Assembly (NCBI GenBank): GCA_030066085.1
Contig: JASJCI010000023.1
Coordinates: 1 to 64,000, forward strand
Length of the DNA stretch: 64,000 nt
From: Gammaproteobacteria bacterium
Lineage (GTDB): Bacteria > Pseudomonadota > Gammaproteobacteria > GCA-001735895
Reading direction: 5' to 3'
Positions 1 to 64,000 of this stretch are shown one piece after another (the stretch's first letter is position 1; each line of letters starts with the position of its first letter). The position numbers were made by a program, and so were the translations under genes. Below the pieces are notes generated by a model. It saw only the letters and a list, made by a program, of their open reading frames with translations. It was not told where the DNA came from and ran no database searches.

Positions 1-534
1 TTCGAGTGCCGCAAGGCGACGCGCGTTGGCGTTGAGTTCGAGCTGTTTGCTGTCGATCAGCTGCTGGGCCTCGGCCAATTGTGTCTCCCGCTTCGAGATA
101 TCGGCAGCGAGCTGTTGGCGTACCAGTAACAGCTGCGTGGCCTGCTGCTCCAGGTCATCGCGCTGGTTCGAGAGTGCGGTGATCGCACGCAGCTGTTCGG
201 CGATCAGCGTCTCGTTGCGCCCGGCCCGCTCCCGCAGACGCATGACTTCGAGCTGCAGCTGCTGAACGCGGTCCTCGGCGCGGTGCAGCGCACTCGAAAG
301 GGTGTCCTTTTCCTCGCCGGTGGACCGAGCGAGTTCGGCGGCGACGCGCTCGGCCTCCATGGTCGCGCGCAGCTGGTTGACCAGTTCGATGTTGCGCACC
401 AGCAGCACGACCATCGAGATCAGGAAGATCATCACGACGACGGTCATGATGTCGGTAAACGACGGCCAGAAGCCCTCGTTGACGTCGTTCGATCCAACGC
501 CGATGCGCAGATCGGTGAAACCGTCCTGGTTCAT
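1..534 (-). CDS. MotB-type stator partner with long coiled coil (partial, 3' end outside window)
   Basis: Reverse-strand reading frame starting at ATG 534 and running off the window edge; 178 codons are visible. A short cytoplasmic N-terminus is followed by one membrane helix at about residues 21-48. The helix contains WPSFTDIMTV, whose Asp28 sits where MotB/ExbD-type proteins carry the proton-binding Asp. After it comes a long heptad-like, Gln/Leu/Glu-rich stretch (about 50-178) that looks like a coiled coil. A peptidoglycan-binding OmpA domain may follow but lies outside the window. The start overlaps the stop of the MotA-like gene (ATGA), so the two are translationally coupled. Family placement is secure; the cellular role is unknown. 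Flagellar MotB lacks such a coiled coil, and no flagellar gene is nearby. Confidence 0.7.
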   Translation of the reverse strand, partial: MNQDGFTDLRIGVGSNDVNEGFWPSFTDIMTVVVMIFLISMVVLLVRNIELVNQLRATMEAERVAAELARSTGEEKDTLSSALHRAEDRVQQLQLEVMRLRERAGRNETLIAEQLRAITALSNQRDDLEQQATQLLLVRQQLAADISKRETQLAEAQQLIDSKQLELNANARRLAALE

Positions 535-1460
535 TCGTCGTCCCGCAGGCGGAAGCCGCTGCGCAGGTGACCCACGATGGTGTCCAGTCGATGGTCGAGG
601 TCGTCCACTTTCTCACGATAGGACGTGATGGTTTCAGCGAGCTGATCCTGGGTTGCCTCGAAACCACGTTGGGATGACTGCAACTGGTCGACCAGCCCCT
701 GCAGGGACTGCAGCAGGCCGGTGAAGTCGTACAGCACATTGTCGGTCTGGATCTGGAAGCGGGGGATCAGGTAGCTGGTCGTGACCTGCTCCACACCGCT
801 GATCAGATTGGTCTGGGCGTCGGTCAGGCGCTGGTAGGTGTAACCAAAGAACACATAACAGACGATCGCGGTTATGGTCGTCGACAGCGCGGTCGACATG
901 CCATGGATCACCAGGCCCATGCCGGTCGCGCTGATCGCGTTCTCGAGCACGTCCGAAGCGCCGATCAGCGCTATCGACAGCGAGACGATGGTGCCGAACA
1001 CGCCGGTCAGGATCAGGATGTTGTTGATGAAGCGAATCAGGCCGAAATGGGTTGCCTCGTCGGCGTTCAGCATCGCCGACAGCGCGGCATGATCGATCGT
1101 GCCGTGCGATTGCTGGATCGAGTGCATGGTCCAGTGACGCCGGGCAATGATCGAGTCCGACGGCAGGCCGTCGGTAGGTTCGGGCCTGAGGGACTCGACG
1201 TTGGCGATGAACGCGGCGATGGCGCTTTCCTCGCGCCGGTAGCGCAGCAGCAGCCAGAGAATGTTACCCAGGCCGATCAGCAGCAGCAGCAGGATGGCGC
1301 TATTGATGACGATGCCGGTATCGGTCAGCCGGTTATCGAAGTAGAACGGATAGACGACATCGTAGTTGAATCCGATCAGCGCGAGGGTGGCGACGATTAC
1401 CACGGCAAACTGGATCAGGATCTTGTTGCTGAGACTCGTGAGCAGGCGCTGCGTGTCCAT
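531..1460 (-). CDS. MotA/TolQ/ExbB-family proton-channel protein
   Basis: 309 aa. Membrane helices are visible at about 14-34 and 48-70. Two more, about 140-170 and 178-208, hold the family-typical stretch with TGVFGTIVSLSIAL and the small-residue-rich segment before the final helix. The C-terminal 80 residues are hydrophilic and coiled-coil-like (LVDQLQSSQRGFEATQDQ). The protein would form the pentameric ion channel around a MotB-type dimer, and the partner gene overlaps it by 4 nt downstream. The pair resembles MotAB/ZorAB-type rotary units, but at 309 aa it is shorter than typical ZorA. No other Zorya gene is visible because the downstream side is cut off. The role is unassigned. Confidence 0.75.
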   Translation of the reverse strand: MDTQRLLTSLSNKILIQFAVVIVATLALIGFNYDVVYPFYFDNRLTDTGIVINSAILLLLLIGLGNILWLLLRYRREESAIAAFIANVESLRPEPTDGLPSDSIIARRHWTMHSIQQSHGTIDHAALSAMLNADEATHFGLIRFINNILILTGVFGTIVSLSIALIGASDVLENAISATGMGLVIHGMSTALSTTITAIVCYVFFGYTYQRLTDAQTNLISGVEQVTTSYLIPRFQIQTDNVLYDFTGLLQSLQGLVDQLQSSQRGFEATQDQLAETITSYREKVDDLDHRLDTIVGHLRSGFRLRDDE

Positions 1461-1669
1461 CGAAGGATTCCCTTACCTGGTGGGGTCGGTTGGGTAGCTG
1501 ACCGAGATGTGATCGAGTTTAATACCCTTTTCGGAGGTATGTCAAAATGCCGCTGTCGATCCCGGCTAAGTCGCTCGAGACGTCGTTTTGGCATGCTCCG
1601 TCATTGGAAAAACCCCGCCAAAGAAGAGTATTATATCCGGTCGGTCCTGCGTTTTTGGGGTGACTTGTG

Positions 1670-2956
1670 ATGCTGGTGAGCGTATTGCGGCGCTTCATGC
1701 GCCACGGGAATTTGACGTTGATCGATGCCGAGGGACGGCGCCATGCCATCTGCGATCGTGAAGGTCCGACGGTCGTGATGCGAGTGACGGACAGGGCAAC
1801 CGAACGACGGCTTGCCACCAGTCGCTCGGTCTGGTGGGGGGAAGCCTACATGGACGGCAGGTTTGTGATCGAGGAAGGCAGTCTGCGCGATTTCCTCGAA
1901 ATCTACATACGTTCCGAGCGCAGCGTGCTGAACAATACCCTCTACGGCGAAGTCCAGCGCCTGTTGCACAGCCTGTTCGCTTCCTTCAGCCATTACAACC
2001 CGGTCTCGCGCGCGCGCCGCAACGTGGCTCATCATTATGATCTGTCGGGCGAACTCTACGACCAGTTTCTCGATGCCGACCGGCAGTATTCCTGTGCTTA
2101 CTTTGCCCGGGGTGACGAAAGTCTCGATACCGCGCAGCTGCTGAAAAAGCGGCATATCGCGGCCAAGCTGGATATCCATCCGGGCATGCAGGTACTCGAT
2201 ATCGGCTCGGGCTGGGGCGGCATGGCGATCTATCTCGCCACCCATCTCGATTGCCAGGTTACCGGGGTTACCTTGTCGGAGGAGCAGTACCAGCTGTCTC
2301 GGCGGCGCGTCGAAGAGGCTGGACTCCAGGACCGGGTCCGGTTCGAGCTGCGCGATTATCGCAGCCTGCAACAGAGCTTCGACCGTGTCGTCTCGGTGGG
2401 AATGCTGGAGCACGTCGGCCAGTTCCACTATCACGAGTATTTCCGCAAGCTACAGCAACTGCTCAAGCCCGACGGGGTAGCGCTGATCCACACTATCGGG
2501 CGGCAGAACAAACCGCAGCCGGTCAGCGCCTGGATCCGCAAATATATATTCCCGGGCGGTTACCTGCCGGCCGCTTCGCAGTTGTCCCGCGCGATCGAGA
2601 GTAGCGGGTTGTGGATGACCGATCTCGAGATCCTGCGACTGCACTATGCGCTGACGCTGAATCACTGGTACCGGCGTTTCATCGCCAACCGTGAACGGGT
2701 TCGACAACTATACGACGAGCGCTTCTGCCGCATGTGGGAACTCTATCTGCTGGGCAGCGAAATGATCTTTCGTCACCAGGACGTTTGCGTTTATCAAATG
2801 CAGCTGACGCGCGACGTAGCAACGCTGCCGCTGACGCGCGACTACATCTACCAAGCCGAGCAAACACTGGCCAGGGTCGACGGCACAGCGGTCGCGCCGA
2901 ACGCGCGCGGCAAGCAGCGCGAAGCGGCGCGCAGGCGAAAAATCGAAGTTGTTTGA
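1670..2956 (+). CDS. cfa: Cyclopropane-fatty-acyl-phospholipid synthase
   Basis: 428 aa, matching the family. It transfers a methylene unit from S-adenosylmethionine to cis double bonds of membrane phospholipid acyl chains. Visible features are the N-terminal lipid-binding region, the AHHYDLSGELYDQF segment (about 120-134), the SAM-binding loop VLDIGSGWGGMAIYLA (about 175-190) and the GMLEHVG active-site segment (about 244-250). ATG 1670 is preferred over GTG 1667 because GGGGTG at 1657-1662 is well placed as ribosome binding site. A weak candidate promoter (TTGGAA 1604, TATTAT 1629, 19-nt spacer) lies upstream. The last five codons and the stop (from 2941) are identical or nearly so to the start of the 156-bp repeat unit that follows, so the C-terminus may have been replaced by the repeat. 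Confidence 0.93.
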   Translation: MLVSVLRRFMRHGNLTLIDAEGRRHAICDREGPTVVMRVTDRATERRLATSRSVWWGEAYMDGRFVIEEGSLRDFLEIYIRSERSVLNNTLYGEVQRLLHSLFASFSHYNPVSRARRNVAHHYDLSGELYDQFLDADRQYSCAYFARGDESLDTAQLLKKRHIAAKLDIHPGMQVLDIGSGWGGMAIYLATHLDCQVTGVTLSEEQYQLSRRRVEEAGLQDRVRFELRDYRSLQQSFDRVVSVGMLEHVGQFHYHEYFRKLQQLLKPDGVALIHTIGRQNKPQPVSAWIRKYIFPGGYLPAASQLSRAIESSGLWMTDLEILRLHYALTLNHWYRRFIANRERVRQLYDERFCRMWELYLLGSEMIFRHQDVCVYQMQLTRDVATLPLTRDYIYQAEQTLARVDGTAVAPNARGKQREAARRRKIEVV

Positions 2957-3562
2957 CGGACGTGTCGAAGCCGCTTTGTTGCCCGCAGGACTCGCAGTGG
3001 TCTCTTTACGGGCAAACAACGCGCCGGGGCCAGGCGTGATGTCGCGGGCTACACAACACCGCCGCGTTCTCCGCGCGCTCCGCGGGAACCCGCAGCTGTC
3101 TTAGAGACTGGCCGAAGCCGCTTTGTTTCCCGCAGGGCTCGCCGAGGGCGCAGTGGTTTCTTTCCAAGTCAACAACGCGCCGGGGCCAGGCGTGATGCCG
3201 CGGGCTACACAACACCGCCGCGTTCTCCGCGTGCTCCGCGGGAAACCGAGGCTGTTTGACGGATGTGTCGAAGCCGCTTTGTTGCCCGCAGGGCTCGCCG
3301 AGGGCGCAGTGGTCTCTTTGCGGGTCAACAACGCGCCGGGATCAGGTGTGATGTCGCGGGCTACACAACACCGCCGCGTTCTCCGCGCGCTCCGCGGGAA
3401 ATCGAAGCTGTTTGACGGATGTGTCGAAGCCGCTCTGTTTCCCGCAGGGCTCGCCGAGGGCGCAGTGGTCTCTTTGCGGGCAAACAACGCGCCGGGGCCA
3501 GGCGTGATGTCGTGGGCTACACAATACCGCCGCGTTCTCCGCGTGCTCCGCGGGAAACCGGG
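2941..3562. repeat. Four tandem copies of a 156-bp repeat
   Basis: The anchor GAAGCCGCT recurs at 2967, 3114, 3270 and 3426, giving periods of 147, 156 and 156. The first unit lacks 9 bp (GCCGAGGGC) after its CCCGCAG segment. Each unit carries GCCGGG..CAGG.GTGATG, CGGGCTACACAA and CCGCCGCGTTCTCCGCG.GCTCCGCGGGAA. The units differ by scattered substitutions, so they are not recent perfect duplicates. Because 156 is 52 codons, open frames run through the array on both strands. These show 52-residue periodicity and no recognisable domain, so they are judged non-coding. The array fills the whole 647-bp gap between cfa and the cbs stop codon (3604); only about 40 bp after 3562 are unique. The G/C-rich CTCCGCG pieces resemble dispersed intergenic repeats seen in other genomes (inference). 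Confidence 0.9.
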
Positions 3563-3603
3563 TCTGGCAAAACGCTCGAGCAGCAGAATGCCGCCCGTCG
3601 CGG

Positions 3604-4971
3604 CTAGAACATCGCCTTGCGCAGGTGGTTGATCAGGTCGATCTGCGTGATCAGGCCGTAAAACCTGTCGTCCTCGGCGATGATCGCGACCTTGTCCTGC
3701 TTGAACAGCTGCACCACCGCGTCGATACGCGCGCTCGGCGGGAGCAGTTCCAGGTCGGTTACCATGACCTCGCCGACCTTCATCTGGAAGCTGTCCTTGT
3801 CCTCGTAAATCCCGAGCAGGATGTCGGATTCGTCGATCAGGCCGGCGATGTTACCGTCCTGCATGACCGGTATCTGCGACACGTCGAACATGCGCATACG
3901 CTTGTAGGTCGTGATCAGGTTGTCATCCGGCGTGACGGTGACCATGTCGCCGCTGTCCGCCGGACGGGCGATCAGGTCGCGCAGGTCACCGTGCGATTCG
4001 CGCTCGAGCAGGCCCTGGTCGGCCAGCCAGGAATCGTTGAACGACTTGTTCAGGTACTTGTTGCCGGTGTCGCAGGCAAAGGTCAGCACGCGCTTGGGTT
4101 CGGTCTGCTCGCGGCAGTAGCGTAAGGCCGCGCCCAGCAGGGTGCCGCTGGACGAGCCGGCAATAATACCCTCGCGACGCAGCAGTTCACGCTGCAGGGT
4201 GAAAGCCTCGCGGTCGCTGATCGCGTAAGCTTTCTTGACCAGGCTGATATCGCAGATCGGCGGCATGAAATCCTCGCCGATGCCCTCGACCAGCCAGGAC
4301 GAGGCCTTCGGTGTCTTGCCGGTGTTGATGGTGTCGGCGAGGATCGATCCGACCGGGTCGGCCACGATCAGCTCGAGGTCGGGCTTGACCTCGTGGAAAT
4401 AGCGGCCGAGACCGGTGACCGTGCCGCTCGAGCCGACGCCGACCACGACCGCATCGAGATCGTTGTCCATCTGCCGCAGCATTTCGGGCCCGGTGTCGAC
4501 CTCGTGGGTTTCGGGGTTGTGCGGGTTCGAGAACTGGTCGATAAAATAGGAATTCGGGATTTCCGCGGCCAGCCGCTTGGCGTAATCCTGGTAGTACTCG
4601 GGATGTCCTTTTTGTACGTCCGAGCGGGTCAGGCGCACGTCCACGCCCATGGCGCGGATGTGGCGTATCTTGTCGGGACTCATCTTGTCGGGGATGACGA
4701 GGATGAGCTGGTAACCTTTTTGCGCGGCGACCAGGCCGAGGCCGAGCCCCGTATTGCCGGCGGTGGCTTCGATGATCGTTCCGCCAGGCTCGATCTTGCC
4801 CTCGCGTTCGGCGGCCTCGATCATGTTGACGGCGATACGATCCTTGATCGAGCCGCCCGGGTTGTCCAGCTCGAGTTTCAGGAACAGGTCGCAAGGGCCG
4901 GTGTCGAACTTGCTGAGCTTGACGATCGGCGTGTCGCCGATAAGGTCCAGTACCGAGTTAACTACGGCCAT
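3604..4971 (-). CDS. Cystathionine beta-synthase (PLP domain plus CBS pair)
   Basis: 455 aa. This PLP enzyme condenses serine and homocysteine to cystathionine, the first step of reverse transsulfuration. Lys43 in GGSIKDR is the Schiff-base lysine. TAGNTG (70-75) and GVGSSGT (178-184) bind substrate and phosphate, and GSSSGT is at 272-277. Residues about 340-455 hold two CBS motifs (VMVTDLELLPPSA and preceding), the layout of bacterial and animal CBS rather than plain cysteine synthase. There is no N-terminal haem-binding extension. It is the last gene of a minus-strand trio with 18 nt to the enolase-family gene upstream, and a gamma-lyase-type enzyme heads the trio, supporting the CBS rather than O-acetylserine sulfhydrylase reading. 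Confidence 0.88.
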   Translation of the reverse strand: MAVVNSVLDLIGDTPIVKLSKFDTGPCDLFLKLELDNPGGSIKDRIAVNMIEAAEREGKIEPGGTIIEATAGNTGLGLGLVAAQKGYQLILVIPDKMSPDKIRHIRAMGVDVRLTRSDVQKGHPEYYQDYAKRLAAEIPNSYFIDQFSNPHNPETHEVDTGPEMLRQMDNDLDAVVVGVGSSGTVTGLGRYFHEVKPDLELIVADPVGSILADTINTGKTPKASSWLVEGIGEDFMPPICDISLVKKAYAISDREAFTLQRELLRREGIIAGSSSGTLLGAALRYCREQTEPKRVLTFACDTGNKYLNKSFNDSWLADQGLLERESHGDLRDLIARPADSGDMVTVTPDDNLITTYKRMRMFDVSQIPVMQDGNIAGLIDESDILLGIYEDKDSFQMKVGEVMVTDLELLPPSARIDAVVQLFKQDKVAIIAEDDRFYGLITQIDLINHLRKAMF

Positions 4972-4989
4972 GTCTTTATCTCCCCCGAT

Positions 4990-6099
4990 TCAGAATCGGT
5001 CACCATTATAACTAACCTTGTAAGCGCTGAGCGCGATCCACTCGGGATCGACCTCGATACCCCAGCCGGGCGCGTCGGACAGCAGCAGATCGCCATCCCT
5101 GATTTCGAATCCAGGCGCGAAAATACGATCCTGCCAGGGATAATATTCGGCGCCCTCGATCGTGAATTCGACATACTTGCCCGCGTTTTCGATCGCCGCC
5201 ATGAAGTGCAGCGAAAACAGTGTCACCAGTGACAGGTTGGCGGAGTGCAGCGTACAGGGCAGGCCCGCCGCGCGCGCGTAGTCGGCAACCTGCAGGCTGC
5301 GGGTGATCCCGCCCATGTAACAGATATCGGGCTGCACGATGTCGACCGCGCGGCTGTCGATCATCTGTTTCCAGACGATCATGTTGTTGTCCTGCTCGCC
5401 ACCGGTAACGTCGATATCGAGTGCCGCGCAGACCTCGCGCGTCCACTCGAGCTCCCAGTAGGGGCAGGGTTCCTCGTAGTGACTGACGCCATAGTCAGCG
5501 AGCATGCGGCCGACCTCGATCGCTTTTTTCGGGGTGTAGGCGCTGTTGGCGTCGACCATCAGGATCGCGTCGTCGCCGAGTCTCGTGCGCATGGTTTTGA
5601 CGATATCCTCGGTGCGCCCCGGCCAGTGATCGACATCGTGCCCGCATTCCGCGCCGATGCGGAACTTGAACGCGCGGTAGCCGTGGCGCTCGCGCAACTC
5701 GAGCATGCGTTCGGCCTCGTGCTCCGGGGTGATGTCGCGCTGCATGCTCGAAGCATAAACCGGGAAACGGTCGCGGCTGCCGCCGAGCAGCTGGCTCACG
5801 CTCTGCTCGGCACGTTTGCCGCGTATGTCCCACAGCGCGGTATCGACGCCGCACAGCGCGCGATAGAGGTAGGTCCCCTGGAACTTGTGTTCGCGGTCGA
5901 GCACGGTCCGGGTCACCGCTTCGATATCCGCGGCGTCCTGCCCGAGAACATGCTGCGCCACCTGCCGATGCACGATCTCGGCGGTGATATCGGCATTGTA
6001 GGGCGATACCTGTCCCCAGCCCTCGTCACCCTCGTCGGTGCGCACGCGGACCAGCGCCACGTACTCGTTGGCGAAGGTCTCGATGCTGGTGATGATCAT
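4990..6099 (-). CDS. Enolase-superfamily (mandelate racemase/muconate lactonizing) enzyme
   Basis: 369 aa, usual length for the superfamily. Members abstract a proton alpha to a carboxylate and stabilise the enediolate with Mg2+. Visible catalytic features are K145-x-R147 on the second strand (AFKFRIG), metal ligands D183 (VDANS), E209 (YEEP) and E235 (TGGEQ), and a D258/H285 pair (QPD and HSAN). The His-Asp dyad puts it in the mandelate-racemase-like subgroup, which includes sugar-acid dehydratases. The substrate cannot be read from sequence. It lies between the gamma-lyase (10 nt) and cbs (18 nt) genes, so it is very probably co-transcribed. Why an enolase-family enzyme sits in a sulfur amino acid operon is not evident. 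Confidence 0.85.
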   Translation of the reverse strand: MIITSIETFANEYVALVRVRTDEGDEGWGQVSPYNADITAEIVHRQVAQHVLGQDAADIEAVTRTVLDREHKFQGTYLYRALCGVDTALWDIRGKRAEQSVSQLLGGSRDRFPVYASSMQRDITPEHEAERMLELRERHGYRAFKFRIGAECGHDVDHWPGRTEDIVKTMRTRLGDDAILMVDANSAYTPKKAIEVGRMLADYGVSHYEEPCPYWELEWTREVCAALDIDVTGGEQDNNMIVWKQMIDSRAVDIVQPDICYMGGITRSLQVADYARAAGLPCTLHSANLSLVTLFSLHFMAAIENAGKYVEFTIEGAEYYPWQDRIFAPGFEIRDGDLLLSDAPGWGIEVDPEWIALSAYKVSYNGDRF

Positions 6100-6109
6100 C
6101 GGCGCGGGA

Positions 6110-7279
6110 TTAATGCAGCCCGTCGAGCGCCTGTTTCAGGTCCGCGATCAGGTCGTCGGCCGATTCCAGGCCGGTCGACAGCCGCACCAGGCCGTCGGTG
6201 ATGCCAGCCGCGAGGCGCTCCTCGCGCGGCATGTCGGCATGGGTCATGGTCACCGAGTGGGTCACCAGCGACTCGACCGAGCCGAGGTTTTCGGCCAGGC
6301 TCCAGAGCTTCAGCGTGTTCATCAGCTGCTTGCCGGATTCGACGCCACCGTGTACTTCGAACCACAGCATCGAACCGTGGCCGCTGGCCTGGCGATCGGC
6401 GAGTTCCTTCTGCGGGAAGGATTCCAGGCCGGGATAACAGACGCGGTCGACGTTCGGGTGGGTTTCGAGAAACTTCGCCACCTTGAGCGCATTGGCCGAC
6501 TGTGCTTCGAGGCGCGTACTCATGGTCTTGATACCCTGCAGGGTGTAAAACGCAACCATCGGCGTCATGTTGCTGCCGAGGCAGTTGCGCACGAACATGA
6601 TGCGTTCCAGGTGATCCGGATCGCGCGCCGTGATCGAACCGCCGACGCTGATGTTGTGACCTTCCATGAACTTGGTCGTGCTGTGCAGGCTGATGTCGGC
6701 GCCGAGTTCCAGCGGTCGCTGGTAGTAGGGCGTCAGAAAGGTGTTATCCACCACGTGCGGAATGCCCTTTGCCTGCGCGATCTCGGAGATAGCCGCGATA
6801 TCGGTCAGCTTGAGGGTCGGATTGGCCGGACTCTCGGTAAAGATCAGCCGGGTATTGTCGCGAATCGCGGCCTCGACATTGGCCGGATCCGACGTATCCA
6901 CGAACGAGCATTCGAGGCCCCAGCGATTGAGCACCTTGGTCGAAACCCGGTGGGTACCGCCATAGACCACGTCCGACAGCACGGCGTGTTCGCCGGTGCT
7001 GAGCATGCCCACCAGGGTGCAGCTGGTGGCGGCCATGCCGGTAGCGAAACAGAGGCTGCCGGCGCCACCCTCGAGCGCGGTAATCTTGGCTTCCAGCGCG
7101 GCCACGGTCGGATTGCCCGAGCGGCTGTAGGAGTAACCTTTTTCGAGGTACTGGTCGACCGATTCCTGCACGTAGGTCGTGGTCTGGTAGATCGGCGTCA
7201 GGATCGCGCCGGTTACGGGATCAGGGCTGACACCGGCGCGTATTTCGCGCGTTTTGAAATCTGGATTGTCGCCACTCAT
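6110..7279 (-). CDS. Cystathionine gamma-lyase / gamma-synthase-type PLP enzyme
   Basis: 389 aa from ATG 7279; this start begins MSGDNPDFKTREI like the family and follows a GGGGTC site, whereas the frame upstream to 7456 lacks family-like sequence. Cys/Met-metabolism PLP fold: YSRSGNPT (51-58), the phosphate-binding ATGMAA (79-84), VVDNT (177-181) and the PLP lysine K203 in SLHSTTKF. The family includes cystathionine gamma-synthase, gamma-lyase and methionine gamma-lyase. The operon partner CBS favours gamma-lyase, i.e. cystathionine to cysteine, ammonia and 2-oxobutyrate, but the substrate is inferred. First gene of the minus-strand trio, divergent from the molybdopterin oxidoreductase. Confidence 0.85.
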   Translation of the reverse strand: MSGDNPDFKTREIRAGVSPDPVTGAILTPIYQTTTYVQESVDQYLEKGYSYSRSGNPTVAALEAKITALEGGAGSLCFATGMAATSCTLVGMLSTGEHAVLSDVVYGGTHRVSTKVLNRWGLECSFVDTSDPANVEAAIRDNTRLIFTESPANPTLKLTDIAAISEIAQAKGIPHVVDNTFLTPYYQRPLELGADISLHSTTKFMEGHNISVGGSITARDPDHLERIMFVRNCLGSNMTPMVAFYTLQGIKTMSTRLEAQSANALKVAKFLETHPNVDRVCYPGLESFPQKELADRQASGHGSMLWFEVHGGVESGKQLMNTLKLWSLAENLGSVESLVTHSVTMTHADMPREERLAAGITDGLVRLSTGLESADDLIADLKQALDGLH

Positions 7280-7314
7280 TTTCGACCCCGTCGCTAACTG
7301 TAAAAAGGACGGCA

Positions 7315-7342
7315 ATTCTAGCATTTGTCTGACAATTTGAAA
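7315..7342 (-). promoter_or_regulatory. Candidate sigma70 promoter for the transsulfuration trio
   Basis: On the minus strand TTTCAA (7342-7337) and TAGAAT (7320-7315) are separated by 16 nt, 36 nt before the gamma-lyase start codon. Both hexamers are fair matches to the housekeeping consensus. This is pattern matching only. Confidence 0.4.
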
Positions 7343-7386
7343 GCGTCGCTGGCACCGATCGAATCGATCTTGCAAAATGGGCCGAC

Positions 7387-9477
7387 ATGAGAGTCCCTGA
7401 ATACCCACGGCGCGGCTTTTCGACCTGCCCGCACGACTGTCCCAGTACCTGCGCACTCGAGGTCGAATTGATTGATGCCGCGACCATCGGCCGCGTGCGA
7501 GGGGCGCGCGACAACGATTACACCGCCGGTGTCATCTGTGCCAAGGTTGCGCGTTACGCCGAGCGGATACACCATCCCGACCGGCTGGGCAGGCCACTGC
7601 GACGGGTCGGGCCCAAAGGGCAGGGCCGCGATGCGTTTGTCGAGATTGGCTGGGACGAGGCGCTCGACGAGGTAGCCGAAGCATTCGCCGCGGCGATGCA
7701 AACACACGGCAGCGAGACCCTGTGGCCTTACCATTACGCCGGCACCATGGGCCTGGTGCAGCGCGACAGTATCGACCTGTTTCGTAACCTGCTGCGCACG
7801 TCGCGCCAGCATTCGACCTTTTGCATCACGCTCGCCGATGCCGGCTGGATTGCCGGCACCGGCGCCAAGCGGGGTTCCGATCCGCGTGACATGGCGCACA
7901 GCGACCTGATCGTCGTGTGGGGCTGCAACCCCGTTTACACCCAGGTCAACGTCATGCACTTCGTGGCGCGCGCCCGCCGCGAGCGCAACGCAAAGCTGGT
8001 GGTGGTCGATCCATATCGCACCGCGACCGCCGAAAAAGCGGATCTGCACCTCATGCTGCAGCCGGGCAGTGACGCGGCGCTGGCCTGCGCCGTCATGCAC
8101 CAGCTGTTTGCCGACGACCTGGTGGATCGTGATTATCTCGAACGATACACCGATGCGCCGGCGGAACTCGAAGCGCACCTGCGGGATCGCACACCGGAGT
8201 GGGCCGCCGGGATCACCGGGCTCGACGCCGCGCAAATCGTCGAGTTCGCGCGCCTCTACGGCGATACGCCACGCAGCTTCCTGCGCCTGGGCTATGGCTT
8301 CACGCGTTCACGCAACGGCGCCGCGAATATGCACGCGGTCAGCTGCCTGCCGGCGCTGACCGGCGCCTGGCGTCATCGTGGTGGCGGGGCGCTTTACGCC
8401 AACGGCGGCCTTTACGGCATCGACCAGACGCTGATCAAGGGACTGGACGTGCTCGATCCCAGTACGCGCGTGCTCGATCAGTCGCGCATCGGCGATGTGC
8501 TCTGCGGCAATCCGCGCGACCTGCAAAAGGGACCGCCGGTAACGGCGCTGCTGGTACAGAACACCAATCCGGTAGCGGTTGCGCCGAACACCTGCAAGGT
8601 CCTCGAGGGTTTCGCGCGCGACGACCTGTTCGTCTGCGTGCACGAACAGTTCATGACCGAAACCGCGGCCATGGCCGACATCGTGCTGCCGGCAACCATG
8701 TCTCTCGAGCACGACGATTTCTACCAGGCCGGTGGACACACCCACCTGCAGGTGACCCGCGGCCTGGTGAGCCCGTTCGCCGAATGCCGCAGCAACCACG
8801 AGGTGCTGGGTTCGATTGCCGGTCGTCTCGGCTATGCGCATCCGGGATTCGATACTGGCGCGCGTGACCTGATCGACGATGCGCTGCGGCGCAGCGGTTT
8901 GCCCGGCGAGCAAGAACTGTTCGAAGCCCACTGGCACGACTGTGCGCCCGGTTTCGAACGGAGCAATTACCTCGACGGCTTCGCGACCCCCGACGGCCGC
9001 TTTCACTTTCGGCCCGACTGGCGGCGGGTCGGGCACGAAACTGCCGCGATGCCCCGCCTGCCGGACTATATTGCGCCGCAGAATCCACGCGATGCCGAGC
9101 ATCCTTTCCGCCTGGTCGCGGCGCCCGCGCGCCAGTTCCTGAACACCAGTTTTAGCGAAACTCGCAGCTCGCGGCTTGCCGAGGGGCGGCCCGAGCTGCT
9201 GCTTGGGCCCACGGATGCGCGCGCTCTCGCTGTGGCCGACGGTGAGCTGGCGCGCGTCGGCAACGCGCAGGCAGCTATCCTGCTGCACGTGCGCCTGTTC
9301 GACGGCCTGCCTTCCGGGGTGGTCGTGATCGAGAGTATCTGGCCGAACCACGCTTTCATCGAGGGTCTCGGCGTCAACGCGCTGGTCAGCGCGGAGCCGG
9401 GCATTCCCAACGGCGGCGCGGTTTATCACGATACCGCGGTCTGGATCAGGCCCGAACCGGGGGGTGCGGATGCCTGA
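7387..9477 (+). CDS. Molybdopterin-dependent oxidoreductase (DMSO reductase superfamily, [4Fe-4S] type)
   Basis: 696 aa. The N-terminus has C14-x3-C18-x3-C22-x28-C51, the [4Fe-4S] motif of formate-dehydrogenase/BisC-like members. It is followed by the molybdopterin-binding body (VVWGCNPVYTQVNV, QNTNPVAVAPN, MTETAAMADIVLPATM) and a C-terminal dinucleotide domain (from about 575). There is no Tat or Sec signal, so it should be cytoplasmic. C146 (HSTFC) is a possible metal ligand. No iron-sulfur, cytochrome or FdhD subunit gene is adjacent, so the electron partner is unknown. The start is divergent from the transsulfuration trio with 107 bp between. The 3' end overlaps the VOC gene by 8 nt. Substrate not predictable. 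Confidence 0.88.
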   Translation: MRVPEYPRRGFSTCPHDCPSTCALEVELIDAATIGRVRGARDNDYTAGVICAKVARYAERIHHPDRLGRPLRRVGPKGQGRDAFVEIGWDEALDEVAEAFAAAMQTHGSETLWPYHYAGTMGLVQRDSIDLFRNLLRTSRQHSTFCITLADAGWIAGTGAKRGSDPRDMAHSDLIVVWGCNPVYTQVNVMHFVARARRERNAKLVVVDPYRTATAEKADLHLMLQPGSDAALACAVMHQLFADDLVDRDYLERYTDAPAELEAHLRDRTPEWAAGITGLDAAQIVEFARLYGDTPRSFLRLGYGFTRSRNGAANMHAVSCLPALTGAWRHRGGGALYANGGLYGIDQTLIKGLDVLDPSTRVLDQSRIGDVLCGNPRDLQKGPPVTALLVQNTNPVAVAPNTCKVLEGFARDDLFVCVHEQFMTETAAMADIVLPATMSLEHDDFYQAGGHTHLQVTRGLVSPFAECRSNHEVLGSIAGRLGYAHPGFDTGARDLIDDALRRSGLPGEQELFEAHWHDCAPGFERSNYLDGFATPDGRFHFRPDWRRVGHETAAMPRLPDYIAPQNPRDAEHPFRLVAAPARQFLNTSFSETRSSRLAEGRPELLLGPTDARALAVADGELARVGNAQAAILLHVRLFDGLPSGVVVIESIWPNHAFIEGLGVNALVSAEPGIPNGGAVYHDTAVWIRPEPGGADA

Positions 9478-9823
9478 ACACGAAAAACTGGACTATGTCG
9501 AGTACCCGGCGCGCGATCTGGCCGCGACCTGTAACTTTTTCGGGCAGGTGTTCGGCTGGCAATTCGAGCAGTATGGCGCGGATTACAGCGCGTTTACGGG
9601 GCAGGGGCTGGACGGCGGCTTCTACCGTTCCGGACTCTGTTCGAACACGCGCAACGGCGGTGCCCTGCTGCTGTTCTACAGCCAGGACCTGGAAGACACG
9701 CTGGCGCGCATCGAAGCCGCGGGCGGCCGTATCGTCACGCCGATCTTCGAATTTCCCGGCGGGCGGCGCTTTCACTTCAGCGAACCGAGCGACAACGAGT
9801 TCGCGGTCTGGTCCGATCGATGA
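9470..9823 (+). CDS. VOC-superfamily (glyoxalase/bleomycin-resistance fold) protein
   Basis: 117 aa. One vicinal-oxygen-chelate domain: the N-terminal half has YVEYPARDLAATCNFF and the C-terminal half has LEDTLARIEAAGGRI and FSEPSDNEFAVWS. The pattern resembles uncharacterised predicted enzymes related to lactoylglutathione lyase. ATG 9470 is chosen over GTG 9464 because GGGGG at 9459-9463 gives a good ribosome binding site. It overlaps the oxidoreductase stop upstream, and its own stop overlaps the next start (ATGA), so the three are likely co-translated. Substrate unknown. Confidence 0.82.
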   Translation: MPEHEKLDYVEYPARDLAATCNFFGQVFGWQFEQYGADYSAFTGQGLDGGFYRSGLCSNTRNGGALLLFYSQDLEDTLARIEAAGGRIVTPIFEFPGGRRFHFSEPSDNEFAVWSDR

Positions 9824-10443
9824 CGACGGGCGAGAACAGGCGCTTCGACGCCACTGCCGGCGACAGCATCTATCGCACACCGCGGGCAGAACTCACGGTC
9901 GAGTCGTCGGCGAACGAGTTTTACGTGGTATCGAAACTCAAGTTTGCCGTGCTCTACCTCGCCACCCTGGGGCTGTACGAGGTCTACTGGTTCTATCGTC
10001 ACTGGCACCAGTATCGCCTGTACCATGGTGAATCGCTATGGCCGGTGCCGCGGGCGATTTTCTCGATCGTCTTCGCCTACCCGCTGTTCCGGCGCTTCGA
10101 GCGGCGCAATGCCGCCGCCGGTGACCCGGTGCGCTGGTCGCCAGGTGTTTTTGCCGGGCTTTACATCCTGTTGTACCTGGTCAGTAATTTCGCCGAGCTC
10201 GCGGCGCCCGAGGGGGAGGACGCGATCGCCATCCTGGTCGCATTCGTGGCCATGATTCTCGCGCTGGTGCTGCTGCAGGGAGTTCAGGATATCGTCAATC
10301 GAGCGGTTGGTGATCCCGACGCCAGTGTCAATCGACGCTTCAGCGTGGCCAACATCGCCTGGATCACGGTCGGGCTGCTGTTCTGGAGCATGACGCTGAT
10401 CGGTCTGGCGATCGGCCTCGGCCTGTTCAATCCGCCGGTCTGA
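9820..10443 (+). CDS. Predicted inner-membrane protein, DUF4234-like
   Basis: 207 aa with four hydrophobic helices (about 40-60, 78-98, 108-128 and 130-205, the last region containing two segments). The piece KFAVLYLATLGLYEVYWFYRHW resembles the conserved start of DUF4234-type membrane proteins of unknown function; this match is from memory and tentative. The ATGA overlap with the VOC gene and only 20 nt to the cobalamin-domain gene suggest one operon. No catalytic motif is visible. Confidence 0.75.
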   Translation: MTTGENRRFDATAGDSIYRTPRAELTVESSANEFYVVSKLKFAVLYLATLGLYEVYWFYRHWHQYRLYHGESLWPVPRAIFSIVFAYPLFRRFERRNAAAGDPVRWSPGVFAGLYILLYLVSNFAELAAPEGEDAIAILVAFVAMILALVLLQGVQDIVNRAVGDPDASVNRRFSVANIAWITVGLLFWSMTLIGLAIGLGLFNPPV

Positions 10444-10463
10444 AACAGGGGGTCGTGGCGGCC

Positions 10464-12209
10464 ATGAACGTGAAAGATGCCGATGAGCTCAGGCGACTGG
10501 TAAAAGCGACGCGCGCGGCAGATTTGCCGGCGCCGTCTCGCCTGCGCGCGGCCGCTGTCGGGACCGCCGGGCAGATCGAAATCGGCCGCTCGGCGTTTCT
10601 CCGGCAGCAGGGTTACGCGTCCGAGATCGAATACAAGCGCGCGGCCATGCGCGACGGGCGCATCACCTGGCACGCCCACATCGGCATGAACGATATCGAG
10701 GCGACCGCTGCCGCGCTCGCGCAGATTCAGCGCGAACTGGCGCTTCGCGGCCAGCAGCTCGATCGCGCGGGCGTGGCACTCGACCGGCGCATGGGGCTGC
10801 CGGCGGATAATCGCGCCGCGGTCGCGGCCGAAACAGGGCCCATGCTCGCGACCGTCGAAGACTGGCATCAGCTGGCACAGGCGGCACCGATACAGCCTCA
10901 CCTGGGTGATTTCATGATTGGCCAGCCGGCGTCGCTGGAGAACACGGTGCAGGCGCTGCGTATCGGCTGCACCACGATCGGTAACCTGTCGCAGTTTTTC
11001 ACTTTCGAGGCCCCCGGCTGGAACGATGCCGCGGCGACGGCGCGGGTCACCGCCGAGTCGGTCTACCTGCTCGCGGAGTTTCGCACCCGGGGCACGATGC
11101 TGCACTCCTACCTCGAGGACGGCAACGGCGCGCTGTTTCGTTATTGCGCGACGGTAGCCGCCTGGGCCATGCTCGAGCGCTACATCGTCGAGGACCTGGT
11201 CGGAGCTCGCCTGAGTCACTGCATCGGCGGACTTACCAGCGACCCGCTGCGCCGCGCCGGATGGGTGCTGGCGCTGCAGCAAATCCACCACGGCGATCAT
11301 GTCGGCTCGATGATTTACGGCGACACGATTTCTTTCGGCCCGGATTTCGCGGTCAATCGCGCGCTGACGGCGGAGTACCTGACCTGGGATATCCTCGCCC
11401 AGCTGCACTCGCCCAGCGGCCACGCGGTACTGCCGTTGCCCGTGACCGAGGCTATCCGCATTCCCAGCGCGGAGGAAATCATCGACGCGCAGGTTTTCGG
11501 CCGACGCGTCGAGGCGAGCGCGCGCCGACTGTATCCGCACGTGGATTTCGCTCCCGCACAGGCCTTCGCTGATCGCGTCTACCGGCAGGGCAGGCGTGTG
11601 TTCGACAATGCCCTGCAGGGTTTGCGCGATTGCGGCGCGGATCTCACCAACCCCGCCAGCCTGCTTTACCTGCTAAAACAGCTCGGCGCGCAGAAATTCG
11701 AGGACTGGTTCGTCGACGATGCCGCGGCGCGCGAGGATATCACCGACATCTGCGCGCTGGCGCAGGACGTGGTCGACACTCACCGGCCACTGTTTGCGGA
11801 GCCGGAGCTGCGCGCGCGGATCCAGGGCAAGCGCTTCATCGTCGCTTCGAGCGATGTCCACGAACACGCGGCGGGTGCGCTGGCGCAGTTGCTCGGCGAA
11901 GCCGGTGCCAGCGTCGAGTACCTCGGCGCGGAACAGGCTCCGGCCGACCTGGTGGCGGCCATGACGCGGACCGGCAGCGACGCGCTGCTGCTCAGTACGC
12001 ATAACGGCATGGCGCTGGATTACGCGCGCCAGTTGCGCGAGCTGATGAACCAACGGCAACTGTCGCTGCCGGTGGTCATGGGCGGAGTACTGAACCAGAA
12101 GGTCGACGGCCACGAGTTGCCGGTACCGGTGGTCGAGGAACTGCGCGCACTGGGCATGCGCCCGGCAATCAACCTGCCGGGCCTGTTGAAACTGTTACCG
12201 TCGAGCTAG
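10464..12209 (+). CDS. Cobalamin-binding-domain protein with mutase-like barrel
   Basis: 581 aa. Residues about 445-581 look like a B12-binding Rossmann domain: FIVASSDVHEHAAGALAQLL carries D-x-H-x-x-A where the canonical motif is D-x-H-x-x-G. It is followed by the strand with LLLSTHNGMAL and by VVMGGVLN, matching the nucleotide-tail pocket glycines. The larger N-terminal part (GCTTIGNLSQFF, GGLTSDPLRR, HHGDHVGSMIYGDTISFGP) resembles the TIM-barrel subunit of glutamate/methylaspartate-type mutases in layout, though not closely. It may be a carbon-skeleton mutase or a B12-dependent regulator; the reaction is unknown. ATG 10464 is preferred over GTG 10455 for spacing to AGGGGG. Its end overlaps the convergent FAD oxidoreductase by 4 nt. 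Confidence 0.72.
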   Translation: MNVKDADELRRLVKATRAADLPAPSRLRAAAVGTAGQIEIGRSAFLRQQGYASEIEYKRAAMRDGRITWHAHIGMNDIEATAAALAQIQRELALRGQQLDRAGVALDRRMGLPADNRAAVAAETGPMLATVEDWHQLAQAAPIQPHLGDFMIGQPASLENTVQALRIGCTTIGNLSQFFTFEAPGWNDAAATARVTAESVYLLAEFRTRGTMLHSYLEDGNGALFRYCATVAAWAMLERYIVEDLVGARLSHCIGGLTSDPLRRAGWVLALQQIHHGDHVGSMIYGDTISFGPDFAVNRALTAEYLTWDILAQLHSPSGHAVLPLPVTEAIRIPSAEEIIDAQVFGRRVEASARRLYPHVDFAPAQAFADRVYRQGRRVFDNALQGLRDCGADLTNPASLLYLLKQLGAQKFEDWFVDDAAAREDITDICALAQDVVDTHRPLFAEPELRARIQGKRFIVASSDVHEHAAGALAQLLGEAGASVEYLGAEQAPADLVAAMTRTGSDALLLSTHNGMALDYARQLRELMNQRQLSLPVVMGGVLNQKVDGHELPVPVVEELRALGMRPAINLPGLLKLLPSS

Positions 12210-13771
12210 CCGAAAGGCGGCAGCGCGCGCCAGTTGAACAGCGCTGGCGCGCGGCTTATGGCGGCGCGGCGCATCCCGAAACGCTGGCGCAGGGCCCGCG
12301 GTGCATTTTCGGGGCCGCCCAGCGCGGCAAAAATTGCGATCTCCGAATCGGCGGTCTTTTCGCCGCCGACGAACTCGGCGTCATATTCGCCGCACAGGGC
12401 CGCCAGGCCGCGATAATACTCCGCGCGCAACTCGACCAGGTCGGCGCGACAGGCATCGAAGGCAGCATCGTCGTCGCTGCCCAGCGTGACCCGGTTGTGC
12501 GGGTCGACGCCCTGCGGATTGAGGTGACCATAGACCAGGATTTCGCCGCGCAGCCGCCGATCCTCGCGGAAACGCGCCTGCACCCCTTCGACGTAGTCGC
12601 TGTTGATTCGCCACAGTGCCTGCATTGCGGCCGCGGTCGAATCGACCGCGAGGCGAATGTTGGCGTCACTGTGATTCTTGTAGACCCGGCTGCCCGCGGG
12701 CGCCTGCATGCGCGCGGCGTAGGGCACCGCCTCGCGTAACAGGCGCATTTGTTCACCGTCACGGAAAACTTCCGCGTGCTCGATGGACACGCCGCCGATG
12801 GTCCAGTCCCCCGCGTCGGCATCGTCCAGCAGGAGCTGTAAAAAGTCATCATCGGCAAGATTGCTGAGGCCCGTGATGAAAGCCATGCCATCGCCGCCGG
12901 CGGCGCGGCAGGTTTCGCCGAGGGCGATGGCGCGCCGGGCCTGGTCGCTGTCGCTGTTGATCAGCGGTGTCATCGACGCCAGGCTGACGTGCTCGATCCC
13001 GAGCAACAGGTTGTCGCCGTGACGGCTGCCGACCTCGCTGCCAGTCTCGATGCGAAGCTCGGTGTAGGGCGCCAGGTGGCCAAGCAGCCCTGCGAGGCGG
13101 CTTGCGTCGCCGGAAACCGGCAGCGCAAAGCTGATTTCACGCGCGGGATAGCGGAAAAAGGCGCAGCGCAGCGCGGTTACCAGTCCGCTCCAGCCGTAAC
13201 TGCCGGCGTAACCGCCGAGCTCGGCACCGTCGATGACGCATATGCGCTCGCCGTCGCATACCGCCGCGGCACGGACGCTGTCGCTGAAATAGCGGCGTTG
13301 CGGACCCATGCCGCCGGTCATGAAGGTGGCGCCCGCGGCAGCATACTGGTAACTGGTCAGGTCCGCGCCGGGCACGCGCCAGGCCGGGCCGAGTGTCTCG
13401 GCCAGCGCACCGTTGACCTGTTCCAGCGTGACCGCGGCGCCGACGCAGACCTCGCCGGCATCGGCGTCGATGACGATTTCGTCGAGCTCCAGCGAGGCCA
13501 GGTCGGCGACGGCTTCGTGGCGCAAGCGGGCCACCGGCGGTGATTCCAGGCGCAAGCCGATGATGCTGCTGCCGCTGTCGGCCTCCCGCTGGAAGATGCC
13601 GCCGCCAGCGGAGGCAGCCGAGATCGGCAGCAGGCGAAGGGCGGCGCCGTATTCGCGCCTGAGCGCCTGGATCGCCGCCAGCGGGTTACGCCGGATCGAG
13701 TGAACCGCGTCGCAGCGAATAGCGAAACCTTCACCGTCGCGCAGTTGCCCCGGGGTGTCGGCAGAGATCAT
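12206..13771 (-). CDS. FAD-binding (PCMH/vanillyl-alcohol-oxidase type) oxidoreductase
   Basis: 521 aa. The N-terminal half matches the FAD-binding type 4 fold: LRLLPISAASAGGG at the start, then DADAGEVCVGAAVTLEQVNGAL and GAGATFMTGG-like ATFMTGGMGPQRRYFSDSV (about 145-170). The C-terminal VYGHLNPQGVDPHNRV corresponds to the GHLGDGNLH segment of D-lactate/glycolate oxidases. No iron-sulfur Cys cluster is seen. It lies 12 nt downstream of glnD on the same strand, so it may be the last gene of map-glnD-oxidoreductase. An alternative partnership with the convergent B12-protein gene is possible but not supported by direction. Substrate unknown. Confidence 0.75.
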   Translation of the reverse strand: MISADTPGQLRDGEGFAIRCDAVHSIRRNPLAAIQALRREYGAALRLLPISAASAGGGIFQREADSGSSIIGLRLESPPVARLRHEAVADLASLELDEIVIDADAGEVCVGAAVTLEQVNGALAETLGPAWRVPGADLTSYQYAAAGATFMTGGMGPQRRYFSDSVRAAAVCDGERICVIDGAELGGYAGSYGWSGLVTALRCAFFRYPAREISFALPVSGDASRLAGLLGHLAPYTELRIETGSEVGSRHGDNLLLGIEHVSLASMTPLINSDSDQARRAIALGETCRAAGGDGMAFITGLSNLADDDFLQLLLDDADAGDWTIGGVSIEHAEVFRDGEQMRLLREAVPYAARMQAPAGSRVYKNHSDANIRLAVDSTAAAMQALWRINSDYVEGVQARFREDRRLRGEILVYGHLNPQGVDPHNRVTLGSDDDAAFDACRADLVELRAEYYRGLAALCGEYDAEFVGGEKTADSEIAIFAALGGPENAPRALRQRFGMRRAAISRAPALFNWRALPPFG

Positions 13772-13783
13772 CTGCGCCCCGGC

Positions 13784-16432
13784 TCAGGCAGCCTTGCGCG
13801 CCTCGAGCGCGGCAACCAGATTTTGCTCGAGCTGCTGCAGCGTCTCGTGATCGGTAATTGCGCTGCCGTCATCGGTGGTCAGGAAAAAGATATCGTCGAT
13901 TTTTTCGCCCAGGGTAGAAATCTTGGCGTGCGTGATATTGATGTCCATCTCGGCGATGACATTGGCAATCACCGACAGCAGTCCGGGCATGTCGAGCGCG
14001 CTGATTTCCATCACCGTGCGCCCGTTGAGGTAGTCCTGCTCGAACTGCACCTCGGTGGGGTGATCGAACACCTTGAGATGGCGCGATTTGCGCGTGTTGT
14101 AGCGGCCCTGGTAGATCTGGTCGGACTCGAGCGCGGTGAGCAGCGCGCTTTCGATCTGGCGGATGGTCGCCTGGTCGGTAATGGCTTCGCCGTTGACGTC
14201 CTGGATGATGAAGGTATCCATGATCTTGCCGTCGCGGGTGGTGAAAATCTCGGCATTGAGGATCGACAGGCCCAGCGAACCCAGCGTGCCGGTCACCTGC
14301 GAGAACGCGTGCGCGATTTCCTCGCCGTAGACGAACACCTTGGTATTGTGGGTATGCACGGACTGGCGAATGCTCACCAGGCGCGCTTCGCCGGGATGAG
14401 CGAGGATGGTGTCGACGTGCCAGCGGATTTCGAGCGGGTGATGGCGCAGGAAGTAGTCCCCCGGCACGCTGTCGAGCACGGTATTGATCTGCTCTTCGCT
14501 CCACTCGAGATCCGACATTTCTTCCATTGCCGCGTCGCGGTTTTCCTGCACGATTTCGTCGATATCGGGCGCGTGTTCGATACCGCGCCGGAGCACGACC
14601 TTGGTCGCGTTGTAAAGCTGTTTCAGCAACGCGTCCTTCCAGTTGTTCCATAACTTCGGATTGGTGCTGCGGATGTCCGCGACGGTCAGCAGGTAGAGAT
14701 AGTTGAGCATGCTGACGCTGCCGACCTGGCGGGCGAAATCGCGCACCACGTCCGGATCGCTGATGTCCTTGCGCTGCGCGGTGACCGACATCAACAGGTG
14801 ATCGCGCACCAGCTGCGAGACGATACGCGTATCCTTGCGATTCATGCCGTGCTGCAGGCAAAACAGGGTGGCTTCCTCTGCGCCGAGCACCGAGTGGTCG
14901 CCGCCGCGTCCCTTGGCGATGTCGTGAAACAGCGCGGCGAGGTAGAGCAGCACGGGGTTGTCGAGGTCACGGTACACCAGGTTACAGAACGGGAATTCGT
15001 CCTCGTGCTTGTCGATCGCGAAGCGGCGCAGGTTGCGGATGACGAAAATGGTGTGCTGGTCGACCGTGTAGGCGTGGAACAGGTCGTATTGCATGCGTCC
15101 GGTGATCTTGCCGAAGGCAGGAATATAGTTCGCGAGAAAACCATAGGAGTTCATCCGCCGCATCTGGTGCGTCTGGCCGCGCGGCGCGCTCATCAAACGC
15201 ATGAACAGGTGAGTGACGGTCTCGTCGCTGCGAAAGTCGTCGTTGATCAGGTAGAGATGCTCGCGCACCAGCCGGATGGTCGATGCGGTGACGCCCTCGC
15301 AGCGCCGGGTCAACGATATCAGCAGGAACAGCTCTACCAGCGCCGGCGGATGATCGCGAAACACCTCGGGATACGCGGCCTCGATGAAATTGTTGCGCAG
15401 GTAGAAGCGCTCGTTGATGGCAATGAGGCGATGGCGTTTGCCCTCGAGCAGGATTTCTTCCTTGAAGATCTGCAACAGCATCTCGTTGAGCCGCTCGAGT
15501 TCCATGATCGTGCGGTAATACTGCTGCATGAACTGCTCGATCGCGAGATTGTGTTCGGCCGATTCGAAGCCGAACTCTTCGGCCAGTTTCTGCTGGTAAT
15601 CGAACAGCAGGCGATCTTCGCGACGGCCGGCGAGACGGTGCAGCGCGAAGCGCACGCGCCACAGGTGTTGCTGGCCCCGATCGAGTATTTCGTACTCGGC
15701 CTCGGTGATGAACCCGTGTTCGACCAGCTCGTGGAAGGAACGCGCGTTGAAATGGCGTTTTGCGACCCAGCCGATGATCTGGATATCGCGCAATCCCCCC
15801 GGTCCTTCCTTGATATTCGGTTCGAGGTTGTAGGCCGTGTCGTTGAAGCGCAGGTGACGTTGCTGCTGCTCCTGCAGCTTGGCTTCGAAAAATTTGCGTG
15901 CCGGCCATATCTTGCGCGGCGAGATCGCGCGCTCGAACCTGGCGTAGAGATTTTCATCGCCGTCGACCAGGCGTGATTCGATCATGTTGGTCATGACGGT
16001 GACGTCGTTCTTGCCCTGGCTGACGCAGTCGCGAATCGTGCGTACGCTGTGGCCGACCTCGAGGCCGATGTCCCAGAGGAAGGTCAGGAACGCGGAGATA
16101 TCCTGCTGCTGTTCACGGTTGGCGCGCTTTGCCAGCAGGATCATCAGGTCGATGTCAGACCCCGGCAACAGCTCGGAGCGGCCGTAGCCGCCGACCGCGA
16201 CCAGCGCGCAGTTACACGACTGGCGATCGCCGAGATAGTGAGCGAAACAGAAGCGCAGTACCGAGTCGATCAGCGCCGCGGTGCGTGACACCAGTTCGTC
16301 GGCCCCGCTGCCGTCATCGAAGGCGCGGTATATGTCTTCGCGTCCGTTGCTGATGATTTCGGCGATTATCGACGGCTGCAGACGAGCACCGTCGACGGCT
16401 GCCTGCAGCTGCGTCTCGATCGTGTCAGCCAT
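13784..16432 (-). CDS. glnD: Bifunctional uridylyltransferase / uridylyl-removing enzyme for PII
   Basis: 882 aa, normal for GlnD. It uridylylates PII proteins at low glutamine and removes UMP at high glutamine, controlling glutamine synthetase and NtrBC. Nucleotidyltransferase domain: GGYGRSELLPGSDIDLMIL (81-99), with the Asp pair as metal ligands. HD domain near 480-520: FHDIAKGRGGDHS. Two ACT domains at the C-terminus (about 700-780 and 810-880; GTLGSLGLSILNAEIFT and MPGLLSVIANVIAEMDINI) sense glutamine. The gap to map is 6 nt, the same pairing as in enterobacteria. Confidence 0.96.
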   Translation of the reverse strand: MADTIETQLQAAVDGARLQPSIIAEIISNGREDIYRAFDDGSGADELVSRTAALIDSVLRFCFAHYLGDRQSCNCALVAVGGYGRSELLPGSDIDLMILLAKRANREQQQDISAFLTFLWDIGLEVGHSVRTIRDCVSQGKNDVTVMTNMIESRLVDGDENLYARFERAISPRKIWPARKFFEAKLQEQQQRHLRFNDTAYNLEPNIKEGPGGLRDIQIIGWVAKRHFNARSFHELVEHGFITEAEYEILDRGQQHLWRVRFALHRLAGRREDRLLFDYQQKLAEEFGFESAEHNLAIEQFMQQYYRTIMELERLNEMLLQIFKEEILLEGKRHRLIAINERFYLRNNFIEAAYPEVFRDHPPALVELFLLISLTRRCEGVTASTIRLVREHLYLINDDFRSDETVTHLFMRLMSAPRGQTHQMRRMNSYGFLANYIPAFGKITGRMQYDLFHAYTVDQHTIFVIRNLRRFAIDKHEDEFPFCNLVYRDLDNPVLLYLAALFHDIAKGRGGDHSVLGAEEATLFCLQHGMNRKDTRIVSQLVRDHLLMSVTAQRKDISDPDVVRDFARQVGSVSMLNYLYLLTVADIRSTNPKLWNNWKDALLKQLYNATKVVLRRGIEHAPDIDEIVQENRDAAMEEMSDLEWSEEQINTVLDSVPGDYFLRHHPLEIRWHVDTILAHPGEARLVSIRQSVHTHNTKVFVYGEEIAHAFSQVTGTLGSLGLSILNAEIFTTRDGKIMDTFIIQDVNGEAITDQATIRQIESALLTALESDQIYQGRYNTRKSRHLKVFDHPTEVQFEQDYLNGRTVMEISALDMPGLLSVIANVIAEMDINITHAKISTLGEKIDDIFFLTTDDGSAITDHETLQQLEQNLVAALEARKAA

Positions 16433-16438
16433 GGCCGC

Positions 16439-17206
16439 TCACAAACCGTAGTCCGGGTGTAGCGTCAGGACCTCGAAACCGGTGTCGGTAACCAGGTTGG
16501 TGTGTTCCCACTGCGCCGACAGGCTGTGATCCTTGGTCACCACGGTCCATTCGTCCGGCAGCAGTTTGACCTGGCGGCGGCCGAGGTTGATCATCGGCTC
16601 GACGGTGAAGGTCATGCCGGGTTCGAGCATCAGGCCGGTGTCCGGTTTGCCGTAGTGCAGCACCTGCGGATCTTCATGAAACACCTTGCCGATACCGTGG
16701 CCGCAGTATTCGCGCACCACGCTGCAGTTGTTCTTCTCGGCATGCGCCTGGATCGCATGACCGATGTCGCCGAGCCGAATACCCGGACGGATCATCTCGA
16801 TGCCGATTTTCATGCATTCGTAGGCAATACGGCTGATTCGCTGCCCCTGCACCGTGGGTTTGCCGACCAGGAACATGCGGCTGGTATCACCGTGGTAACC
16901 GTCCTTGATGACGGTGATATCGATGTTGATGATGTCGCCGTTCTTGAGTTTCTTGTCGGCCGGTATGCCGTGACAGACCACGTGATTGACCGAGGTGCAG
17001 ATCGAACGCGGGAAGCCGCGGTAGTTCAGCGGCGCGGGCACCACCTGCTGCTGGTTGATCATGTAATCGTGGCAGATATCGTTCAGGTGCTGGGTCGTCA
17101 CGCCGGGCTCGACATGCGGCTCGATCATGCGCAGAACGTCGGCGGCGAGGCGCCCGGCGACGCGCATTTTCTCGATTTCCTCGGCGGATTTGATTGTGAC
17201 AGCCAT
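16439..17206 (-). CDS. map: Methionine aminopeptidase type I
   Basis: 255 aa. It removes the N-terminal Met from nascent proteins. All catalytic residues are visible at canonical positions: H79, metal ligands D96, D107, H170, E203 and E234. The gene reads away from rpsB, as in many Gammaproteobacteria. Its start at 17206 is followed on the map side by a compact divergent region shared with the rpsB promoter. A minus-strand CATAAT-like -10 near 17245 may serve it, overlapping the rpsB promoter. Confidence 0.97.
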   Translation of the reverse strand: MAVTIKSAEEIEKMRVAGRLAADVLRMIEPHVEPGVTTQHLNDICHDYMINQQQVVPAPLNYRGFPRSICTSVNHVVCHGIPADKKLKNGDIINIDITVIKDGYHGDTSRMFLVGKPTVQGQRISRIAYECMKIGIEMIRPGIRLGDIGHAIQAHAEKNNCSVVREYCGHGIGKVFHEDPQVLHYGKPDTGLMLEPGMTFTVEPMINLGRRQVKLLPDEWTVVTKDHSLSAQWEHTNLVTDTGFEVLTLHPDYGL

Positions 17207-17225
17207 AAATTAAAGCGGCAGGCGG

Positions 17226-17254
17226 TTGTTGCGGATACGGGATTATGGTATAAA
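17226..17254 (+). promoter_or_regulatory. rpsB operon promoter with GC-rich discriminator
   Basis: TTGTTG (17226-17231), a 17-nt spacer and TATAAA (17249-17254) form a good sigma70 promoter. The bases immediately after the -10 box are GCGCGCGCCC. A G/C discriminator is the known mark of promoters repressed by ppGpp/DksA, as established for ribosomal protein and rRNA operons in E. coli. The leader from here to the rpsB start codon is about 185 nt. Confidence 0.65.
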
Positions 17255-17290
17255 GCGCGCGCCCTCGGCAACTGCCGCGGGTAAATTTAT

Positions 17291-17318
17291 AAAACACTGA
17301 AAAATTTAGTGTTTTTTT
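17291..17318 (+). terminator. Terminator-like hairpin inside the rpsB leader
   Basis: AAAACACT (17291-17298) pairs with AGTGTTTT (17308-17315) around a 9-nt loop and runs into seven T residues (17312-17318). It lies after the predicted rpsB promoter and before the gene, so if active it would attenuate the operon. The stem is A/T-rich and may be weak. Confidence 0.35.
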
Positions 17319-17319
17319 A

Positions 17320-17427
17320 ACGACACACACATGTCGTAACGCGCTTACGGGTGCCCGGCTTTTACCAGAGAGCGGGTCTTAAGCGTCGGGCATGTGGAGG
17401 CTCAACCCCGGACGATTACGATCGTCC
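17320..17427 (+). promoter_or_regulatory. Structured rpsB mRNA leader (S2 autoregulation candidate)
   Basis: Three further hairpins can be read. ACGACA (17320-17325)/TGTCGT (17332-17337). TGCCCGGC (17352-17359)/GTCGGGCA (17385-17392), 8 bp with one G-U. GGACGAT (17410-17416)/ATCGTCC (17421-17427), a perfect 7-bp stem with a TACG tetraloop ending 20 nt before the start codon. In E. coli and relatives S2 represses rpsB-tsf through a structured 5' leader (established). That this leader has the same function is inference from its position and folding. Confidence 0.5.
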
Positions 17428-17447
17428 AACTGACATCTGGAGATACC

Positions 17448-18545
17448 ATGTCTAACTTCACCATGCGTGAAATGTTGGAAGCGGGCGTGCATTTCGGCCA
17501 CCAAACCCGTTTCTGGAATCCGAAAATGGCGCCGTTCATTTTTGGCGAACGCAACAAGATTCACATCATCAACCTCGAGCAGACCATGCCGATGTGCAAG
17601 GATGCAACCGGTTACCTCGGCAAGATCGCATCGCGCAAGGGCAAGATCCTGTTCGTCGGCACCAAGCGTGCGGCATCGGACGCGATCCGCGATGAAGCGC
17701 ATCGCTGCGGTATGCCCTTCGTCAACCATCGCTGGCTTGGCGGAATGCTGACCAATTTCCGCACCGTGCGCGCCTCGATCAAGCGTCTCAAGGAACTCGA
17801 GGAGATGGCCGAAAGCAACAGCTACGAAAAGATCAACAAGAAGGAAATCCTGCAGCTGTCGCGCGAGCAGGAGAAACTGGAAAAGACGCTCGGTGGTATC
17901 AAGGATATGGGTGGTCTGCCAGACGCGCTGTTCGTGATCGACGTCGGCTACGAGAAAATCGCGGTGCAGGAAGCCGCCAAGCTCGGCATTCCGGTCGTAG
18001 GCATCGTCGATACCAACAACTCACCGGAAGATGTCGAGTACATTATTCCGGGTAACGACGATTCCATGCGCGCGATCAAGCTCTACGCCCGCCTGGCCGC
18101 TGACGCGGTGCTGGAGGGCAAGCAGAGCATCGTAACCGCGGTCGAGGGTGACGACGAACTCATCGAGATCGAGGAAGAGGCGAGCCCGGCGCCGGCTGCC
18201 GAAGCCGCTGCACCGGCTGCGGAAGCAAGCACCGCCGGCGATGCGGCGACTGAAGCCGATGCGGCTGCTGCCGAAGCCGGCGCGGACGAGGCCGGCGAGC
18301 CCGCAAGCGCCGCGCCAGCCGAAGCGCCCGAGGCGGCAGACGAAGCGGCCGCCGCAGCCCCCGCGGCTGACGACAGCGGTGAAACCGAGGCCGCTGCGCC
18401 GAAAAAGGCTGCCGCCAAGAAAGCCGCGACCAAGAAGGCTGCAACCAAGAAAGCCGCGACCAAGAAAGCCGCGACCAAGAAGGCTGCAACCAAGAAGGCC
18501 GCTACCAAGAAAGCAGCGACCAAGAAGGCCGCCGCCAAGGATTAA
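17448..18545 (+). CDS. rpsB: 30S ribosomal protein S2 with long Ala/Lys-rich C-terminal extension
   Basis: 365 aa from ATG 17448 ([27 protein letters not shown] ribosome site at 17437). Residues 1-235 are a complete S2, with [31 protein letters not shown] and [21 protein letters not shown]2 is usually about 240 aa and ends there. Here about 125 residues follow: an acidic Ala/Glu/Pro-rich linker (238-318) and then a basic tail (319-365) of repeated AAxKK units ending KKAAAKD. The tail resembles histone H1-like bacterial proteins. It is in frame without interruption, so a sequencing error is unlikely. First gene of the rpsB-tsf operon. Confidence 0.96.
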
Positions 18546-18553
18546 TCTGATTG

Positions 18554-18570
18554 CCCGCCCGCGGGGCGGG
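18554..18570 (+). promoter_or_regulatory. GC hairpin between rpsB and tsf
   Basis: CCCGCCC (18554-18560), loop GCG, GGGCGGG (18564-18570): a perfect 7-bp all-GC stem, followed by TCTCT rather than a T-run. It lies in the 44-nt gap before tsf and could stabilise, pause or partially terminate the transcript. Confidence 0.55.
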
Positions 18571-18589
18571 TCTCTAGCGAGGTATACAA

Positions 18590-19462
18590 GTGGCTATCAC
18601 AGCAGCACTGGTTAAGGAACTGCGCGAACGCACCGGTTCGGGCATGATGGAATGCAAGAAGGCGTTGGTGGAAACCGGCGGCGATATCGAGGCCGCGGCG
18701 GAGCTGATGCGCAAGTCGGGCGCGGCCAAGGCCGACAAGAAGGCGGGCCGGGTCGCGGCCGACGGTGCAATCAAGGTCCGCGTGGCCGATGACGGCAAGA
18801 CCGCGGTCATCCTCGAGGTCAACTCGGAAACCGATTTCGTCGCCAAGGACGAGAACTTCCAGGCTTTCGCCGACGCGGTGGTGAACGTGGTTTTCGAGCA
18901 GGCCCCCGAGTCGGTCGACGCACTGTCGGCGCTTGGCCTGGCGGATGGCCAGAGCGTCGAGGAAGCACGCCAGGCGCTTATCGCCAAGGTTGGCGAGAAC
19001 ATCCAGCTGCGCCGGTTCCAGCGGGTCGAATCGGCGGATCGTATCGCGTCTTACCTGCACGGTGCGCGCATCGGCGTGCTGATCGATGCCGCCGCCGACG
19101 AGGACCTGGCGCGTGATATCGCCATGCACGTGGCGGCGGTAAACCCGCAGTTCGTCGACCAGGACTCGATTCCGGCCGATTTCGTCGAGCGCGAAAAATC
19201 GATCCTGATCGCCCAGGCGGAATCCAGCGGCAAACCGCCGGAGATCATCGAAAAAATGATCCAGGGCCGGCTCAACAAGTTTCTCGCCGAGGTTTCGCTG
19301 CTGGGTCAGCCCTTCGTCAAGGATCCCGACCAGACCGTTGCCAAGCTGTTGTCAGCGGCCGGCGCGTCGATCAACGGTTTCGTACGCTACGAGGTTGGCG
19401 AAGGGATCGAAAAGAAAGTCGAGGATTTTGCTGCCGAGGTCGCCTCGCAGCTAAAAAGCTGA
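18590..19462 (+). CDS. tsf: Elongation factor Ts
   Basis: 290 aa. Guanine nucleotide exchange factor for EF-Tu. The N-terminal UBA-like domain has [16 protein letters not shown] (11-26), followed by the core with [14 protein letters not shown] and the C-terminal domain with [10 protein letters not shown]. It starts with GTG at 18590 after an AGCGAGG site; the frame upstream is closed. A Rho-independent terminator follows immediately. Confidence 0.97.
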
Positions 19463-19473
19463 CGCTTTAAGCG

Positions 19474-19500
19474 GGCCGCGTTCAGCGCGGCCTTTTTTTT
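19474..19500 (+). terminator. Rho-independent terminator after tsf
   Basis: GGCCGCG (19474-19480), loop TTCAG, CGCGGCC (19486-19492), then eight T residues (19493-19500). It lies 12 nt after the tsf stop and separates rpsB-tsf from the pyrH cluster, at least partly. Confidence 0.9.
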
Positions 19501-19508
19501 GGTATATT
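19500..19508 (+). promoter_or_regulatory. Extended -10 promoter candidate for pyrH
   Basis: TGGTATATT (19500-19508) fits the extended -10 pattern TGnTATAAT with one mismatch, directly after the tsf terminator and 28 nt before the pyrH ATG. No good -35 box is seen, because the terminator occupies that place; extended -10 promoters can do without one. Confidence 0.45.
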
Positions 19509-19536
19509 GCGACGATTTCGAACCCGGGACGCGAGC

Positions 19537-20268
19537 ATGGAAAAGATCAAGCATCGGCGATTGCTGGTCAAGTTAAGCGGCGAAGCGCTCATGGGCCAGC
19601 AGGATGCCGGCATCGATCCCGCCATGGTTGACAAACTGGCGAAAGAGCTGTTCGCGCTGCGCGAGGCACAGGTCGAGATCGGTGTCGTGGTTGGTGGCGG
19701 TAACCTGCTGCGCGGAGCCAGTTTTGCCGAAACCGGCATGGATCGTGTCAGCGCTGATCACATGGGCATGCTGGCGACCGTCATGAATGCGCTGGCACTG
19801 CAGGATTCGCTGCTGCGCAACGGTGCCGCGGCGGTGGTAATGTCCGGGCTGGACATGCCGCAGGTGTGCGAAAGTTACACCCAGCGCGAAGCGCGTCGGC
19901 GTATCTCCGGGGGTGAAATCGTGATTTTCGCCGGCGGTACCGGCAGTCCGTACTTTACCACTGACACCGCGGCCAGCCTGCGCGCCATCGAAATTCGCGC
20001 TGATCTGCTGATCAAGGCCACCAAGGTCGACGGCATTTACGATCGCGACCCGGTGCGTGATCCGGATGCGGTGCGCTATGTGCACCTGGATTTCGACGAA
20101 GCCATCGATCACCGCCTCAAGGTGATGGATGCAGCCGCCATGATTCTGTGCAATGACAACGGGCTGGATCTCGTGGTTTGCGACATCAACCAGCCCGCCG
20201 CGCTGATCGACCTGGCCCAGGGCAAACCCGTGGGGACCCGGGTAACCTGCAAAGAGGCAAGAAAATGA
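19537..20268 (+). CDS. pyrH: Uridylate kinase
   Basis: 243 aa from ATG 19537 ([18 protein letters not shown]). It phosphorylates UMP to UDP and is regulated by GTP and UTP in the family. Visible: KLSGEAL phosphate loop, [11 protein letters not shown], the [15 protein letters not shown] helix and [16 protein letters not shown]. The stop overlaps the frr start (ATGA). Confidence 0.96.
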
Positions 20269-20822
20269 TCGAAGACATCAAGCAAGAGGCCCGCGGCCGC
20301 ATGCAGAAAAGCATCGAGGCCTTCAAGGTCGAACTGAGCAAAATTCGCACCGGCAGGGCGCACCCCAGCCTGCTTAACCACGTCACGGTTGATTATTACG
20401 GCAGCGAGGTGCCGATCGGACAGGCTGCCAATATCGCGGTCGAGGATGCGCGGACACTGGCGGTGACGCCCTGGGACAAGTCCATGGTTGCGACGATCGA
20501 AAAGGCTATCATGACTTCCGACCTCGGCCTCAACCCGTCCACCGCTGGCACGGTCATCCGCGTACCCATGCCGCCGCTGACCGAAGAGCGCCGCAAGGAA
20601 CTGGTCAAGGTCGTACGCGAACTGGCCGAAAATGCTCGTGTCGCGGTACGCAATATACGGCGTGACGGCAATAATGATCTGAAATCGCTGGCCAAGGACA
20701 AGGACATTTCCGAGGATGACGAGCACAAGGGCCAGGACCTGGTGCAGCAGGTAACCAACGAATCGACCGATGAGATCGAGAACCTGCTGCAGGACAAAGA
20801 AAAAGAGTTGATGGAGATCTGA
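20265..20822 (+). CDS. frr: Ribosome recycling factor
   Basis: 185 aa, exactly the family length. With EF-G it splits post-termination ribosomes. Visible: the helix [52 protein letters not shown] and the C-terminal [15 protein letters not shown] 20265 is fixed by the 4-nt overlap with pyrH and the AAGAGG site. Confidence 0.97.
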
Positions 20823-20844
20823 GCCCTCGCGCCGCGCGAAACCG

Positions 20845-21585
20845 ATGAATGACGCCAGCCAGGCATCGCTGCCACGCCACGTCTGCATCGTCATGGACGG
20901 CAACGGACGCTGGGCCAGGAAGCGCATGATGCCGCGCACCTACGGTCATTCCAGGGGGGTCGAGGCGACCCGGCGAACGATCGAGTTTTGCGCGCGTAGC
21001 GGAATTCCGGAGCTGACCCTGTTCGCTTTCAGCAGCGAAAACTGGAATCGGCCGCAGGAGGAGGTCAACAGCCTGTTGCGCCTTTTTGTCCAGTCGCTGC
21101 AGCAGAACACCGCCGAACTCATCGACAACGATATTCGCATCCGCTTCATCGGCGAGCGCGAATCCTTCTCCGCCGAGTTGCGCGACCAGATCAGGGAGTC
21201 GGAACAGGCAACCGCGCACAACAGGCGCATGCTGCTCAATGTCGCCGCCAACTACGGTGGTCGCTGGGACATTCTGCAGGCGGCCCGGCGCCTGGCTCTC
21301 GATGTGCGGGCGGGACAGCTCGAGCCGGAGAACATCGGCGAGGCGGATTTCGGCGCCGCGCTGGCGACCGGTGACAGTCCCAATCCGGACCTGTTCATCC
21401 GCACCGGCGGCGAACACCGGATCAGCAACTTTCTGCTGTGGCAGATGGCTTACGCCGAGCTGTACTTTTGCGACACGCTGTGGCCGGATTTCGACGAGAT
21501 CGAAATGCAGCGCGCGCTCGAAGCCTACGCCGGCCGCCAGCGGCGTTTCGGTAAAACCGCCGAGCAGCATTCCGGGGCCGGCTGA
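20845..21585 (+). CDS. uppS: Undecaprenyl diphosphate synthase (cis-prenyltransferase)
   Basis: 246 aa. It builds the C55 lipid carrier of cell-wall synthesis from farnesyl diphosphate and isopentenyl diphosphate. MDGNGRWA (17-24) carries the catalytic Asp18; FSSENWNRP and RTGGEHRISNFLLWQMAYAE are the other family signatures. The gene is 22 nt after frr and overlaps cdsA by one base. Confidence 0.96.
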   Translation: MNDASQASLPRHVCIVMDGNGRWARKRMMPRTYGHSRGVEATRRTIEFCARSGIPELTLFAFSSENWNRPQEEVNSLLRLFVQSLQQNTAELIDNDIRIRFIGERESFSAELRDQIRESEQATAHNRRMLLNVAANYGGRWDILQAARRLALDVRAGQLEPENIGEADFGAALATGDSPNPDLFIRTGGEHRISNFLLWQMAYAELYFCDTLWPDFDEIEMQRALEAYAGRQRRFGKTAEQHSGAG

Positions 21586-22406
21586 TGTTACGCCAGCGTA
21601 TCGTTACCGCGGCCATACTCGGGGTGGTGGTGATCGGCAGCATCCTGTTCGACGACACCGGCCTGCTGGCGCTGCTGTTCGCGCTGGCGCTCGCCTTCGC
21701 CGCCCGTGAACTCGTAGCGCTGATCCTGCCTGGCAAGCCCGCGGTCGCGATCGTGATCGCGCTCGCTTTCGCCCTGCTGTTCTGGTGGTCAGCGGAACGG
21801 ATAGATCAGCAGCTGGTTTACTGGCAGAGCCTGGCCGGCGCCAGCGCATGGATCCTGATCATGTTTGCGCTGCCGCTGTACCGGCATCACGGAAACTGGC
21901 CACTGCTCCCGCGGGTAATCCTGCTGGGCGTGGGTCTCGACCTGCTGTGGATCTGTGTACATGGCCTGCTGTACCTGCAGCGCCAGTTCGATCCGGGTCA
22001 GTGGATATTGCTCTACCTGTTGACCCTGGTCTGGGTGGCCGATATCGGCGCCTACTTCAGCGGTCGTCGATTCGGTAAAACCAGGCTTGCGCCCGCGATC
22101 AGTCCGGGCAAGACGCGCGAGGGGGTAGCCGGCGGCCTGCTGGCCAACCTGTGCTGGATGCTGATCGTTTACTTCCTGGTTGACGGCTGGCAGATCGATT
22201 TGCCGCTGTTCGTCGCCATCGGTATCGCGACTGTCGCGATCTCGGTGGTCGGTGACCTGTCGATCAGCGTCCTCAAACGCGAGGCCGGGGTAAAGGACAG
22301 CGGCAGGCTGCTGCCCGGGCACGGCGGGATGCTCGATCGCATCGATTCCATCATCGCGGCTGCACCGGTTTTCGTCAGTGGGCTCTTTCTCGCGGGGGTA
22401 ACTTGA
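21585..22406 (+). CDS. cdsA: Phosphatidate cytidylyltransferase
   Basis: 273 aa integral membrane enzyme making CDP-diacylglycerol, the precursor of all major phospholipids. About eight hydrophobic helices are seen. The family signature is complete near the C-terminus ([20 protein letters not shown], then GMLDRIDS). The start overlaps uppS (TGATG) and the stop overlaps dxr (TTGA), so it is tightly coupled. Confidence 0.95.
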
Positions 22407-23575
22407 AACGCGTCACCTTACTCGGAGCTACCGGTTCCATTGGCCTGTCGACCCTCGACATTCTCGCACGGCATCCCGAACGCTTTACCCTGCATGCGGT
22501 AACCGCCGATACCAGTCATGCCCGCATGGCGGAGATCTGTCGTCGCTTTCGGCCCGCGGTTGCCGTGATGCGCGATGCATCCGCGGCGGCCGAATTGCGC
22601 GCGTTGCTGGAAGATAGCGAAACGCGAGTACTGGCGGGTGCCGAAGGCCTGGCCGAGGTTGCCGCGGAGCCGGCGGTGGATATCGTCGTGGCCGCGATTG
22701 TCGGGGCCGCGGGTCTGTTACCGACCCTGGCCGCGGTGCAGGCAGGCAAGCGCATTTTGCTGGCAAACAAGGAAACCCTGGTCATGGCGGGCGATCTGTT
22801 CATGGCCGAGGTGAGTCGTCACGGCGCCGAGCTGCTGCCGGTGGACAGTGAGCACAACGCGATTTTCCAGTGCCTGCCGGCGGCATCGCTCGGCGGTATC
22901 GACGGTGCCGGGGTGGATCGTATCCTGTTGACCGGCTCGGGTGGTCCGTTTCGCGATCTGCCGCTGGAAGAACTGGGCGACGTTACCCCCGAACAGGCCT
23001 GCGCGCATCCGAACTGGGACATGGGTCCGAAAATCTCGGTAGATTCGGCTACCATGATGAACAAGGGGCTCGAGTTGATCGAGGCCTGCTGGCTGTTCGG
23101 CGTGCAACAGGAACAGATCGAAATCGTGCTGCATCGGCAGAGCATCGTGCATTCGATGGTTTCGTACCGCGACGGCTCCGTGCTTGCGCAGCTTGGCAAT
23201 CCGGACATGCGGACGCCGATTGCCAATGCGCTGGCCTGGCCCGAGCGCATCAGCAGCGGGGTGGAACCTCTCGACCTGGTAGCGGTCAGTCAACTGGATT
23301 TCAGCGCCGCCGACGAGCGTCGTTATCCCTGCCTGAGAATCGCGCGCGAAGCCTGGCGCGCAGGCGGTACCGGCATGGCCGTGATGAACGCCGCCAACGA
23401 GGTCGCGGTCGAACATTTCCTGCGCGGCGGCTTTGGTTTCGCCGATATCAGCGACCTGATCGAGACCGTGCTGGCAAGCCTGCCGCCGGTGCCGGCCGAG
23501 GATTTGGAAACGGTTTTGGAAGTGGACGATAAAGCGCGTAAACTTGCGCGCCAGATCATACAGCAGCGAACTTGA
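22403..23575 (+). CDS. dxr: 1-deoxy-D-xylulose 5-phosphate reductoisomerase
   Basis: 390 aa. It makes 2-C-methyl-D-erythritol 4-phosphate, the committed step of the MEP isoprenoid pathway that feeds uppS. NADPH loop [10 protein letters not shown] (7-16), catalytic region [26 protein letters not shown] and [10 protein letters not shown] are all present. The start is TTG at 22403 ([12 protein letters not shown]), overlapping the cdsA stop; no ATG gives a full N-terminus. Confidence 0.96.
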
Positions 23576-23578
23576 CGC

Positions 23579-24958
23579 ATGGATTTTCTGGGAATCATTT
23601 ACAGCGTAGCGGCATTTATCGTCGCCATCGGTGTACTGGTAACGGTGCACGAATTCGGGCACTACTGGGTTGCGCGCAAGATGGGTGTCAAGGTTTTGCG
23701 TTTCTCGGTGGGGTTTGGCAAGCCGCTCTGGCTGCGCCGCGCGGGACCCGACCAGACGGAGTACGTGATAGCCTCGATTCCCTTCGGTGGCTACGTCAAG
23801 ATGCTCGACGAGCGTGAAGGCGAGGTGCCTGAAGAGGAAGCCGAACGCGCATTCAATCGCAAGTCGGTCTGGCGCCGTATTGCCATCGTGGCCGCCGGAC
23901 CCGCGTTCAATTTCCTGTTCGCAATCGTTGCCTACTATCTCATTTTTATCGTCGGGGTTACCGGTCTCAAGCCGGTCGTGGGTGATATTGCGCCGCAGGG
24001 GCCGGCTTATACAGCCGGCGTTCAGCCAGGGGACCTGATACTGTCGGTCAACGGGATCGAAACCCCGACCTGGGAAAAGGCCCATTTCGTCCTGCTGGAG
24101 GAAGCGGTCAGTGCCGAACGACTCATGCTGCAGGTACGCGACGAGGGTGGCCAGCCTGGCGAGCGGGTTATCGATATCCGCAACCTGGCGCTGTTGCAGA
24201 AGGAGCAAATCAATCTGATGCGTGACCTGGGCCTGAGTCGCTGGCAACCCGTCGGACCACCCGTCATCGACGAAGTGATCGCCGGGGGCGCGGCCGAGGC
24301 AGCCGGCCTGCTGGCCGGTGATCGAATCGCCTCGCTGGACGGCATCGAAATCGAGACAACCGGCCAGTGGGTAGACCTGGTGCGTGCAAACGCGGGATCC
24401 ATGGTGGTTCTCAGGGTTTTGCGCGATGGCAGGCGCATCGACCTCGAGCTGACGCCCCGCAGCAGGACGGAAAACGGCGAAACCTTCGGGTTTATCGGGG
24501 TGCGGCATCGGGTCGACGTGCCTGAATCGGTGCTGGATGAAATGCGGGTAGTCGAGCGCTACGGTCCCGTCGAGGGCCTGGTGGCGGCTGCCGACAAGAC
24601 CTGGCGCATGACCTGGCTGACGCTGAAAGTGCTCGGCAAACTGGTGGTGGGTGAAGCCAGCGTGCGCAATCTCAGCGGGCCGATTACCATAGCTGATTAC
24701 GCGGGCAAGTCTGCGCGCGTGGGACTGGAGCCTTTTCTCGCTTTTCTCGCCATCATCAGCATCAGTCTCGGTGTGCTCAACCTGCTGCCGGTGCCCATGC
24801 TGGACGGTGGTCACCTGCTGTATTACCTGGTCGAAATCTTCAAGGGAAGCCCGGTATCGGAACAAACCGAGATTTTTGGTCAGAAGATTGGCATCGTGCT
24901 GCTGTTCGGCCTGATGTCGATTGCGCTGTATAACGATTTATTGCGCCTGGTCAGTTAA
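23579..24958 (+). CDS. rseP: Regulator of sigma E protease (site-2 intramembrane protease)
   Basis: 459 aa. Zinc site HEFGH (H24, E25, H28) in the first membrane helix and NLLPVPMLDGGH in a C-terminal helix provide the third ligand. Two PDZ domains lie between them (about 130-300; PAYTAGVQPGDLILSVNG and GGAAEAAGLLAGDRIASLDG). In E. coli it cleaves anti-sigma factor RseA and leftover signal peptides. It precedes bamA directly (stop TAA, then TTG start), the usual envelope-stress neighbourhood. Confidence 0.96.
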   Translation: MDFLGIIYSVAAFIVAIGVLVTVHEFGHYWVARKMGVKVLRFSVGFGKPLWLRRAGPDQTEYVIASIPFGGYVKMLDEREGEVPEEEAERAFNRKSVWRRIAIVAAGPAFNFLFAIVAYYLIFIVGVTGLKPVVGDIAPQGPAYTAGVQPGDLILSVNGIETPTWEKAHFVLLEEAVSAERLMLQVRDEGGQPGERVIDIRNLALLQKEQINLMRDLGLSRWQPVGPPVIDEVIAGGAAEAAGLLAGDRIASLDGIEIETTGQWVDLVRANAGSMVVLRVLRDGRRIDLELTPRSRTENGETFGFIGVRHRVDVPESVLDEMRVVERYGPVEGLVAAADKTWRMTWLTLKVLGKLVVGEASVRNLSGPITIADYAGKSARVGLEPFLAFLAIISISLGVLNLLPVPMLDGGHLLYYLVEIFKGSPVSEQTEIFGQKIGIVLLFGLMSIALYNDLLRLVS

Positions 24959-27268
24959 TTGAAAAAGCTGTTCTGGATCACCGTTCTGGTGCTATTGTCG
25001 ATCTCTGCCCGGGCGCACGCCGAGGAGTTCGTGGTCGATAACATAGAAGTTGTCGGCATCAAGAAAATTGCTATCGGTACCGTTTTCAGCTACCTGCCGA
25101 TCAACGTGGGTGAAACGCTGGACCTCGAGCGCTCGCCGGAAATTATCCGCGAACTCTTTTCGACCGGGTTTTTCGATGACATTGCCCTGCGTCGGCGCGG
25201 CAACACGCTGATCATAGCGGTAAAGGAGCGTCCGTCGATCGGTGAGGTCAACTTCGAGGGCAACGACGACATCGAGGACGAGGCCCTGCAGGAAGCCCTC
25301 GAAGGGCTCGGCATGGCCAAGGGACGCATCTTCGACGAACACAAGCTCGAACAACTCGAACTCGAGCTGCAGCAGGTGTATTACTCGCTCGGCAAGTATG
25401 CCGCCCGGATCGAGGCCAGCTGGCGTGAACTCGACGAGGATCGTGTTGCTATCGACATCGATATTTCCGAGGGCGTGTCAGCCAAGATTCATTCGATCAA
25501 CATCACCGGCAACCGCGATTTCAGTGAACGGGAACTGCTCGAAATCTTCGAACTGGAGTCGACCGATTCCGGCTGGTTTGCCGACGACGAGTACTCTGGC
25601 ACAAGGCTTTCGGCCGATCTCGAATCCTTGCGATCGTATTATCTCGATCGGGGCTACATCCAGTACGATACAACCTCGCAGCAGGTCACGATCAGCCCGG
25701 ATCGCAAGGATATCAACATCACCATCAACATTCGTGAAGGTCAACAGTTCCGCCTCGACCAGATCGGTGTGGGTGGTGAAATGGTGGTGCCGGAGGGTGA
25801 GCTGAAGGCGCTGATCTCGTTGCGCCTGGGCGATGTATTCTCGCGCAAGGATGTCAACCGCGTTATCGAAGCCATGCAGAAGCGCCTGGGCGAGGACGGT
25901 TATGCTTATGCCGAGGTGCGTGTCGCCACCGATATCAACGAGGAAGATCGCACCGTGTCCATCCAGTTCCTTGTCTTTCCCGGCAAGAAGATGCGCGTGC
26001 GCTACATCAATTTCAGCGGCAATGCCAAGACCCAGGACCTGGTATTGCGCCGCGAGATGCGTCAGTTCGAGGGCGAGATGTACCAGCGTTCCAAGGTCGA
26101 TCGCTCGCGCATACGCCTGCAGCGCCTGAACTACATCGGCAGCGTGGACTTTGCGCTGGAGCGCGTTGTCGACAGCGAGGACGAGGTAGACATCAACGTG
26201 ACCGTCAGCGAACGCTTTACCGGCAACCTGCAGGTAGGGCTCGGCTTTTCGCAGGTGCAGGGCGCAATCCTCAACCTCGGCTTCAGTCATGACAACATCC
26301 TGGGTACGGGCAAGTCCCTTAGCCTGACTTTCGATAACTCTGCGGCAAGGGAACGTTATGCCTTCAGCTTCAGGGATCCCTACTGGACCAAGGACGGCGT
26401 GAGTCGCGGCTTCAATTTCAGTTTCACCGAGACCGATGCATCGGAAAACAACACCTCCAATTTTCTCTCCGACAGTATCCAGGCGTCGGTGGATTTCGGT
26501 ATTCCGCTGTCGGAGTTCAACACGCTCAGGCTCGAAGCCGGCGTCCTGCGCACCGATATCAAGACCACCAGCGGTTCGTCGGAAGAGGTCATCGATTTCC
26601 TGATCGACAACAGTGATGATTTCGATGAAAACACGCCGCGCGATGAGGTTGACGAGGCGCGTTTCGACACCGTGTTCGGCGCCACCCGCCTGTCGAAGGA
26701 TACGCGTAACCGGCGGATTTTCGCGAGCCAGGGCCATCTCAACAGTATCAATTTCGAGGTTCACAATGGCGACCTCGATTTTTATCGCGCCCGCTACCAG
26801 CACCGCAGCGCTTTCGAGCTGTCAGAGTTGCTGACGCTGAGCTACCGGGGGCGGATCGGCTACGGCGACGGTTACGGTGACACCGACGACCTGCCGCTGT
26901 TCGAAAAATTTACCGCGGGTGGTGTGCGCTCGGTACGCGGTTACGACGGCAACAGCCTGGGTCCCGAGGACAGCAACGGCGATCCGCTGGGCGGCAATCT
27001 GCAGGTCCTGTCCAGTGCCGAGGTACTCCTGCCGCTCGAGGCCCTGGGCAGTTCAGAAACCTTCAGGCTTGCGGTATACTGGGACGTTGGTAACGTGTAC
27101 GAAGACGCCGATGCTTTCGAGGCGGACGAACTTCGACAGTCGGTAGGCCTGTCCGCCAAGTGGTTTTCCGTGGTGGGCCCGATCGAATTCAGTTACGCGT
27201 TTCCGCTCAATGACGAACCTGGCGACGATACCCAGAATTTCCAGTTTGCGCTGGGGGCTGTTTTTTAG
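24959..27268 (+). CDS. bamA: Outer-membrane protein assembly factor BamA
   Basis: 769 aa. N-terminal signal peptide (about 1-21, ending ARAHAEE), five POTRA domains (about 22-345), then a 16-strand beta-barrel with the Omp85 signature GGVRSVRGYDGNSLGP (about 650) and a terminal FQFALGAVF ending in the aromatic residue typical of outer membrane proteins. It inserts beta-barrels with the Bam lipoproteins. The start is TTG 24959, immediately after the rseP stop; the signal peptide supports it. Confidence 0.97.
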   Translation: MKKLFWITVLVLLSISARAHAEEFVVDNIEVVGIKKIAIGTVFSYLPINVGETLDLERSPEIIRELFSTGFFDDIALRRRGNTLIIAVKERPSIGEVNFEGNDDIEDEALQEALEGLGMAKGRIFDEHKLEQLELELQQVYYSLGKYAARIEASWRELDEDRVAIDIDISEGVSAKIHSINITGNRDFSERELLEIFELESTDSGWFADDEYSGTRLSADLESLRSYYLDRGYIQYDTTSQQVTISPDRKDINITINIREGQQFRLDQIGVGGEMVVPEGELKALISLRLGDVFSRKDVNRVIEAMQKRLGEDGYAYAEVRVATDINEEDRTVSIQFLVFPGKKMRVRYINFSGNAKTQDLVLRREMRQFEGEMYQRSKVDRSRIRLQRLNYIGSVDFALERVVDSEDEVDINVTVSERFTGNLQVGLGFSQVQGAILNLGFSHDNILGTGKSLSLTFDNSAARERYAFSFRDPYWTKDGVSRGFNFSFTETDASENNTSNFLSDSIQASVDFGIPLSEFNTLRLEAGVLRTDIKTTSGSSEEVIDFLIDNSDDFDENTPRDEVDEARFDTVFGATRLSKDTRNRRIFASQGHLNSINFEVHNGDLDFYRARYQHRSAFELSELLTLSYRGRIGYGDGYGDTDDLPLFEKFTAGGVRSVRGYDGNSLGPEDSNGDPLGGNLQVLSSAEVLLPLEALGSSETFRLAVYWDVGNVYEDADAFEADELRQSVGLSAKWFSVVGPIEFSYAFPLNDEPGDDTQNFQFALGAVF

Positions 27269-27278
27269 AGAAATCCGC

Positions 27279-27812
27279 TTGAACAACCGAATAATCCGAT
27301 GGTTCCTGCTTTTGGCCTGTGTCGCGGCCCCGCTGCCCGTGGCCGCGCAGGAATTGCCCTACAAGATCGGCTTCGTCAATACCGCCCGTGTTCTCAAAGA
27401 GGCGCCGCAGGCGCAGCAGGTCGAGGAGCGCCTGAAGGCCGAATTCGGGCCGCGCGAAGCCCAGCTCAAGGAGCAGCGACAGGCCATACTGGCGATCGAA
27501 GAGCAGCTGAAATCCGACAGTGCGCTGGATTCCACCCAGCGGCGCAAGCTCGAGCGCGAAATCCGCCTCAAGGTCAGCCAGCTCAAGTTCCTCGAACAGG
27601 AGTTTCGCGAAGACCAGAACCTGCGTCGCAACGAGGAAATTCGTAACCTGCAGAAGGTTATCTCCAACGTCCTGAAAATGCAGGGTGACAACGGCGAGTT
27701 CGACCTGATCCTGACCGAGGGTGTCAGTTACGTCTCCGACCGGATCGACATCACTGCCGAGACCATCGAGATGCTCAAGCAGTTGTCCGACAACGAAGCG
27801 GCCGCGCAATAG
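27279..27812 (+). CDS. skp: Periplasmic chaperone Skp/OmpH
   Basis: 177 aa from TTG 27279. The signal peptide reads [20 protein letters not shown] then VAAQ. The mature part begins [11 protein letters not shown], characteristic of OmpH, followed by long Gln/Glu/Lys-rich helices (about 45-120) that form the tentacles, and a C-terminal [13 protein letters not shown]. It escorts unfolded outer-membrane proteins to Bam. A longer in-frame start at 27210 would lie inside bamA and lack signal-peptide character. It is 10 nt downstream of bamA. Confidence 0.92.
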
Positions 27813-27856
27813 GCCTGCCGCTTGCGATAGCGCCGCTTAACGCCGCCGATGTCCCG

Positions 27857-28873
27857 ATGAGCATGACGCTGCGACAACTGGCCGACGCCCTGCAACTCGA
27901 ATTCCGCGGCGACGCCGAAACGCCGATCAGCGGCGTGGCATCGCTGGCTGCGGCAGGCGCAAGCGACCTCTGTTTCATTCAACAGCGCAAGTATCTTGCC
28001 CGCCTCGAGGCGAGTCGCTGTGCGGCCGTTATCGTCAGTGAAAACCTCGCTGCCAGCCTGGAGCGACCGCTGCTGTTGTCGGCGGAGCCCCACTACAGCT
28101 TTGTGCGCGCGATCGAGGTACTGGGCCTGGCTGCGACTGACGCCGCCCCCGGTGTCGATCCGTCGGCACGCGTGGCCGCGAGCGCGAGGATCGACGAATC
28201 GGCCTCCATCGGCCCGCTGTGCGTGATTGGTGACGATGTCGAAATCGGCGCCGGCACGCATATCGGCGCCGCGGTCGTGATCGAGCGGGGAGTCAGGATC
28301 GGGGCCGACTGCACTATCCACAGCCGCGTCACGTTGTCCGGCTCGGCGCAAATCGGCGATCGTTGTATTCTTCATCCCGGCAGCGTGGTCGGCGCCGATG
28401 GCTTTGGCCTGGTGGAGCACGCCGAGGCATGGAAGAAGATCCCGCACCTCGGCAGCGTGCGTATCGACGACGACGTCGAGATCGGTGCCAACACGACGGT
28501 CGACCGCGGCGCGCTCGATGACACCGTTATCGAGCAGGGCTGTAAACTGGACAACCAGATCCAGGTCGGGCACAACGTTCACATCGGTGCGCATACCGCG
28601 ATAGCCGGTTGTGTTGGCATCGCCGGTAGCGCCAGAATCGGGCGCTACTGCAAGATTTCCGGCGGTGCCGGAATTCTGGGTCACCTGCAGGTAGCGGACC
28701 ACGTCACCATCACCGCCATGTCGCTCGTAACCCGCGATATTCGCGAGCCGGGGGTATATTCGTCGGGGACGCCACTGCTCGAAAATCGGCTCTGGCTCCG
28801 CAATAGCTCGCGCTACAAGTCGCTGGAGCAGCTTGCGCAACGCGTCGATCGACTGGAAAAAAACGGCAAGTGA
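27857..28873 (+). CDS. lpxD: UDP-3-O-(3-hydroxyacyl)glucosamine N-acyltransferase
   Basis: 338 aa. Third step of lipid A synthesis. The N-terminal uridine-binding domain has [22 protein letters not shown], followed by about ten hexapeptide repeats of a left-handed beta-helix (e.g. [20 protein letters not shown]) and a C-terminal helix. The catalytic His region [14 protein letters not shown] is present. It lies between skp and fabZ as in most Gammaproteobacteria. Confidence 0.95.
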
Positions 28874-28927
28874 CGCTTGCCATGCAGAATCGACGAGAAG
28901 AATTCGACAGTGAAACGGGAGTCTAAC

Positions 28928-29371
28928 TTGGAACTCGATGTCAAACAGGTAATGGACCTATTACCGCATCGTTACCCTTTCCTTTTGATCGATCGGGTAG
29001 TCGACCACGAATCCGGCAAAAGCCTGTCGGCAATCAAGAACGTGACCATCAACGAGCCCTTCTTCCAGGGTCATTTTCCGGGCCAGCCGATCATGCCCGG
29101 CGTTCTGGTGCTCGAAGCGATGGCACAGGCCACCGGGCTACTGGCTTTCCTGAAGATGGGCGGGTCCGAAGACGACCGGCTCTACATGCTCGTCGGCATC
29201 GACAAGGCCCGCTTCCGCGGCCAGGTGGTGCCGGGCGATCAACTGCAGATCAAGATCAGCCTCAGGCGCGAAATGCGGGGTATCGGCATGTTCGACTGCG
29301 AGGCACGGGTGGATGGCGAAGTGGTTGCCGAGGCCGAGATGATGTGTTCGTCGCAGGATCGAAACCGATGA
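28928..29371 (+). CDS. fabZ: 3-hydroxyacyl-ACP dehydratase
   Basis: 147 aa from TTG 28928, preceded by GGGAG at 28917-28921; GTG 28910 is an alternative adding six residues. Hot-dog fold: [14 protein letters not shown], then catalytic H49 ([10 protein letters not shown]) and E63 ([10 protein letters not shown]). It dehydrates 3-hydroxyacyl-ACP in fatty acid elongation and competes with LpxA/LpxD for their substrate. The stop overlaps the lpxA start (ATGA). Confidence 0.95.
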
Positions 29372-30138
29372 TACACCCGACCGCGATCGTCGACCCGGGC
29401 GCCGAACTGGCCGCCGATGTCGAGGTTGGGCCTTACAGCGTGATCGGTGCCGACGTTCGTATCGGCGAGGGCAGCGTGATCGGACCGCATGTCGTGCTCA
29501 TGGGACCCACGACCATCGGCCGTAACAATCGCATCTTCCAGTTTGCCTCGGTCGGCGAGGCGCCGCAGGATAAAAAGTATCGCGGTGAACCGGCTACGCT
29601 GGAGGTCGGTGACGGTAACACCATCCGTGAATACGTCACGTTGCATCGGGGTACCGACCAGGGTATCGGCAAAACCGTCATCGGCAACGACAACCTTTTC
29701 ATGGCCTATAGCCACGTTGCCCATGACTGTATCGTCGGCAGCCACGCAATCCTGGCCAACGCGGCATCGCTTTCCGGGCACGTAGAGGTCGGTGACTACG
29801 CAATTCTCGGCGGTTTTACCTCGGTCCACCAGTTTACCCAGATCGGCGACCGCGCATTCTGCGGTCTCGGCTCGGTCATTACCCAGGATGTGCCACCTTT
29901 CTCCACCGTCGCGGGTAATCGGGCGAGGGTCGTGGGGATCAACAAGGAAGGCTTGAAAAGGCACGGATTCGATCCCGATTTGATCCGTGCGCTGCATAAA
30001 TCCTTCCGCGAACTCCTGAAATCCAACAAGCCCAGGGAAGAGGCGTTGGAAAATCTTCGGCCCTTGTGCGAGCAACATCCGGAAGTGAAGGATTTCTGCG
30101 AATTCGTCAGGCGGAGCAAGCGGGGTATTGCCAGTTAG
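29368..30138 (+). CDS. lpxA: UDP-N-acetylglucosamine O-acyltransferase
   Basis: 256 aa from ATG 29368 ([14 protein letters not shown]). First step of lipid A synthesis. A left-handed beta-helix is followed by a C-terminal helical domain. The catalytic base is H119 in AYSHVAHDC, and [12 protein letters not shown] binds substrate. The residue at the acyl-chain ruler position, counted from the conserved VHQF, is Leu167 (FCGLGS). E. coli has Gly here (C14) and Pseudomonas aeruginosa Met (C10), so a short acyl chain is predicted. lpxB does not follow; a terminator does. Confidence 0.95.
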
Positions 30139-30149
30139 GTCCTGGCCAG

Positions 30150-30176
30150 GCGGGTCTTCGCCGCCCGCGGTTTTTT
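30150..30176 (+). terminator. Rho-independent terminator after lpxA
   Basis: GCGGG (30150-30154) pairs with CCCGC (30164-30168) around TCTTCGCCG, followed by GG and six T residues (30171-30176). It lies 12 nt after the lpxA stop and closes the 13-kb envelope cluster. The rest of the gap to 30333 shows no feature. Confidence 0.6.
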
Positions 30177-30333
30177 ACCGGGGCCGATCGCAGCCGCGAC
30201 CAGCGCGAGCGCGCGGCGTATTCCTGCCCGGATACCATGACAATGATCCGGCGCCTGCCGTGGTCGGCCAGGACGCTGCGCTCATCTTCGGTCGAGGCTT
30301 TTCTTCATGCGGTTGCTGCCCTATGATGACAGC

Positions 30334-31002
30334 GTGAACCTGCTTGCCCTCGATACCTCCACCGAAGCCTGCTCGGTTGCGCTGCAGCGTGCCGATGGCG
30401 AGGTTTTTCACCAGTTCGAAGTCGCACCGCGGCAGCACAACCGACTGCTGCCGCAAATGCTCGATACGGTTATGCGCGACGCCGGCATCGCCCGTAGCGA
30501 GCTCGACTATTGCGCAGTTACCAATGGTCCCGGTGCGTTCACCGGCATCCGCATTGCCGCCGCCCAGGCGCAGGGTATCGGCGTTGCCCTCGCGATTCCG
30601 CTGGTGCCGCTATCGACCCTCGCGGTACTGGCCCAGACGCGTTTCGACCAGGCAGCCGGCGAGTGCGTGCTGGTTGCGCTGGATGCGCGCATGAACGAGA
30701 TATACTGGGCGGTGTACCGTCGTGACGAAGCCGGTCTGGCGGTCGCCTGTGGTCCCGAGCAACTGACTGCCGACGAAGCGGTCGAATTGCCGCCGCGGGT
30801 CGACTGTGGCGCCGGCCACGGCTGGCTCGAGAAGTTGCGCGCCGCGGCCGACTTCGATGTCGATTTTGCGCTGCTGCCCGATGCCCGCTCGATGCCGGGA
30901 CTGGCGCGACGGCAAGTCGAGGCCGCCGCCGTGGTCGCGGCGGAGCAAATCGAGATGAATTACCTCCGCAACAAGGTCGCGGAGAAACCTGCCTCCGCAT
31001 GA
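30334..31002 (+). CDS. tsaB: tRNA t6A threonylcarbamoyl adenosine modification protein TsaB
   Basis: 222 aa from GTG 30334 (MNLLALDTSTEACSVAL). ASKHA-fold partner of TsaD, needed with TsaE and TsaC for t6A37 of ANN-decoding tRNAs. Visible: LALDTSTEACSVAL, QHNRLLPQML and TNGPGAFTGIRIAAAQAQG. ATG 30307 would add nine residues not seen in the family. The stop overlaps truD (ATGA). tsaE is also in this window (61335). Confidence 0.93.
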   Translation: MNLLALDTSTEACSVALQRADGEVFHQFEVAPRQHNRLLPQMLDTVMRDAGIARSELDYCAVTNGPGAFTGIRIAAAQAQGIGVALAIPLVPLSTLAVLAQTRFDQAAGECVLVALDARMNEIYWAVYRRDEAGLAVACGPEQLTADEAVELPPRVDCGAGHGWLEKLRAAADFDVDFALLPDARSMPGLARRQVEAAAVVAAEQIEMNYLRNKVAEKPASA

Positions 31003-32006
31003 TCCTGCCCTTTCCCTGGGGAGAGCCGTCCGCAAGCGCGCTGATGAAGGCGCGTTGCGAGGATTTTGTCGTCACCGAAGTCCTTGGATTCGAGCCCGGG
31101 GGAGAGGGTGAGCACCTGTTTTTGTGGGTCGAGAAACGGGGTTTGAATACGTCCGACATGGCGCGTGCCATCGCAGCCGACAATGATCTCGACTATCGCC
31201 AGGTCTCCTGGAGCGGTCTCAAGGACAGGCATGCGCTGACCCGCCAGTGGCTGAGCGTGCACCTGCCCGGAAGCGGAATTGCCGGCCTGCGCGCCGACGG
31301 GGAAGGCTACCGCATTCTGCGTCAGCAGCGTCATCGCAGCAAGCTGCGCCCCGGTACGCACCGGGCCAACCGTTTTCGCGTATGCCTGCGCGAGGTAAGC
31401 GGATTCGACAGCCGGGTCGGCGCGCAAATCGAACGGATCGGCCAGCAGGGTTTTGCCAATTACTTCGGCGCGCAGCGTTTCGGGCGCGATGACAACGTGG
31501 CACAGGCACTCGAATCGCTCGGTCGCAGGCGCTTGTCTCGTCAGCGACGCGGCCTGCTGATTTCGGCCCTGCGCAGCGATCTGTTCAATCGTATCCTGGC
31601 GCGCCGCATCGAGATGGATTGCTGGCAGGCGCCGCTGGAAGGTGATGTCTTCATGCTGAGGGGCAGCCGCTCGGTGTTCCGTGAGCCGCTCGACGACAGC
31701 TTGCGGCAGCGCTTCGCCACGGGCGATATCTCGAGCTGTGGAAGCCTGTTCGGCCGCGGTGAAAGCATGCTGGGCGGGCAAGCGGCGGCAATCGAGGCGC
31801 AGGTGCTGGCGGATAATCCGCTTGCGGTGGAACGCCTCGAGGAAGTCGGCGCGCGCCGCGAGCTGCGGCCGTTGCGGGCCTTCGCCGGTGCCCTCGACTT
31901 CGAGTTCGATGCGGCCGGAGCGATGCTGACACTGGAGCTGGAGTTACCCGCCGGCTGTTACCTGACGACCTTGCTGGAACACTTCCTCATCCTGCGACAG
32001 CCGTAA
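30999..32006 (+). CDS. truD: tRNA pseudouridine(13) synthase
   Basis: 335 aa. It converts U13 of tRNA-Glu-type tRNAs to pseudouridine. Catalytic D76 lies in WSGLKDRHALTRQWLSV; NRFRVCLRE and GFANYFGAQRFGRDDNV are also family signatures. Translationally coupled to tsaB by a 4-nt overlap, which makes a small tRNA-modification operon. In enterobacteria truD sits instead with ispF/surE. Confidence 0.95.
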   Translation: MILPFPWGEPSASALMKARCEDFVVTEVLGFEPGGEGEHLFLWVEKRGLNTSDMARAIAADNDLDYRQVSWSGLKDRHALTRQWLSVHLPGSGIAGLRADGEGYRILRQQRHRSKLRPGTHRANRFRVCLREVSGFDSRVGAQIERIGQQGFANYFGAQRFGRDDNVAQALESLGRRRLSRQRRGLLISALRSDLFNRILARRIEMDCWQAPLEGDVFMLRGSRSVFREPLDDSLRQRFATGDISSCGSLFGRGESMLGGQAAAIEAQVLADNPLAVERLEEVGARRELRPLRAFAGALDFEFDAAGAMLTLELELPAGCYLTTLLEHFLILRQP

Positions 32007-32196
32007 CAGGCCGACCTGCGCTAAACGCGGGAGCAGCGCGCGTCTGCCTGGTTGCAAAACAGGCCCCATGGCAATTGAACGTGACGACGGTAGAGGATCG
32101 AGTATATGCTCGAAGCCTGCGCTAAAACCCGCGGTTCCCGGGGAAACGCGACGCCTGCCGCGGCGGCGAAACCCACGGGTGCCGGGGTCCGGATTG

Positions 32197-32688
32197 TCAG
32201 CCTGCGTCCAGTGCAGCGAGCATGCTGTCGGCGTCACTGACCTCGAATGCTTGCGGCTGTTCGACGAACAGGCGAGTGACGACACCGTCGTCGACCAGCA
32301 TCGAGTAACGCTGCGAACGGATTCCCATGCCGGCCGCTTCCAGGTCGAGCTCGAGACCGACCGCGCGGGTGAAGTGCGCGCTGCCGTCCGCCAGCATCAG
32401 CACCCGGTCCTCGACGTTGTGCGCTTCGCCCCAGGCATGCATGACGAAAGCATCGTTGACGGACAGGCAGACGATGCGATCGACGCCGCGCGCAAACAGC
32501 GCGTCCGATTGAACAACGTAACCCGGCAGGTGGGCCGCCGAACAGGTTGGCGTAAATGCCCCTGGAAGCGCGAACAGCGCCACTTTTTTACCGCCGAATA
32601 GCTCGTTGGTGTTGATGGTTTCGATGCCGTCCGCGGTCTTGTGCTGCAGATCGACGGAGGGTAGCTTGTCGCCTTCCTGGATTGCCAT
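32197..32688 (-). CDS. Peroxiredoxin, Prx5 type
   Basis: 163 aa, atypical for AhpC but right for the Prx5/glutaredoxin-dependent group. Peroxidatic Cys49 in LPGAFTPTCSAAHLPGY, and the supporting arginine in GMGIRSQRYSML. It reduces peroxides in the cytoplasm using glutathione/glutaredoxin or thioredoxin. Monocistronic: convergent with truD (190-bp gap with no recognisable element) and divergent from the HAD gene. Confidence 0.93.
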   Translation of the reverse strand: MAIQEGDKLPSVDLQHKTADGIETINTNELFGGKKVALFALPGAFTPTCSAAHLPGYVVQSDALFARGVDRIVCLSVNDAFVMHAWGEAHNVEDRVLMLADGSAHFTRAVGLELDLEAAGMGIRSQRYSMLVDDGVVTRLFVEQPQAFEVSDADSMLAALDAG

Positions 32689-32729
32689 GATTGGCCCTCG
32701 TGGTTACATTGTGGAGCCGAGATACTACA

Positions 32730-33380
32730 ATGAAAAACCGCTACGCCCAACCATCCGCCGGAAGCATGCCGAAGACGCAGCAAATCAGACATCGCAAGCA
32801 CTGGATCTTCGATCTGGACGGCACACTGACCGTCAGTGCACACGATTTCGATCACATGCGGCGCGAGCTTGGCATGGCGCCGGAAACGCCGATACTGGAA
32901 GCACTGCACGCGATGCCTGCCGCCGAGGCGGCACCACTGTGGGAACAGCTGAATGAACTCGAATTCTACTATGCGGGCAAATCGTCGCTGATGGACGGTG
33001 CTACCGAGTTGCTGCAGTACCTGCACGACCGCGGCCGGCGACTGGCCATTCTGACGCGCAATACCATGCCGGTTGTCGAGCAGACGTTGCAGGCCTGCCG
33101 GCTCGATCATTTCTTTCCCCTCGATCATATACTCGATCGTGATGCCTGTCTGCCCAAGCCCGCTCCGGACGGGATCAATCACCTGCTGGATTTCTGGGGT
33201 GCCGATGCCGACGACACGGTGATGGTGGGTGATTATCTCTATGACCTGCAGGCCGGTCGGGGGGCAGGGGTGGCAACCGTGCACGTCGCGTCCAACGGCC
33301 GCGGAGAGTGGCCCGAGGTTACCGATATTCGAGTACACAGCGTCGGCGAAATACTGTCTTACCTGGAGATTTCTTCATGA
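32730..33380 (+). CDS. HAD-superfamily hydrolase (phosphoglycolate-phosphatase-like)
   Basis: 216 aa from ATG 32730; ATG 32766 would give 204 aa and cannot be excluded. Motif I FDLDGTLT with nucleophile D28 and D30, motif II LTRN, motif III KPAPDGI, motif IV VGDYLYDLQAG. A helical cap domain lies between residues about 40 and 100. A small-molecule phosphatase is likely, with substrate unknown. The stop overlaps the start of the DUF4197 lipoprotein (ATGA). Confidence 0.85.
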   Translation: MKNRYAQPSAGSMPKTQQIRHRKHWIFDLDGTLTVSAHDFDHMRRELGMAPETPILEALHAMPAAEAAPLWEQLNELEFYYAGKSSLMDGATELLQYLHDRGRRLAILTRNTMPVVEQTLQACRLDHFFPLDHILDRDACLPKPAPDGINHLLDFWGADADDTVMVGDYLYDLQAGRGAGVATVHVASNGRGEWPEVTDIRVHSVGEILSYLEISS

Positions 33381-34099
33381 ATATTGTCAGAGTTCCGCTG
33401 CTGTGCATCCTGGCCCTCGTTGCCGCCTGTGCCGACAAGGACCTGCGCGACTCGCTAGCTTACCTCGATGCGACCGCGCAAGAGGTACCGCTGACCGAGC
33501 GCGAGGTAAGTGCCGCGCTGAAGGATGCGCTGTCGCGCGGCATTGCGCGCGGCGCCGCGCGGGCGTCCGCCCCCGATGGTTTCCTGTTGAATCCCGAGCT
33601 CAAAATCGAGTTTCCGCCGGACGCGATCAAGGTCGAGCAAACGCTGCGCAGGATCGGCTTCGGCAAGGAGCTCGATCGTTTCGTCGTCCAGCTCAACCGC
33701 GCGGCCGAGCAGGCGGCCGCCAGGGCCAAGCCGATATTTATCCGCGAGATTACGTCGATGAGTTTTCGCGACGCTTTCGAAATCCTCAATGGCGAAGCGG
33801 ACGCGGCGACGCGTTACCTCGAGCGCACGACCAGCGACGAACTGTACGATGCTTTTCTGCCGGTGGTGCGGAAAACCCTCGATCAGACCAGCGCCACGCG
33901 CTACTACGCAGAGCTCGTCAATCGCTTCAACCAGCTGCCGCTGACCTTCGATGTCGACCCCGACCTCGACGAGTATGCCACCGAAAAGGCGATCGAGGGT
34001 CTGCTCAAGCTGGTTGCCGAGGAAGAGGCCGAGATCCGCGCCAACCCGGCGGCGCGTACGACCCGGTTGTTGCGGCGGGTGTTCGGCAGTCTCGACTAG
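33377..34099 (+). CDS. DUF4197 family lipoprotein
   Basis: 240 aa from ATG 33377. Lipobox LVAAC gives Cys18 as the lipidated residue. The mature part is mostly helical, with LTEREVSAALKDALSRGI and the conserved FPPDAIKVEQTLRRIGFGKE and MSFRDAFEILNGEADAATRYLE typical of DUF4197, a family without known function. The second residue of the mature form is Ala, so outer-membrane sorting is expected. Coupled to the HAD hydrolase. Confidence 0.85.
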   Translation: MNIVRVPLLCILALVAACADKDLRDSLAYLDATAQEVPLTEREVSAALKDALSRGIARGAARASAPDGFLLNPELKIEFPPDAIKVEQTLRRIGFGKELDRFVVQLNRAAEQAAARAKPIFIREITSMSFRDAFEILNGEADAATRYLERTTSDELYDAFLPVVRKTLDQTSATRYYAELVNRFNQLPLTFDVDPDLDEYATEKAIEGLLKLVAEEEAEIRANPAARTTRLLRRVFGSLD

Positions 34100-34123
34100 C
34101 GGGTTGCACCGCCGTGGTGCGGA

Positions 34124-34834
34124 TCAGCCGACGCCGAGATGCCTGAAGATGTGATCGCAGCACTCGCGTGGGCGGGTCTGCAGCAGCAGGTGCGGGGCAT
34201 CGATGTCGACCCGCTGCATGCTGGCCAGGTTGTGCTGCAGCAACTCGGCGTGACCCTCGGAAACGATGCGGTCGCGCGTTGCTCGCAGGTACAGCAGCGG
34301 GGTCTGGACGTCGGCAAGCATCGCGGTGATGTCGATGCGGCTGTGAACCTCGATCCTGTGTTTCAGCTGGGAGCCGTCGAGCTGCTCGGTGACGTCCATC
34401 GGCAGCGGCGCGGTATCGGTGTCGTCTCCGCTGCTGTTGGCGGATACATCGAGGCAGTACTCGTTCAGCGTGCCGATGGAAAACAACTGTGAAGGTATGA
34501 CCGATGCCATTTGCGTCAATGCCTGCAACGGCGAACGCGAAAAGGTTGCGGCCAGCACCGATGGTCCGATCTGATCACCCTGTTGCGCCATCAGCGCCAG
34601 CGCCACCGGGCCGGAAAACGACTCCGCCAGGATCGAGTAACCCGGTTCGACCGGCAGCTGGCTGCGCGCGCAGTTGATATAGTCGTTGAACGAATTCAGG
34701 TTGGGATAGGTTACGACGATGAGCCGAAAGTGTTGTTCCAGCAATGGAATGACGGGCTCGAACAGGCGGCCGGTACTATCCAGCCCCGGCATCATTACCA
34801 GCGTTTTTTCCGACACGGCGGTCAAACCTCGCAC
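34124..34834 (-). CDS. Alpha/beta hydrolase
   Basis: 236 aa. Starts with the oxyanion-hole strand LVMMPGLDSTG. The nucleophile elbow is AES72FSG, a variant of GxSxG in which the first Gly is Ala, and APHLLLQTRP near the C-terminus supplies the catalytic His. An acid may come from YLRATRDRIV. Cytoplasmic, no signal peptide. Possibly downstream of the GloB-like gene (57 nt), both on the minus strand. Substrate unknown. Confidence 0.8.
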   Translation of the reverse strand: MRGLTAVSEKTLVMMPGLDSTGRLFEPVIPLLEQHFRLIVVTYPNLNSFNDYINCARSQLPVEPGYSILAESFSGPVALALMAQQGDQIGPSVLAATFSRSPLQALTQMASVIPSQLFSIGTLNEYCLDVSANSSGDDTDTAPLPMDVTEQLDGSQLKHRIEVHSRIDITAMLADVQTPLLYLRATRDRIVSEGHAELLQHNLASMQRVDIDAPHLLLQTRPRECCDHIFRHLGVG

Positions 34835-34863
34835 TGCGAAGCGGTTGGCTGTGGCACTATCTG

Positions 34864-34895
34864 CTAAACCTCCACTCCCTCAACAGGGAGTTTAG
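34864..34895 (-). terminator. Hairpin at the 3' end of the GloB-like gene
   Basis: ACTCCCT (34874-34880)/AGGGAGT (34885-34891) with loop CAAC, extended by CTAAA/TTTAG across a 5-nt bulge. It overlaps the stop codon of the upstream minus-strand gene. There is no T-run, so termination is uncertain; it may be an RNA-stability element. Confidence 0.35.
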
Positions 34896-35608
34896 AGCAA
34901 GTTTGCGATTTTTAACTGTTGTTTGCTGACCGCGTCGTAAGGCTCGTCGCGGGTCCTGTCGTGCACCTGCATGCGATAGTGTACGAACGACGTCTCGTCG
35001 TCGTAGTGCATGAAGGGATTGCCCTCGATCTGCTCGCCGAGCGTGCTGGTTGTGCTGACCGAATAGTTATGCCCCGGGTGAATCAGCATGTCCTGCGGCA
35101 GGCGCTCCTTCATGTTGCGCAGGGTGACGAACATGTCTTCCGGGCTGCCGCCGCTCAGGTCGCAGCGGCCGCAGCCGAATACGAACAGCGTATCGCCGGT
35201 GATGATTTGATTGCCGAGCTCGTAACAGGCGGAGCCCGGAGTATGTCCCGGGGTGTGATGAATGGTAATCGTCGTGCCGCCGAGTTCGACCCGGTCGCCG
35301 CCATGGTGCAGGCTCGGGCGATCCAGCTCGTGTTGCCAGAACTCGTATTCCGGCTTGAGCAGGTGAACCTCGGCGCTGGCGGCGTTGAGCACACCCTCGA
35401 CGCCGTTGATATGGTCGTGATGGCTGTGGGTGAGCAAAATATCGGTAATCCTGAGATCGAGCTCGTCGGCACGCCCGAGGATGCGTTCGACTTCCCAGGC
35501 GGGATCGACCACCGCGCAGCGGCGGCTGGTAACGTCCTCGACGAGGTAAACGAAGTTTTCCATCGGTCCGAGTTCCATCGCGTGGACTTTGAAGCTGGCG
35601 TCTGGCAT
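34892..35608 (-). CDS. Metallo-beta-lactamase-fold hydrolase, glyoxalase II-like
   Basis: 238 aa from ATG 35608. Metal-binding motif H61-S-H63-H-D65-H66, further ligands H122 (TPGHTPGS) and D139 (TGDTLF), and a C-terminal HPGHNY. The [16 protein letters not shown] stretch parallels the FxGGCGR region of GloB. It probably hydrolyses S-D-lactoylglutathione or a related thioester; persulfide dioxygenase activity is less likely. Divergent from argG. Longer frames across this region on either strand are antisense shadows. Confidence 0.85.
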
Positions 35609-35635
35609 GGCGGTTTCTCTGCGGGCAGTCGGGCC

Positions 35636-35665
35636 ATTATACGCTGGATTTTTCGCCGAATTGAA
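35636..35665 (-). promoter_or_regulatory. Promoter candidate for the GloB-like gene
   Basis: On the minus strand TTCAAT (35665-35660), an 18-nt spacer and a perfect TATAAT (35641-35636) lie 28 nt before the start codon. The -35 box is weak. argG must use another promoter on the opposite strand, and none is obvious in the 117-bp gap. Confidence 0.5.
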
Positions 35666-35725
35666 ACGACAATAGCGGCCTTTTTTTCGGTGCGGGGCGA
35701 TCCCGCCGGCGTGAGTACAGAGGCG

Positions 35726-36937
35726 ATGACGAAAGCTGCGGTAAACAAGGTGGTGCTGGCCTATTCCGGGGGGCTGGACACCTCGGTCATTCTGAAGTGG
35801 CTGGAAGACGAATACGGTTGCGAAGTGGTGACCTTTACCGCCGATATCGGCCAGGGCGAAGAGCTCGAACCCGCGCGTGCCAAGGCCGAGGCCTACGGTG
35901 TCAGGGAAATCTATATCGAGGACCTGCAGGAAGAGTTCGTGCGCGATTTCGTCTACCCGATGTTTCGTGCCAACACCGTGTACGAGGGCGAATACCTGCT
36001 CGGCACCTCGATAGCGCGCCCGCTGATCGCCAAGCGCCTGATCGAGATCGCGGCCGAAACCGGCGCCGACGCAGTCTCGCACGGTGCCACCGGCAAGGGT
36101 AACGACCAGGTGCGGTTCGAACTGGGTGCCTATGCGCTCAATCCCGATATTCGCGTAATCGCGCCCTGGCGCGAATGGGATCTGAATTCGCGCGAAAGCC
36201 TGCTCGCCTACGCCGAGCAGCACGGGATCGCGATCGAAAAGAAAAAGGGCGGCGGCTCGCCATACTCGATGGATGCCAACCTGCTGCACACTTCCTACGA
36301 GGGCGGCGAACTCGAAGATCCCTGGTTCGAGCCCAACGATATCATGTGGCTACGCTCGGTATCACCGGAGCTGGCGCCCGACAAGCCGACCTACATCGAA
36401 CTCGGCTTCGAGCGCGGCGATATCGTATCGATCGACGGCGAACGCCTGACCCCGGCGCAGGTGCTGACGCGGCTGAACGAAATCGGCGGCGCCAACGGCG
36501 TCGGCCGGCTCGACATCGTCGAAAACCGCTATGTCGGCATGAAGTCGCGCGGCTGTTACGATACCCCTGGCGGCAGCATCATGCTCAAGGCACATCGCGC
36601 GATCGAATCGATCACGCTCGATCGCGAAGTGGCGCACCTGAAGGACGAATTGATGCCGAAATACGCCCACCTGATCTACAACGGTTACTGGTGGAGCCCC
36701 GAGCGCAAACTGATGCAGCAGATGATCGACGCGTCGCAGGCCACGGTCAACGGCGAGGTGCGCCTGAAGCTGTACAAGGGCAACATTACCGTGGCCGGGC
36801 GTAAATCGGCCACCGACAGCCTGTTCGACGAAGCCATCGTCACCTTCGAAGACGATCGCGGCGCCTACGACCAGAAGGATGCCGAGGGTTTCATCCGCCT
36901 CAATGCGCTACGGATGCGCATCGCCGGCAAACGATGA
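35726..36937 (+). CDS. argG: Argininosuccinate synthase
   Basis: 403 aa from ATG 35726; GTG 35711 would add five residues. It joins citrulline and aspartate with ATP. P-loop-like [32 protein letters not shown] and APWREW are present. argH is not adjacent. The stop overlaps the next gene's start (ATGA). Confidence 0.96.
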
Positions 36938-37368
36938 AAGTCTGCCTGCGGGCGCTTTTTTACGGCCTCGTGCTGTTGATGGTCGCGGCCTGCGAGCCGG
37001 CCGACACACCGCCAGGCCAGACCGAGCAGGCCTATTACTTCATCGAGGCGCTCAAGCAGGTCGAGCGCGGCGGCCAGCGCCTGCAGTCGGCCGATCTCGA
37101 TCGCGCAACGGTTGCATCGGCACTTGCCGAACTCGATGCCGGGCTCGAGCTGGCCTTCCGGGTCGAGCGCGAGTTTCTCGACAGCCTCGACCTGCGTCTG
37201 GGCAAGAATTTCGAACGCTATTTCATCCAGGGAGTGGAAAACTACCGGCTCGGAATCGAGGCGGGCGACAAGGAACAGCAGCGTGCCGGCCTGGTACGCC
37301 TGCAGCGCTGGGGCGAATTCTGGCAGTCCGCCGGAACCGATATCCTCGCTCTGCTCGAGGAGCAGTAA
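36934..37368 (+). CDS. Small predicted lipoprotein, unknown function
   Basis: 144 aa. Signal peptide with lipobox MVAAC (Cys20 lipidated), then an all-helical mature domain containing [18 protein letters not shown] and [25 protein letters not shown]. No family is recognised. It overlaps the argG stop by 4 nt, so it is translationally coupled to a cytoplasmic arginine enzyme, which is odd for a lipoprotein. Confidence 0.78.
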
Positions 37369-37454
37369 TTGCAGCCCGAGAGCCTTCTGCTTGCCCCTGT
37401 GAGCGAACGGCTGTCCAGCCTGGCCAGACCGGCGCGATGGCGCGCGTGCGGATC

Positions 37455-37730
37455 ATGAGTCGGCGCAGCGTTCACGGCCATGTTAGCGGGCGGGTCCAGG
37501 GTGTCGGTTTCCGTTATTTTGTGTGTCGCTGCGCGCAGGCGCTGAAACTTGCGGGGTACGTCCGTAATCTGCGGGATGGTCGGGTCGAGTTTTTTGCCCA
37601 GGGCGAGGCTGCCGACGTCGTGCGCTTGATCGAGCAAATTCGTACCGGGCCCGCACATGCGCGGGTAAGCGATCTGCAGTTCGAAGACGTCGCCCGGGTT
37701 GCCGATCTCACGGGATTCAGCGCTGGCTGA
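37455..37730 (+). CDS. acyP: Acylphosphatase
   Basis: 91 aa from ATG 37455; ATG 37438 would add six residues. It hydrolyses carboxyl-phosphate bonds such as acetyl phosphate. Signature GRVQGVGFRYFV with R20 and the second motif GYVRNLRDGRVEFFAQG with N38, both catalytic. It ends 12 nt from the convergent stop of the di-haem gene. Nothing is recognised in the 86 nt before it. Confidence 0.93.
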   Translation: MSRRSVHGHVSGRVQGVGFRYFVCRCAQALKLAGYVRNLRDGRVEFFAQGEAADVVRLIEQIRTGPAHARVSDLQFEDVARVADLTGFSAG

Positions 37731-37742
37731 GCCACACCGAGG

Positions 37743-39773
37743 TCAACGTCCGCCACTGCAGACCGGCAATGAATCGTATGCCGTCGTGCGCCATTCGGCG
37801 CGCGGCTCCTGCTGCTCGAGCAGATTTTCTACTGCCTGCAGCAGGCTGCGATAGTGTTCGCTGCGCGGCCAGTCATGCGGGCCGTTACCGCCGGGGGGCA
37901 GGCTGGCCGGCGGGGGCATCGGTGCCCGCGATTGCCGGACACCGCTACGCCAGCTCTCGAGGCGACGCCAGATGCGCGGCGCGCAGCCGGTTACCCTGGC
38001 GAGTGTTTCGCCCGGGGCCAGAAACCCGGGCGGATGCAGGCCGGTCGCGGCATGACAGCTGCCGCAGTAGGGATACAACAGGGCAAGATCTGCGGTCAAT
38101 TCCGCGGGTAACGGTTTTGCTACCGTCGGCGCCGCGGGTAGCGCCGAAGCGGCCCGGCGCGGCTGCGGCATATGCAAACCCTGCATGAGGTCGGACAGGA
38201 TCGCGGCGCGACGGAACGGCAGATCCGACAGGCTGTCGCTGCGATTTTCCCGGTTGGCATGCAGCAGCTGTGTCAGCACCTGTTCGAGAACGCCGAATTC
38301 GTCGCGCAGCCGGAGTTCCAGGGTAACCTGCGCTGCGTTTTCGAGCCGACCCTGCCATTTCAGCCTGAGGGAATCGAGCCGCTCGCCGCTGCGCAGCCGC
38401 TGTGACAGCTTGCCGTCGGCGTGTCGCAGCCCGGCCTCGAGACCGGCGGGTATCTCCCGCGGCGGGTCTATCAGCGGTTGCCACAGGGTGGCGTCGCCGG
38501 GGATCCGCAGCGTGGCCGCCCGCAGCTCGACGGGTTTGCCATCTTCGAGCAGCATTTCGAGTCTCGCCTGCAAGGACTGTGGATTGCTGGAGCCGCAAAC
38601 GAGCTCGATCCGCGGCGCCGGGTGCGCCCGGGTGCGGCAAGACGTCGACAGTCGCCGCTCGGCTCGATCAGAGCCGAGTGCCTGCAGGCGCCGGTCGAGG
38701 CGCTGAATGTCCGCGGCGCTGAAAAATCCGGCAAGTCGCTGCAGGATACCGCCTGCGAGTACGTCGTCCGCCTCGTGCCAGACCGCGTGCGGCGGGCGCA
38801 ATGCCAGCGGGTCCTGTGACAGCATGGATTGCTGTACGAACGGATCCCTGTCCTGCAGGCGACTGCTGGCGAGCGCCAGGCCATTTGGCCAATGACGGTC
38901 CCAGTTTCGCCGCAGTTCAGCCAGGTAATCACGGCGAAAATCGTCGCGGCTCCGCTCGAATCCGGTTTCGCCGCTGAGCCGATACTGCAGGATCGCGCGC
39001 AGTGCCGCGGCGCGACAGACCGGGCTGGCGCAGCCCTGTTGCCAGACGGCCTGCGCCGCCGACAGGTAGTTGGCCCGTTCGCTGAGCAGGTCGATAAGCC
39101 CGGCGTCGGTGGTAATCAGGTCCACCAGGCTGCCGTTGGCTGGCGGATAGTGGCGTGCCAGCTGGCTGGCGACGGCGACGTTGAACGAGGTCTCGGACCA
39201 GGGTCTGCGAGGAAATATCGGTCCGGCGTTTTGGTGGCAGCTCAGGCACAGGATACGATTGGCGGTCGCGACCCTGGGCTCGCGGTCGGCACGGTAGTCG
39301 GTGACGACCTGGAATTCGAAACGCCCGGAAGCGTCGTTGTAGCTGATGATTTCGAGGGTTTCGGTTACCGGCTGGTGGGCGACGAACAACCGGTATTCGA
39401 GCACGCTGCCCGCATCGCCCTCAGCCATTTTCGGTTCCCCTTCGAGGGCGATGATTGCGCGCGGGAAACGGAAAAAATCCGGCGCCGGGGCATCCCGTTG
39501 CAAGGATCGTCCACGCGGTATCAGGACGTATCGAACGCCGCGTTGCGCACCGTTGTCGATACGCTGCTCCAGGTCGGCTATCAACGCGGAAAACGGATAA
39601 GGGATACGATAACTGCCGTCGACCCGGCGATACAGATCATCGAAGCGGGATTGGCCCGCCGCCGGGTAGTCCGGGCCCGGCCGCGAAGCGTGCGTGGTCC
39701 AGTCCCAGGCCGTTGCGCCGACGTCAGCCGCGAAGCAGAGCGCGAGGGTGGCGGCGACGACTCGAAAGCTCAT
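37743..39773 (-). CDS. Secreted protein with two c-type haem motifs
   Basis: 676 aa from ATG 39773 with a signal peptide (about 1-21, ending DVGATA). Two CxxCH motifs 390 residues apart: CLSCH (176-180) and CGSCH (570-574). They suggest covalent attachment of two haems in the periplasm. Extra cysteine pairs (C248/C253, C379/C393) may form disulfides. The body is not a recognised family. It overlaps the CPXCG gene (ATGA), which in turn follows a PQQ-type sugar dehydrogenase, so it could accept electrons from that enzyme (inference). Ends 12 nt from acyP. Confidence 0.78.
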   Translation of the reverse strand: MSFRVVAATLALCFAADVGATAWDWTTHASRPGPDYPAAGQSRFDDLYRRVDGSYRIPYPFSALIADLEQRIDNGAQRGVRYVLIPRGRSLQRDAPAPDFFRFPRAIIALEGEPKMAEGDAGSVLEYRLFVAHQPVTETLEIISYNDASGRFEFQVVTDYRADREPRVATANRILCLSCHQNAGPIFPRRPWSETSFNVAVASQLARHYPPANGSLVDLITTDAGLIDLLSERANYLSAAQAVWQQGCASPVCRAAALRAILQYRLSGETGFERSRDDFRRDYLAELRRNWDRHWPNGLALASSRLQDRDPFVQQSMLSQDPLALRPPHAVWHEADDVLAGGILQRLAGFFSAADIQRLDRRLQALGSDRAERRLSTSCRTRAHPAPRIELVCGSSNPQSLQARLEMLLEDGKPVELRAATLRIPGDATLWQPLIDPPREIPAGLEAGLRHADGKLSQRLRSGERLDSLRLKWQGRLENAAQVTLELRLRDEFGVLEQVLTQLLHANRENRSDSLSDLPFRRAAILSDLMQGLHMPQPRRAASALPAAPTVAKPLPAELTADLALLYPYCGSCHAATGLHPPGFLAPGETLARVTGCAPRIWRRLESWRSGVRQSRAPMPPPASLPPGGNGPHDWPRSEHYRSLLQAVENLLEQQEPRAEWRTTAYDSLPVCSGGR

Positions 39774-39964
39774 GCATCTTGCCGCAGGGCCTCGACGTTC
39801 GCCTGTTCGTACTCGTCGATCGTCACCACGAAATCGATCGGTCGACAGCAGATTTCGCAATCCTCGACGTACGCCTGGTCATCCACCGAGCCGTCGACCA
39901 GCAGGGTGAAGGATTCCCAGCAGTAGGGGCAGGTGACCTCGGTTTCGAGAACCCGGTTAGCCAT
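39770..39964 (-). CDS. CPXCG-motif cysteine-rich protein
   Basis: 64 aa. Two Cys pairs, CPYCWES (12-18) and CEICCRPIDF (37-46), form a zinc-ribbon-like knuckle as in the CPXCG cysteine-rich family. The acidic middle (VDGSVDDQAYVEDCE) is typical. Function unknown. Its start overlaps the sugar-dehydrogenase stop by one base, and its stop overlaps the di-haem gene start, so the three are one transcription unit. Confidence 0.85.
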   Translation of the reverse strand: MANRVLETEVTCPYCWESFTLLVDGSVDDQAYVEDCEICCRPIDFVVTIDEYEQANVEALRQDA

Positions 39965-41100
39965 TAATCTGGACGCAGGCGCAGGATGCTGCCGCTGTCG
40001 GTGGACAGGTAAATCAGGCCGTCAGGACCCTCGATTACCGCGCGGATGCGTTCACCGAGCCCCTCGAGCAGACGCTCCTCGCCAATCGCTTCGCCCTCGG
40101 CCGACAGCTGTACCCGGTTCAGGTGGCGCAGCTTGAGCGCACCGGAGAACAGGTTGCCCTGCCATTCGGGGAAGGCTTCGCCGCGATAGAGCATCAGGCT
40201 GCCGGGTGCGATCGACGGATCATAATACTTGCGTGGTTGCTCCATGCCTTCCTTGTGGGTGCCTTCACCGACAGCCAGGGGGCCCCAGTACTCCTTGCCG
40301 TAGGAAATCACCGGCCAGCCATAGTTGCGCCCGGGCAATACCAGGTTGATTTCGTCGCCGCCGCGCGGTCCGTGCTCGCTCAGCCACAGGCGGCGGGTCG
40401 GCCGGTCGTAGACGAGTCCCTGGGGATTGCGGTGCCCGTAGCTCCAGATCTCGTCGCGGACGGCCGGATCGCCGGTGAAAGGATTGTCGGCCGGGATGCT
40501 GCCGTCGAGACGCAGGCGTATCACGGCGCCGATGTGATTACCGGTGTCCTGCGCCATGTCTCGTTCACCGCGATCGCCGACGCCGAAGAATACGTGGCCG
40601 CTGTCATCGAAGGTGATGCGGCTGCCGAAGTGACGGCGACTGCCGGTTACCGAATCGGTCACCAGCAGTTCCTGCCAGTTGCCGAGGCGACCATTCTCCA
40701 GGCGTGCACGCGCGAGCGTGGTGGCAGCCTCGTTATCGACCGCCTTGCTGTAGGTGAAGTAAATCCAGCCGTCGGCGGCAAAACCGGGGCCCGCGGCAAC
40801 GTCGAGCAGGCCGCCCTGGCCGCCGGGTTCCACCGCGGGCGCACCCTCGACCTGGCGCAGGGTGAGCTTGTCGATGTCGAACAGGCGTACGCTCCCGCGG
40901 CGTTCGGTTAGCAGGATTTCACTCGGCGAGACGAAGGTCATGCCCCAGGGCACGCCGAGACCGCGCACCATTTGTTCGACGCGCACGCCGGGGTAGCCGG
41001 AATCGAGCTGCTCGATCTCGGCCTGGGCAATTGCCGGCCCCAGCGCAAGCAGCAACCACGATACTGCCTTCAGGCAGGATGATCTGTTTATTACTCGCAT
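39964..41100 (-). CDS. PQQ-dependent sugar dehydrogenase (soluble aldose dehydrogenase type)
   Basis: 378 aa from ATG 41100. Signal peptide with cleavage after AIAQA (about 26). Six-bladed beta-propeller of the glucose/sorbosone dehydrogenase family: RGLGVPWGMTFV, GGQGGLLDVAAGPGF, WSYGHRNPQGL and EHGPRGGDEINLVLPGRNYGWP are hallmark segments. H and R residues in these bind PQQ in characterised members. It oxidises aldose sugars in the periplasm if PQQ is available; PQQ biosynthesis genes are not in the window. Confidence 0.88.
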   Translation of the reverse strand: MRVINRSSCLKAVSWLLLALGPAIAQAEIEQLDSGYPGVRVEQMVRGLGVPWGMTFVSPSEILLTERRGSVRLFDIDKLTLRQVEGAPAVEPGGQGGLLDVAAGPGFAADGWIYFTYSKAVDNEAATTLARARLENGRLGNWQELLVTDSVTGSRRHFGSRITFDDSGHVFFGVGDRGERDMAQDTGNHIGAVIRLRLDGSIPADNPFTGDPAVRDEIWSYGHRNPQGLVYDRPTRRLWLSEHGPRGGDEINLVLPGRNYGWPVISYGKEYWGPLAVGEGTHKEGMEQPRKYYDPSIAPGSLMLYRGEAFPEWQGNLFSGALKLRHLNRVQLSAEGEAIGEERLLEGLGERIRAVIEGPDGLIYLSTDSGSILRLRPD

Positions 41101-41126
41101 TGCTTTACAGTACAAAAGCGGCGCGC

Positions 41127-41135
41127 ATAATACCA
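41127..41135 (-). promoter_or_regulatory. Extended -10 candidate for the sugar-dehydrogenase operon
   Basis: Minus-strand TGGTATTAT (41135-41127) fits TGnTATAAT with one mismatch and lies 27 nt before the start codon. No -35 box at standard spacing. Confidence 0.35.
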
Positions 41136-41178
41136 GTGCATTCGTTCTCCAACCCCGCACAGATGATATACGCATCCG

Positions 41179-43404
41179 ATGAAAGCCGACGACCTGCCGA
41201 TTAGCACCGACCTGGTGCTGATCGGCGGCGGTCACAGCCACCTGTTCGTCCTCAGACAGTTCGGCATGCGCCCGGTTCCCGGCGTGCGGCTGACGCTGAT
41301 CACGCGCGACCTGCACACGCCCTATTCGGGGATGCTGCCGGGGCTGGTTGCCGGGCATTACGCCTACGACGAAGCGCACGTCGACCTGGCCCCGCTGGCG
41401 CGTTTTGCCGGCGCGCGCCTGGTGCACGCCGAAGCCAGTCATATCGATCCGGACTTGCGCCAGGTGCACCTGCCCGGGCGACCACCACTGGATTATGACC
41501 TGCTATCGGTGAATATCGGATCACGTCCGCATTACGCCGTCAGCGAGACCCTGGCCGGCAGCGAATTCGCGGTCAAGCCGGTGGATCGTTTTCTCGAATC
41601 CTGGCGCGCTATCGAAGCTCGCCTGCGCACCAGCGATGGCCCGTTGCGACTCGCGGTCGTCGGTGGCGGCGCCGGCGGTGTCGAGCTTGCGCTATCGCTG
41701 CAACAGCGCGCGCGGGATTTGCCGCAGCGCAGGGGCAGCCTGGAGATCTGCCTGCTGACCGATCGGGAACTCCTGCTGCCAAGCCACAATCCGCGCGTAC
41801 GCGCCTGGTTCGCCGAGCTTTTACCGCGACGCTCGATCGAGGTGCTCTACCGCCACCCGGTCGAGTCTTTCGACGGCAGTCACCTGCAGGGAGATTTTAC
41901 CGCGCCGGTAGCCGCCGACATCGTCGTCTGGGTAACCCAGGCGAGCGCTGCACCCTGGCTGCGCGACTCGGGACTCGAACTCGACAGCAATGGTTTCATC
42001 GCCGTTGATGCCTGCCTGCAGAGCCGCTCGCATCCGCAGGTTTTTGCTGCCGGCGACATCGCGGCGGTTAGTGAACATCCGCGGCCCAAGTCGGGGGTTT
42101 TCGCCGTACGCCAGGGCTTGCCGCTCGCCGCCAACCTGCGTCGGCGGCTGCTGGGACAGCCGGCCCGGCCTTTTACGCCGCAAACCGAATTCCTGTCGCT
42201 GATTTCGACCGGCGATCGTTACGCGATCGCGAGTCGCGGTCGCTGGGCCCTGCGCGGCCGCTGGTGCTGGTGGCTCAAGGATCGCATCGACCGGGCTTTC
42301 ATTCGCCGCTTCAGCGAACTGCCGCAAATGGAATCGAGCGGGAACGAAGCCGAGCGCGCGGACCTGGCACCGATGCGCTGCGGTGGCTGCGGTTCCAAGG
42401 TCGGCAGTCTTGCGCTGGAGCGCGTGCTCGCGCGTATTGCCGATGATTTCGGTATCGAGCTGCACGCCGATCTCGGCCACGCCGACGACGCCGCCGTGAT
42501 CGAGCCGCCGCCCGGCAAGCGGCTGGTGCAAAGCGTCGATCATTTCAGCAGTTTTGTCGACGATCCATGGCTATTCGGCCGGATCGCGGCCAATCACGCG
42601 CTCGGTGACCTGTTCGCGATGGGTGTCGACCCGCACAGCGCGCAGGTGATCGCCAACGTGGTTTACGCCGGTGAAGACAAGCAGGCGCAGGATCTTTACC
42701 AGCTCATGGCGGGTGTCGTCGAGTGCCTGCAGCAGCACGCGACCGGCCTGGCTGGCGGTCACAGCGGCGAAGCCGCGCAAATGAGCTGCGGCCTGTGCGT
42801 CAACGGCTTTGCCGATGACAGGTCGCTAATGCTCAAATCCGGCGTTGCCGCCGGCGACCAGCTGGTGCTGACACGTGCGCTCGGCAGCGGCGTGCTGTTT
42901 GCCGCGGCCATGCGCGGCGCGGCACGCGGCGCCTGGGTCGACGCCGCGCTCGCAACCATGTTGCAATCGAATCGTGACGCGGCACACTGCCTGCGGCGGC
43001 ATGCCGCCAGCGCCTGTACCGACGTCACCGGCTTCGGCCTCGCCGGGCACCTGCTGGAAATGGCGCGCGCATCGGGCGTGACGATCGGCATACTGCCCGG
43101 CGAGTTACCGCTCTACGACGGCGCGCTCGAGCTTGCCGCGCGCGGCATCAGCAGTTCGCTGCAGCCGCAGAACCTGCGCCTGCGCCACGCGATACACGAT
43201 CCGGATGCGCTTGCGCTGCAACCTGCTTACCCGCTGCTGTTCGATCCGCAAACCGCGGGTGGCCTGCTCGCCAGCCTGCCGCCGGAGCGCGTCGATGCCT
43301 GCATCGAGGAACTACATGGCCTCGGCTACCGTGATGCGCGGATCGTGGCGCGGGCGAGCGCAAAAAGCGAATCGGCCAACTGGCTCGAGCTGCTCAGTTC
43401 CTGA
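41179..43404 (+). CDS. selD: NDH-2-like flavoprotein fused to selenophosphate synthetase
   Basis: 741 aa. Residues about 1-375 are a pyridine-nucleotide-disulfide-type oxidoreductase: FAD loop LVLIGGGHSH (13-22), NAD(P) loop LAVVGGGAGGVELAL, and VFAAGDIAAV. Residues about 395-741 are SelD, which makes selenophosphate from selenide and ATP. Its active site is C404-G-S-K407, where other bacteria have Cys or selenocysteine, followed by GHADDAAVI and SVDHFSSFVDDP. The two-domain fusion is known in several Proteobacteria and Cyanobacteria. No selA, selB, tRNA-Sec or selenoprotein is seen here. Overlaps the metF-like stop by 11 nt tail-to-tail. Confidence 0.93.
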   Translation: MKADDLPISTDLVLIGGGHSHLFVLRQFGMRPVPGVRLTLITRDLHTPYSGMLPGLVAGHYAYDEAHVDLAPLARFAGARLVHAEASHIDPDLRQVHLPGRPPLDYDLLSVNIGSRPHYAVSETLAGSEFAVKPVDRFLESWRAIEARLRTSDGPLRLAVVGGGAGGVELALSLQQRARDLPQRRGSLEICLLTDRELLLPSHNPRVRAWFAELLPRRSIEVLYRHPVESFDGSHLQGDFTAPVAADIVVWVTQASAAPWLRDSGLELDSNGFIAVDACLQSRSHPQVFAAGDIAAVSEHPRPKSGVFAVRQGLPLAANLRRRLLGQPARPFTPQTEFLSLISTGDRYAIASRGRWALRGRWCWWLKDRIDRAFIRRFSELPQMESSGNEAERADLAPMRCGGCGSKVGSLALERVLARIADDFGIELHADLGHADDAAVIEPPPGKRLVQSVDHFSSFVDDPWLFGRIAANHALGDLFAMGVDPHSAQVIANVVYAGEDKQAQDLYQLMAGVVECLQQHATGLAGGHSGEAAQMSCGLCVNGFADDRSLMLKSGVAAGDQLVLTRALGSGVLFAAAMRGAARGAWVDAALATMLQSNRDAAHCLRRHAASACTDVTGFGLAGHLLEMARASGVTIGILPGELPLYDGALELAARGISSSLQPQNLRLRHAIHDPDALALQPAYPLLFDPQTAGGLLASLPPERVDACIEELHGLGYRDARIVARASAKSESANWLELLSS

Positions 43405-44314
43405 GCTCCAGCAGGCCCGATTCGGCAATTACCCGGGCGCAGGAAGCTTCCCCGTGCGGCGCCATCAGGTGCGCGCCGGCGCAGCCCTCGATTTCGGCAA
43501 AACCCTGCAGCAGCTCGGCGCAGATCGCGCGTCCCTCGGCTTTCTGATCCTGCGCGCCCTCGAGCCGTGCGATGATCGCGTCGGGTACCTCGACGCCGAA
43601 CAGGTTGTCGTTCATCCAGCGCGCCGAGCGTGCCGAGGCCAGCGGACCGATGCCGATCAGGAAATAGGCCTGCTCGGTAAAGCCGCCGTCGACCAGCGCG
43701 CTGCAGTAGCGGCGTACCTTGTCGAGATCGAAGCAATACTGGGTCTGGAAAAACTGCGTGCCGTTGTCGATCTTGGCCTGCAGCCGGCCGGCGGGCCACT
43801 TGTCGTCGGGTTCGGCCGGCATTTCGGCGGCACCGAGGAAACAGGTTGGCGCCGGGTCGAGCGCGCGCCCCGAAGGCAGCTGCGCGAGATCGCGCATATC
43901 GCGCATCTGCCGCATCAGTTCGCCGCTGTCGATCTCGAACACCTCGGCCGCGTCGGGCTGATCGCCGGCCGCCATCTTGTCACCGGTCAGGCAAAGGAAA
44001 TTGTGAATCCCGAGCGCGGAAGCGCCGATGACATCGCCCTGTAACGCGAGCCGGTTGCGGTCGCGGGTCGTCATCTGCAGCACCGGTTCGATACTGTTGG
44101 CGGCCATGATCGAGGCCGTGGCCAGTGCCGACATGTGTACGCGCGCGCTCGCGCCGTCGGTGACGTTGACTGCGTCGGCGATACCGCGCAGGCACTCGAC
44201 CCGGTCCAGCACCGCCTGGGGCGAGGCGGCGTCGGGCGGCGAGGTTTCCGCGGTCATGGCGAAATGGCCGGCGGCGAGTACGCGGGCCAGGTTGCTGGGA
44301 GGGTTGTCGGTCAT
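43394..44314 (-). CDS. Methylenetetrahydrofolate reductase (MetF family)
   Basis: 306 aa from ATG 44314. It resembles the MetF flavoprotein that reduces 5,10-methylene-THF to 5-methyl-THF for methionine synthesis. Visible: [19 protein letters not shown] (strand 1), [37 protein letters not shown] (the conserved TxRDxN segment) and [13 protein letters not shown]. The start overlaps the DAHP synthase stop (ATGA), an unusual pairing. C-terminus is slightly longer than E. coli MetF. Confidence 0.85.
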
Positions 44315-45699
44315 GCTTTTTCCTCTGCGCTGGTTGGGTCGACAAATGACTGGGGTACACGATCGCGCAAGGTATCGGCGATCAGGTATGCAAGCTCGAG
44401 CACCTGGTCGGCGTTGAGCCGTGGATCGCAACTGCTGCGGTAACGTGTCGCCAGGTCGGATTCGGAAATCCGGTAGGCACCGCCGGTACATTCGGTAACG
44501 TGCTCACCGGTCATCTCGAGATGGATTCCGCCGGGATAGCTGCCCTCGGCCGCATGCACGTCGAAGAAATGCTGCAGCTCGAGCAGGATGGCGTCGAAGC
44601 GGCGGGTCTTGTAACCCGTGCTCGATTTGACCGTGTTACCGTGCATCGGGTCGCAGGACCAGACCACTCGACGTCCTTCGCGCTCGACCGCGCGTATCAG
44701 TGCGGGCAAAACCTCCGGCAGCGCGGCACCCATGCGCGTGATCAGCGTCAGGCGCCCCGCGCGGTTGTCCGGATTCAGCGTGTCGAGCAGTCGCAGCAGT
44801 TCGTCCGCTGCTACCGCGGGCCCGAGCTTGACGCCAACGGGATTATCGATGTTGCGAAAAAACTCGACGTGCGCGTGATCGAGCTGGCGGGTACGTTCGC
44901 CCAGCCAGACGAAGTGCGCGGAGCAGTTGTAGCGTTTGCCGCTGAAGCCATCGGCTCGGGTCAGCGCTTCCTCGTAGTTCAGCAGCAGGGCTTCGTGCGA
45001 GGTGAACAGCTGGGTTTCACGGATAGAGGGTGCGGTTTCGGAGGTAATGCCGCAGACCTCCATGAAGCCGAGCGCATCGGCGATACGCTCGGACATCTGC
45101 AGGTAGCGCTCGCGCGCCGGGCTCGAGTCGACGAAGCTCAGGTTCCAGCGGTGTATCTCGTGCAGATCCGCCATGCCTCCCTGCGCATAGGCGCGCAGCA
45201 GGTTGAGGGTCGCCGCGGACTGGTGATAGGCCTGCAGCATGCGTTGCGGGTCCGGCACGCGCGCGGCTGTGTCGGGGTCGGCGGAGTGGACGATATCGCC
45301 GCGAAAGCTGGGCAGCGTGACGCCATCGATCTCCTCGAACTCGGCCGATCTCGGCTTGGCGAACTGGCCGGCCATGCGCGCGATCTTGGTCACCGGCCGG
45401 CGGCCGGCAAAAGTCAGTACGATCGCCATTTGCAGCAACACCTTGAAGGTGTCGCGGATCTTGTCGTCGTTGAATTCGGCGAATGATTCCGCGCAGTCGC
45501 CACCCTGCAGCAGGAAACCCCGGCCCTCGGCGACCGCGCCGAGCTGGTTCTCGAGGTCGTTGATCTCCTGCGCGAACACGAGCGGCGGCAGGGCGCGCAG
45601 GCGCGACTCGACGTCGGCCAGCTGCCCGGCATCGGGGTAGGATGGTTGCTGGAGAATCGGAAACCGACGCCAGCTCGAAGCGTCGCTGTCTGGGGTCAT
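44311..45699 (-). CDS. 3-deoxy-7-phosphoheptulonate synthase, class II
   Basis: 462 aa, typical of the plant/actinobacterial class II group rather than the 350-aa class I AroFGH. First step of the shikimate pathway from PEP and erythrose 4-phosphate. Metal ligands and active site: [11 protein letters not shown] (Cys), CDPMHGNT (His), HLEMTGEHV (Glu) and SSCDPRLN (Asp). It heads a two-gene unit with the MetF-type reductase. The 227-bp gap upstream holds no clear promoter for it. Confidence 0.95.
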
Positions 45700-45838
45700 T
45701 TGCGCGGAATCCGCAGCGGCGGCACTAGCCTCTGTGCAAAAACCGGCAAAATGCCTGAAAACGGGGCGAAAGGCCAGTAAAAACGCCGCAAACCCACGCG
45801 CAGCGCCAATTCGGTCACATGCAAGCCCGAAAAAACAG

Positions 45839-45847
45839 TGCTAGTAT
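45839..45847 (+). promoter_or_regulatory. Extended -10 candidate for livJ
   Basis: TGCTAGTAT (45839-45847) partially fits TGnTATAAT, 79 nt before the livJ ATG. Between it and the gene a direct repeat ATCCGAA occurs twice (near 45894 and 45909). Weak evidence. Confidence 0.3.
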
Positions 45848-45926
45848 GGCGCCCGAATGATCGGACGCAAGGCGCGTCATAAACAAAGACCAATCCGAAT
45901 AAAGATCAATCCGAAGAGAGAGTCCA

Positions 45927-47105
45927 ATGAAAAAACTGCTGCTTGCAACCGCCCTGATGGCGCTGTCGGCGCCGCTGGCGGCCGAGGATATCAAGGTCGG
46001 TATCATCCTGGGATTCACCGGCCCGATCGAGTCGCTGACGCCGGACATGGCCTCGGGCGCCGAACTGGCGCTCGCCGAAGCCTCGAAATCGGGCGAGCTG
46101 CTCGGTGGTAAACAGGTCGTCGGTGTGCGCGGCGATTCGACCTGCATCGACGCGGCCGCCGCCACCTCGGCCGCCGAGCGCCTGATTACTGCCGACGGCG
46201 TGGCCGCGATCATGGGCGCCGACTGCTCCGGTGTCACCACCGCGATTGCCAACAATGTCGCGGTCGCCAACGGCGTGGTCATGGTATCGCCGTCGGCGAC
46301 GTCACCGGCCCTGTCGACCATCGACGACAAGGGCTTCTTCCACCGCACCGCACCGTCCGACGCTCGCCAGGGCCAGGTGCTGGCCGATATCCTGTCCAGT
46401 CGCGGCATCGACGAGGTCGCGGTAACCTACACCAACAACGATTACGGCAAGGGCCTGGCGGAATCCTTCGGCAGCGCCTATCGCGCGGTCGGCGGCAAGA
46501 TTTCGATCAGCGCCGCGCACGAGGACGGCAAGGCGGATTACTCGGCCGAGGTCGGCGCGCTGTCCGCATCCGGTTCCAAGCATCTCGCCGTGTTCGGTTA
46601 CGTCGACCAGGGCGGCAAGGGTATCATCCAGGCATCGATCGACGCCGACGCCTTCGACGGTTTCGTGATGGCGGACGGCATGGTCGGCGAATCGCTGATC
46701 GAGGCGATCGGTTCCGATCTCGACGGCACCATCGCAACCCTGCCGGGCGGTGCCGCCGGTGCCGATGCGTTCATGGAGTATGCCAAGGCCAACGGGGTCA
46801 AGCATGACGGCCCGTTTGTACCCGAGTCCTATGATGCGGCCGCGCTGATCGTGCTGGCGATGCAGGCAGCCGGCAGCGCCGACCGCGCGGCGATCCAGTC
46901 GAAAATGATGATGGTCGCGAACGCACCGGGCAAGCAGATCGGTCCGGGTGAACTCGGTAAGGCGCTGCAGATCATCGCCGCCGGCGGCGACGTCGATTAC
47001 CAGGGTGCCACCAATGTCGAGTTCAACGAGGTCGGTGAAGTATTCGGTACCTACAAGGAACTGGAAGTCGGCAGCGGCAAGTTCAACACGATCAAGATTC
47101 ACTGA
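45927..47105 (+). CDS. livJ: Branched-chain amino acid-type ABC transporter substrate-binding protein
   Basis: 392 aa. Cleavable signal peptide (MKKLLLATALMALSAPLAAE; no lipobox), then a type I periplasmic-binding fold: IKVGIILGFTGPIESLTPDM, SPSATSPAL, FFHRTAPSDARQGQVLAD and YTNNDYGKGLAE. It delivers leucine/isoleucine/valine or related ligands to LivHM; the ligand is inferred from neighbours. Ends at a terminator and is convergent to livM, not in the same operon. The ribosome site AGAGAGAG is strong. Confidence 0.9.
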   Translation: MKKLLLATALMALSAPLAAEDIKVGIILGFTGPIESLTPDMASGAELALAEASKSGELLGGKQVVGVRGDSTCIDAAAATSAAERLITADGVAAIMGADCSGVTTAIANNVAVANGVVMVSPSATSPALSTIDDKGFFHRTAPSDARQGQVLADILSSRGIDEVAVTYTNNDYGKGLAESFGSAYRAVGGKISISAAHEDGKADYSAEVGALSASGSKHLAVFGYVDQGGKGIIQASIDADAFDGFVMADGMVGESLIEAIGSDLDGTIATLPGGAAGADAFMEYAKANGVKHDGPFVPESYDAAALIVLAMQAAGSADRAAIQSKMMMVANAPGKQIGPGELGKALQIIAAGGDVDYQGATNVEFNEVGEVFGTYKELEVGSGKFNTIKIH

Positions 47106-47131
47106 TCCAGACCAAACGCCTGTACTGCGAA

Positions 47132-47162
47132 AACCCGGCCTCGCAAGCGGCCGGGTTTTTTT
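47132..47162. terminator. Bidirectional terminator between livJ and livM
   Basis: AACCCGGCC (47132-47140), loop TCGCAAGC, GGCCGGGTT (47149-47157), then a T-run to 47162. On the other strand it is followed by a shorter T-run (from GAAAA upstream), so it can stop both convergent genes. Confidence 0.9.
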
Positions 47163-47171
47163 GTGCCGGGA

Positions 47172-48542
47172 TCAGCTACGCTTGCGCACGACTTCGGGCA
47201 GGATGCCGCCCGGGCTGAAGCGCAGCACCAGCAGCAGCACCAGGCCCATGAACAGCAGGCGCATGTGCTGCGCGTTATCGATCAGGTGCAGGCGCAGCGC
47301 GTTGTCCTCCGCCAGCCAGCCGGTGGAGAATTCCATCAGCCAGACCCCGACCGGCTCGGCCTGGATCCAGACCAGCCAGATCAGGAAACCGCCCAGCACC
47401 GAGCCCGCGTTATTGCCCGAGCCGCCGACGATGACCATGACCCAGATGAGGAAGGTGAAGCGCAGGGGCTGGTAGGAGGTTGGCGTGAACTGGCCGTCGA
47501 GCGTGGTCAGCATCGCGCCAGCCACGCCGATCACCGCCGAGCCGAGCACGAAGATCTCCAGGTGACGGCGGGTTACGTTCTTGCCCATCGCGCCGGCGGC
47601 GATTTCGTTGTCGCGAATCGCGCGCATCATGCGTCCCCAGGGGGAATTCAGTGCGCGCACGCTGAGCCACAGGATGATTGCCAGTACGCTGGCGAACAGG
47701 CCGGTGTAACACAGCTTGACGAAAATGCTCGAGCCGTCGATAGCGAACTGTTTCAGGGCCTCGCTGCGCGCGCCGTCTGCCAGCGCGGCCAACGCGTCCG
47801 CGTGCCACCAGCGCATCAGGTCGACGAACCAGGCGCTCGACTGCAGGTCGAGTTCGTAGGGCACCGGCCGCGACAGGCCGGTGACGTTCTTGACGCCGCG
47901 CGACAGCCAGTCCTCGTTCTTCAGCACCGCGATGATGATCTCGGAAATGCCGAGAGTAGCGATCGCGAGATAGTCCGCGCGCAGACCGAGCGCAACCTTG
48001 CCGATGCACCAGGCGATGCCGGCGGCGACGAATCCGCCGATCAGCCACGAAAAGATGATCGGCAGCCCCATGCCGCCGAGAAAACCCGTCTTGGCCGGGT
48101 TGACCGACTCGATCGACGCAATCGTCGGATCGAGAAAAAAGCGCGTGACGAACAGGCCGGCAATGATCACCGCGGCCAGCGCAAGCGTGCGGGTGCGGCC
48201 AACGGGCACACGGCGATAGGTGAATATGCCGGCGAAGACGGTTGCGGCGAAGCACATTGCAGCGAGCAGCAGGCCGCCGGCGTTCCCTCGCCAGGCTTCC
48301 GCCACCGGCGCCTGCGACACCAGCACGGCGGCGAGGCCGCCGAGCGCGGCGAAACCCATGACCCCGACATTGAGCAGGCCGGCGTAGCCCCACTGCATGT
48401 TGACCCCGAGGGCCATAACCGCGGAGATCAGGCACAGGTTGAGAATGCCGAGCGCGACGTTCCAGGACTGGGCGAAGCCGATGATCAGCAGCAGCAGCGC
48501 GATCACGCCGAAGGCGGCCGTGGTTTTCTGCGTTTCGTTCAC
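47172..48542 (-). CDS. livM: Branched-chain amino acid ABC transporter permease LivM
   Basis: 456 aa, with about ten hydrophobic helices. Family marks: LGVNMQWGYAGLLNVG near the start, then LAIATLGISEIIIAVL and a C-terminal NNAGSVLGGFLIWLVW. The cytoplasmic coupling loop SPWGRMMRAIRDNEIAAGAMG contacts the ATPases. It overlaps livH (ATGA). The inserted segment of about 60 residues near 100-170 makes it longer than the usual 320-420 aa. Confidence 0.92.
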   Translation of the reverse strand: MNETQKTTAAFGVIALLLLIIGFAQSWNVALGILNLCLISAVMALGVNMQWGYAGLLNVGVMGFAALGGLAAVLVSQAPVAEAWRGNAGGLLLAAMCFAATVFAGIFTYRRVPVGRTRTLALAAVIIAGLFVTRFFLDPTIASIESVNPAKTGFLGGMGLPIIFSWLIGGFVAAGIAWCIGKVALGLRADYLAIATLGISEIIIAVLKNEDWLSRGVKNVTGLSRPVPYELDLQSSAWFVDLMRWWHADALAALADGARSEALKQFAIDGSSIFVKLCYTGLFASVLAIILWLSVRALNSPWGRMMRAIRDNEIAAGAMGKNVTRRHLEIFVLGSAVIGVAGAMLTTLDGQFTPTSYQPLRFTFLIWVMVIVGGSGNNAGSVLGGFLIWLVWIQAEPVGVWLMEFSTGWLAEDNALRLHLIDNAQHMRLLFMGLVLLLVLRFSPGGILPEVVRKRS

Positions 48543-49561
48543 AACACCTTGCCGCGCAGCAGTCCGGTCGGTCGCACCAGCAGCACCAGCACCAGGATGA
48601 CGAACGAAACCGCGAACTTGTAGTCGGTTGACAGCAGCTGCACCAGGCCTTCGGGTTCGAGGCCCTGCGGCAGCAGGTAGATGAACACCTTTTTATAGGC
48701 GTAGGTTACCATCACTTCGGAAAACGCGATCACGTAGCCGCCGAGAATGGCGCCGATCGGGTTGCCGATACCGCCGACGATCGCGGCGGCGAACATAGGC
48801 AGCAGCAGCTGCAGGTAGGTGAAGGGTTTGAAACTCTTGTCGAGCCCGTAAAGCGTGCCCGCGATGGTCGCGAGAATGGCCGCGATCGTCCAGGTCACCA
48901 GCACGACCCGGTCCGGGTCGACGCCCGACAACAGGGCCAGGTCCTCGTTGTCCGAGTAGGCACGCATGGCCTTGCCGGTGCGTGTTTTTTGCAAAAACCA
49001 GAACAGCGCCGCGACCAGCAGCACGGCGATGACGATCGTCAGGCCCTGCGAAACCTTGATGCTGAGGCCCTCGGCGAGGCCGGTGGAAGCCTTGAAATCA
49101 CGCGCGCGCAGGATAAAACGTTCACCGTCGAGAAAACGCTGGTCATTCGGTCCGATAACGAAGCGCACGACACCGTTGGTCACGAACATGACGCCGATGG
49201 ATGCGATCATGAAGGTAACCGGTGCCGATTTTTGCCGTCGGTAGTGGCGGTAGACCAGCCGATCGGTTACCACCAGCAGCACCACGGTCAGCAATATTCC
49301 GGCCGGCAGTGCCAGCAGCGCGGTCGGCAACGGACCCAGGTTGATGCCCTGTGCCTGCAGCCACCAGGTCACCAGGATTACGATCATCGTGCCGAAGGCC
49401 ATGGTGTCGCCGTGGGCAAAGTTGGCGAAGCGCAGGATGCCGAACACGAGGGTAATGCCGAGTGCACCCAGTGCCAGCTGCGAACCGTAGGACAGGCCGG
49501 GCACGACGATGAAATTCAACAGCAGCACGACGGCGCTCGTAATATCGCCCAGGACCTCCAT
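48539..49561 (-). CDS. livH: Branched-chain amino acid ABC transporter permease LivH
   Basis: 340 aa. Eight or nine membrane helices with GLSYGSQLALGALGITLVFG near the N-terminus and the coupling segment TGKAMRAYSDNEDLALLSG. C-terminal LVLLVRPTGLLRGK is typical. It starts immediately after the livF stop (1-nt gap). Confidence 0.93.
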   Translation of the reverse strand: MEVLGDITSAVVLLLNFIVVPGLSYGSQLALGALGITLVFGILRFANFAHGDTMAFGTMIVILVTWWLQAQGINLGPLPTALLALPAGILLTVVLLVVTDRLVYRHYRRQKSAPVTFMIASIGVMFVTNGVVRFVIGPNDQRFLDGERFILRARDFKASTGLAEGLSIKVSQGLTIVIAVLLVAALFWFLQKTRTGKAMRAYSDNEDLALLSGVDPDRVVLVTWTIAAILATIAGTLYGLDKSFKPFTYLQLLLPMFAAAIVGGIGNPIGAILGGYVIAFSEVMVTYAYKKVFIYLLPQGLEPEGLVQLLSTDYKFAVSFVILVLVLLVRPTGLLRGKVL

Positions 49562-50266
49562 TCAGCCTCCGAGGAACGAGCGCCGGACCACGGGATCGGC
49601 GAGCAGGGCGCTGCCGCTGTCGGTGTGGCGGTTTTCTCCCATCACCAGCACGTAGCCGCGGTCGGCGATGTCGAGGGCCTGGCGCGCGTTCTGTTCCACC
49701 ATCAGGATGGCGACACCGGTAGCGCGCACCTCGAGAATCCGGTCGAACAGCTCGTCCATCACGATCGGCGATACGCCCGCGGTCGGCTCGTCGAGCATCA
49801 GTACCGACGGCCGCGACATCAGCGCCCGCGCGACCGCCACCTGCTGGCGCTGGCCGCCGGACAGTTCGCCCGCGAGCTGGTCGCGTTTTTGCGCCAGGAT
49901 CGGGAACAGTTCGTAGACCTGTTCCACGGTCTCGTCGATTTGATCGTCGCGCAGGAATGCGCCCATCTCCAGGTTTTCGTATACGGTCATGCTGGTGAAG
50001 ACGTTCTGCGTCTGCGGCACGAAGGCAATACCCTCGGCAATCCGTCGTTGCGGTGTCAGCGAAGACAGGTTGCGATCGCGAAAGCGCACCTCGCCCTCGC
50101 GCAGGTCGAGCATGCCGAGCAGGGCCTTCATCGCGGTCGACTTGCCGGCACCGTTGGGTCCGACGATGACCGCGATTTCACCTTCGTTGACCTCGATGGT
50201 ACAGCCGCGCAGGATATCGGCACCGCCGTAGCCGCCGACCAGGTTTTCTCCGACCAGGAAACTCAA
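49562..50266 (-). CDS. livF: Branched-chain amino acid ABC transporter ATPase LivF
   Basis: 234 aa from TTG 50266, overlapping the livG stop (TTGA). Longer frames upstream lie inside livG. Walker A GPNGAGKS, signature LSGGQRQQVAVARAL, Walker B SVLMLDEPTAGVSP. QTQNVFTSMTVYENLEMG is typical LivF. Only ABC subunits are here; livJ is convergent. Confidence 0.93.
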   Translation of the reverse strand: MSFLVGENLVGGYGGADILRGCTIEVNEGEIAVIVGPNGAGKSTAMKALLGMLDLREGEVRFRDRNLSSLTPQRRIAEGIAFVPQTQNVFTSMTVYENLEMGAFLRDDQIDETVEQVYELFPILAQKRDQLAGELSGGQRQQVAVARALMSRPSVLMLDEPTAGVSPIVMDELFDRILEVRATGVAILMVEQNARQALDIADRGYVLVMGENRHTDSGSALLADPVVRRSFLGG

Positions 50267-51042
50267 CCGGCCATCTCCCGGTGCTTGAGCCCGCGGCCGA
50301 GATAAGCCTCGATCACTTCCTCGTTGTTGCGGATTTCCTCGGCGCTGCCCTCGGCGAGCACCGCACCCTCGGCCATGCAGATGACCGGGTCGCACATGCG
50401 GCCGATGAAATCCATGTCGTGCTCGATCATGCAGAAGGTGTAGCCCTGCTCACGATTGAGACGCAGGATGGCATCGCCGATTTCGCGCAGCAGGCTGCGG
50501 TTGACGCCGGCGCCGACTTCGTCGAGGAACACGATTTTCGCGTCGACCATCATCGTGCGTCCCAGCTCCAGCAGTTTTTTCTGTCCGCCGGAAAGATTGC
50601 CGGCAAGCTCGTCGGCAATGTGATCGAGATTGAGGAAATCGATGACCTCGAGCGCGCGTTGATGAATTGCCTGTTCCTCGCGCTCGACCAGGTCGCGCCG
50701 AAAGCAGGCGTTGACCAGGTTTTCGCCGGACTGGTTGCCCGGCACCATCATCAGGTTTTCGGTTACGCTCAGGCGGCTGAACTCGTGCGCAATCTGGAAG
50801 GTGCGCAGCAGGCCCCTGGCGAACAGTTCGTGCGGTTTGAGCCCGGTGATGTCTTCGTCGCCGAGGAATATCCGGCCCGAGGTGGGGGCGTAGAGCCCGG
50901 CGATCGTATTGAACAGGGTCGTCTTGCCTGCGCCGTTGGGGCCGATCAGCCCGGTTATCGAACCCCGGGTGATGCTGATGGTCGCGCCGTCGACCGCTTT
51001 CAAGCCACCGAAGTGCTTGGACACGTTTTCGACGCGGATCAT
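50263..51042 (-). CDS. livG: Branched-chain amino acid ABC transporter ATPase LivG
   Basis: 259 aa from ATG 51042 (MIRVENVSKHFGGLKAVDGA). Walker A GPNGAGKTTLFN, signature LSGGQKKLLELGRTMM, Walker B IVFLDEVGAGVN and HDMDFIGRMCDPVICMAEG. The frame can extend to 51111, but those residues are not family-like. First gene of livGFHM; no obvious promoter in the 148-bp gap. Confidence 0.93.
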   Translation of the reverse strand: MIRVENVSKHFGGLKAVDGATISITRGSITGLIGPNGAGKTTLFNTIAGLYAPTSGRIFLGDEDITGLKPHELFARGLLRTFQIAHEFSRLSVTENLMMVPGNQSGENLVNACFRRDLVEREEQAIHQRALEVIDFLNLDHIADELAGNLSGGQKKLLELGRTMMVDAKIVFLDEVGAGVNRSLLREIGDAILRLNREQGYTFCMIEHDMDFIGRMCDPVICMAEGAVLAEGSAEEIRNNEEVIEAYLGRGLKHREMAG

Positions 51043-51112
51043 CTTGTCGTGCTGATCGATTACTGGCAAAACCCGGCCCCGGCGGCATCGCGGCCATCTT
51101 AGCCGATTCACC

Positions 51113-51171
51113 CCGGGCTTGCATCAGCCGGTGGACAATGTGAACCGGGTTTGCATTGATGCCCGGTTCAC
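51113..51171. promoter_or_regulatory. Operator-like repeats upstream of the accessory run
   Basis: Perfect 10-bp inverted repeat GTGAACCGGG (51140-51149)/CCCGGTTCAC (51162-51171) with a 12-nt spacer. A direct repeat CCGGGCTTGCAT (51113-51124) and CCGGGTTTGCAT (51145-51156), 11 of 12 bases identical and 32 bp apart, overlaps it. It covers the -35 and spacer of the promoter below and lies between divergent livG and the next gene. Probably a regulator binding site, or less likely an RNA hairpin. Confidence 0.55.
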
Positions 51172-51181
51172 GGGATATAAT
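51151..51181 (+). promoter_or_regulatory. Promoter candidate with perfect -10 box
   Basis: TTGCAT (51151-51156), a 19-nt spacer (long) and TATAAT (51176-51181). The start codon at 51191 is only 9 nt past the -10 box, so the transcript would have almost no leader. Confidence 0.55.
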
Positions 51182-51190
51182 CGACGCCAG

Positions 51191-51982
51191 ATGGAGACAA
51201 CGCCTGCAATCGTTTGTACCCTCGCCGCGGCTGCCGCGACACCGCTGGTCCTGGCCGCGCTACGCCGCTTCGAACCCCTGCGCCACGTGCCCGACGCGCG
51301 CTACCAAACGCGTGATCTCGCGCGTGAATTCGACGGCCTGCTGAAACTCTCGCTGCTGCTTGCACCGCTGTTCGTCATCCTGTGCGGCGGTTGCCTGTGG
51401 TGGCTGGCGACGCGGCTTTACGGCGCGCGCCTGGCTGCCATGGACGACGGCCTCATGCTGCCGCTACCCGATATCCTGTGGGTCATTCCGGCTTCGCTGA
51501 CAGGCCTGTTCGCAGCCGCCGGACTGATGGCCGTGGGTCTGCGTCGCCTGCTGGGAGCCGGTGGCTACGCCGCCTGGATCGAGTACGGCAACCGGCGTCA
51601 CGGCGTCAACTCGCAGCGTCTGCAGCGCTGGCTGGCGCTGCTGGTAGTGCCGCCTTGCCTGGTGCTGACGCTGCTGGCGATGGATAGTTATGCCCGCGTA
51701 ACCGAGCGACATTTCATCGTCAACCCGTTCTGGGGCTTCGACGAACAGGTCCACCGCCTCGACCGGGTGTTGCAGGTAACGCGGGTAATCGAGCCGGACG
51801 AGGCGTTCACCGGTCGCCCGGTAGCGGATTACTATCGCTTCGTGTTCGACGACGGACGCCAGTTCGGCTTCCACCCGGAACGGGTGGCGAGCGACCTTGC
51901 CGACCAGCATGCCATCGCGCGGCGCACCGCGGCGCTGGCCGGCGTGGCGATCGAGGTGCTGCGGCCCGATGCGGCCCGCTGA
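51191..51982 (+). CDS. Predicted membrane protein, unknown function
   Basis: 263 aa from ATG 51191. Membrane helices at about 6-24, 50-75, 96-120 and 148-168. The C-terminal third (about 180-263) is soluble, with DEQVHRLDRVLQVTRVIEPDEA and VADYYRFVFDDGRQFGFHPERV. No family recognised. It lies first in a plus-strand run of accessory genes. Confidence 0.75.
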   Translation: METTPAIVCTLAAAAATPLVLAALRRFEPLRHVPDARYQTRDLAREFDGLLKLSLLLAPLFVILCGGCLWWLATRLYGARLAAMDDGLMLPLPDILWVIPASLTGLFAAAGLMAVGLRRLLGAGGYAAWIEYGNRRHGVNSQRLQRWLALLVVPPCLVLTLLAMDSYARVTERHFIVNPFWGFDEQVHRLDRVLQVTRVIEPDEAFTGRPVADYYRFVFDDGRQFGFHPERVASDLADQHAIARRTAALAGVAIEVLRPDAAR

Positions 51983-52024
51983 CGCCTGCAGTCATCGATT
52001 GCGGCGCCGCATGCCGGACCGGGC

Positions 52025-52384
52025 ATGAATGTGCTGGCGCTGGTGCTGGTACTGCTGGTAGCGCTGCTGCACCTGGCTTTCTGCATACTGGAAATGCTGC
52101 TGTGGGAGCATCCACTCGGCCGTCGCGTGTTCGGCCACTCGTCCGGGCGGGCGCGACAGACGCGTGTGCTGGCCGCCAACCAGGGGCTGTACAACGGTTT
52201 TCTCGCCATCGGCCTGCTGTGGGGACTGTTGCCCGGCTCGCCGGGTCAGCCCGTGCTGCTGTTCTTCCTCTGTTGCGTGCTGCTCGCCGGGATCTTCGGG
52301 GCCTTCACCGCGAGCCGGAAAATTCTGTGGCTGCAGGCGTTTCCGGCTGCCATCTCGCTGGTCGCCGTGTTATTGTCCGGGTGA
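52025..52384 (+). CDS. DUF1304 family membrane protein
   Basis: 119 aa, four membrane helices. The segments LLHLAFCILEMLLWEHPLGR, VLAANQGLYNGFLAIGLLWG and CVLLAGIFGAFTASRKILWL match DUF1304, a small inner-membrane family without known function. Length is normal. Confidence 0.85.
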   Translation: MNVLALVLVLLVALLHLAFCILEMLLWEHPLGRRVFGHSSGRARQTRVLAANQGLYNGFLAIGLLWGLLPGSPGQPVLLFFLCCVLLAGIFGAFTASRKILWLQAFPAAISLVAVLLSG

Positions 52385-52426
52385 AGTTTCAGCCGGCGCC
52401 CGGCTGGCCGCTCGCAAAGGGGACAC

Positions 52427-53050
52427 ATGCGCAGAATCACCACGCTCGAGGAACTCGAGGCCGTCTACCCGCTGCCCGTATCGCCACGTGCACGCTGGAA
52501 GGAGCTGGATCATATCGACGACTATTACCGTCGTTTCATCGAGGCGTCGCCGTTCGTGCTGCTCGCCACCAGCGGCGAGCAGGGCATCGATTGCTCGCCG
52601 CGCGGCGATGCCGCCGGTTTCGTGCGCGTGGTCGACGGCAGGCACCTGCAGATTCCCGACCGGCGCGGCAATAACCGGCTCGACACCCTGCGCAACCTGG
52701 TGGCTGACCCCCGTATCGGGCTCTTCTTCCTGGTGCCGAACGCCGGCGAGACGCTGCGCGTTAGCGGGCGCGCCGAAATCCTGGTCGACGAAGATCTGTG
52801 TCGCTCGTTCGCGGTACGCGGCAAGCCGGCCAGCAGCGTGCTGTCGGTGCGTGTCGACAAGGCATACTACCAGTGCCAGAAGGCAATCGTGCGCTCGCGC
52901 CTGTGGGATCCGGCAAGCCATCCGCAACGCGGGGCGCTGCCGACCGCCGGGCAGCTGGCGGAACATTTTTCCGCGCTGCACGGCGAAAGTTTCGACGGTG
53001 CTGCCTACGACGAGGGTTACGACGAATACCTGCGCAAAGTGCTGTACTGA
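52427..53050 (+). CDS. Pyridoxamine 5'-phosphate oxidase-fold flavoprotein
   Basis: 207 aa. Split-barrel FMN/F420-type fold: YYRRFIEASPFVLLATSG, then GIDCSPRGDAAGFV, PDRRGNNRLDTLRNLVADPRIGLFFLVP and LRVSGRAEIL. It resembles the MSMEG_1061-type PPOX flavoprotein group. A general redox enzyme rather than true PdxH; substrate unknown. 42 nt after DUF1304. Confidence 0.85.
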   Translation: MRRITTLEELEAVYPLPVSPRARWKELDHIDDYYRRFIEASPFVLLATSGEQGIDCSPRGDAAGFVRVVDGRHLQIPDRRGNNRLDTLRNLVADPRIGLFFLVPNAGETLRVSGRAEILVDEDLCRSFAVRGKPASSVLSVRVDKAYYQCQKAIVRSRLWDPASHPQRGALPTAGQLAEHFSALHGESFDGAAYDEGYDEYLRKVLY

Positions 53051-53079
53051 AACCGGGCTTGATCCGGGGAGACGATCGT

Positions 53080-53922
53080 ATGCAACAACGCCGCTTTGTC
53101 CAGTGCGACGTGTTCACGCCGACGCCGACGCGGGGTAACGCGCTCGCCGTGGTGGTCGATGGCAAGGGCGTCGGCGATGCGGACATGCAGCGCTTCGCCG
53201 CCTGGACCAATCTCGCCGAAACCACGTTCATCCTGCCGCCGACCGATCCATCGGCCGACTATCGCCTGCGTATCTTCACCACTACTCGCGAAATGCCCTT
53301 TGCCGGGCACCCGACGCTCGGCAGCTGCGCCGCCTGGCTGCACAGCGGCGGAACGCCGCGGCAAGCCGGCGTCGTGCGCCAGCAGTGCAACATCGGTATC
53401 GTCGAGATCGATATCAGCAATCCATCCCTGCCGGCCTTTACCGCACCGCCGACCGAGATTCGCCCCATGGCCGACGCCAGCAGGGCGGCGATCGTCGCCG
53501 CGCTGGATATTCCGCCCGACGCAATCCTGCAAAGTGTCGAACTCGATAACGGCCCCGTTTGGCAGGCGTTTCGTCTCGACAGCGCCACCAGCGTGCTGGC
53601 GCTGGATGCGGCGCGAGTCAGCTGGCCCGGGTTCCAGTCGATCGGTCTGCTCGGCGCGCATCCGCCAGGCAGTGAATGCCAGTTCGAGGTGCGTATGCTC
53701 GCGCCTTCGAGCGGCATGAGTGAAGACCCGATCACCGGCTCGCTCAATTCGGCGCTGGCGCACTGGCTGCAGCGCGAGGGTGAACTGAGCCGACCCCTGG
53801 TCATGGCACAGGGCACGGTTATCGAACGCCATGGCCGGGTTTTCCTGGCGCCGCGCGAGGACGGTGAGATCAGCGTCGGCGGCCAGGTCCATGTCCTGAT
53901 CGAGGGCAGCGTCTTGCTGTAA
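53080..53922 (+). CDS. PhzF-family isomerase/epimerase-like protein
   Basis: 280 aa from ATG 53080. Two-lobed diaminopimelate-epimerase-like fold; E47 in NLAETTFIL matches the catalytic Glu of PhzF. FTTTREMPFAGHPTLGSCA and EDPITGSLNSALA are family signatures. Substrate unknown outside phenazine pathways, and no phenazine genes are nearby. Confidence 0.88.
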   Translation: MQQRRFVQCDVFTPTPTRGNALAVVVDGKGVGDADMQRFAAWTNLAETTFILPPTDPSADYRLRIFTTTREMPFAGHPTLGSCAAWLHSGGTPRQAGVVRQQCNIGIVEIDISNPSLPAFTAPPTEIRPMADASRAAIVAALDIPPDAILQSVELDNGPVWQAFRLDSATSVLALDAARVSWPGFQSIGLLGAHPPGSECQFEVRMLAPSSGMSEDPITGSLNSALAHWLQREGELSRPLVMAQGTVIERHGRVFLAPREDGEISVGGQVHVLIEGSVLL

Positions 53923-53929
53923 ACGCCAC

Positions 53930-54574
53930 GTGCTCGAATTCTGGGGTCGCAAAAATGCCTACAACGTCCAGAAAGTGAGCTGGATGCTGGCCGAGCTCGG
54001 GATCGACTTTCGCCATCACGATGTCGGCAGCCGGCCGGGCGATCTCGATGAACCCGAATTCGTGCGCCTCAACCCGCACCGGCGGGTACCGGTCATCGTC
54101 GATGGCGATCGCGTGGTGTGGGAATCGAACACCATCCTGCGCTATCTCGCGAATCGCTACGATCCGGACGGGCTGTTGCCATCGGATCCCTGGCGGAGAT
54201 CGCTGGTTGAGCGCTGGATGGACTGGGAACTGACGCGCCTGCAGGTCGACTTTATCGACCTGTTCTGGGGCTACTATCGCCAGCCCGCCGACGAGCGCGA
54301 CGAGACCGCAATCGAGGATGCTCGCGCACGCTGCGGGGCCGCGATGCGTCAGCTCGAGCGACAACTCGAAGCCGGCGACTACCTGGCGGGGGCTCGCTTC
54401 AGCGTTGCCGATATCGCCTGCGGCGTATGCCTGTATCGCTATTTCAATCTCGGACTGCCGGTGGAAACCCCGGACCGACTGCTGGACTGGTACCAGCGAC
54501 TGGGTGCCCGTGACGCTTACCGCGACACGGTGATGCTGCCCTTCGACGATCTCCGCGGCCGCACCAGCTTCTGA
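53930..54574 (+). CDS. Glutathione S-transferase-like protein
   Basis: 214 aa from GTG 53930. Thioredoxin-like N-terminal domain with FWGRKNAYNVQKVSWMLAEL, RRVPVIVDGDRVVWESNTIL (cis-Pro and ESNT glutathione contacts) and an all-helical C-terminal domain with AGARFSVADIACGVCLYRY. Conjugates or reduces substrates with glutathione; specificity unknown. 7 nt after phzF-like, so probably co-transcribed. Confidence 0.9.
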   Translation: MLEFWGRKNAYNVQKVSWMLAELGIDFRHHDVGSRPGDLDEPEFVRLNPHRRVPVIVDGDRVVWESNTILRYLANRYDPDGLLPSDPWRRSLVERWMDWELTRLQVDFIDLFWGYYRQPADERDETAIEDARARCGAAMRQLERQLEAGDYLAGARFSVADIACGVCLYRYFNLGLPVETPDRLLDWYQRLGARDAYRDTVMLPFDDLRGRTSF

Positions 54575-54656
54575 AACGAGCTAGCCGTGAATCCCGCGCA
54601 GGCGCATTGCCCGGCATCGTCAAAGCGGTATCATGTCCCCTTTGCCGGGGAGCTGG

Positions 54657-55091
54657 ATGCTGCACTATCGCGCGCTACGGGCGGATGATTTTGACCATGC
54701 CATGACGCTGTGGCGCAGCTGCGAAGGTGTCGGCCTGCGCGATTCGGATTCGGCGGCCGGCCTTGCGGTTTACCTGCGGCGTAATCCCGGCCTGAGTTTT
54801 GTGGCCGAGCTGGACGGCCACATCGTCGGCAGCGTGCTTGCCGGCCATGACGGTCGGCGCGGCTACCTGCAGCACCTGGCGGTAGCCCGTGAGCACCGCC
54901 GTCGCGGTATCGGCAGTCGATTACTTGAGCTCAGCCTGGCCGCGCTCGAGGCCGAGGGTATCGGCAAGATGCACGTGCACGTGTTCGACGACCATCGCGC
55001 GGGCCGAGAATTCTGGCAGCGACGCGGCTGGCAACAGCGCGACGAAATTCGACTGTACTCATGGATTACGGGGAACAACAGAAACCTTTGA
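54657..55091 (+). CDS. GNAT-family N-acetyltransferase (first of two)
   Basis: 144 aa from ATG 54657 with GGGGAGCTGG as ribosome site. Acetyl-CoA loop HRRRGIGSRLLELSL after the core strand RGYLQHLAVAREH. Substrate unknown. The 3' end overlaps the next acetyltransferase by 31 nt in another frame. Confidence 0.85.
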   Translation: MLHYRALRADDFDHAMTLWRSCEGVGLRDSDSAAGLAVYLRRNPGLSFVAELDGHIVGSVLAGHDGRRGYLQHLAVAREHRRRGIGSRLLELSLAALEAEGIGKMHVHVFDDHRAGREFWQRRGWQQRDEIRLYSWITGNNRNL

Positions 55092-55564
55092 ACGGCCAGG
55101 TCGCACCACTGGATCCCGCCAGCAACGAGGCGCGCGCGCTGATCGCGCTGTCCGACGCCTACTACGAGGGGCTTTATCCTGCCGAGAGCAACCACCTCGA
55201 AAGCATTGCCGATCTCGAGGCGCCGGGCGTTTTCCTGGTCGGTTGTCGAGTCGAGGACCAGCTGGTGGGCAGCGGGGCATTCAAACTGATGTCCGACGAC
55301 GGCGATTACGCGGAAATCAAGCGCGTGTTCGTGCTCGACTCGCATCGAGGGCAGGGGCTGTCGCGACGTATCATGAGTGCGCTCGAGGACGAGCTCGCGA
55401 CGCGCGGCATCGGCTGTATTCGCCTCGAAACCGGTGTGCACCAGCCGGAGGCGCTCGGGCTCTATCGCCGGCTCGGCTACGTCGAGCGTGGGCCTTTCGG
55501 CGCCTACCGGCCAGATCCCCTGAGCGTATTCATGGAAAAACGACTGGCGGCGGGCGGCGCATGA
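55061..55564 (+). CDS. GNAT-family N-acetyltransferase (second of two)
   Basis: 167 aa. Core strand YAEIKRVFVLDSHRGQGLSRRIMSAL with the acetyl-CoA loop RGQGLS. FKLMSDDGDYAEIKR and the GVHQPEALGLYRRLGY C-terminal region are typical. Sequence is only distantly like the preceding one, so not a recent duplication. The stop overlaps the next start (ATGA). Confidence 0.86.
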   Translation: MDYGEQQKPLNGQVAPLDPASNEARALIALSDAYYEGLYPAESNHLESIADLEAPGVFLVGCRVEDQLVGSGAFKLMSDDGDYAEIKRVFVLDSHRGQGLSRRIMSALEDELATRGIGCIRLETGVHQPEALGLYRRLGYVERGPFGAYRPDPLSVFMEKRLAAGGA

Positions 55565-56016
55565 ACCTGGCCCTCGACCGTTTCGCCGAAGACAACGCGA
55601 TTATCGACGAACTCGTGTTCTGGCCGCCGAAACCGACGCCGATCCGTCGCGTACGGGCCTGCTCGTCGATGTTCCGCAAACCGTTCATCGAGGTCGAGAT
55701 GCTTGACGGCCACACCTTCCAGCGCCATTTTGCGCGCGATCGATTTGCCGACGAATGGGCGCGGGCGGTAGTTGTGCTCGAAACCCTGACCGATATCGAG
55801 CTGGTCGACGAGCTGCGCGTGCCCCCGCCACCCGATGCCGAGCGGCTGCGCGGCGAAGCGCTCGCGGTGCGCGCCGAATGTATCGCCGAGTGCGAGCCGA
55901 TGTACGACCAGGGCATGTACCAGCAGTACCTGCTGCAATTCGGACCCAATTGCCGTGATTTGCCAACGACGACGCTGGCGCGAATCGAGTACGCCCGTAC
56001 GGCGCTCGCGGGCTGA
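55561..56016 (+). CDS. Hypothetical protein, unknown fold
   Basis: 151 aa from ATG 55561, overlapping the acetyltransferase stop. Soluble, with acidic and Cys-containing C-terminal part (ECIAECEPMYDQGMYQQYLL). No family recognised. Codon use and frame look like its neighbours. Coupled to the second acetyltransferase. Confidence 0.72.
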   Translation: MNLALDRFAEDNAIIDELVFWPPKPTPIRRVRACSSMFRKPFIEVEMLDGHTFQRHFARDRFADEWARAVVVLETLTDIELVDELRVPPPPDAERLRGEALAVRAECIAECEPMYDQGMYQQYLLQFGPNCRDLPTTTLARIEYARTALAG

Positions 56017-56022
56017 CAACCC

Positions 56023-56784
56023 TTGTTCTTCGGCCCCGCCGAACTCGTTTTCATCAGCCTGGCTTTCGTGCTCGCGGGCCTGGTCAAGGGCGTGGTTGGC
56101 CTCGGCCTGCCGACGACGAGCCTGGCATTGCTCGCGATCGCGTTCGATTTGCCCACCGCGATGGCGCTGCTGCTGGTGCCGTCCTTGGTAACCAACTGCT
56201 GGCAGGCGCTGAACGGCGGCTACCTCGTGACGCTGCTGCGGCGGCTGTGGCCGATGCTGACCGCGGCCACCCTGTGTATCGGGATCGGCGGACTGGCCCT
56301 GCAGCGCATCGAGCTGTACTGGTTGACGGCATTACTGGGGTTGCTGCTGGTCATCTATGCCGCCAGTGGCCTCGCGGGACTTGATCTGCGGCTGGCGCCG
56401 CGGCGAGAGGCCTGGAGCGGTCCACTGGTCGGTGCACTCAACGGGGTGCTGACCGGTATGACCGGCTCCTTCGTCGTGCCGGGGGTCATGTACCTGCGGG
56501 CGCTCGGGCTGCCGCGTGATCAGCTGGTGCAGGCCATGGGCCTGCTGTTCGCGCTGTCGACGCTGGCGCTCGGCCTGGTGCTGCGCTCGGCGGACCTGCT
56601 GCCGGTGCACGGGCTGGGCTGGTCGGGGCTGGCGCTGCTGCCGACCCTGCTCGGCATGGCGCTCGGCCAGCAGTTGCGTCGACGCCTGTCGGAAAGTCGC
56701 TTTCGACGGTTGCTCATGCTGACGTTGCTGGGGCTCGGCGGTTTTATCCTGGTGCGCGCGTTGTGGCCCGCTGTTGCCGGCTAG
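56023..56784 (+). CDS. TauE/SafE-family membrane transporter
   Basis: 253 aa from TTG 56023, with about eight membrane helices. Family halves: GLVKGVVGLGLPTTSLALLA near the N-terminus and GALNGVLTGMTGSFVVPGVM in the second half. Exporter of sulfite, sulfoacetate or similar organosulfonates in characterised members; substrate here unknown. 6 nt after the hypothetical gene, convergent with ppc. Confidence 0.88.
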   Translation: MFFGPAELVFISLAFVLAGLVKGVVGLGLPTTSLALLAIAFDLPTAMALLLVPSLVTNCWQALNGGYLVTLLRRLWPMLTAATLCIGIGGLALQRIELYWLTALLGLLLVIYAASGLAGLDLRLAPRREAWSGPLVGALNGVLTGMTGSFVVPGVMYLRALGLPRDQLVQAMGLLFALSTLALGLVLRSADLLPVHGLGWSGLALLPTLLGMALGQQLRRRLSESRFRRLLMLTLLGLGGFILVRALWPAVAG

Positions 56785-56805
56785 GCCGCGCAGCCGCCGG
56801 GTGTC

Positions 56806-56868
56806 GCGCCGGAATCCGGCGCCGGGCTTGCTCGAGACAGCAGAGCCCGAACTCTGCCTCTGGTTCGG
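56806..56868. terminator. Two hairpins between convergent tauE-like and ppc genes
   Basis: GCGCCGG (56806-56812)/CCGGCGC (56816-56822) with loop AAT, and CCGAAC (56847-56852)/GTTCGG (56863-56868). No T-run follows either, so intrinsic termination is uncertain, but both sit between convergent genes. Confidence 0.4.
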
Positions 56869-56919
56869 CAACAAACGCTGACCCGTTCGACGTTGCAGCC
56901 GATGCGCGCGAAGTTGAAT

Positions 56920-59745
56920 CTAGCCGGTATTGCGCAAACCGGCCGCGATCGCGTTGATAGAGCTCAGCAGCGCGGCCTGCCAGAGTTGCCGGTCCGCCTC
57001 GGGCTGGCTTTCGTCGCGGAACTTGTGCAGCAGCTCTACCTGCAGGTAGGCCAGCGGATCGAGGTAGGGATCGCGCCGCGTCAGTGCCAGGGTCAGCACG
57101 GGATTGTTGGCCAACAGCTCGGGAACCCTGGCGATTTGCTGCACGCTGTCGATACTGCGTCGGTTTTCCGCCTCGATCGCACCGTGAATCCGGCCTGCCA
57201 GCGCGCTGTCTTCGCACAGCTTGCTGTATTCGCGCGCGATCTTCATGTCCGACTTGAACAGCGACATCTGCAGGTTGTCGATCATCGCCCTGAAAAAAGG
57301 CCAGCGGCTGTACATCGCGTGCAGCTCGCGCTGCCTGCCGCGGCCACCGGCCAGCCAGCTTTCGATGGCGTGGCCGACGCCGTACCAGGCGGGCATGGTG
57401 GTGCGCGACATGCTCCAGCCGAATACCCATGGAATCGCGCGTACCGACGCCTTGGACAGATCGCCCTTGCGCCGGTGCGACGGGCGCGAACCGATGTTCA
57501 TCAGGCCGATTTCGGCTACCGGCGTCGCCTGGTAAAAATACTCGAAGAAACCCTCGGTACGATCGGTGAGGGCGCGATAAAAATCCTCCGATGCGTCCGC
57601 CAGTTGCTGCATCGGTGCGTGAAATTCGGAGTAGTCGGCGCTGTCGTCGCGCGCCGGATCCAGGCTGGCTTTCATCAGGCCGGTAATGCCCATCGCCAGC
57701 TCGTAGATCGCGGTTTCGGCGTTGCTGTAACGATGCGACAGGACTTCACCCTGTTCGGTGAACTTGATCTGGCCCTGTACGGTTCCGGGCGGCTGCGCCA
57801 TGATCGCCTCGTGCGTCGGTCCGCCGCCACGGGTGATAGTGCCGCCGCGACCGTGGAACATGCGGCAGGCAACGCCGTGCCCGGCGCTGATGCGCTTTAC
57901 CTTTTCCTGCGCCTGGTACAGACCCCAGGAGGCCGACATGATGCCCCCGTCCTTGCAGGAATCGGAGTAGCCGAGCATGACTTCCTGGGTGCCCCCGCTG
58001 TCGAGCAGCAGCTGCTTGTAAACGGGGTTGGCAAGCAGGCTGTCGAGTACCGTGTCGATATGATTCAGGTCGTCGATGGTTTCGAACAGCGGCGCGATCT
58101 CGAGCTCGCTGAACAGCGCGCCGTCACGCACGCCGGCGAGCCCGGCGAGAAAGCCGAGAAACATGACTTCCATGATGTGGCTGGCGTTGTGCGTCATCGA
58201 GATCACGTAACTGCCGATACAGTCCCGGCCGATCTCGGCGCGCATTTCGGCGATACACTGGAACAGCTCGAGCGTTTGCCGGTCGTCTTGTTCGAGGTCA
58301 CCGGGGTCGAATTCTGCGAAGCGGCCGGCTTCGATGAATCCGGCCAGCAATGCCACGCGATCGGCTTCGTCGAGCTCGCAGTAGCCGGTCTCGCCGGTCA
58401 GCGCGAGGATCGCGTCCACTGCCTGCGTGTGGCGGCCGGACTCCTGCCGCACGTCGAGCTCGAGCAGGTGAAAGCCGAAGGTCTCGGCGATGCGGATCGT
58501 GTCCTGCAACTCGGCGTTGGCCGCGGCATACGCGCCGTGGCCGATCAGCGAGTCGCGAATCGAGTACAGGTCGGCGAGAAACTCGGCCGCGTTCGGATAG
58601 GCGTGATCCGCGTTCGGCGTGTAGGCGGAGCGCATCCGGTTGCGTACCACGGCCAGGTTTTTCTTCAGCCGGTAGTGCATGTGCAGCAGCTTGCGCCGAT
58701 ACACCTCGTCTTCGAACTGGTCGCGGCGCTGTGCGAAAGATTCGACGCCCAGCGTGGCGTCGACCTCGAAGCGGCGCAGGAAGTCCGCACCGGGCTCGAA
58801 CCAGCGTGAAGACATCGTCAGGATTTGCGCGAGGTTGTAGACCTGGCGCACGTACTCGGCAAGGATGACCTCGGACTGCATGCGTAACGCCAGGCGGGTC
58901 GTGTCGGCGGTGACGAAGGGATTGCCGTCACGGTCGCCGCCGATCCACGAGCCGAATCGAATGAAGCTCGGCACCTTCACCAGCGGCCGGCCGTACTCGT
59001 TCTCGCCGTATATGCGGATCACCGCGCGCTCGAGGTGCCGATAGTCGATCACGATCGCCTCGAACAGGCTGCGGCGGAAGTAGTGCAGCCCGTTCTTGAT
59101 TTCGTCGCTCACGCTGGGCTTGCTCGGCCGGACCTCGTTGGTGCGCCACAGGATTTCGATCTGCAGCTGCAGCGCGTCGACCAGGTCGTCGCGCTCGAAG
59201 GGGCTCAGGCGCGGATCGGTCAGTGCATCGATGATCCGGAACACTTCGCGCTGGTGGAACATGATCGTGCGTCGGCGCGATTCCGTCGGGTGCGCGGTAA
59301 ACACCGGCTTGTACAGCAGGCGATCGAACAGTGCCTGCAGCGCTTGCGCCTCGACACCCTGCTGGTGAAACTCCTGCAGCGTGTGGAAGAACGAACCGAC
59401 CCAGGCGGCGTGGCCGTGTTTCTGCACCGACATGCGCCGCAGGCGGTGCAGGTAGTCTTCCTCGGCGAGGTTGACCAGGTTGAAGTAAATCGCGAAAGCG
59501 CGGATAACCTGGGTCATGATCCGCGGTTCGAGACCCGCGATCAGGTCGCGCAGCAGCTTGCGCTGCGGTTCGCTGTCGCGCCGGCGCAGCTGGATGAAGC
59601 CGGTGCGCAGCGATTCGACCGCGTGGAAAACCTCGGGTGGCTCGTACTTGAGCAACACGTTGCCGATCAACTTGCCGAACAGCTTGACCCGCGAACGCAG
59701 GTCCTGGTCCGATTTGGCATGGAAGCTGATACTGGGTACGCTCAT
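56920..59745 (-). CDS. ppc: Phosphoenolpyruvate carboxylase
   Basis: 941 aa. It carboxylates PEP to oxaloacetate to refill the TCA cycle. Catalytic H152 in [10 protein letters not shown], the lysine-containing [20 protein letters not shown], and the mobile loop [19 protein letters not shown]. The C-terminus GLRNTG is typical of the bacterial enzyme. Start ATG 59745; divergent from nnr. Confidence 0.96.
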
Positions 59746-59772
59746 AGCGGGTCCCGCGGCAAACTGGCCGCG

Positions 59773-59781
59773 AGTATATCA
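59773..59781 (-). promoter_or_regulatory. Extended -10 promoter candidate for ppc
   Basis: Minus strand TGATATACT (59781-59773) fits TGnTATAAT with one mismatch, 27 nt before the ppc ATG. The region 17 nt upstream has no -35 match. Confidence 0.5.
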
Positions 59782-59875
59782 GAGGCGACCGGCCCAGCCT
59801 GCGGGTTTTCGCCAGGGATCTTGCCAGCATCGCTCGTCATCGCCGTGCGCGGTAGCTTTGGCGCGTCCACTGGGG

Positions 59876-59881
59876 TATAAA
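59876..59881 (+). promoter_or_regulatory. -10 box very close to the nnr start
   Basis: TATAAA (59876-59881) is followed by the nnr ATG at 59888, only 6 nt later. Initiation would give a transcript with essentially no 5' leader, and no ribosome binding site is seen before the ATG. A weak -35 may lie near 59853. Confidence 0.45.
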
Positions 59882-59887
59882 TCCCGC

Positions 59888-61345
59888 ATGTATCTTTATA
59901 CGCCCGAATCCGTCTATGCACTCGACCGTGGCGCGATCGACAAGGATCGCATCAGCGGCAGCGAGCTGATGGCGCGGGCGGGCGAGCGCGTCTGGCAGGA
60001 ACTGTCGCAGCGCTGGCCGGGCGCAAGCCGAGTCTGCGTATTCGCCGGTGCCGGCAACAACGGTGGCGATGCATTCGTGGTTGCCGACTGCGCCCGGCGC
60101 GCCGGGGTCGAGGTTCAGCTCTATACCCTGGGTGACCTGTCGCGCCAGTCCGACAGCGCGCGGCATTTTCGCGAGCGCTGGCAGGCCGGCGGCGGAGTTT
60201 GCGAAACCTGGGCAGGGCAGGTTATCGAGGCCGACGTGATCGTCGACGGCCTGCTTGGCATCGGCCTGCAGCGGGATCTCGATTCGTCCTGGCAGGAACT
60301 GATCGAAGCGATCAACCGGCCGGCCGTGCCACGCGTGGCGATCGATATTCCGTCCGGGCTGAATGGCCTGACCGGCACGGTCCAGCCGCTGGCGGTGCGC
60401 GCCGACCTGACCGTGACTTTCATCGGGCGCAAAACCGGTCAATTCCTGGCCGATGGCCCGGATTATTGCGGCGAGCTGGTGTTCACCGACCTGGGTGCGT
60501 CGCGGCTGTCGCGGGCCACGGCGGAACCGGCGCTGGAGGTGCTCGAGCATTGTTCGCTGCCGCCGCCACGGCGCTCCAATTCGCACAAGAATCACTACGG
60601 TCACGTGCTGGTCGTCGGCGGTGCGCCGGGCATGAGCGGGGCGGTCGCGCTGGCGGCACGCGCGGCCCTGCGCAGCGGCGCGGGGCTGGTGACGGCGCTG
60701 GTGCACCCGGATTGCCGCGCCAGCCTGGCGCCGTTTGCCGAAGTCATGACGCTCGACTGGAGCAGCCTCGACGACAAGCTCGCGCAGGCCAGCGTGGCAC
60801 TGGTCGGCCCCGGCCTTGGAAACAGTGCCGCCGCCGACGATTGCCTGCGCTTGCTACAGCGGGCCGAGATACCGATGGTGATCGACGCCAGCGCGCTGCG
60901 CGCGCGCTTTCTGCGGGCGCTCGGCGCGCAAGCGCGGGTCATCACGCCGCATCCGGGGGAGGCCGCGAGCCTGCTGGACACTGCCGCGAGCGCGGTCCAG
61001 GCGGACCGCATGGCGTCGGCGGCTGCACTGGTGCGGGAATTCGGCGCTGTCACGGTGCTCAAGGGCTCCGGTACGCTGATCGCGGCCGAGGGCGCGACCA
61101 CCGCGATCAATACCGGTGGGCATGCCGGGATGGCCAGTGCCGGCATGGGTGACGTGCTCGGCGGCATGATTGCAGCCCTGCTTGCACAGGGTATGCAACC
61201 GGCCCCGGCGGCCCGTGCCGGCGTATTTCTGCACGCGGCCTGCGCCGATGACTTTGCCCGCGGAGGCGCGCCCGAGTGCCTGATCGCGAGCGATATCATC
61301 GATCGGCTGCCGGTTGTTATGCAGGGTGTGCGCGATGCATGCTGA
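59888..61345 (+). CDS. nnr: Bifunctional NAD(P)H-hydrate epimerase / ADP-dependent dehydratase
   Basis: 485 aa from ATG 59888. It repairs hydrated NADH and NADPH. N-terminal YjeF_N epimerase domain with GAGNNGGDAF (54-63) and VDGLLGIGLQRDL; C-terminal ribokinase-like dehydratase domain with GGAPGMSGAVALAARAALRS, TPHPGEAA and the catalytic NTGGHAGMASAGMGDVLGG. Overlaps tsaE by 11 nt, as in many bacteria. Confidence 0.94.
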   Translation: MYLYTPESVYALDRGAIDKDRISGSELMARAGERVWQELSQRWPGASRVCVFAGAGNNGGDAFVVADCARRAGVEVQLYTLGDLSRQSDSARHFRERWQAGGGVCETWAGQVIEADVIVDGLLGIGLQRDLDSSWQELIEAINRPAVPRVAIDIPSGLNGLTGTVQPLAVRADLTVTFIGRKTGQFLADGPDYCGELVFTDLGASRLSRATAEPALEVLEHCSLPPPRRSNSHKNHYGHVLVVGGAPGMSGAVALAARAALRSGAGLVTALVHPDCRASLAPFAEVMTLDWSSLDDKLAQASVALVGPGLGNSAAADDCLRLLQRAEIPMVIDASALRARFLRALGAQARVITPHPGEAASLLDTAASAVQADRMASAAALVREFGAVTVLKGSGTLIAAEGATTAINTGGHAGMASAGMGDVLGGMIAALLAQGMQPAPAARAGVFLHAACADDFARGGAPECLIASDIIDRLPVVMQGVRDAC

Positions 61346-61802
61346 GCTGCTGGTGGCTGACGAGGCGCAGATGCGCGCGCTCGGCGCGCGCCTGGTAAGC
61401 GCCTGTGACAGCGGCGGCGTCATTACCCTGAGCGGTGAACTCGGAACCGGCAAAACCACGCTGGTGCGCGGTGGGCTGCGCGCTCGCGGGGTAGAGGGCG
61501 GGGTGCGCAGCCCGACCTATACCCTGATCGAGTATTATCCGCTGCCCGATTTTGCCATCGCGCATTTCGACCTGTATCGACTCGGCGACCCCGAGGAGCT
61601 GGAATACCTCGGTTATCGCGACTACCTCAATCCATCGACCCTGTGCCTGATCGAGTGGCCGGAGCGCGCGGCCGGGTACCTGCAGGGGGTCGACATCGAG
61701 GTGGAACTGGCGTACGACCCCGCCGGGCGCAGAGTCAGCCTGCGCGCGTGCAGCGCAGATGGTCGGCGCGTGCTGAGTGCCGCCGCCCTGACGAGCGTCT
61801 GA
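61335..61802 (+). CDS. tsaE: tRNA t6A modification ATPase TsaE
   Basis: 155 aa from ATG 61335. P-loop GELGTGKTT (34-42), then VRSPTYTLIEYY and IEWPERA, the TsaE signatures. It drives the TsaBD cycle by ATP hydrolysis. Order nnr-tsaE-amiC is conserved in Gammaproteobacteria. Confidence 0.95.
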   Translation: MHAELLVADEAQMRALGARLVSACDSGGVITLSGELGTGKTTLVRGGLRARGVEGGVRSPTYTLIEYYPLPDFAIAHFDLYRLGDPEELEYLGYRDYLNPSTLCLIEWPERAAGYLQGVDIEVELAYDPAGRRVSLRACSADGRRVLSAAALTSV

Positions 61803-61862
61803 ATCTCTTCACAAGATTTTTAGAAAAAGTCACTATCTAGTTAATAAATATAGGAAAAGGCG

Positions 61863-61891
61863 TTGATTTTCGTCCCGCCTTTGGCTATAAA
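61863..61891 (+). promoter_or_regulatory. Strong sigma70 promoter for amiC
   Basis: TTGATT (61863-61868), 17-nt spacer and TATAAA (61886-61891). An A/T-rich segment (61806-61858, in a G+C-rich genome) directly upstream resembles an UP element. The ATG is 31 nt after the -10 box. Confidence 0.75.
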
Positions 61892-61922
61892 TGGGCCAAG
61901 GTAACAAAGCAAGACGGGAATC

Positions 61923-63098
61923 ATGGGTCCATTATCTACTGCCAGGCGCGCGTTCCTGCGCCGAATCGGTCGTTACGGTCTGTCCCTGACGCTGTTTTCC
62001 GGTGCCGCACCGGCGCTGGCCGGTGCGCGCGCGACGCTTACCGGCATCCGCGTTTCCGAATCCTCGGCCGAGCACACGCGCGTCGTGTTCGACCTCACCG
62101 GCGACATCGAACACCGCCTGTTCACGCTCGATGATCCACACCGGATTGTCATCGATCTCGAACATACCCGTCGCAGCGAAGCCATCGATATCAGTCGCAC
62201 CGCGACCAGCCTGATGCAGGGTATCCGCTCGGCCAGCCGCGGCAGTGGCCGTTTACGCGTAGTGCTCGACATGCAGGGCAAGGTGCGCCCGCGCAGTTTC
62301 GAACTGAAGTCCGACGGCAAGTCGTCGCATCGCCTGGTGGTCGACCTGCATGCCACGGAACTCGACCCGACACCGATCAAAACCAGTCGCGAGCAGCGCA
62401 AGCAGAGCAAGCCCGAGTACGTCATCGCGCTCGATCCCGGTCACGGTGGCCGCGATCCCGGCGCAATCGGCAAGAAAGGCACGCGCGAAAAGGACGTAGC
62501 CCTGTCGATTGCCAAGAGGATGCAAAAGATTATCAACCGCACACCCGGCTATCGCGCTATCCTGACGCGGCCCAACGACCGTTTCGTCAGCCTGCGCAAC
62601 CGGGTCAAAAAAGCGCGCGAGGCCCAGTCCGACCTGTTCATCTCGCTGCATTCGAACTCGTTTCGCAGCTCGCATGTCAGGGGTGCGTCGGTCTACGCAC
62701 TGTCGCTTTCCGGCGCCAGTTCCGAAGCCGCGCGCTGGATTGCCGAGAAGGAAAACGCATCGGACCTGATCGGCGGTATCACGCTCGACGACAAGGACGA
62801 CCTGATCGCCTCGGTTTTACTCGACCTGTCGCAGACCGCGACCATCCAGGACAGCCTGGAGCTCGGTTCCGACGTCCTCGGCCACATCGGCAAGGTTTCC
62901 AGGCTCAATAACCGCGAGGTTCAGCAGGCCGGGTTCGCGGTGCTGAAAGCGCCCGACATGCCGTCCATCCTGATCGAAACCGCTTTCCTGTCGAATCCCG
63001 GCGAAGAAAAGAAGCTGCGCAGTCCGAAGCACCAGCAGAAACTGGCGCGGGCCGTGTTCTCCGGCGTCAAGGCCCACCTCGACAGTCGCCGGGGATAA
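61923..63098 (+). CDS. amiC: N-acetylmuramoyl-L-alanine amidase with AMIN domain
   Basis: 391 aa. The N-terminus TARRAFLRRIGRYGLSLTLF is a twin-arginine signal (RR followed by x-F-L-R) with cleavage near ALAGA. AMIN domain about 38-130 (ARATLTGIRVSESSAEHTRV...) targets the septum. Zn amidase_3 about 163-388: ALDPGHGGRDPGA (first His), then ISLHSNSF (His) and ILIETAFLSN (catalytic Glu). It splits daughter cells by cutting the peptide stem. E. coli AmiA/AmiC also use Tat (known). Symbol chosen from AmiC-like Tat signal and AMIN domain; amiB is the positional counterpart. Confidence 0.92.
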   Translation: MGPLSTARRAFLRRIGRYGLSLTLFSGAAPALAGARATLTGIRVSESSAEHTRVVFDLTGDIEHRLFTLDDPHRIVIDLEHTRRSEAIDISRTATSLMQGIRSASRGSGRLRVVLDMQGKVRPRSFELKSDGKSSHRLVVDLHATELDPTPIKTSREQRKQSKPEYVIALDPGHGGRDPGAIGKKGTREKDVALSIAKRMQKIINRTPGYRAILTRPNDRFVSLRNRVKKAREAQSDLFISLHSNSFRSSHVRGASVYALSLSGASSEAARWIAEKENASDLIGGITLDDKDDLIASVLLDLSQTATIQDSLELGSDVLGHIGKVSRLNNREVQQAGFAVLKAPDMPSILIETAFLSNPGEEKKLRSPKHQQKLARAVFSGVKAHLDSRRG

Positions 63099-63116
63099 GT
63101 CTCCCGGCGCCTGCCT

Positions 63117-63884
63117 TCAGGACGCAATAAAATCGCTCACCAGCTGCCGGTAGTCGGCAAAATCGACGATGTCGTTGTGTGCCGCGCCGCGGATCATGGC
63201 GTAGCGTAACTGTTGCGGGTCGAACCGCTCCCGCAGCCTGAGGCTGTGCTGCAGCGGAATGACCCGATCCAGCTCGGCGGTGGCGATCAGCACCGGCATA
63301 TCAATATCCTGCGCCAGCGCAGCCGAGTCGAAATGATCCTTGAGAAAGAAACGCACCGGGAAAATCGGGTACATCCGCTGCGCGACTCGCTCGACGCTGT
63401 CGTAGGGCGTTAGCAGGATCACGCGCTCCAGCGGCCGCCGGGCGGCGAGATAGGCCGCGACACCGCTACCGAGGCTGCGGCCGTAGGCCATCACCGATTC
63501 GTGGTCGGGTGCGATCCGGTCGTACAGCGCGAGCGCGTCGGCGAACAACGCGCGTTCGCTGGGAAAACCCTCGCTGTTGCCGTAACCGCGATAGTTGACG
63601 ATGTAAACGCTGTAATCGGCGAACACATCGTCGAAGAACTGTTCGCGGTGGGTAACGAGTTCCGAGTTGCCGCCGAAGTAAATTACCGCCTGCGACTTGC
63701 CGGGGTGCAGCACCCAGCCGCGTAACTCGTGTCCCTGGCTGGTCAGCTTGATCTCGTCGGCGCTGAAATCAGGATCCACCCCGGTGGGGTAGTAAATCAG
63801 CTTGCGCTGGTAAAAGAAGAAAAAGGCGCCGATCAGCAGGTAGATCGTGATCAGGGTGAGGGCGATGATGGTGAGTTCTTGCAT
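63117..63884 (-). CDS. Membrane-anchored alpha/beta hydrolase
   Basis: 255 aa from ATG 63884. One N-terminal helix (about 4-24, then FFFFYQRKLIYYPTG) anchors it; the fold is the YfhR/BEM46 type. Nucleophile in YGRSLGSGVAAYLA (GxSxG), Asp in TAELDRVIP and His in RGAAHNDIVDF. Substrate unknown. Convergent with amiC (18 nt between stops). Confidence 0.86.
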   Translation of the reverse strand: MQELTIIALTLITIYLLIGAFFFFYQRKLIYYPTGVDPDFSADEIKLTSQGHELRGWVLHPGKSQAVIYFGGNSELVTHREQFFDDVFADYSVYIVNYRGYGNSEGFPSERALFADALALYDRIAPDHESVMAYGRSLGSGVAAYLAARRPLERVILLTPYDSVERVAQRMYPIFPVRFFLKDHFDSAALAQDIDMPVLIATAELDRVIPLQHSLRLRERFDPQQLRYAMIRGAAHNDIVDFADYRQLVSDFIAS

Positions 63885-63970
63885 TGCGTCTTGACGTAAT
63901 CCCGGGCGTAAAATTCTGGTATTCTCTACCCGCCGACCACATATGCGCCATAGTACTGAAGGTGGCTGCA

Positions 63971-64000
63971 ATGAACAAATTCGATCAGCTGAAATCCATG
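63971..64000 (+). CDS. Start of a gene cut by the window edge (perhaps a LysR-type regulator)
   Basis: ATG 63971 with a strong ribosome site (GAAGGTGG, 63958-63965) and ten codons MNKFDQLKSM. The N-terminal pattern resembles LysR-family regulators (an amphipathic lead into the HTH), but ten residues cannot decide. Divergent from the membrane hydrolase, with an 86-bp gap. Confidence 0.4.
   Translation, partial: MNKFDQLKSM

Follow-up and report, generated by a model that had tools for sequence, protein, structure and literature searches.

A four-unit tandem array between convergent cfa-like and PALP/CBS-domain genes, probably amplified from a MITE-like hairpin element

REP clusters are known to include units that recur in tandem together with variable lengths of flanking DNA, and they lie near convergent 3' ends (PMC3733652). 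In the pneumococcus, the BOX, RUP and SPRITE repeats are enriched between convergent genes, an enrichment that the authors of that work interpret to mean that parasitic elements are tolerated there (PMC3049150). For MITEs, the target-site duplications are reported to fade with age (PMC10969869). The locus described here lies in a stretch of 64,000 nucleotides (hereafter the window; positions 1 to 64,000 of contig JASJCI010000023.1, assembly GCA_030066085.1, of a Gammaproteobacteria bacterium), where a tandem array fills the gap between two convergent genes. We consider it likely that this array derives from a MITE-like hairpin element that was tandemly amplified with its flank, and that the locus is one of several belonging to the same family. 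As its genome contains two further arrays of this type, the array in the window represents the local habit of a known type of repeat, and not a new gene.

Anatomy of the array and its flanking genes

The gene on the left encodes a cfa-like cyclopropane-fatty-acyl-phospholipid synthase (1667..2956, plus strand, with its stop at 2956; Pfam CMAS, 2.6e-91). As a PALP/CBS-domain gene of cystathionine beta-synthase or cysteine synthase type (3604..4971, minus strand; Pfam PALP 1.6e-71 and CBS 4.4e-14) faces cfa with its stop at 3604, the array occupies a convergent gap. An earlier note on this DNA had described four tandem units with periods of 147, 156 and 156 bp that begin inside the cfa end, and both points were borne out. 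TRF reported a period of 156 with 3.6 copies, 90% matches and a score of 924 at 2993-3560, anchors GAAGCCGCT at 2967, 3114, 3270 and 3426 gave the same three periods, and the four units together span 2942-3556, the cfa frame closing within the repeat so that its final codons from 2942 are the array's left end. The likeness of 80-95% that had been claimed between the cfa end and the junction of two units was also found, as ATCGAAGTTGTTTGACGGACGTGTC, read from 2942, matches the junction of units 3 and 4 at 23 of 25 bases.

Each unit is made of a hairpin element of 110-119 bp, with terminal inverted repeats (TIRs) of 9-bp period (TTTCCCGCGGAGnnCGCGGAGnnCGCGG; CGCGGAGnn in both arms), and of a remaining 37 bp that copy the cfa tail and flank. 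Unit 1 (147 bp, 2942..3088) holds the cfa tail and flank at 2942-2978 and the element at 2979-3088, and is one 9-bp step short, the 9 bp being missing at one place in the left arm. The other three units are 156 bp long: in unit 2 (3089..3244) the flank copy lies at 3089-3125 and the element at 3126-3244, in unit 3 (3245..3400) at 3245-3281 and 3282-3400, and in unit 4 (3401..3556) at 3401-3437 and 3438-3556, homology to the array running out at ~3559, just past unit 4. The left TIR of unit 3 (3282..3313, plus strand, TTGCCCGCAGGGCTCGCCGAGGGCGCAGTGGT), which has the period-9 structure and pairs in the RNA fold, and the right TIR (3370..3401, minus strand, where it reads TTTCCCGCGGAGCGCGCGGAGAACGCGGCGGT) are identical as inverted repeats at 23/32 positions (72% over 32 nt). 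The ends of the unit are inverted repeats of each other, and it therefore folds as a long hairpin, which is what the RNA fold of one unit proposed in the earlier note gave. The 37-bp cfa-tail part has no second site in the genome, and is therefore locus DNA that was copied into the units; since the inverted-repeat ends do recur, the unit is to be seen as an element plus local flank.

Pairwise identity between units is 85.7-93.2%, too low for the array to be an assembly echo of a single identical copy. Nor is the array a product of chance, as TRF found just two non-coding arrays with a period of at least 60 across 1.12 Mb of the array's genome (a sample made of contigs with TIR matches plus others, and hence not random), namely the one in the cfa gap and one on contig C15. 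Elsewhere in the window, at 18405-18539, there is a 15/30/45-bp tandem repeat with Lys/Ala-type codons, probably coding.

Sister loci and array-free gaps in relatives

The 600-bp array found no match among 56 relatives, and a single unit, compared with 274 sampled genomes of the class, returned just short matches to the end of the element and no whole unit; within its own genome the whole unit has no other occurrence either. In three relatives (G013, G007 and G018) cfa and the PALP/CBS gene are convergent across a gap of ~11-48 bp with no array, the cfa of G013 being 68% identical to that of the array genome, and in G011 another neighbour lies downstream of cfa. The cfa orthologues, at 60-68% identity, stop within a few codons of one another without an array, and the cfa tail is poorly conserved across them. 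Because the cfa ends of congeners nearly coincide, at near-equal length, cfa was neither clearly lengthened nor shortened, and the suggestion that the repeat had overwritten or extended the gene was not upheld. The genus sample seems to consist of draft assemblies, with cfa identity of at most 68%, so that it offers no close strain showing a change in copy number.

A search of the whole genome with the TIR pattern TTCCCGCGGAGnnCGCGGAGnnCGCGG, allowing up to 3 mismatches, gave 12 matches as opposed to 0 for the reversed pattern, which still gave 0 at up to 4 mismatches. Inward-facing TIR pairs with up to 6 mismatches numbered 16 in the same non-random 1.12 Mb, compared with 0 in the control, and resolve into seven loci that share a TIR consensus. 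Besides the array of four units in the cfa-PALP/CBS gap (C14), these include an array of 3 x 229 bp at C15:39879-40540 (L080 1380-2041), in a convergent gap between what appear to be a DUF1631-like gene and sucB, and one of two units, 263-272 bp apart, at C38:46438-46925 (L079), in a convergent gap between a PilZ-like and a TauD-like gene, so that tandem arrays make up 3/7 of the loci. The other four are TIR elements, at C15:13667-13846, C16:36468-36658, C17:119009-119154 and C38:95077-95170. Among the loci resolved from TIR pairs, the two further arrays are placed at C15:39879-40488 and C38:46499-46904. Element spans range over ~95-191 bp, and the TIR arms from 25 nt at 96% (C16) to 32 nt at 72-75% (C14 and C38). 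In both C14 and C38 the length of the left arm differs between units by exactly 9 bp. The right terminus of unit 3 reappears at C16, C38, C17 and C15; comparison of the cores between loci gave no match above chance, and no target-site duplication was found at the four single-copy elements. A further TIR pair, at C47:10603, lies inside a gene and was taken as chance. The odd array in the window becomes in this way one member of a genome-wide pattern. The earlier note had proposed a search for single copies of the unit, and held that a unit found nowhere else, with relatives lacking the array, would speak against its reading: the whole unit is indeed unique and the relatives are array-free, but its terminal inverted repeats are found again elsewhere in the genome.

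That such elements reach these gaps separately in different species is best supported by the C15 site, where sequence comparison points to a second insertion. The neighbours of the C15 array are convergent in nearly all congeners, and the stop-to-stop gap is ~13 bp in most of them (in the closer congeners, 11-19 bp for the most part). In G003 (C434, L177), however, a hairpin with TIR TTCTCGCGGAGGCGCAGGG occupies the sucB gap, which measures 203 bp; the core of this hairpin is different, as is its TIR subtype. G003 has a second element of that same subtype, and this one too lies in a convergent gap. Both the cfa gap and the sucB gap are found empty in relatives.

Four Y1_Tnp (RAYT-type) genes are present in the array genome (G000), at C12:994, C25:5902, C38:4149 and C38:109219. 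The nonamer TIR is absent within ~1.5 kb at all four, and RAYT transposases were rejected as the movers, being present in the genome yet without linked TIRs. GxxExxY cargo genes are companions of such ends; they are absent from the array genome and from 19 relatives.

Similar ends were also sought more widely. A scan of GTDB genomes for the exact TIR returned two loci, one in Myxococcales, which was set aside as it has no matching second arm, and one in Phycisphaerales. The latter (MAG contig JAJDDM010000150.1, L155 4374-4853) is an element of ~480 bp with period-9 CGCGGAGnn ends and an open frame of 107 aa that has no Pfam match, and nonamer ends may carry small cargo genes. In genomes of the class, CGCRGAGnn/CACAGAGnn hairpins or runs, apparently intergenic, were observed in G159 (L153), G299 and G189 (L084-L086), G145 (L156) and G099 (L157). 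Plasmid and phage collections gave no match, viral contigs searched for the exact TIR gave none, and an exact-string text search of one open-access collection found no relevant paper on the nonamer ends.

Origin of the array and alternative readings

The history that we favour would begin with a non-coding hairpin element of ~119 bp, with imperfect TIRs of 9-bp period, lodging in the few bases between the two convergent stops. The segment that runs from the final codons of cfa as far as the element's right end would then have been duplicated head to tail at GAAA microhomology, and slippage or unequal exchange could have expanded it to four units. The left breakpoint in cfa, GCGAAAA|ATCGAAG, resembles GCGGGAA|A at the end of the element, and the units join at GCGGGAA|AnCG. 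Informative sites group the units in conflicting ways (three support 14|23, two 13|24 and one 12|34), a pattern consistent with exchange between units or with recurrent mutation. If the two arms began alike, the element would be older than the array, as the arms are 72% identical and the units 86-93%. The locus would be one of several, within a MITE-like family specific to this species, where element and local flank have turned into a tandem array, and the hairpins might have a mild role at the RNA level, by giving paired 3' ends to both convergent transcripts, those of cfa and of the PALP/CBS gene. A broader claim, namely that nonamer-TIR hairpins are a distinct, uncatalogued mobile class that prefers gaps between convergent stops, keeps nothing but its ends while its cores are arbitrary, and promotes duplication of the element with host flank, is one that we put forward tentatively and with more doubt than conviction.

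Alternatively, the hairpins might be immobile products of the host, serving as bidirectional terminators or in 3'-end stability, which originated in convergent gaps and owe their amplification to selection. Such an origin would be in line with their position, since 5/7 loci lie in convergent gaps compared to 99/554 background gaps (p ~0.003-0.007, in a post hoc test with a small count and crude gene calls), even though parasitic repeats show convergent enrichment too (PMC3049150). It would also be in line with folding of both strands of the element and with the distribution of variable columns, 4/62 in the stem arms vs 25/94 in the rest of the unit (p = 0.0014), which suggests that the stem is maintained; these conserved arms, like the folding of elements elsewhere far beyond shuffles (z = -8.3 at C16 and -5.2 at C17), speak for the favoured history as well. 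The array units themselves fold only moderately better than shuffles on the plus strand (z -0.8 to -3.9), a point against that history, and no U tract of terminator type was found after the hairpin, a point against both readings, so that a terminator role for the array is no more than possible. The only Rfam matches, to families of microRNAs and trypanosome snoRNAs, fell far short of the gathering score and were taken as chance. The orthologous gaps of congeners are ~13 bp long and have no hairpin, and a shared terminal sequence beside unrelated genes is hard to square with independent origin. Overall, we see a host-made origin as unlikely.

Less likely still is a plain minisatellite, in which a unique intergenic stretch was tandemly duplicated by chance and the palindrome is incidental; the absence of the whole unit from the rest of the genome and from the other genomes sampled would agree with it, but the unit terminus matches the inverted-repeat ends at six other loci, two of which are also tandem arrays. 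Finally, a repeat-encoded peptide with 52-residue repeats, made from one of the open frames of the array (169 aa on the plus strand, 128 aa on the minus strand), can for practical purposes be dismissed, as variable sites in units 2-4 are spread evenly over the codon positions (10/7/9, with no excess of third-position change of the kind a protein-coding repeat would show), the GC3 contrast of the frames is 0.09 vs 0.34-0.49 in the flanking genes, and Pfam gave sub-cut-off matches only. The array is non-coding, a coding repeat being ruled out by that even spread, and, as the earlier note had supposed, the frames open on both strands seem to follow from the period being a multiple of 3.

If the genome-wide pattern holds, it offers a testable model for the growth of bacterial hairpin repeats between convergent genes, the elements of which are insertions made separately into one and the same 13-bp gap in two species, TIR arms that change by 9-bp steps, and a tandem growth in which the end of the adjacent gene is copied too. 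For annotation there is a warning as well, in that both-strand open frames in such arrays are not genes.

Comparison with known repeat families

Several features of the element are those of MITEs such as QMITE1/2 of Coxiella and Chunjie of Geobacter (PMC10969869), including a size below 500 bp, TIRs, lack of coding capacity, an intergenic location, size variation, copies with common ends at unrelated loci, and sites that are empty in relatives. A target-site duplication and a related core between loci were not found, and the only candidates looked at for a cognate transposase, the RAYT genes, are not linked to the TIRs. Because these features are only partly present, we call the element MITE-like and file it as neither MITE nor REP. 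The BrickBuilt MITE of Porphyromonas gingivalis (PMC4596501) is also an intergenic, species-specific tandem array on a MITE-like element, but it has a 23-bp minisatellite within the element, whereas in the cfa gap the unit is the whole element plus flank. BOX, RUP and SPRITE (PMC3049150) resemble the array as small folded repeats in convergent gaps, and BOX has tandem boxB modules; their sequences are different, however, and in BOX it is the inner module that varies, while the array varies in element plus host flank. Like the array, GTAG- or CGTC-tagged REP/BIME sequences (PMC3733652) are short palindromes that lie near 3' ends where the gap between genes is convergent or unidirectional. They are 20-40 bp long and of high copy number, in contrast to a family of ~95-191 bp at about seven loci, and the element of the array, at 110-119 bp, ends in TTTCCCGC without a GTAG or CGTC tag and is not accompanied by the RAYT linkage expected of REPs, given the four unlinked RAYT loci. 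The closest published pattern is that of REP clusters reiterated in tandem with their flank (PMC3733652).
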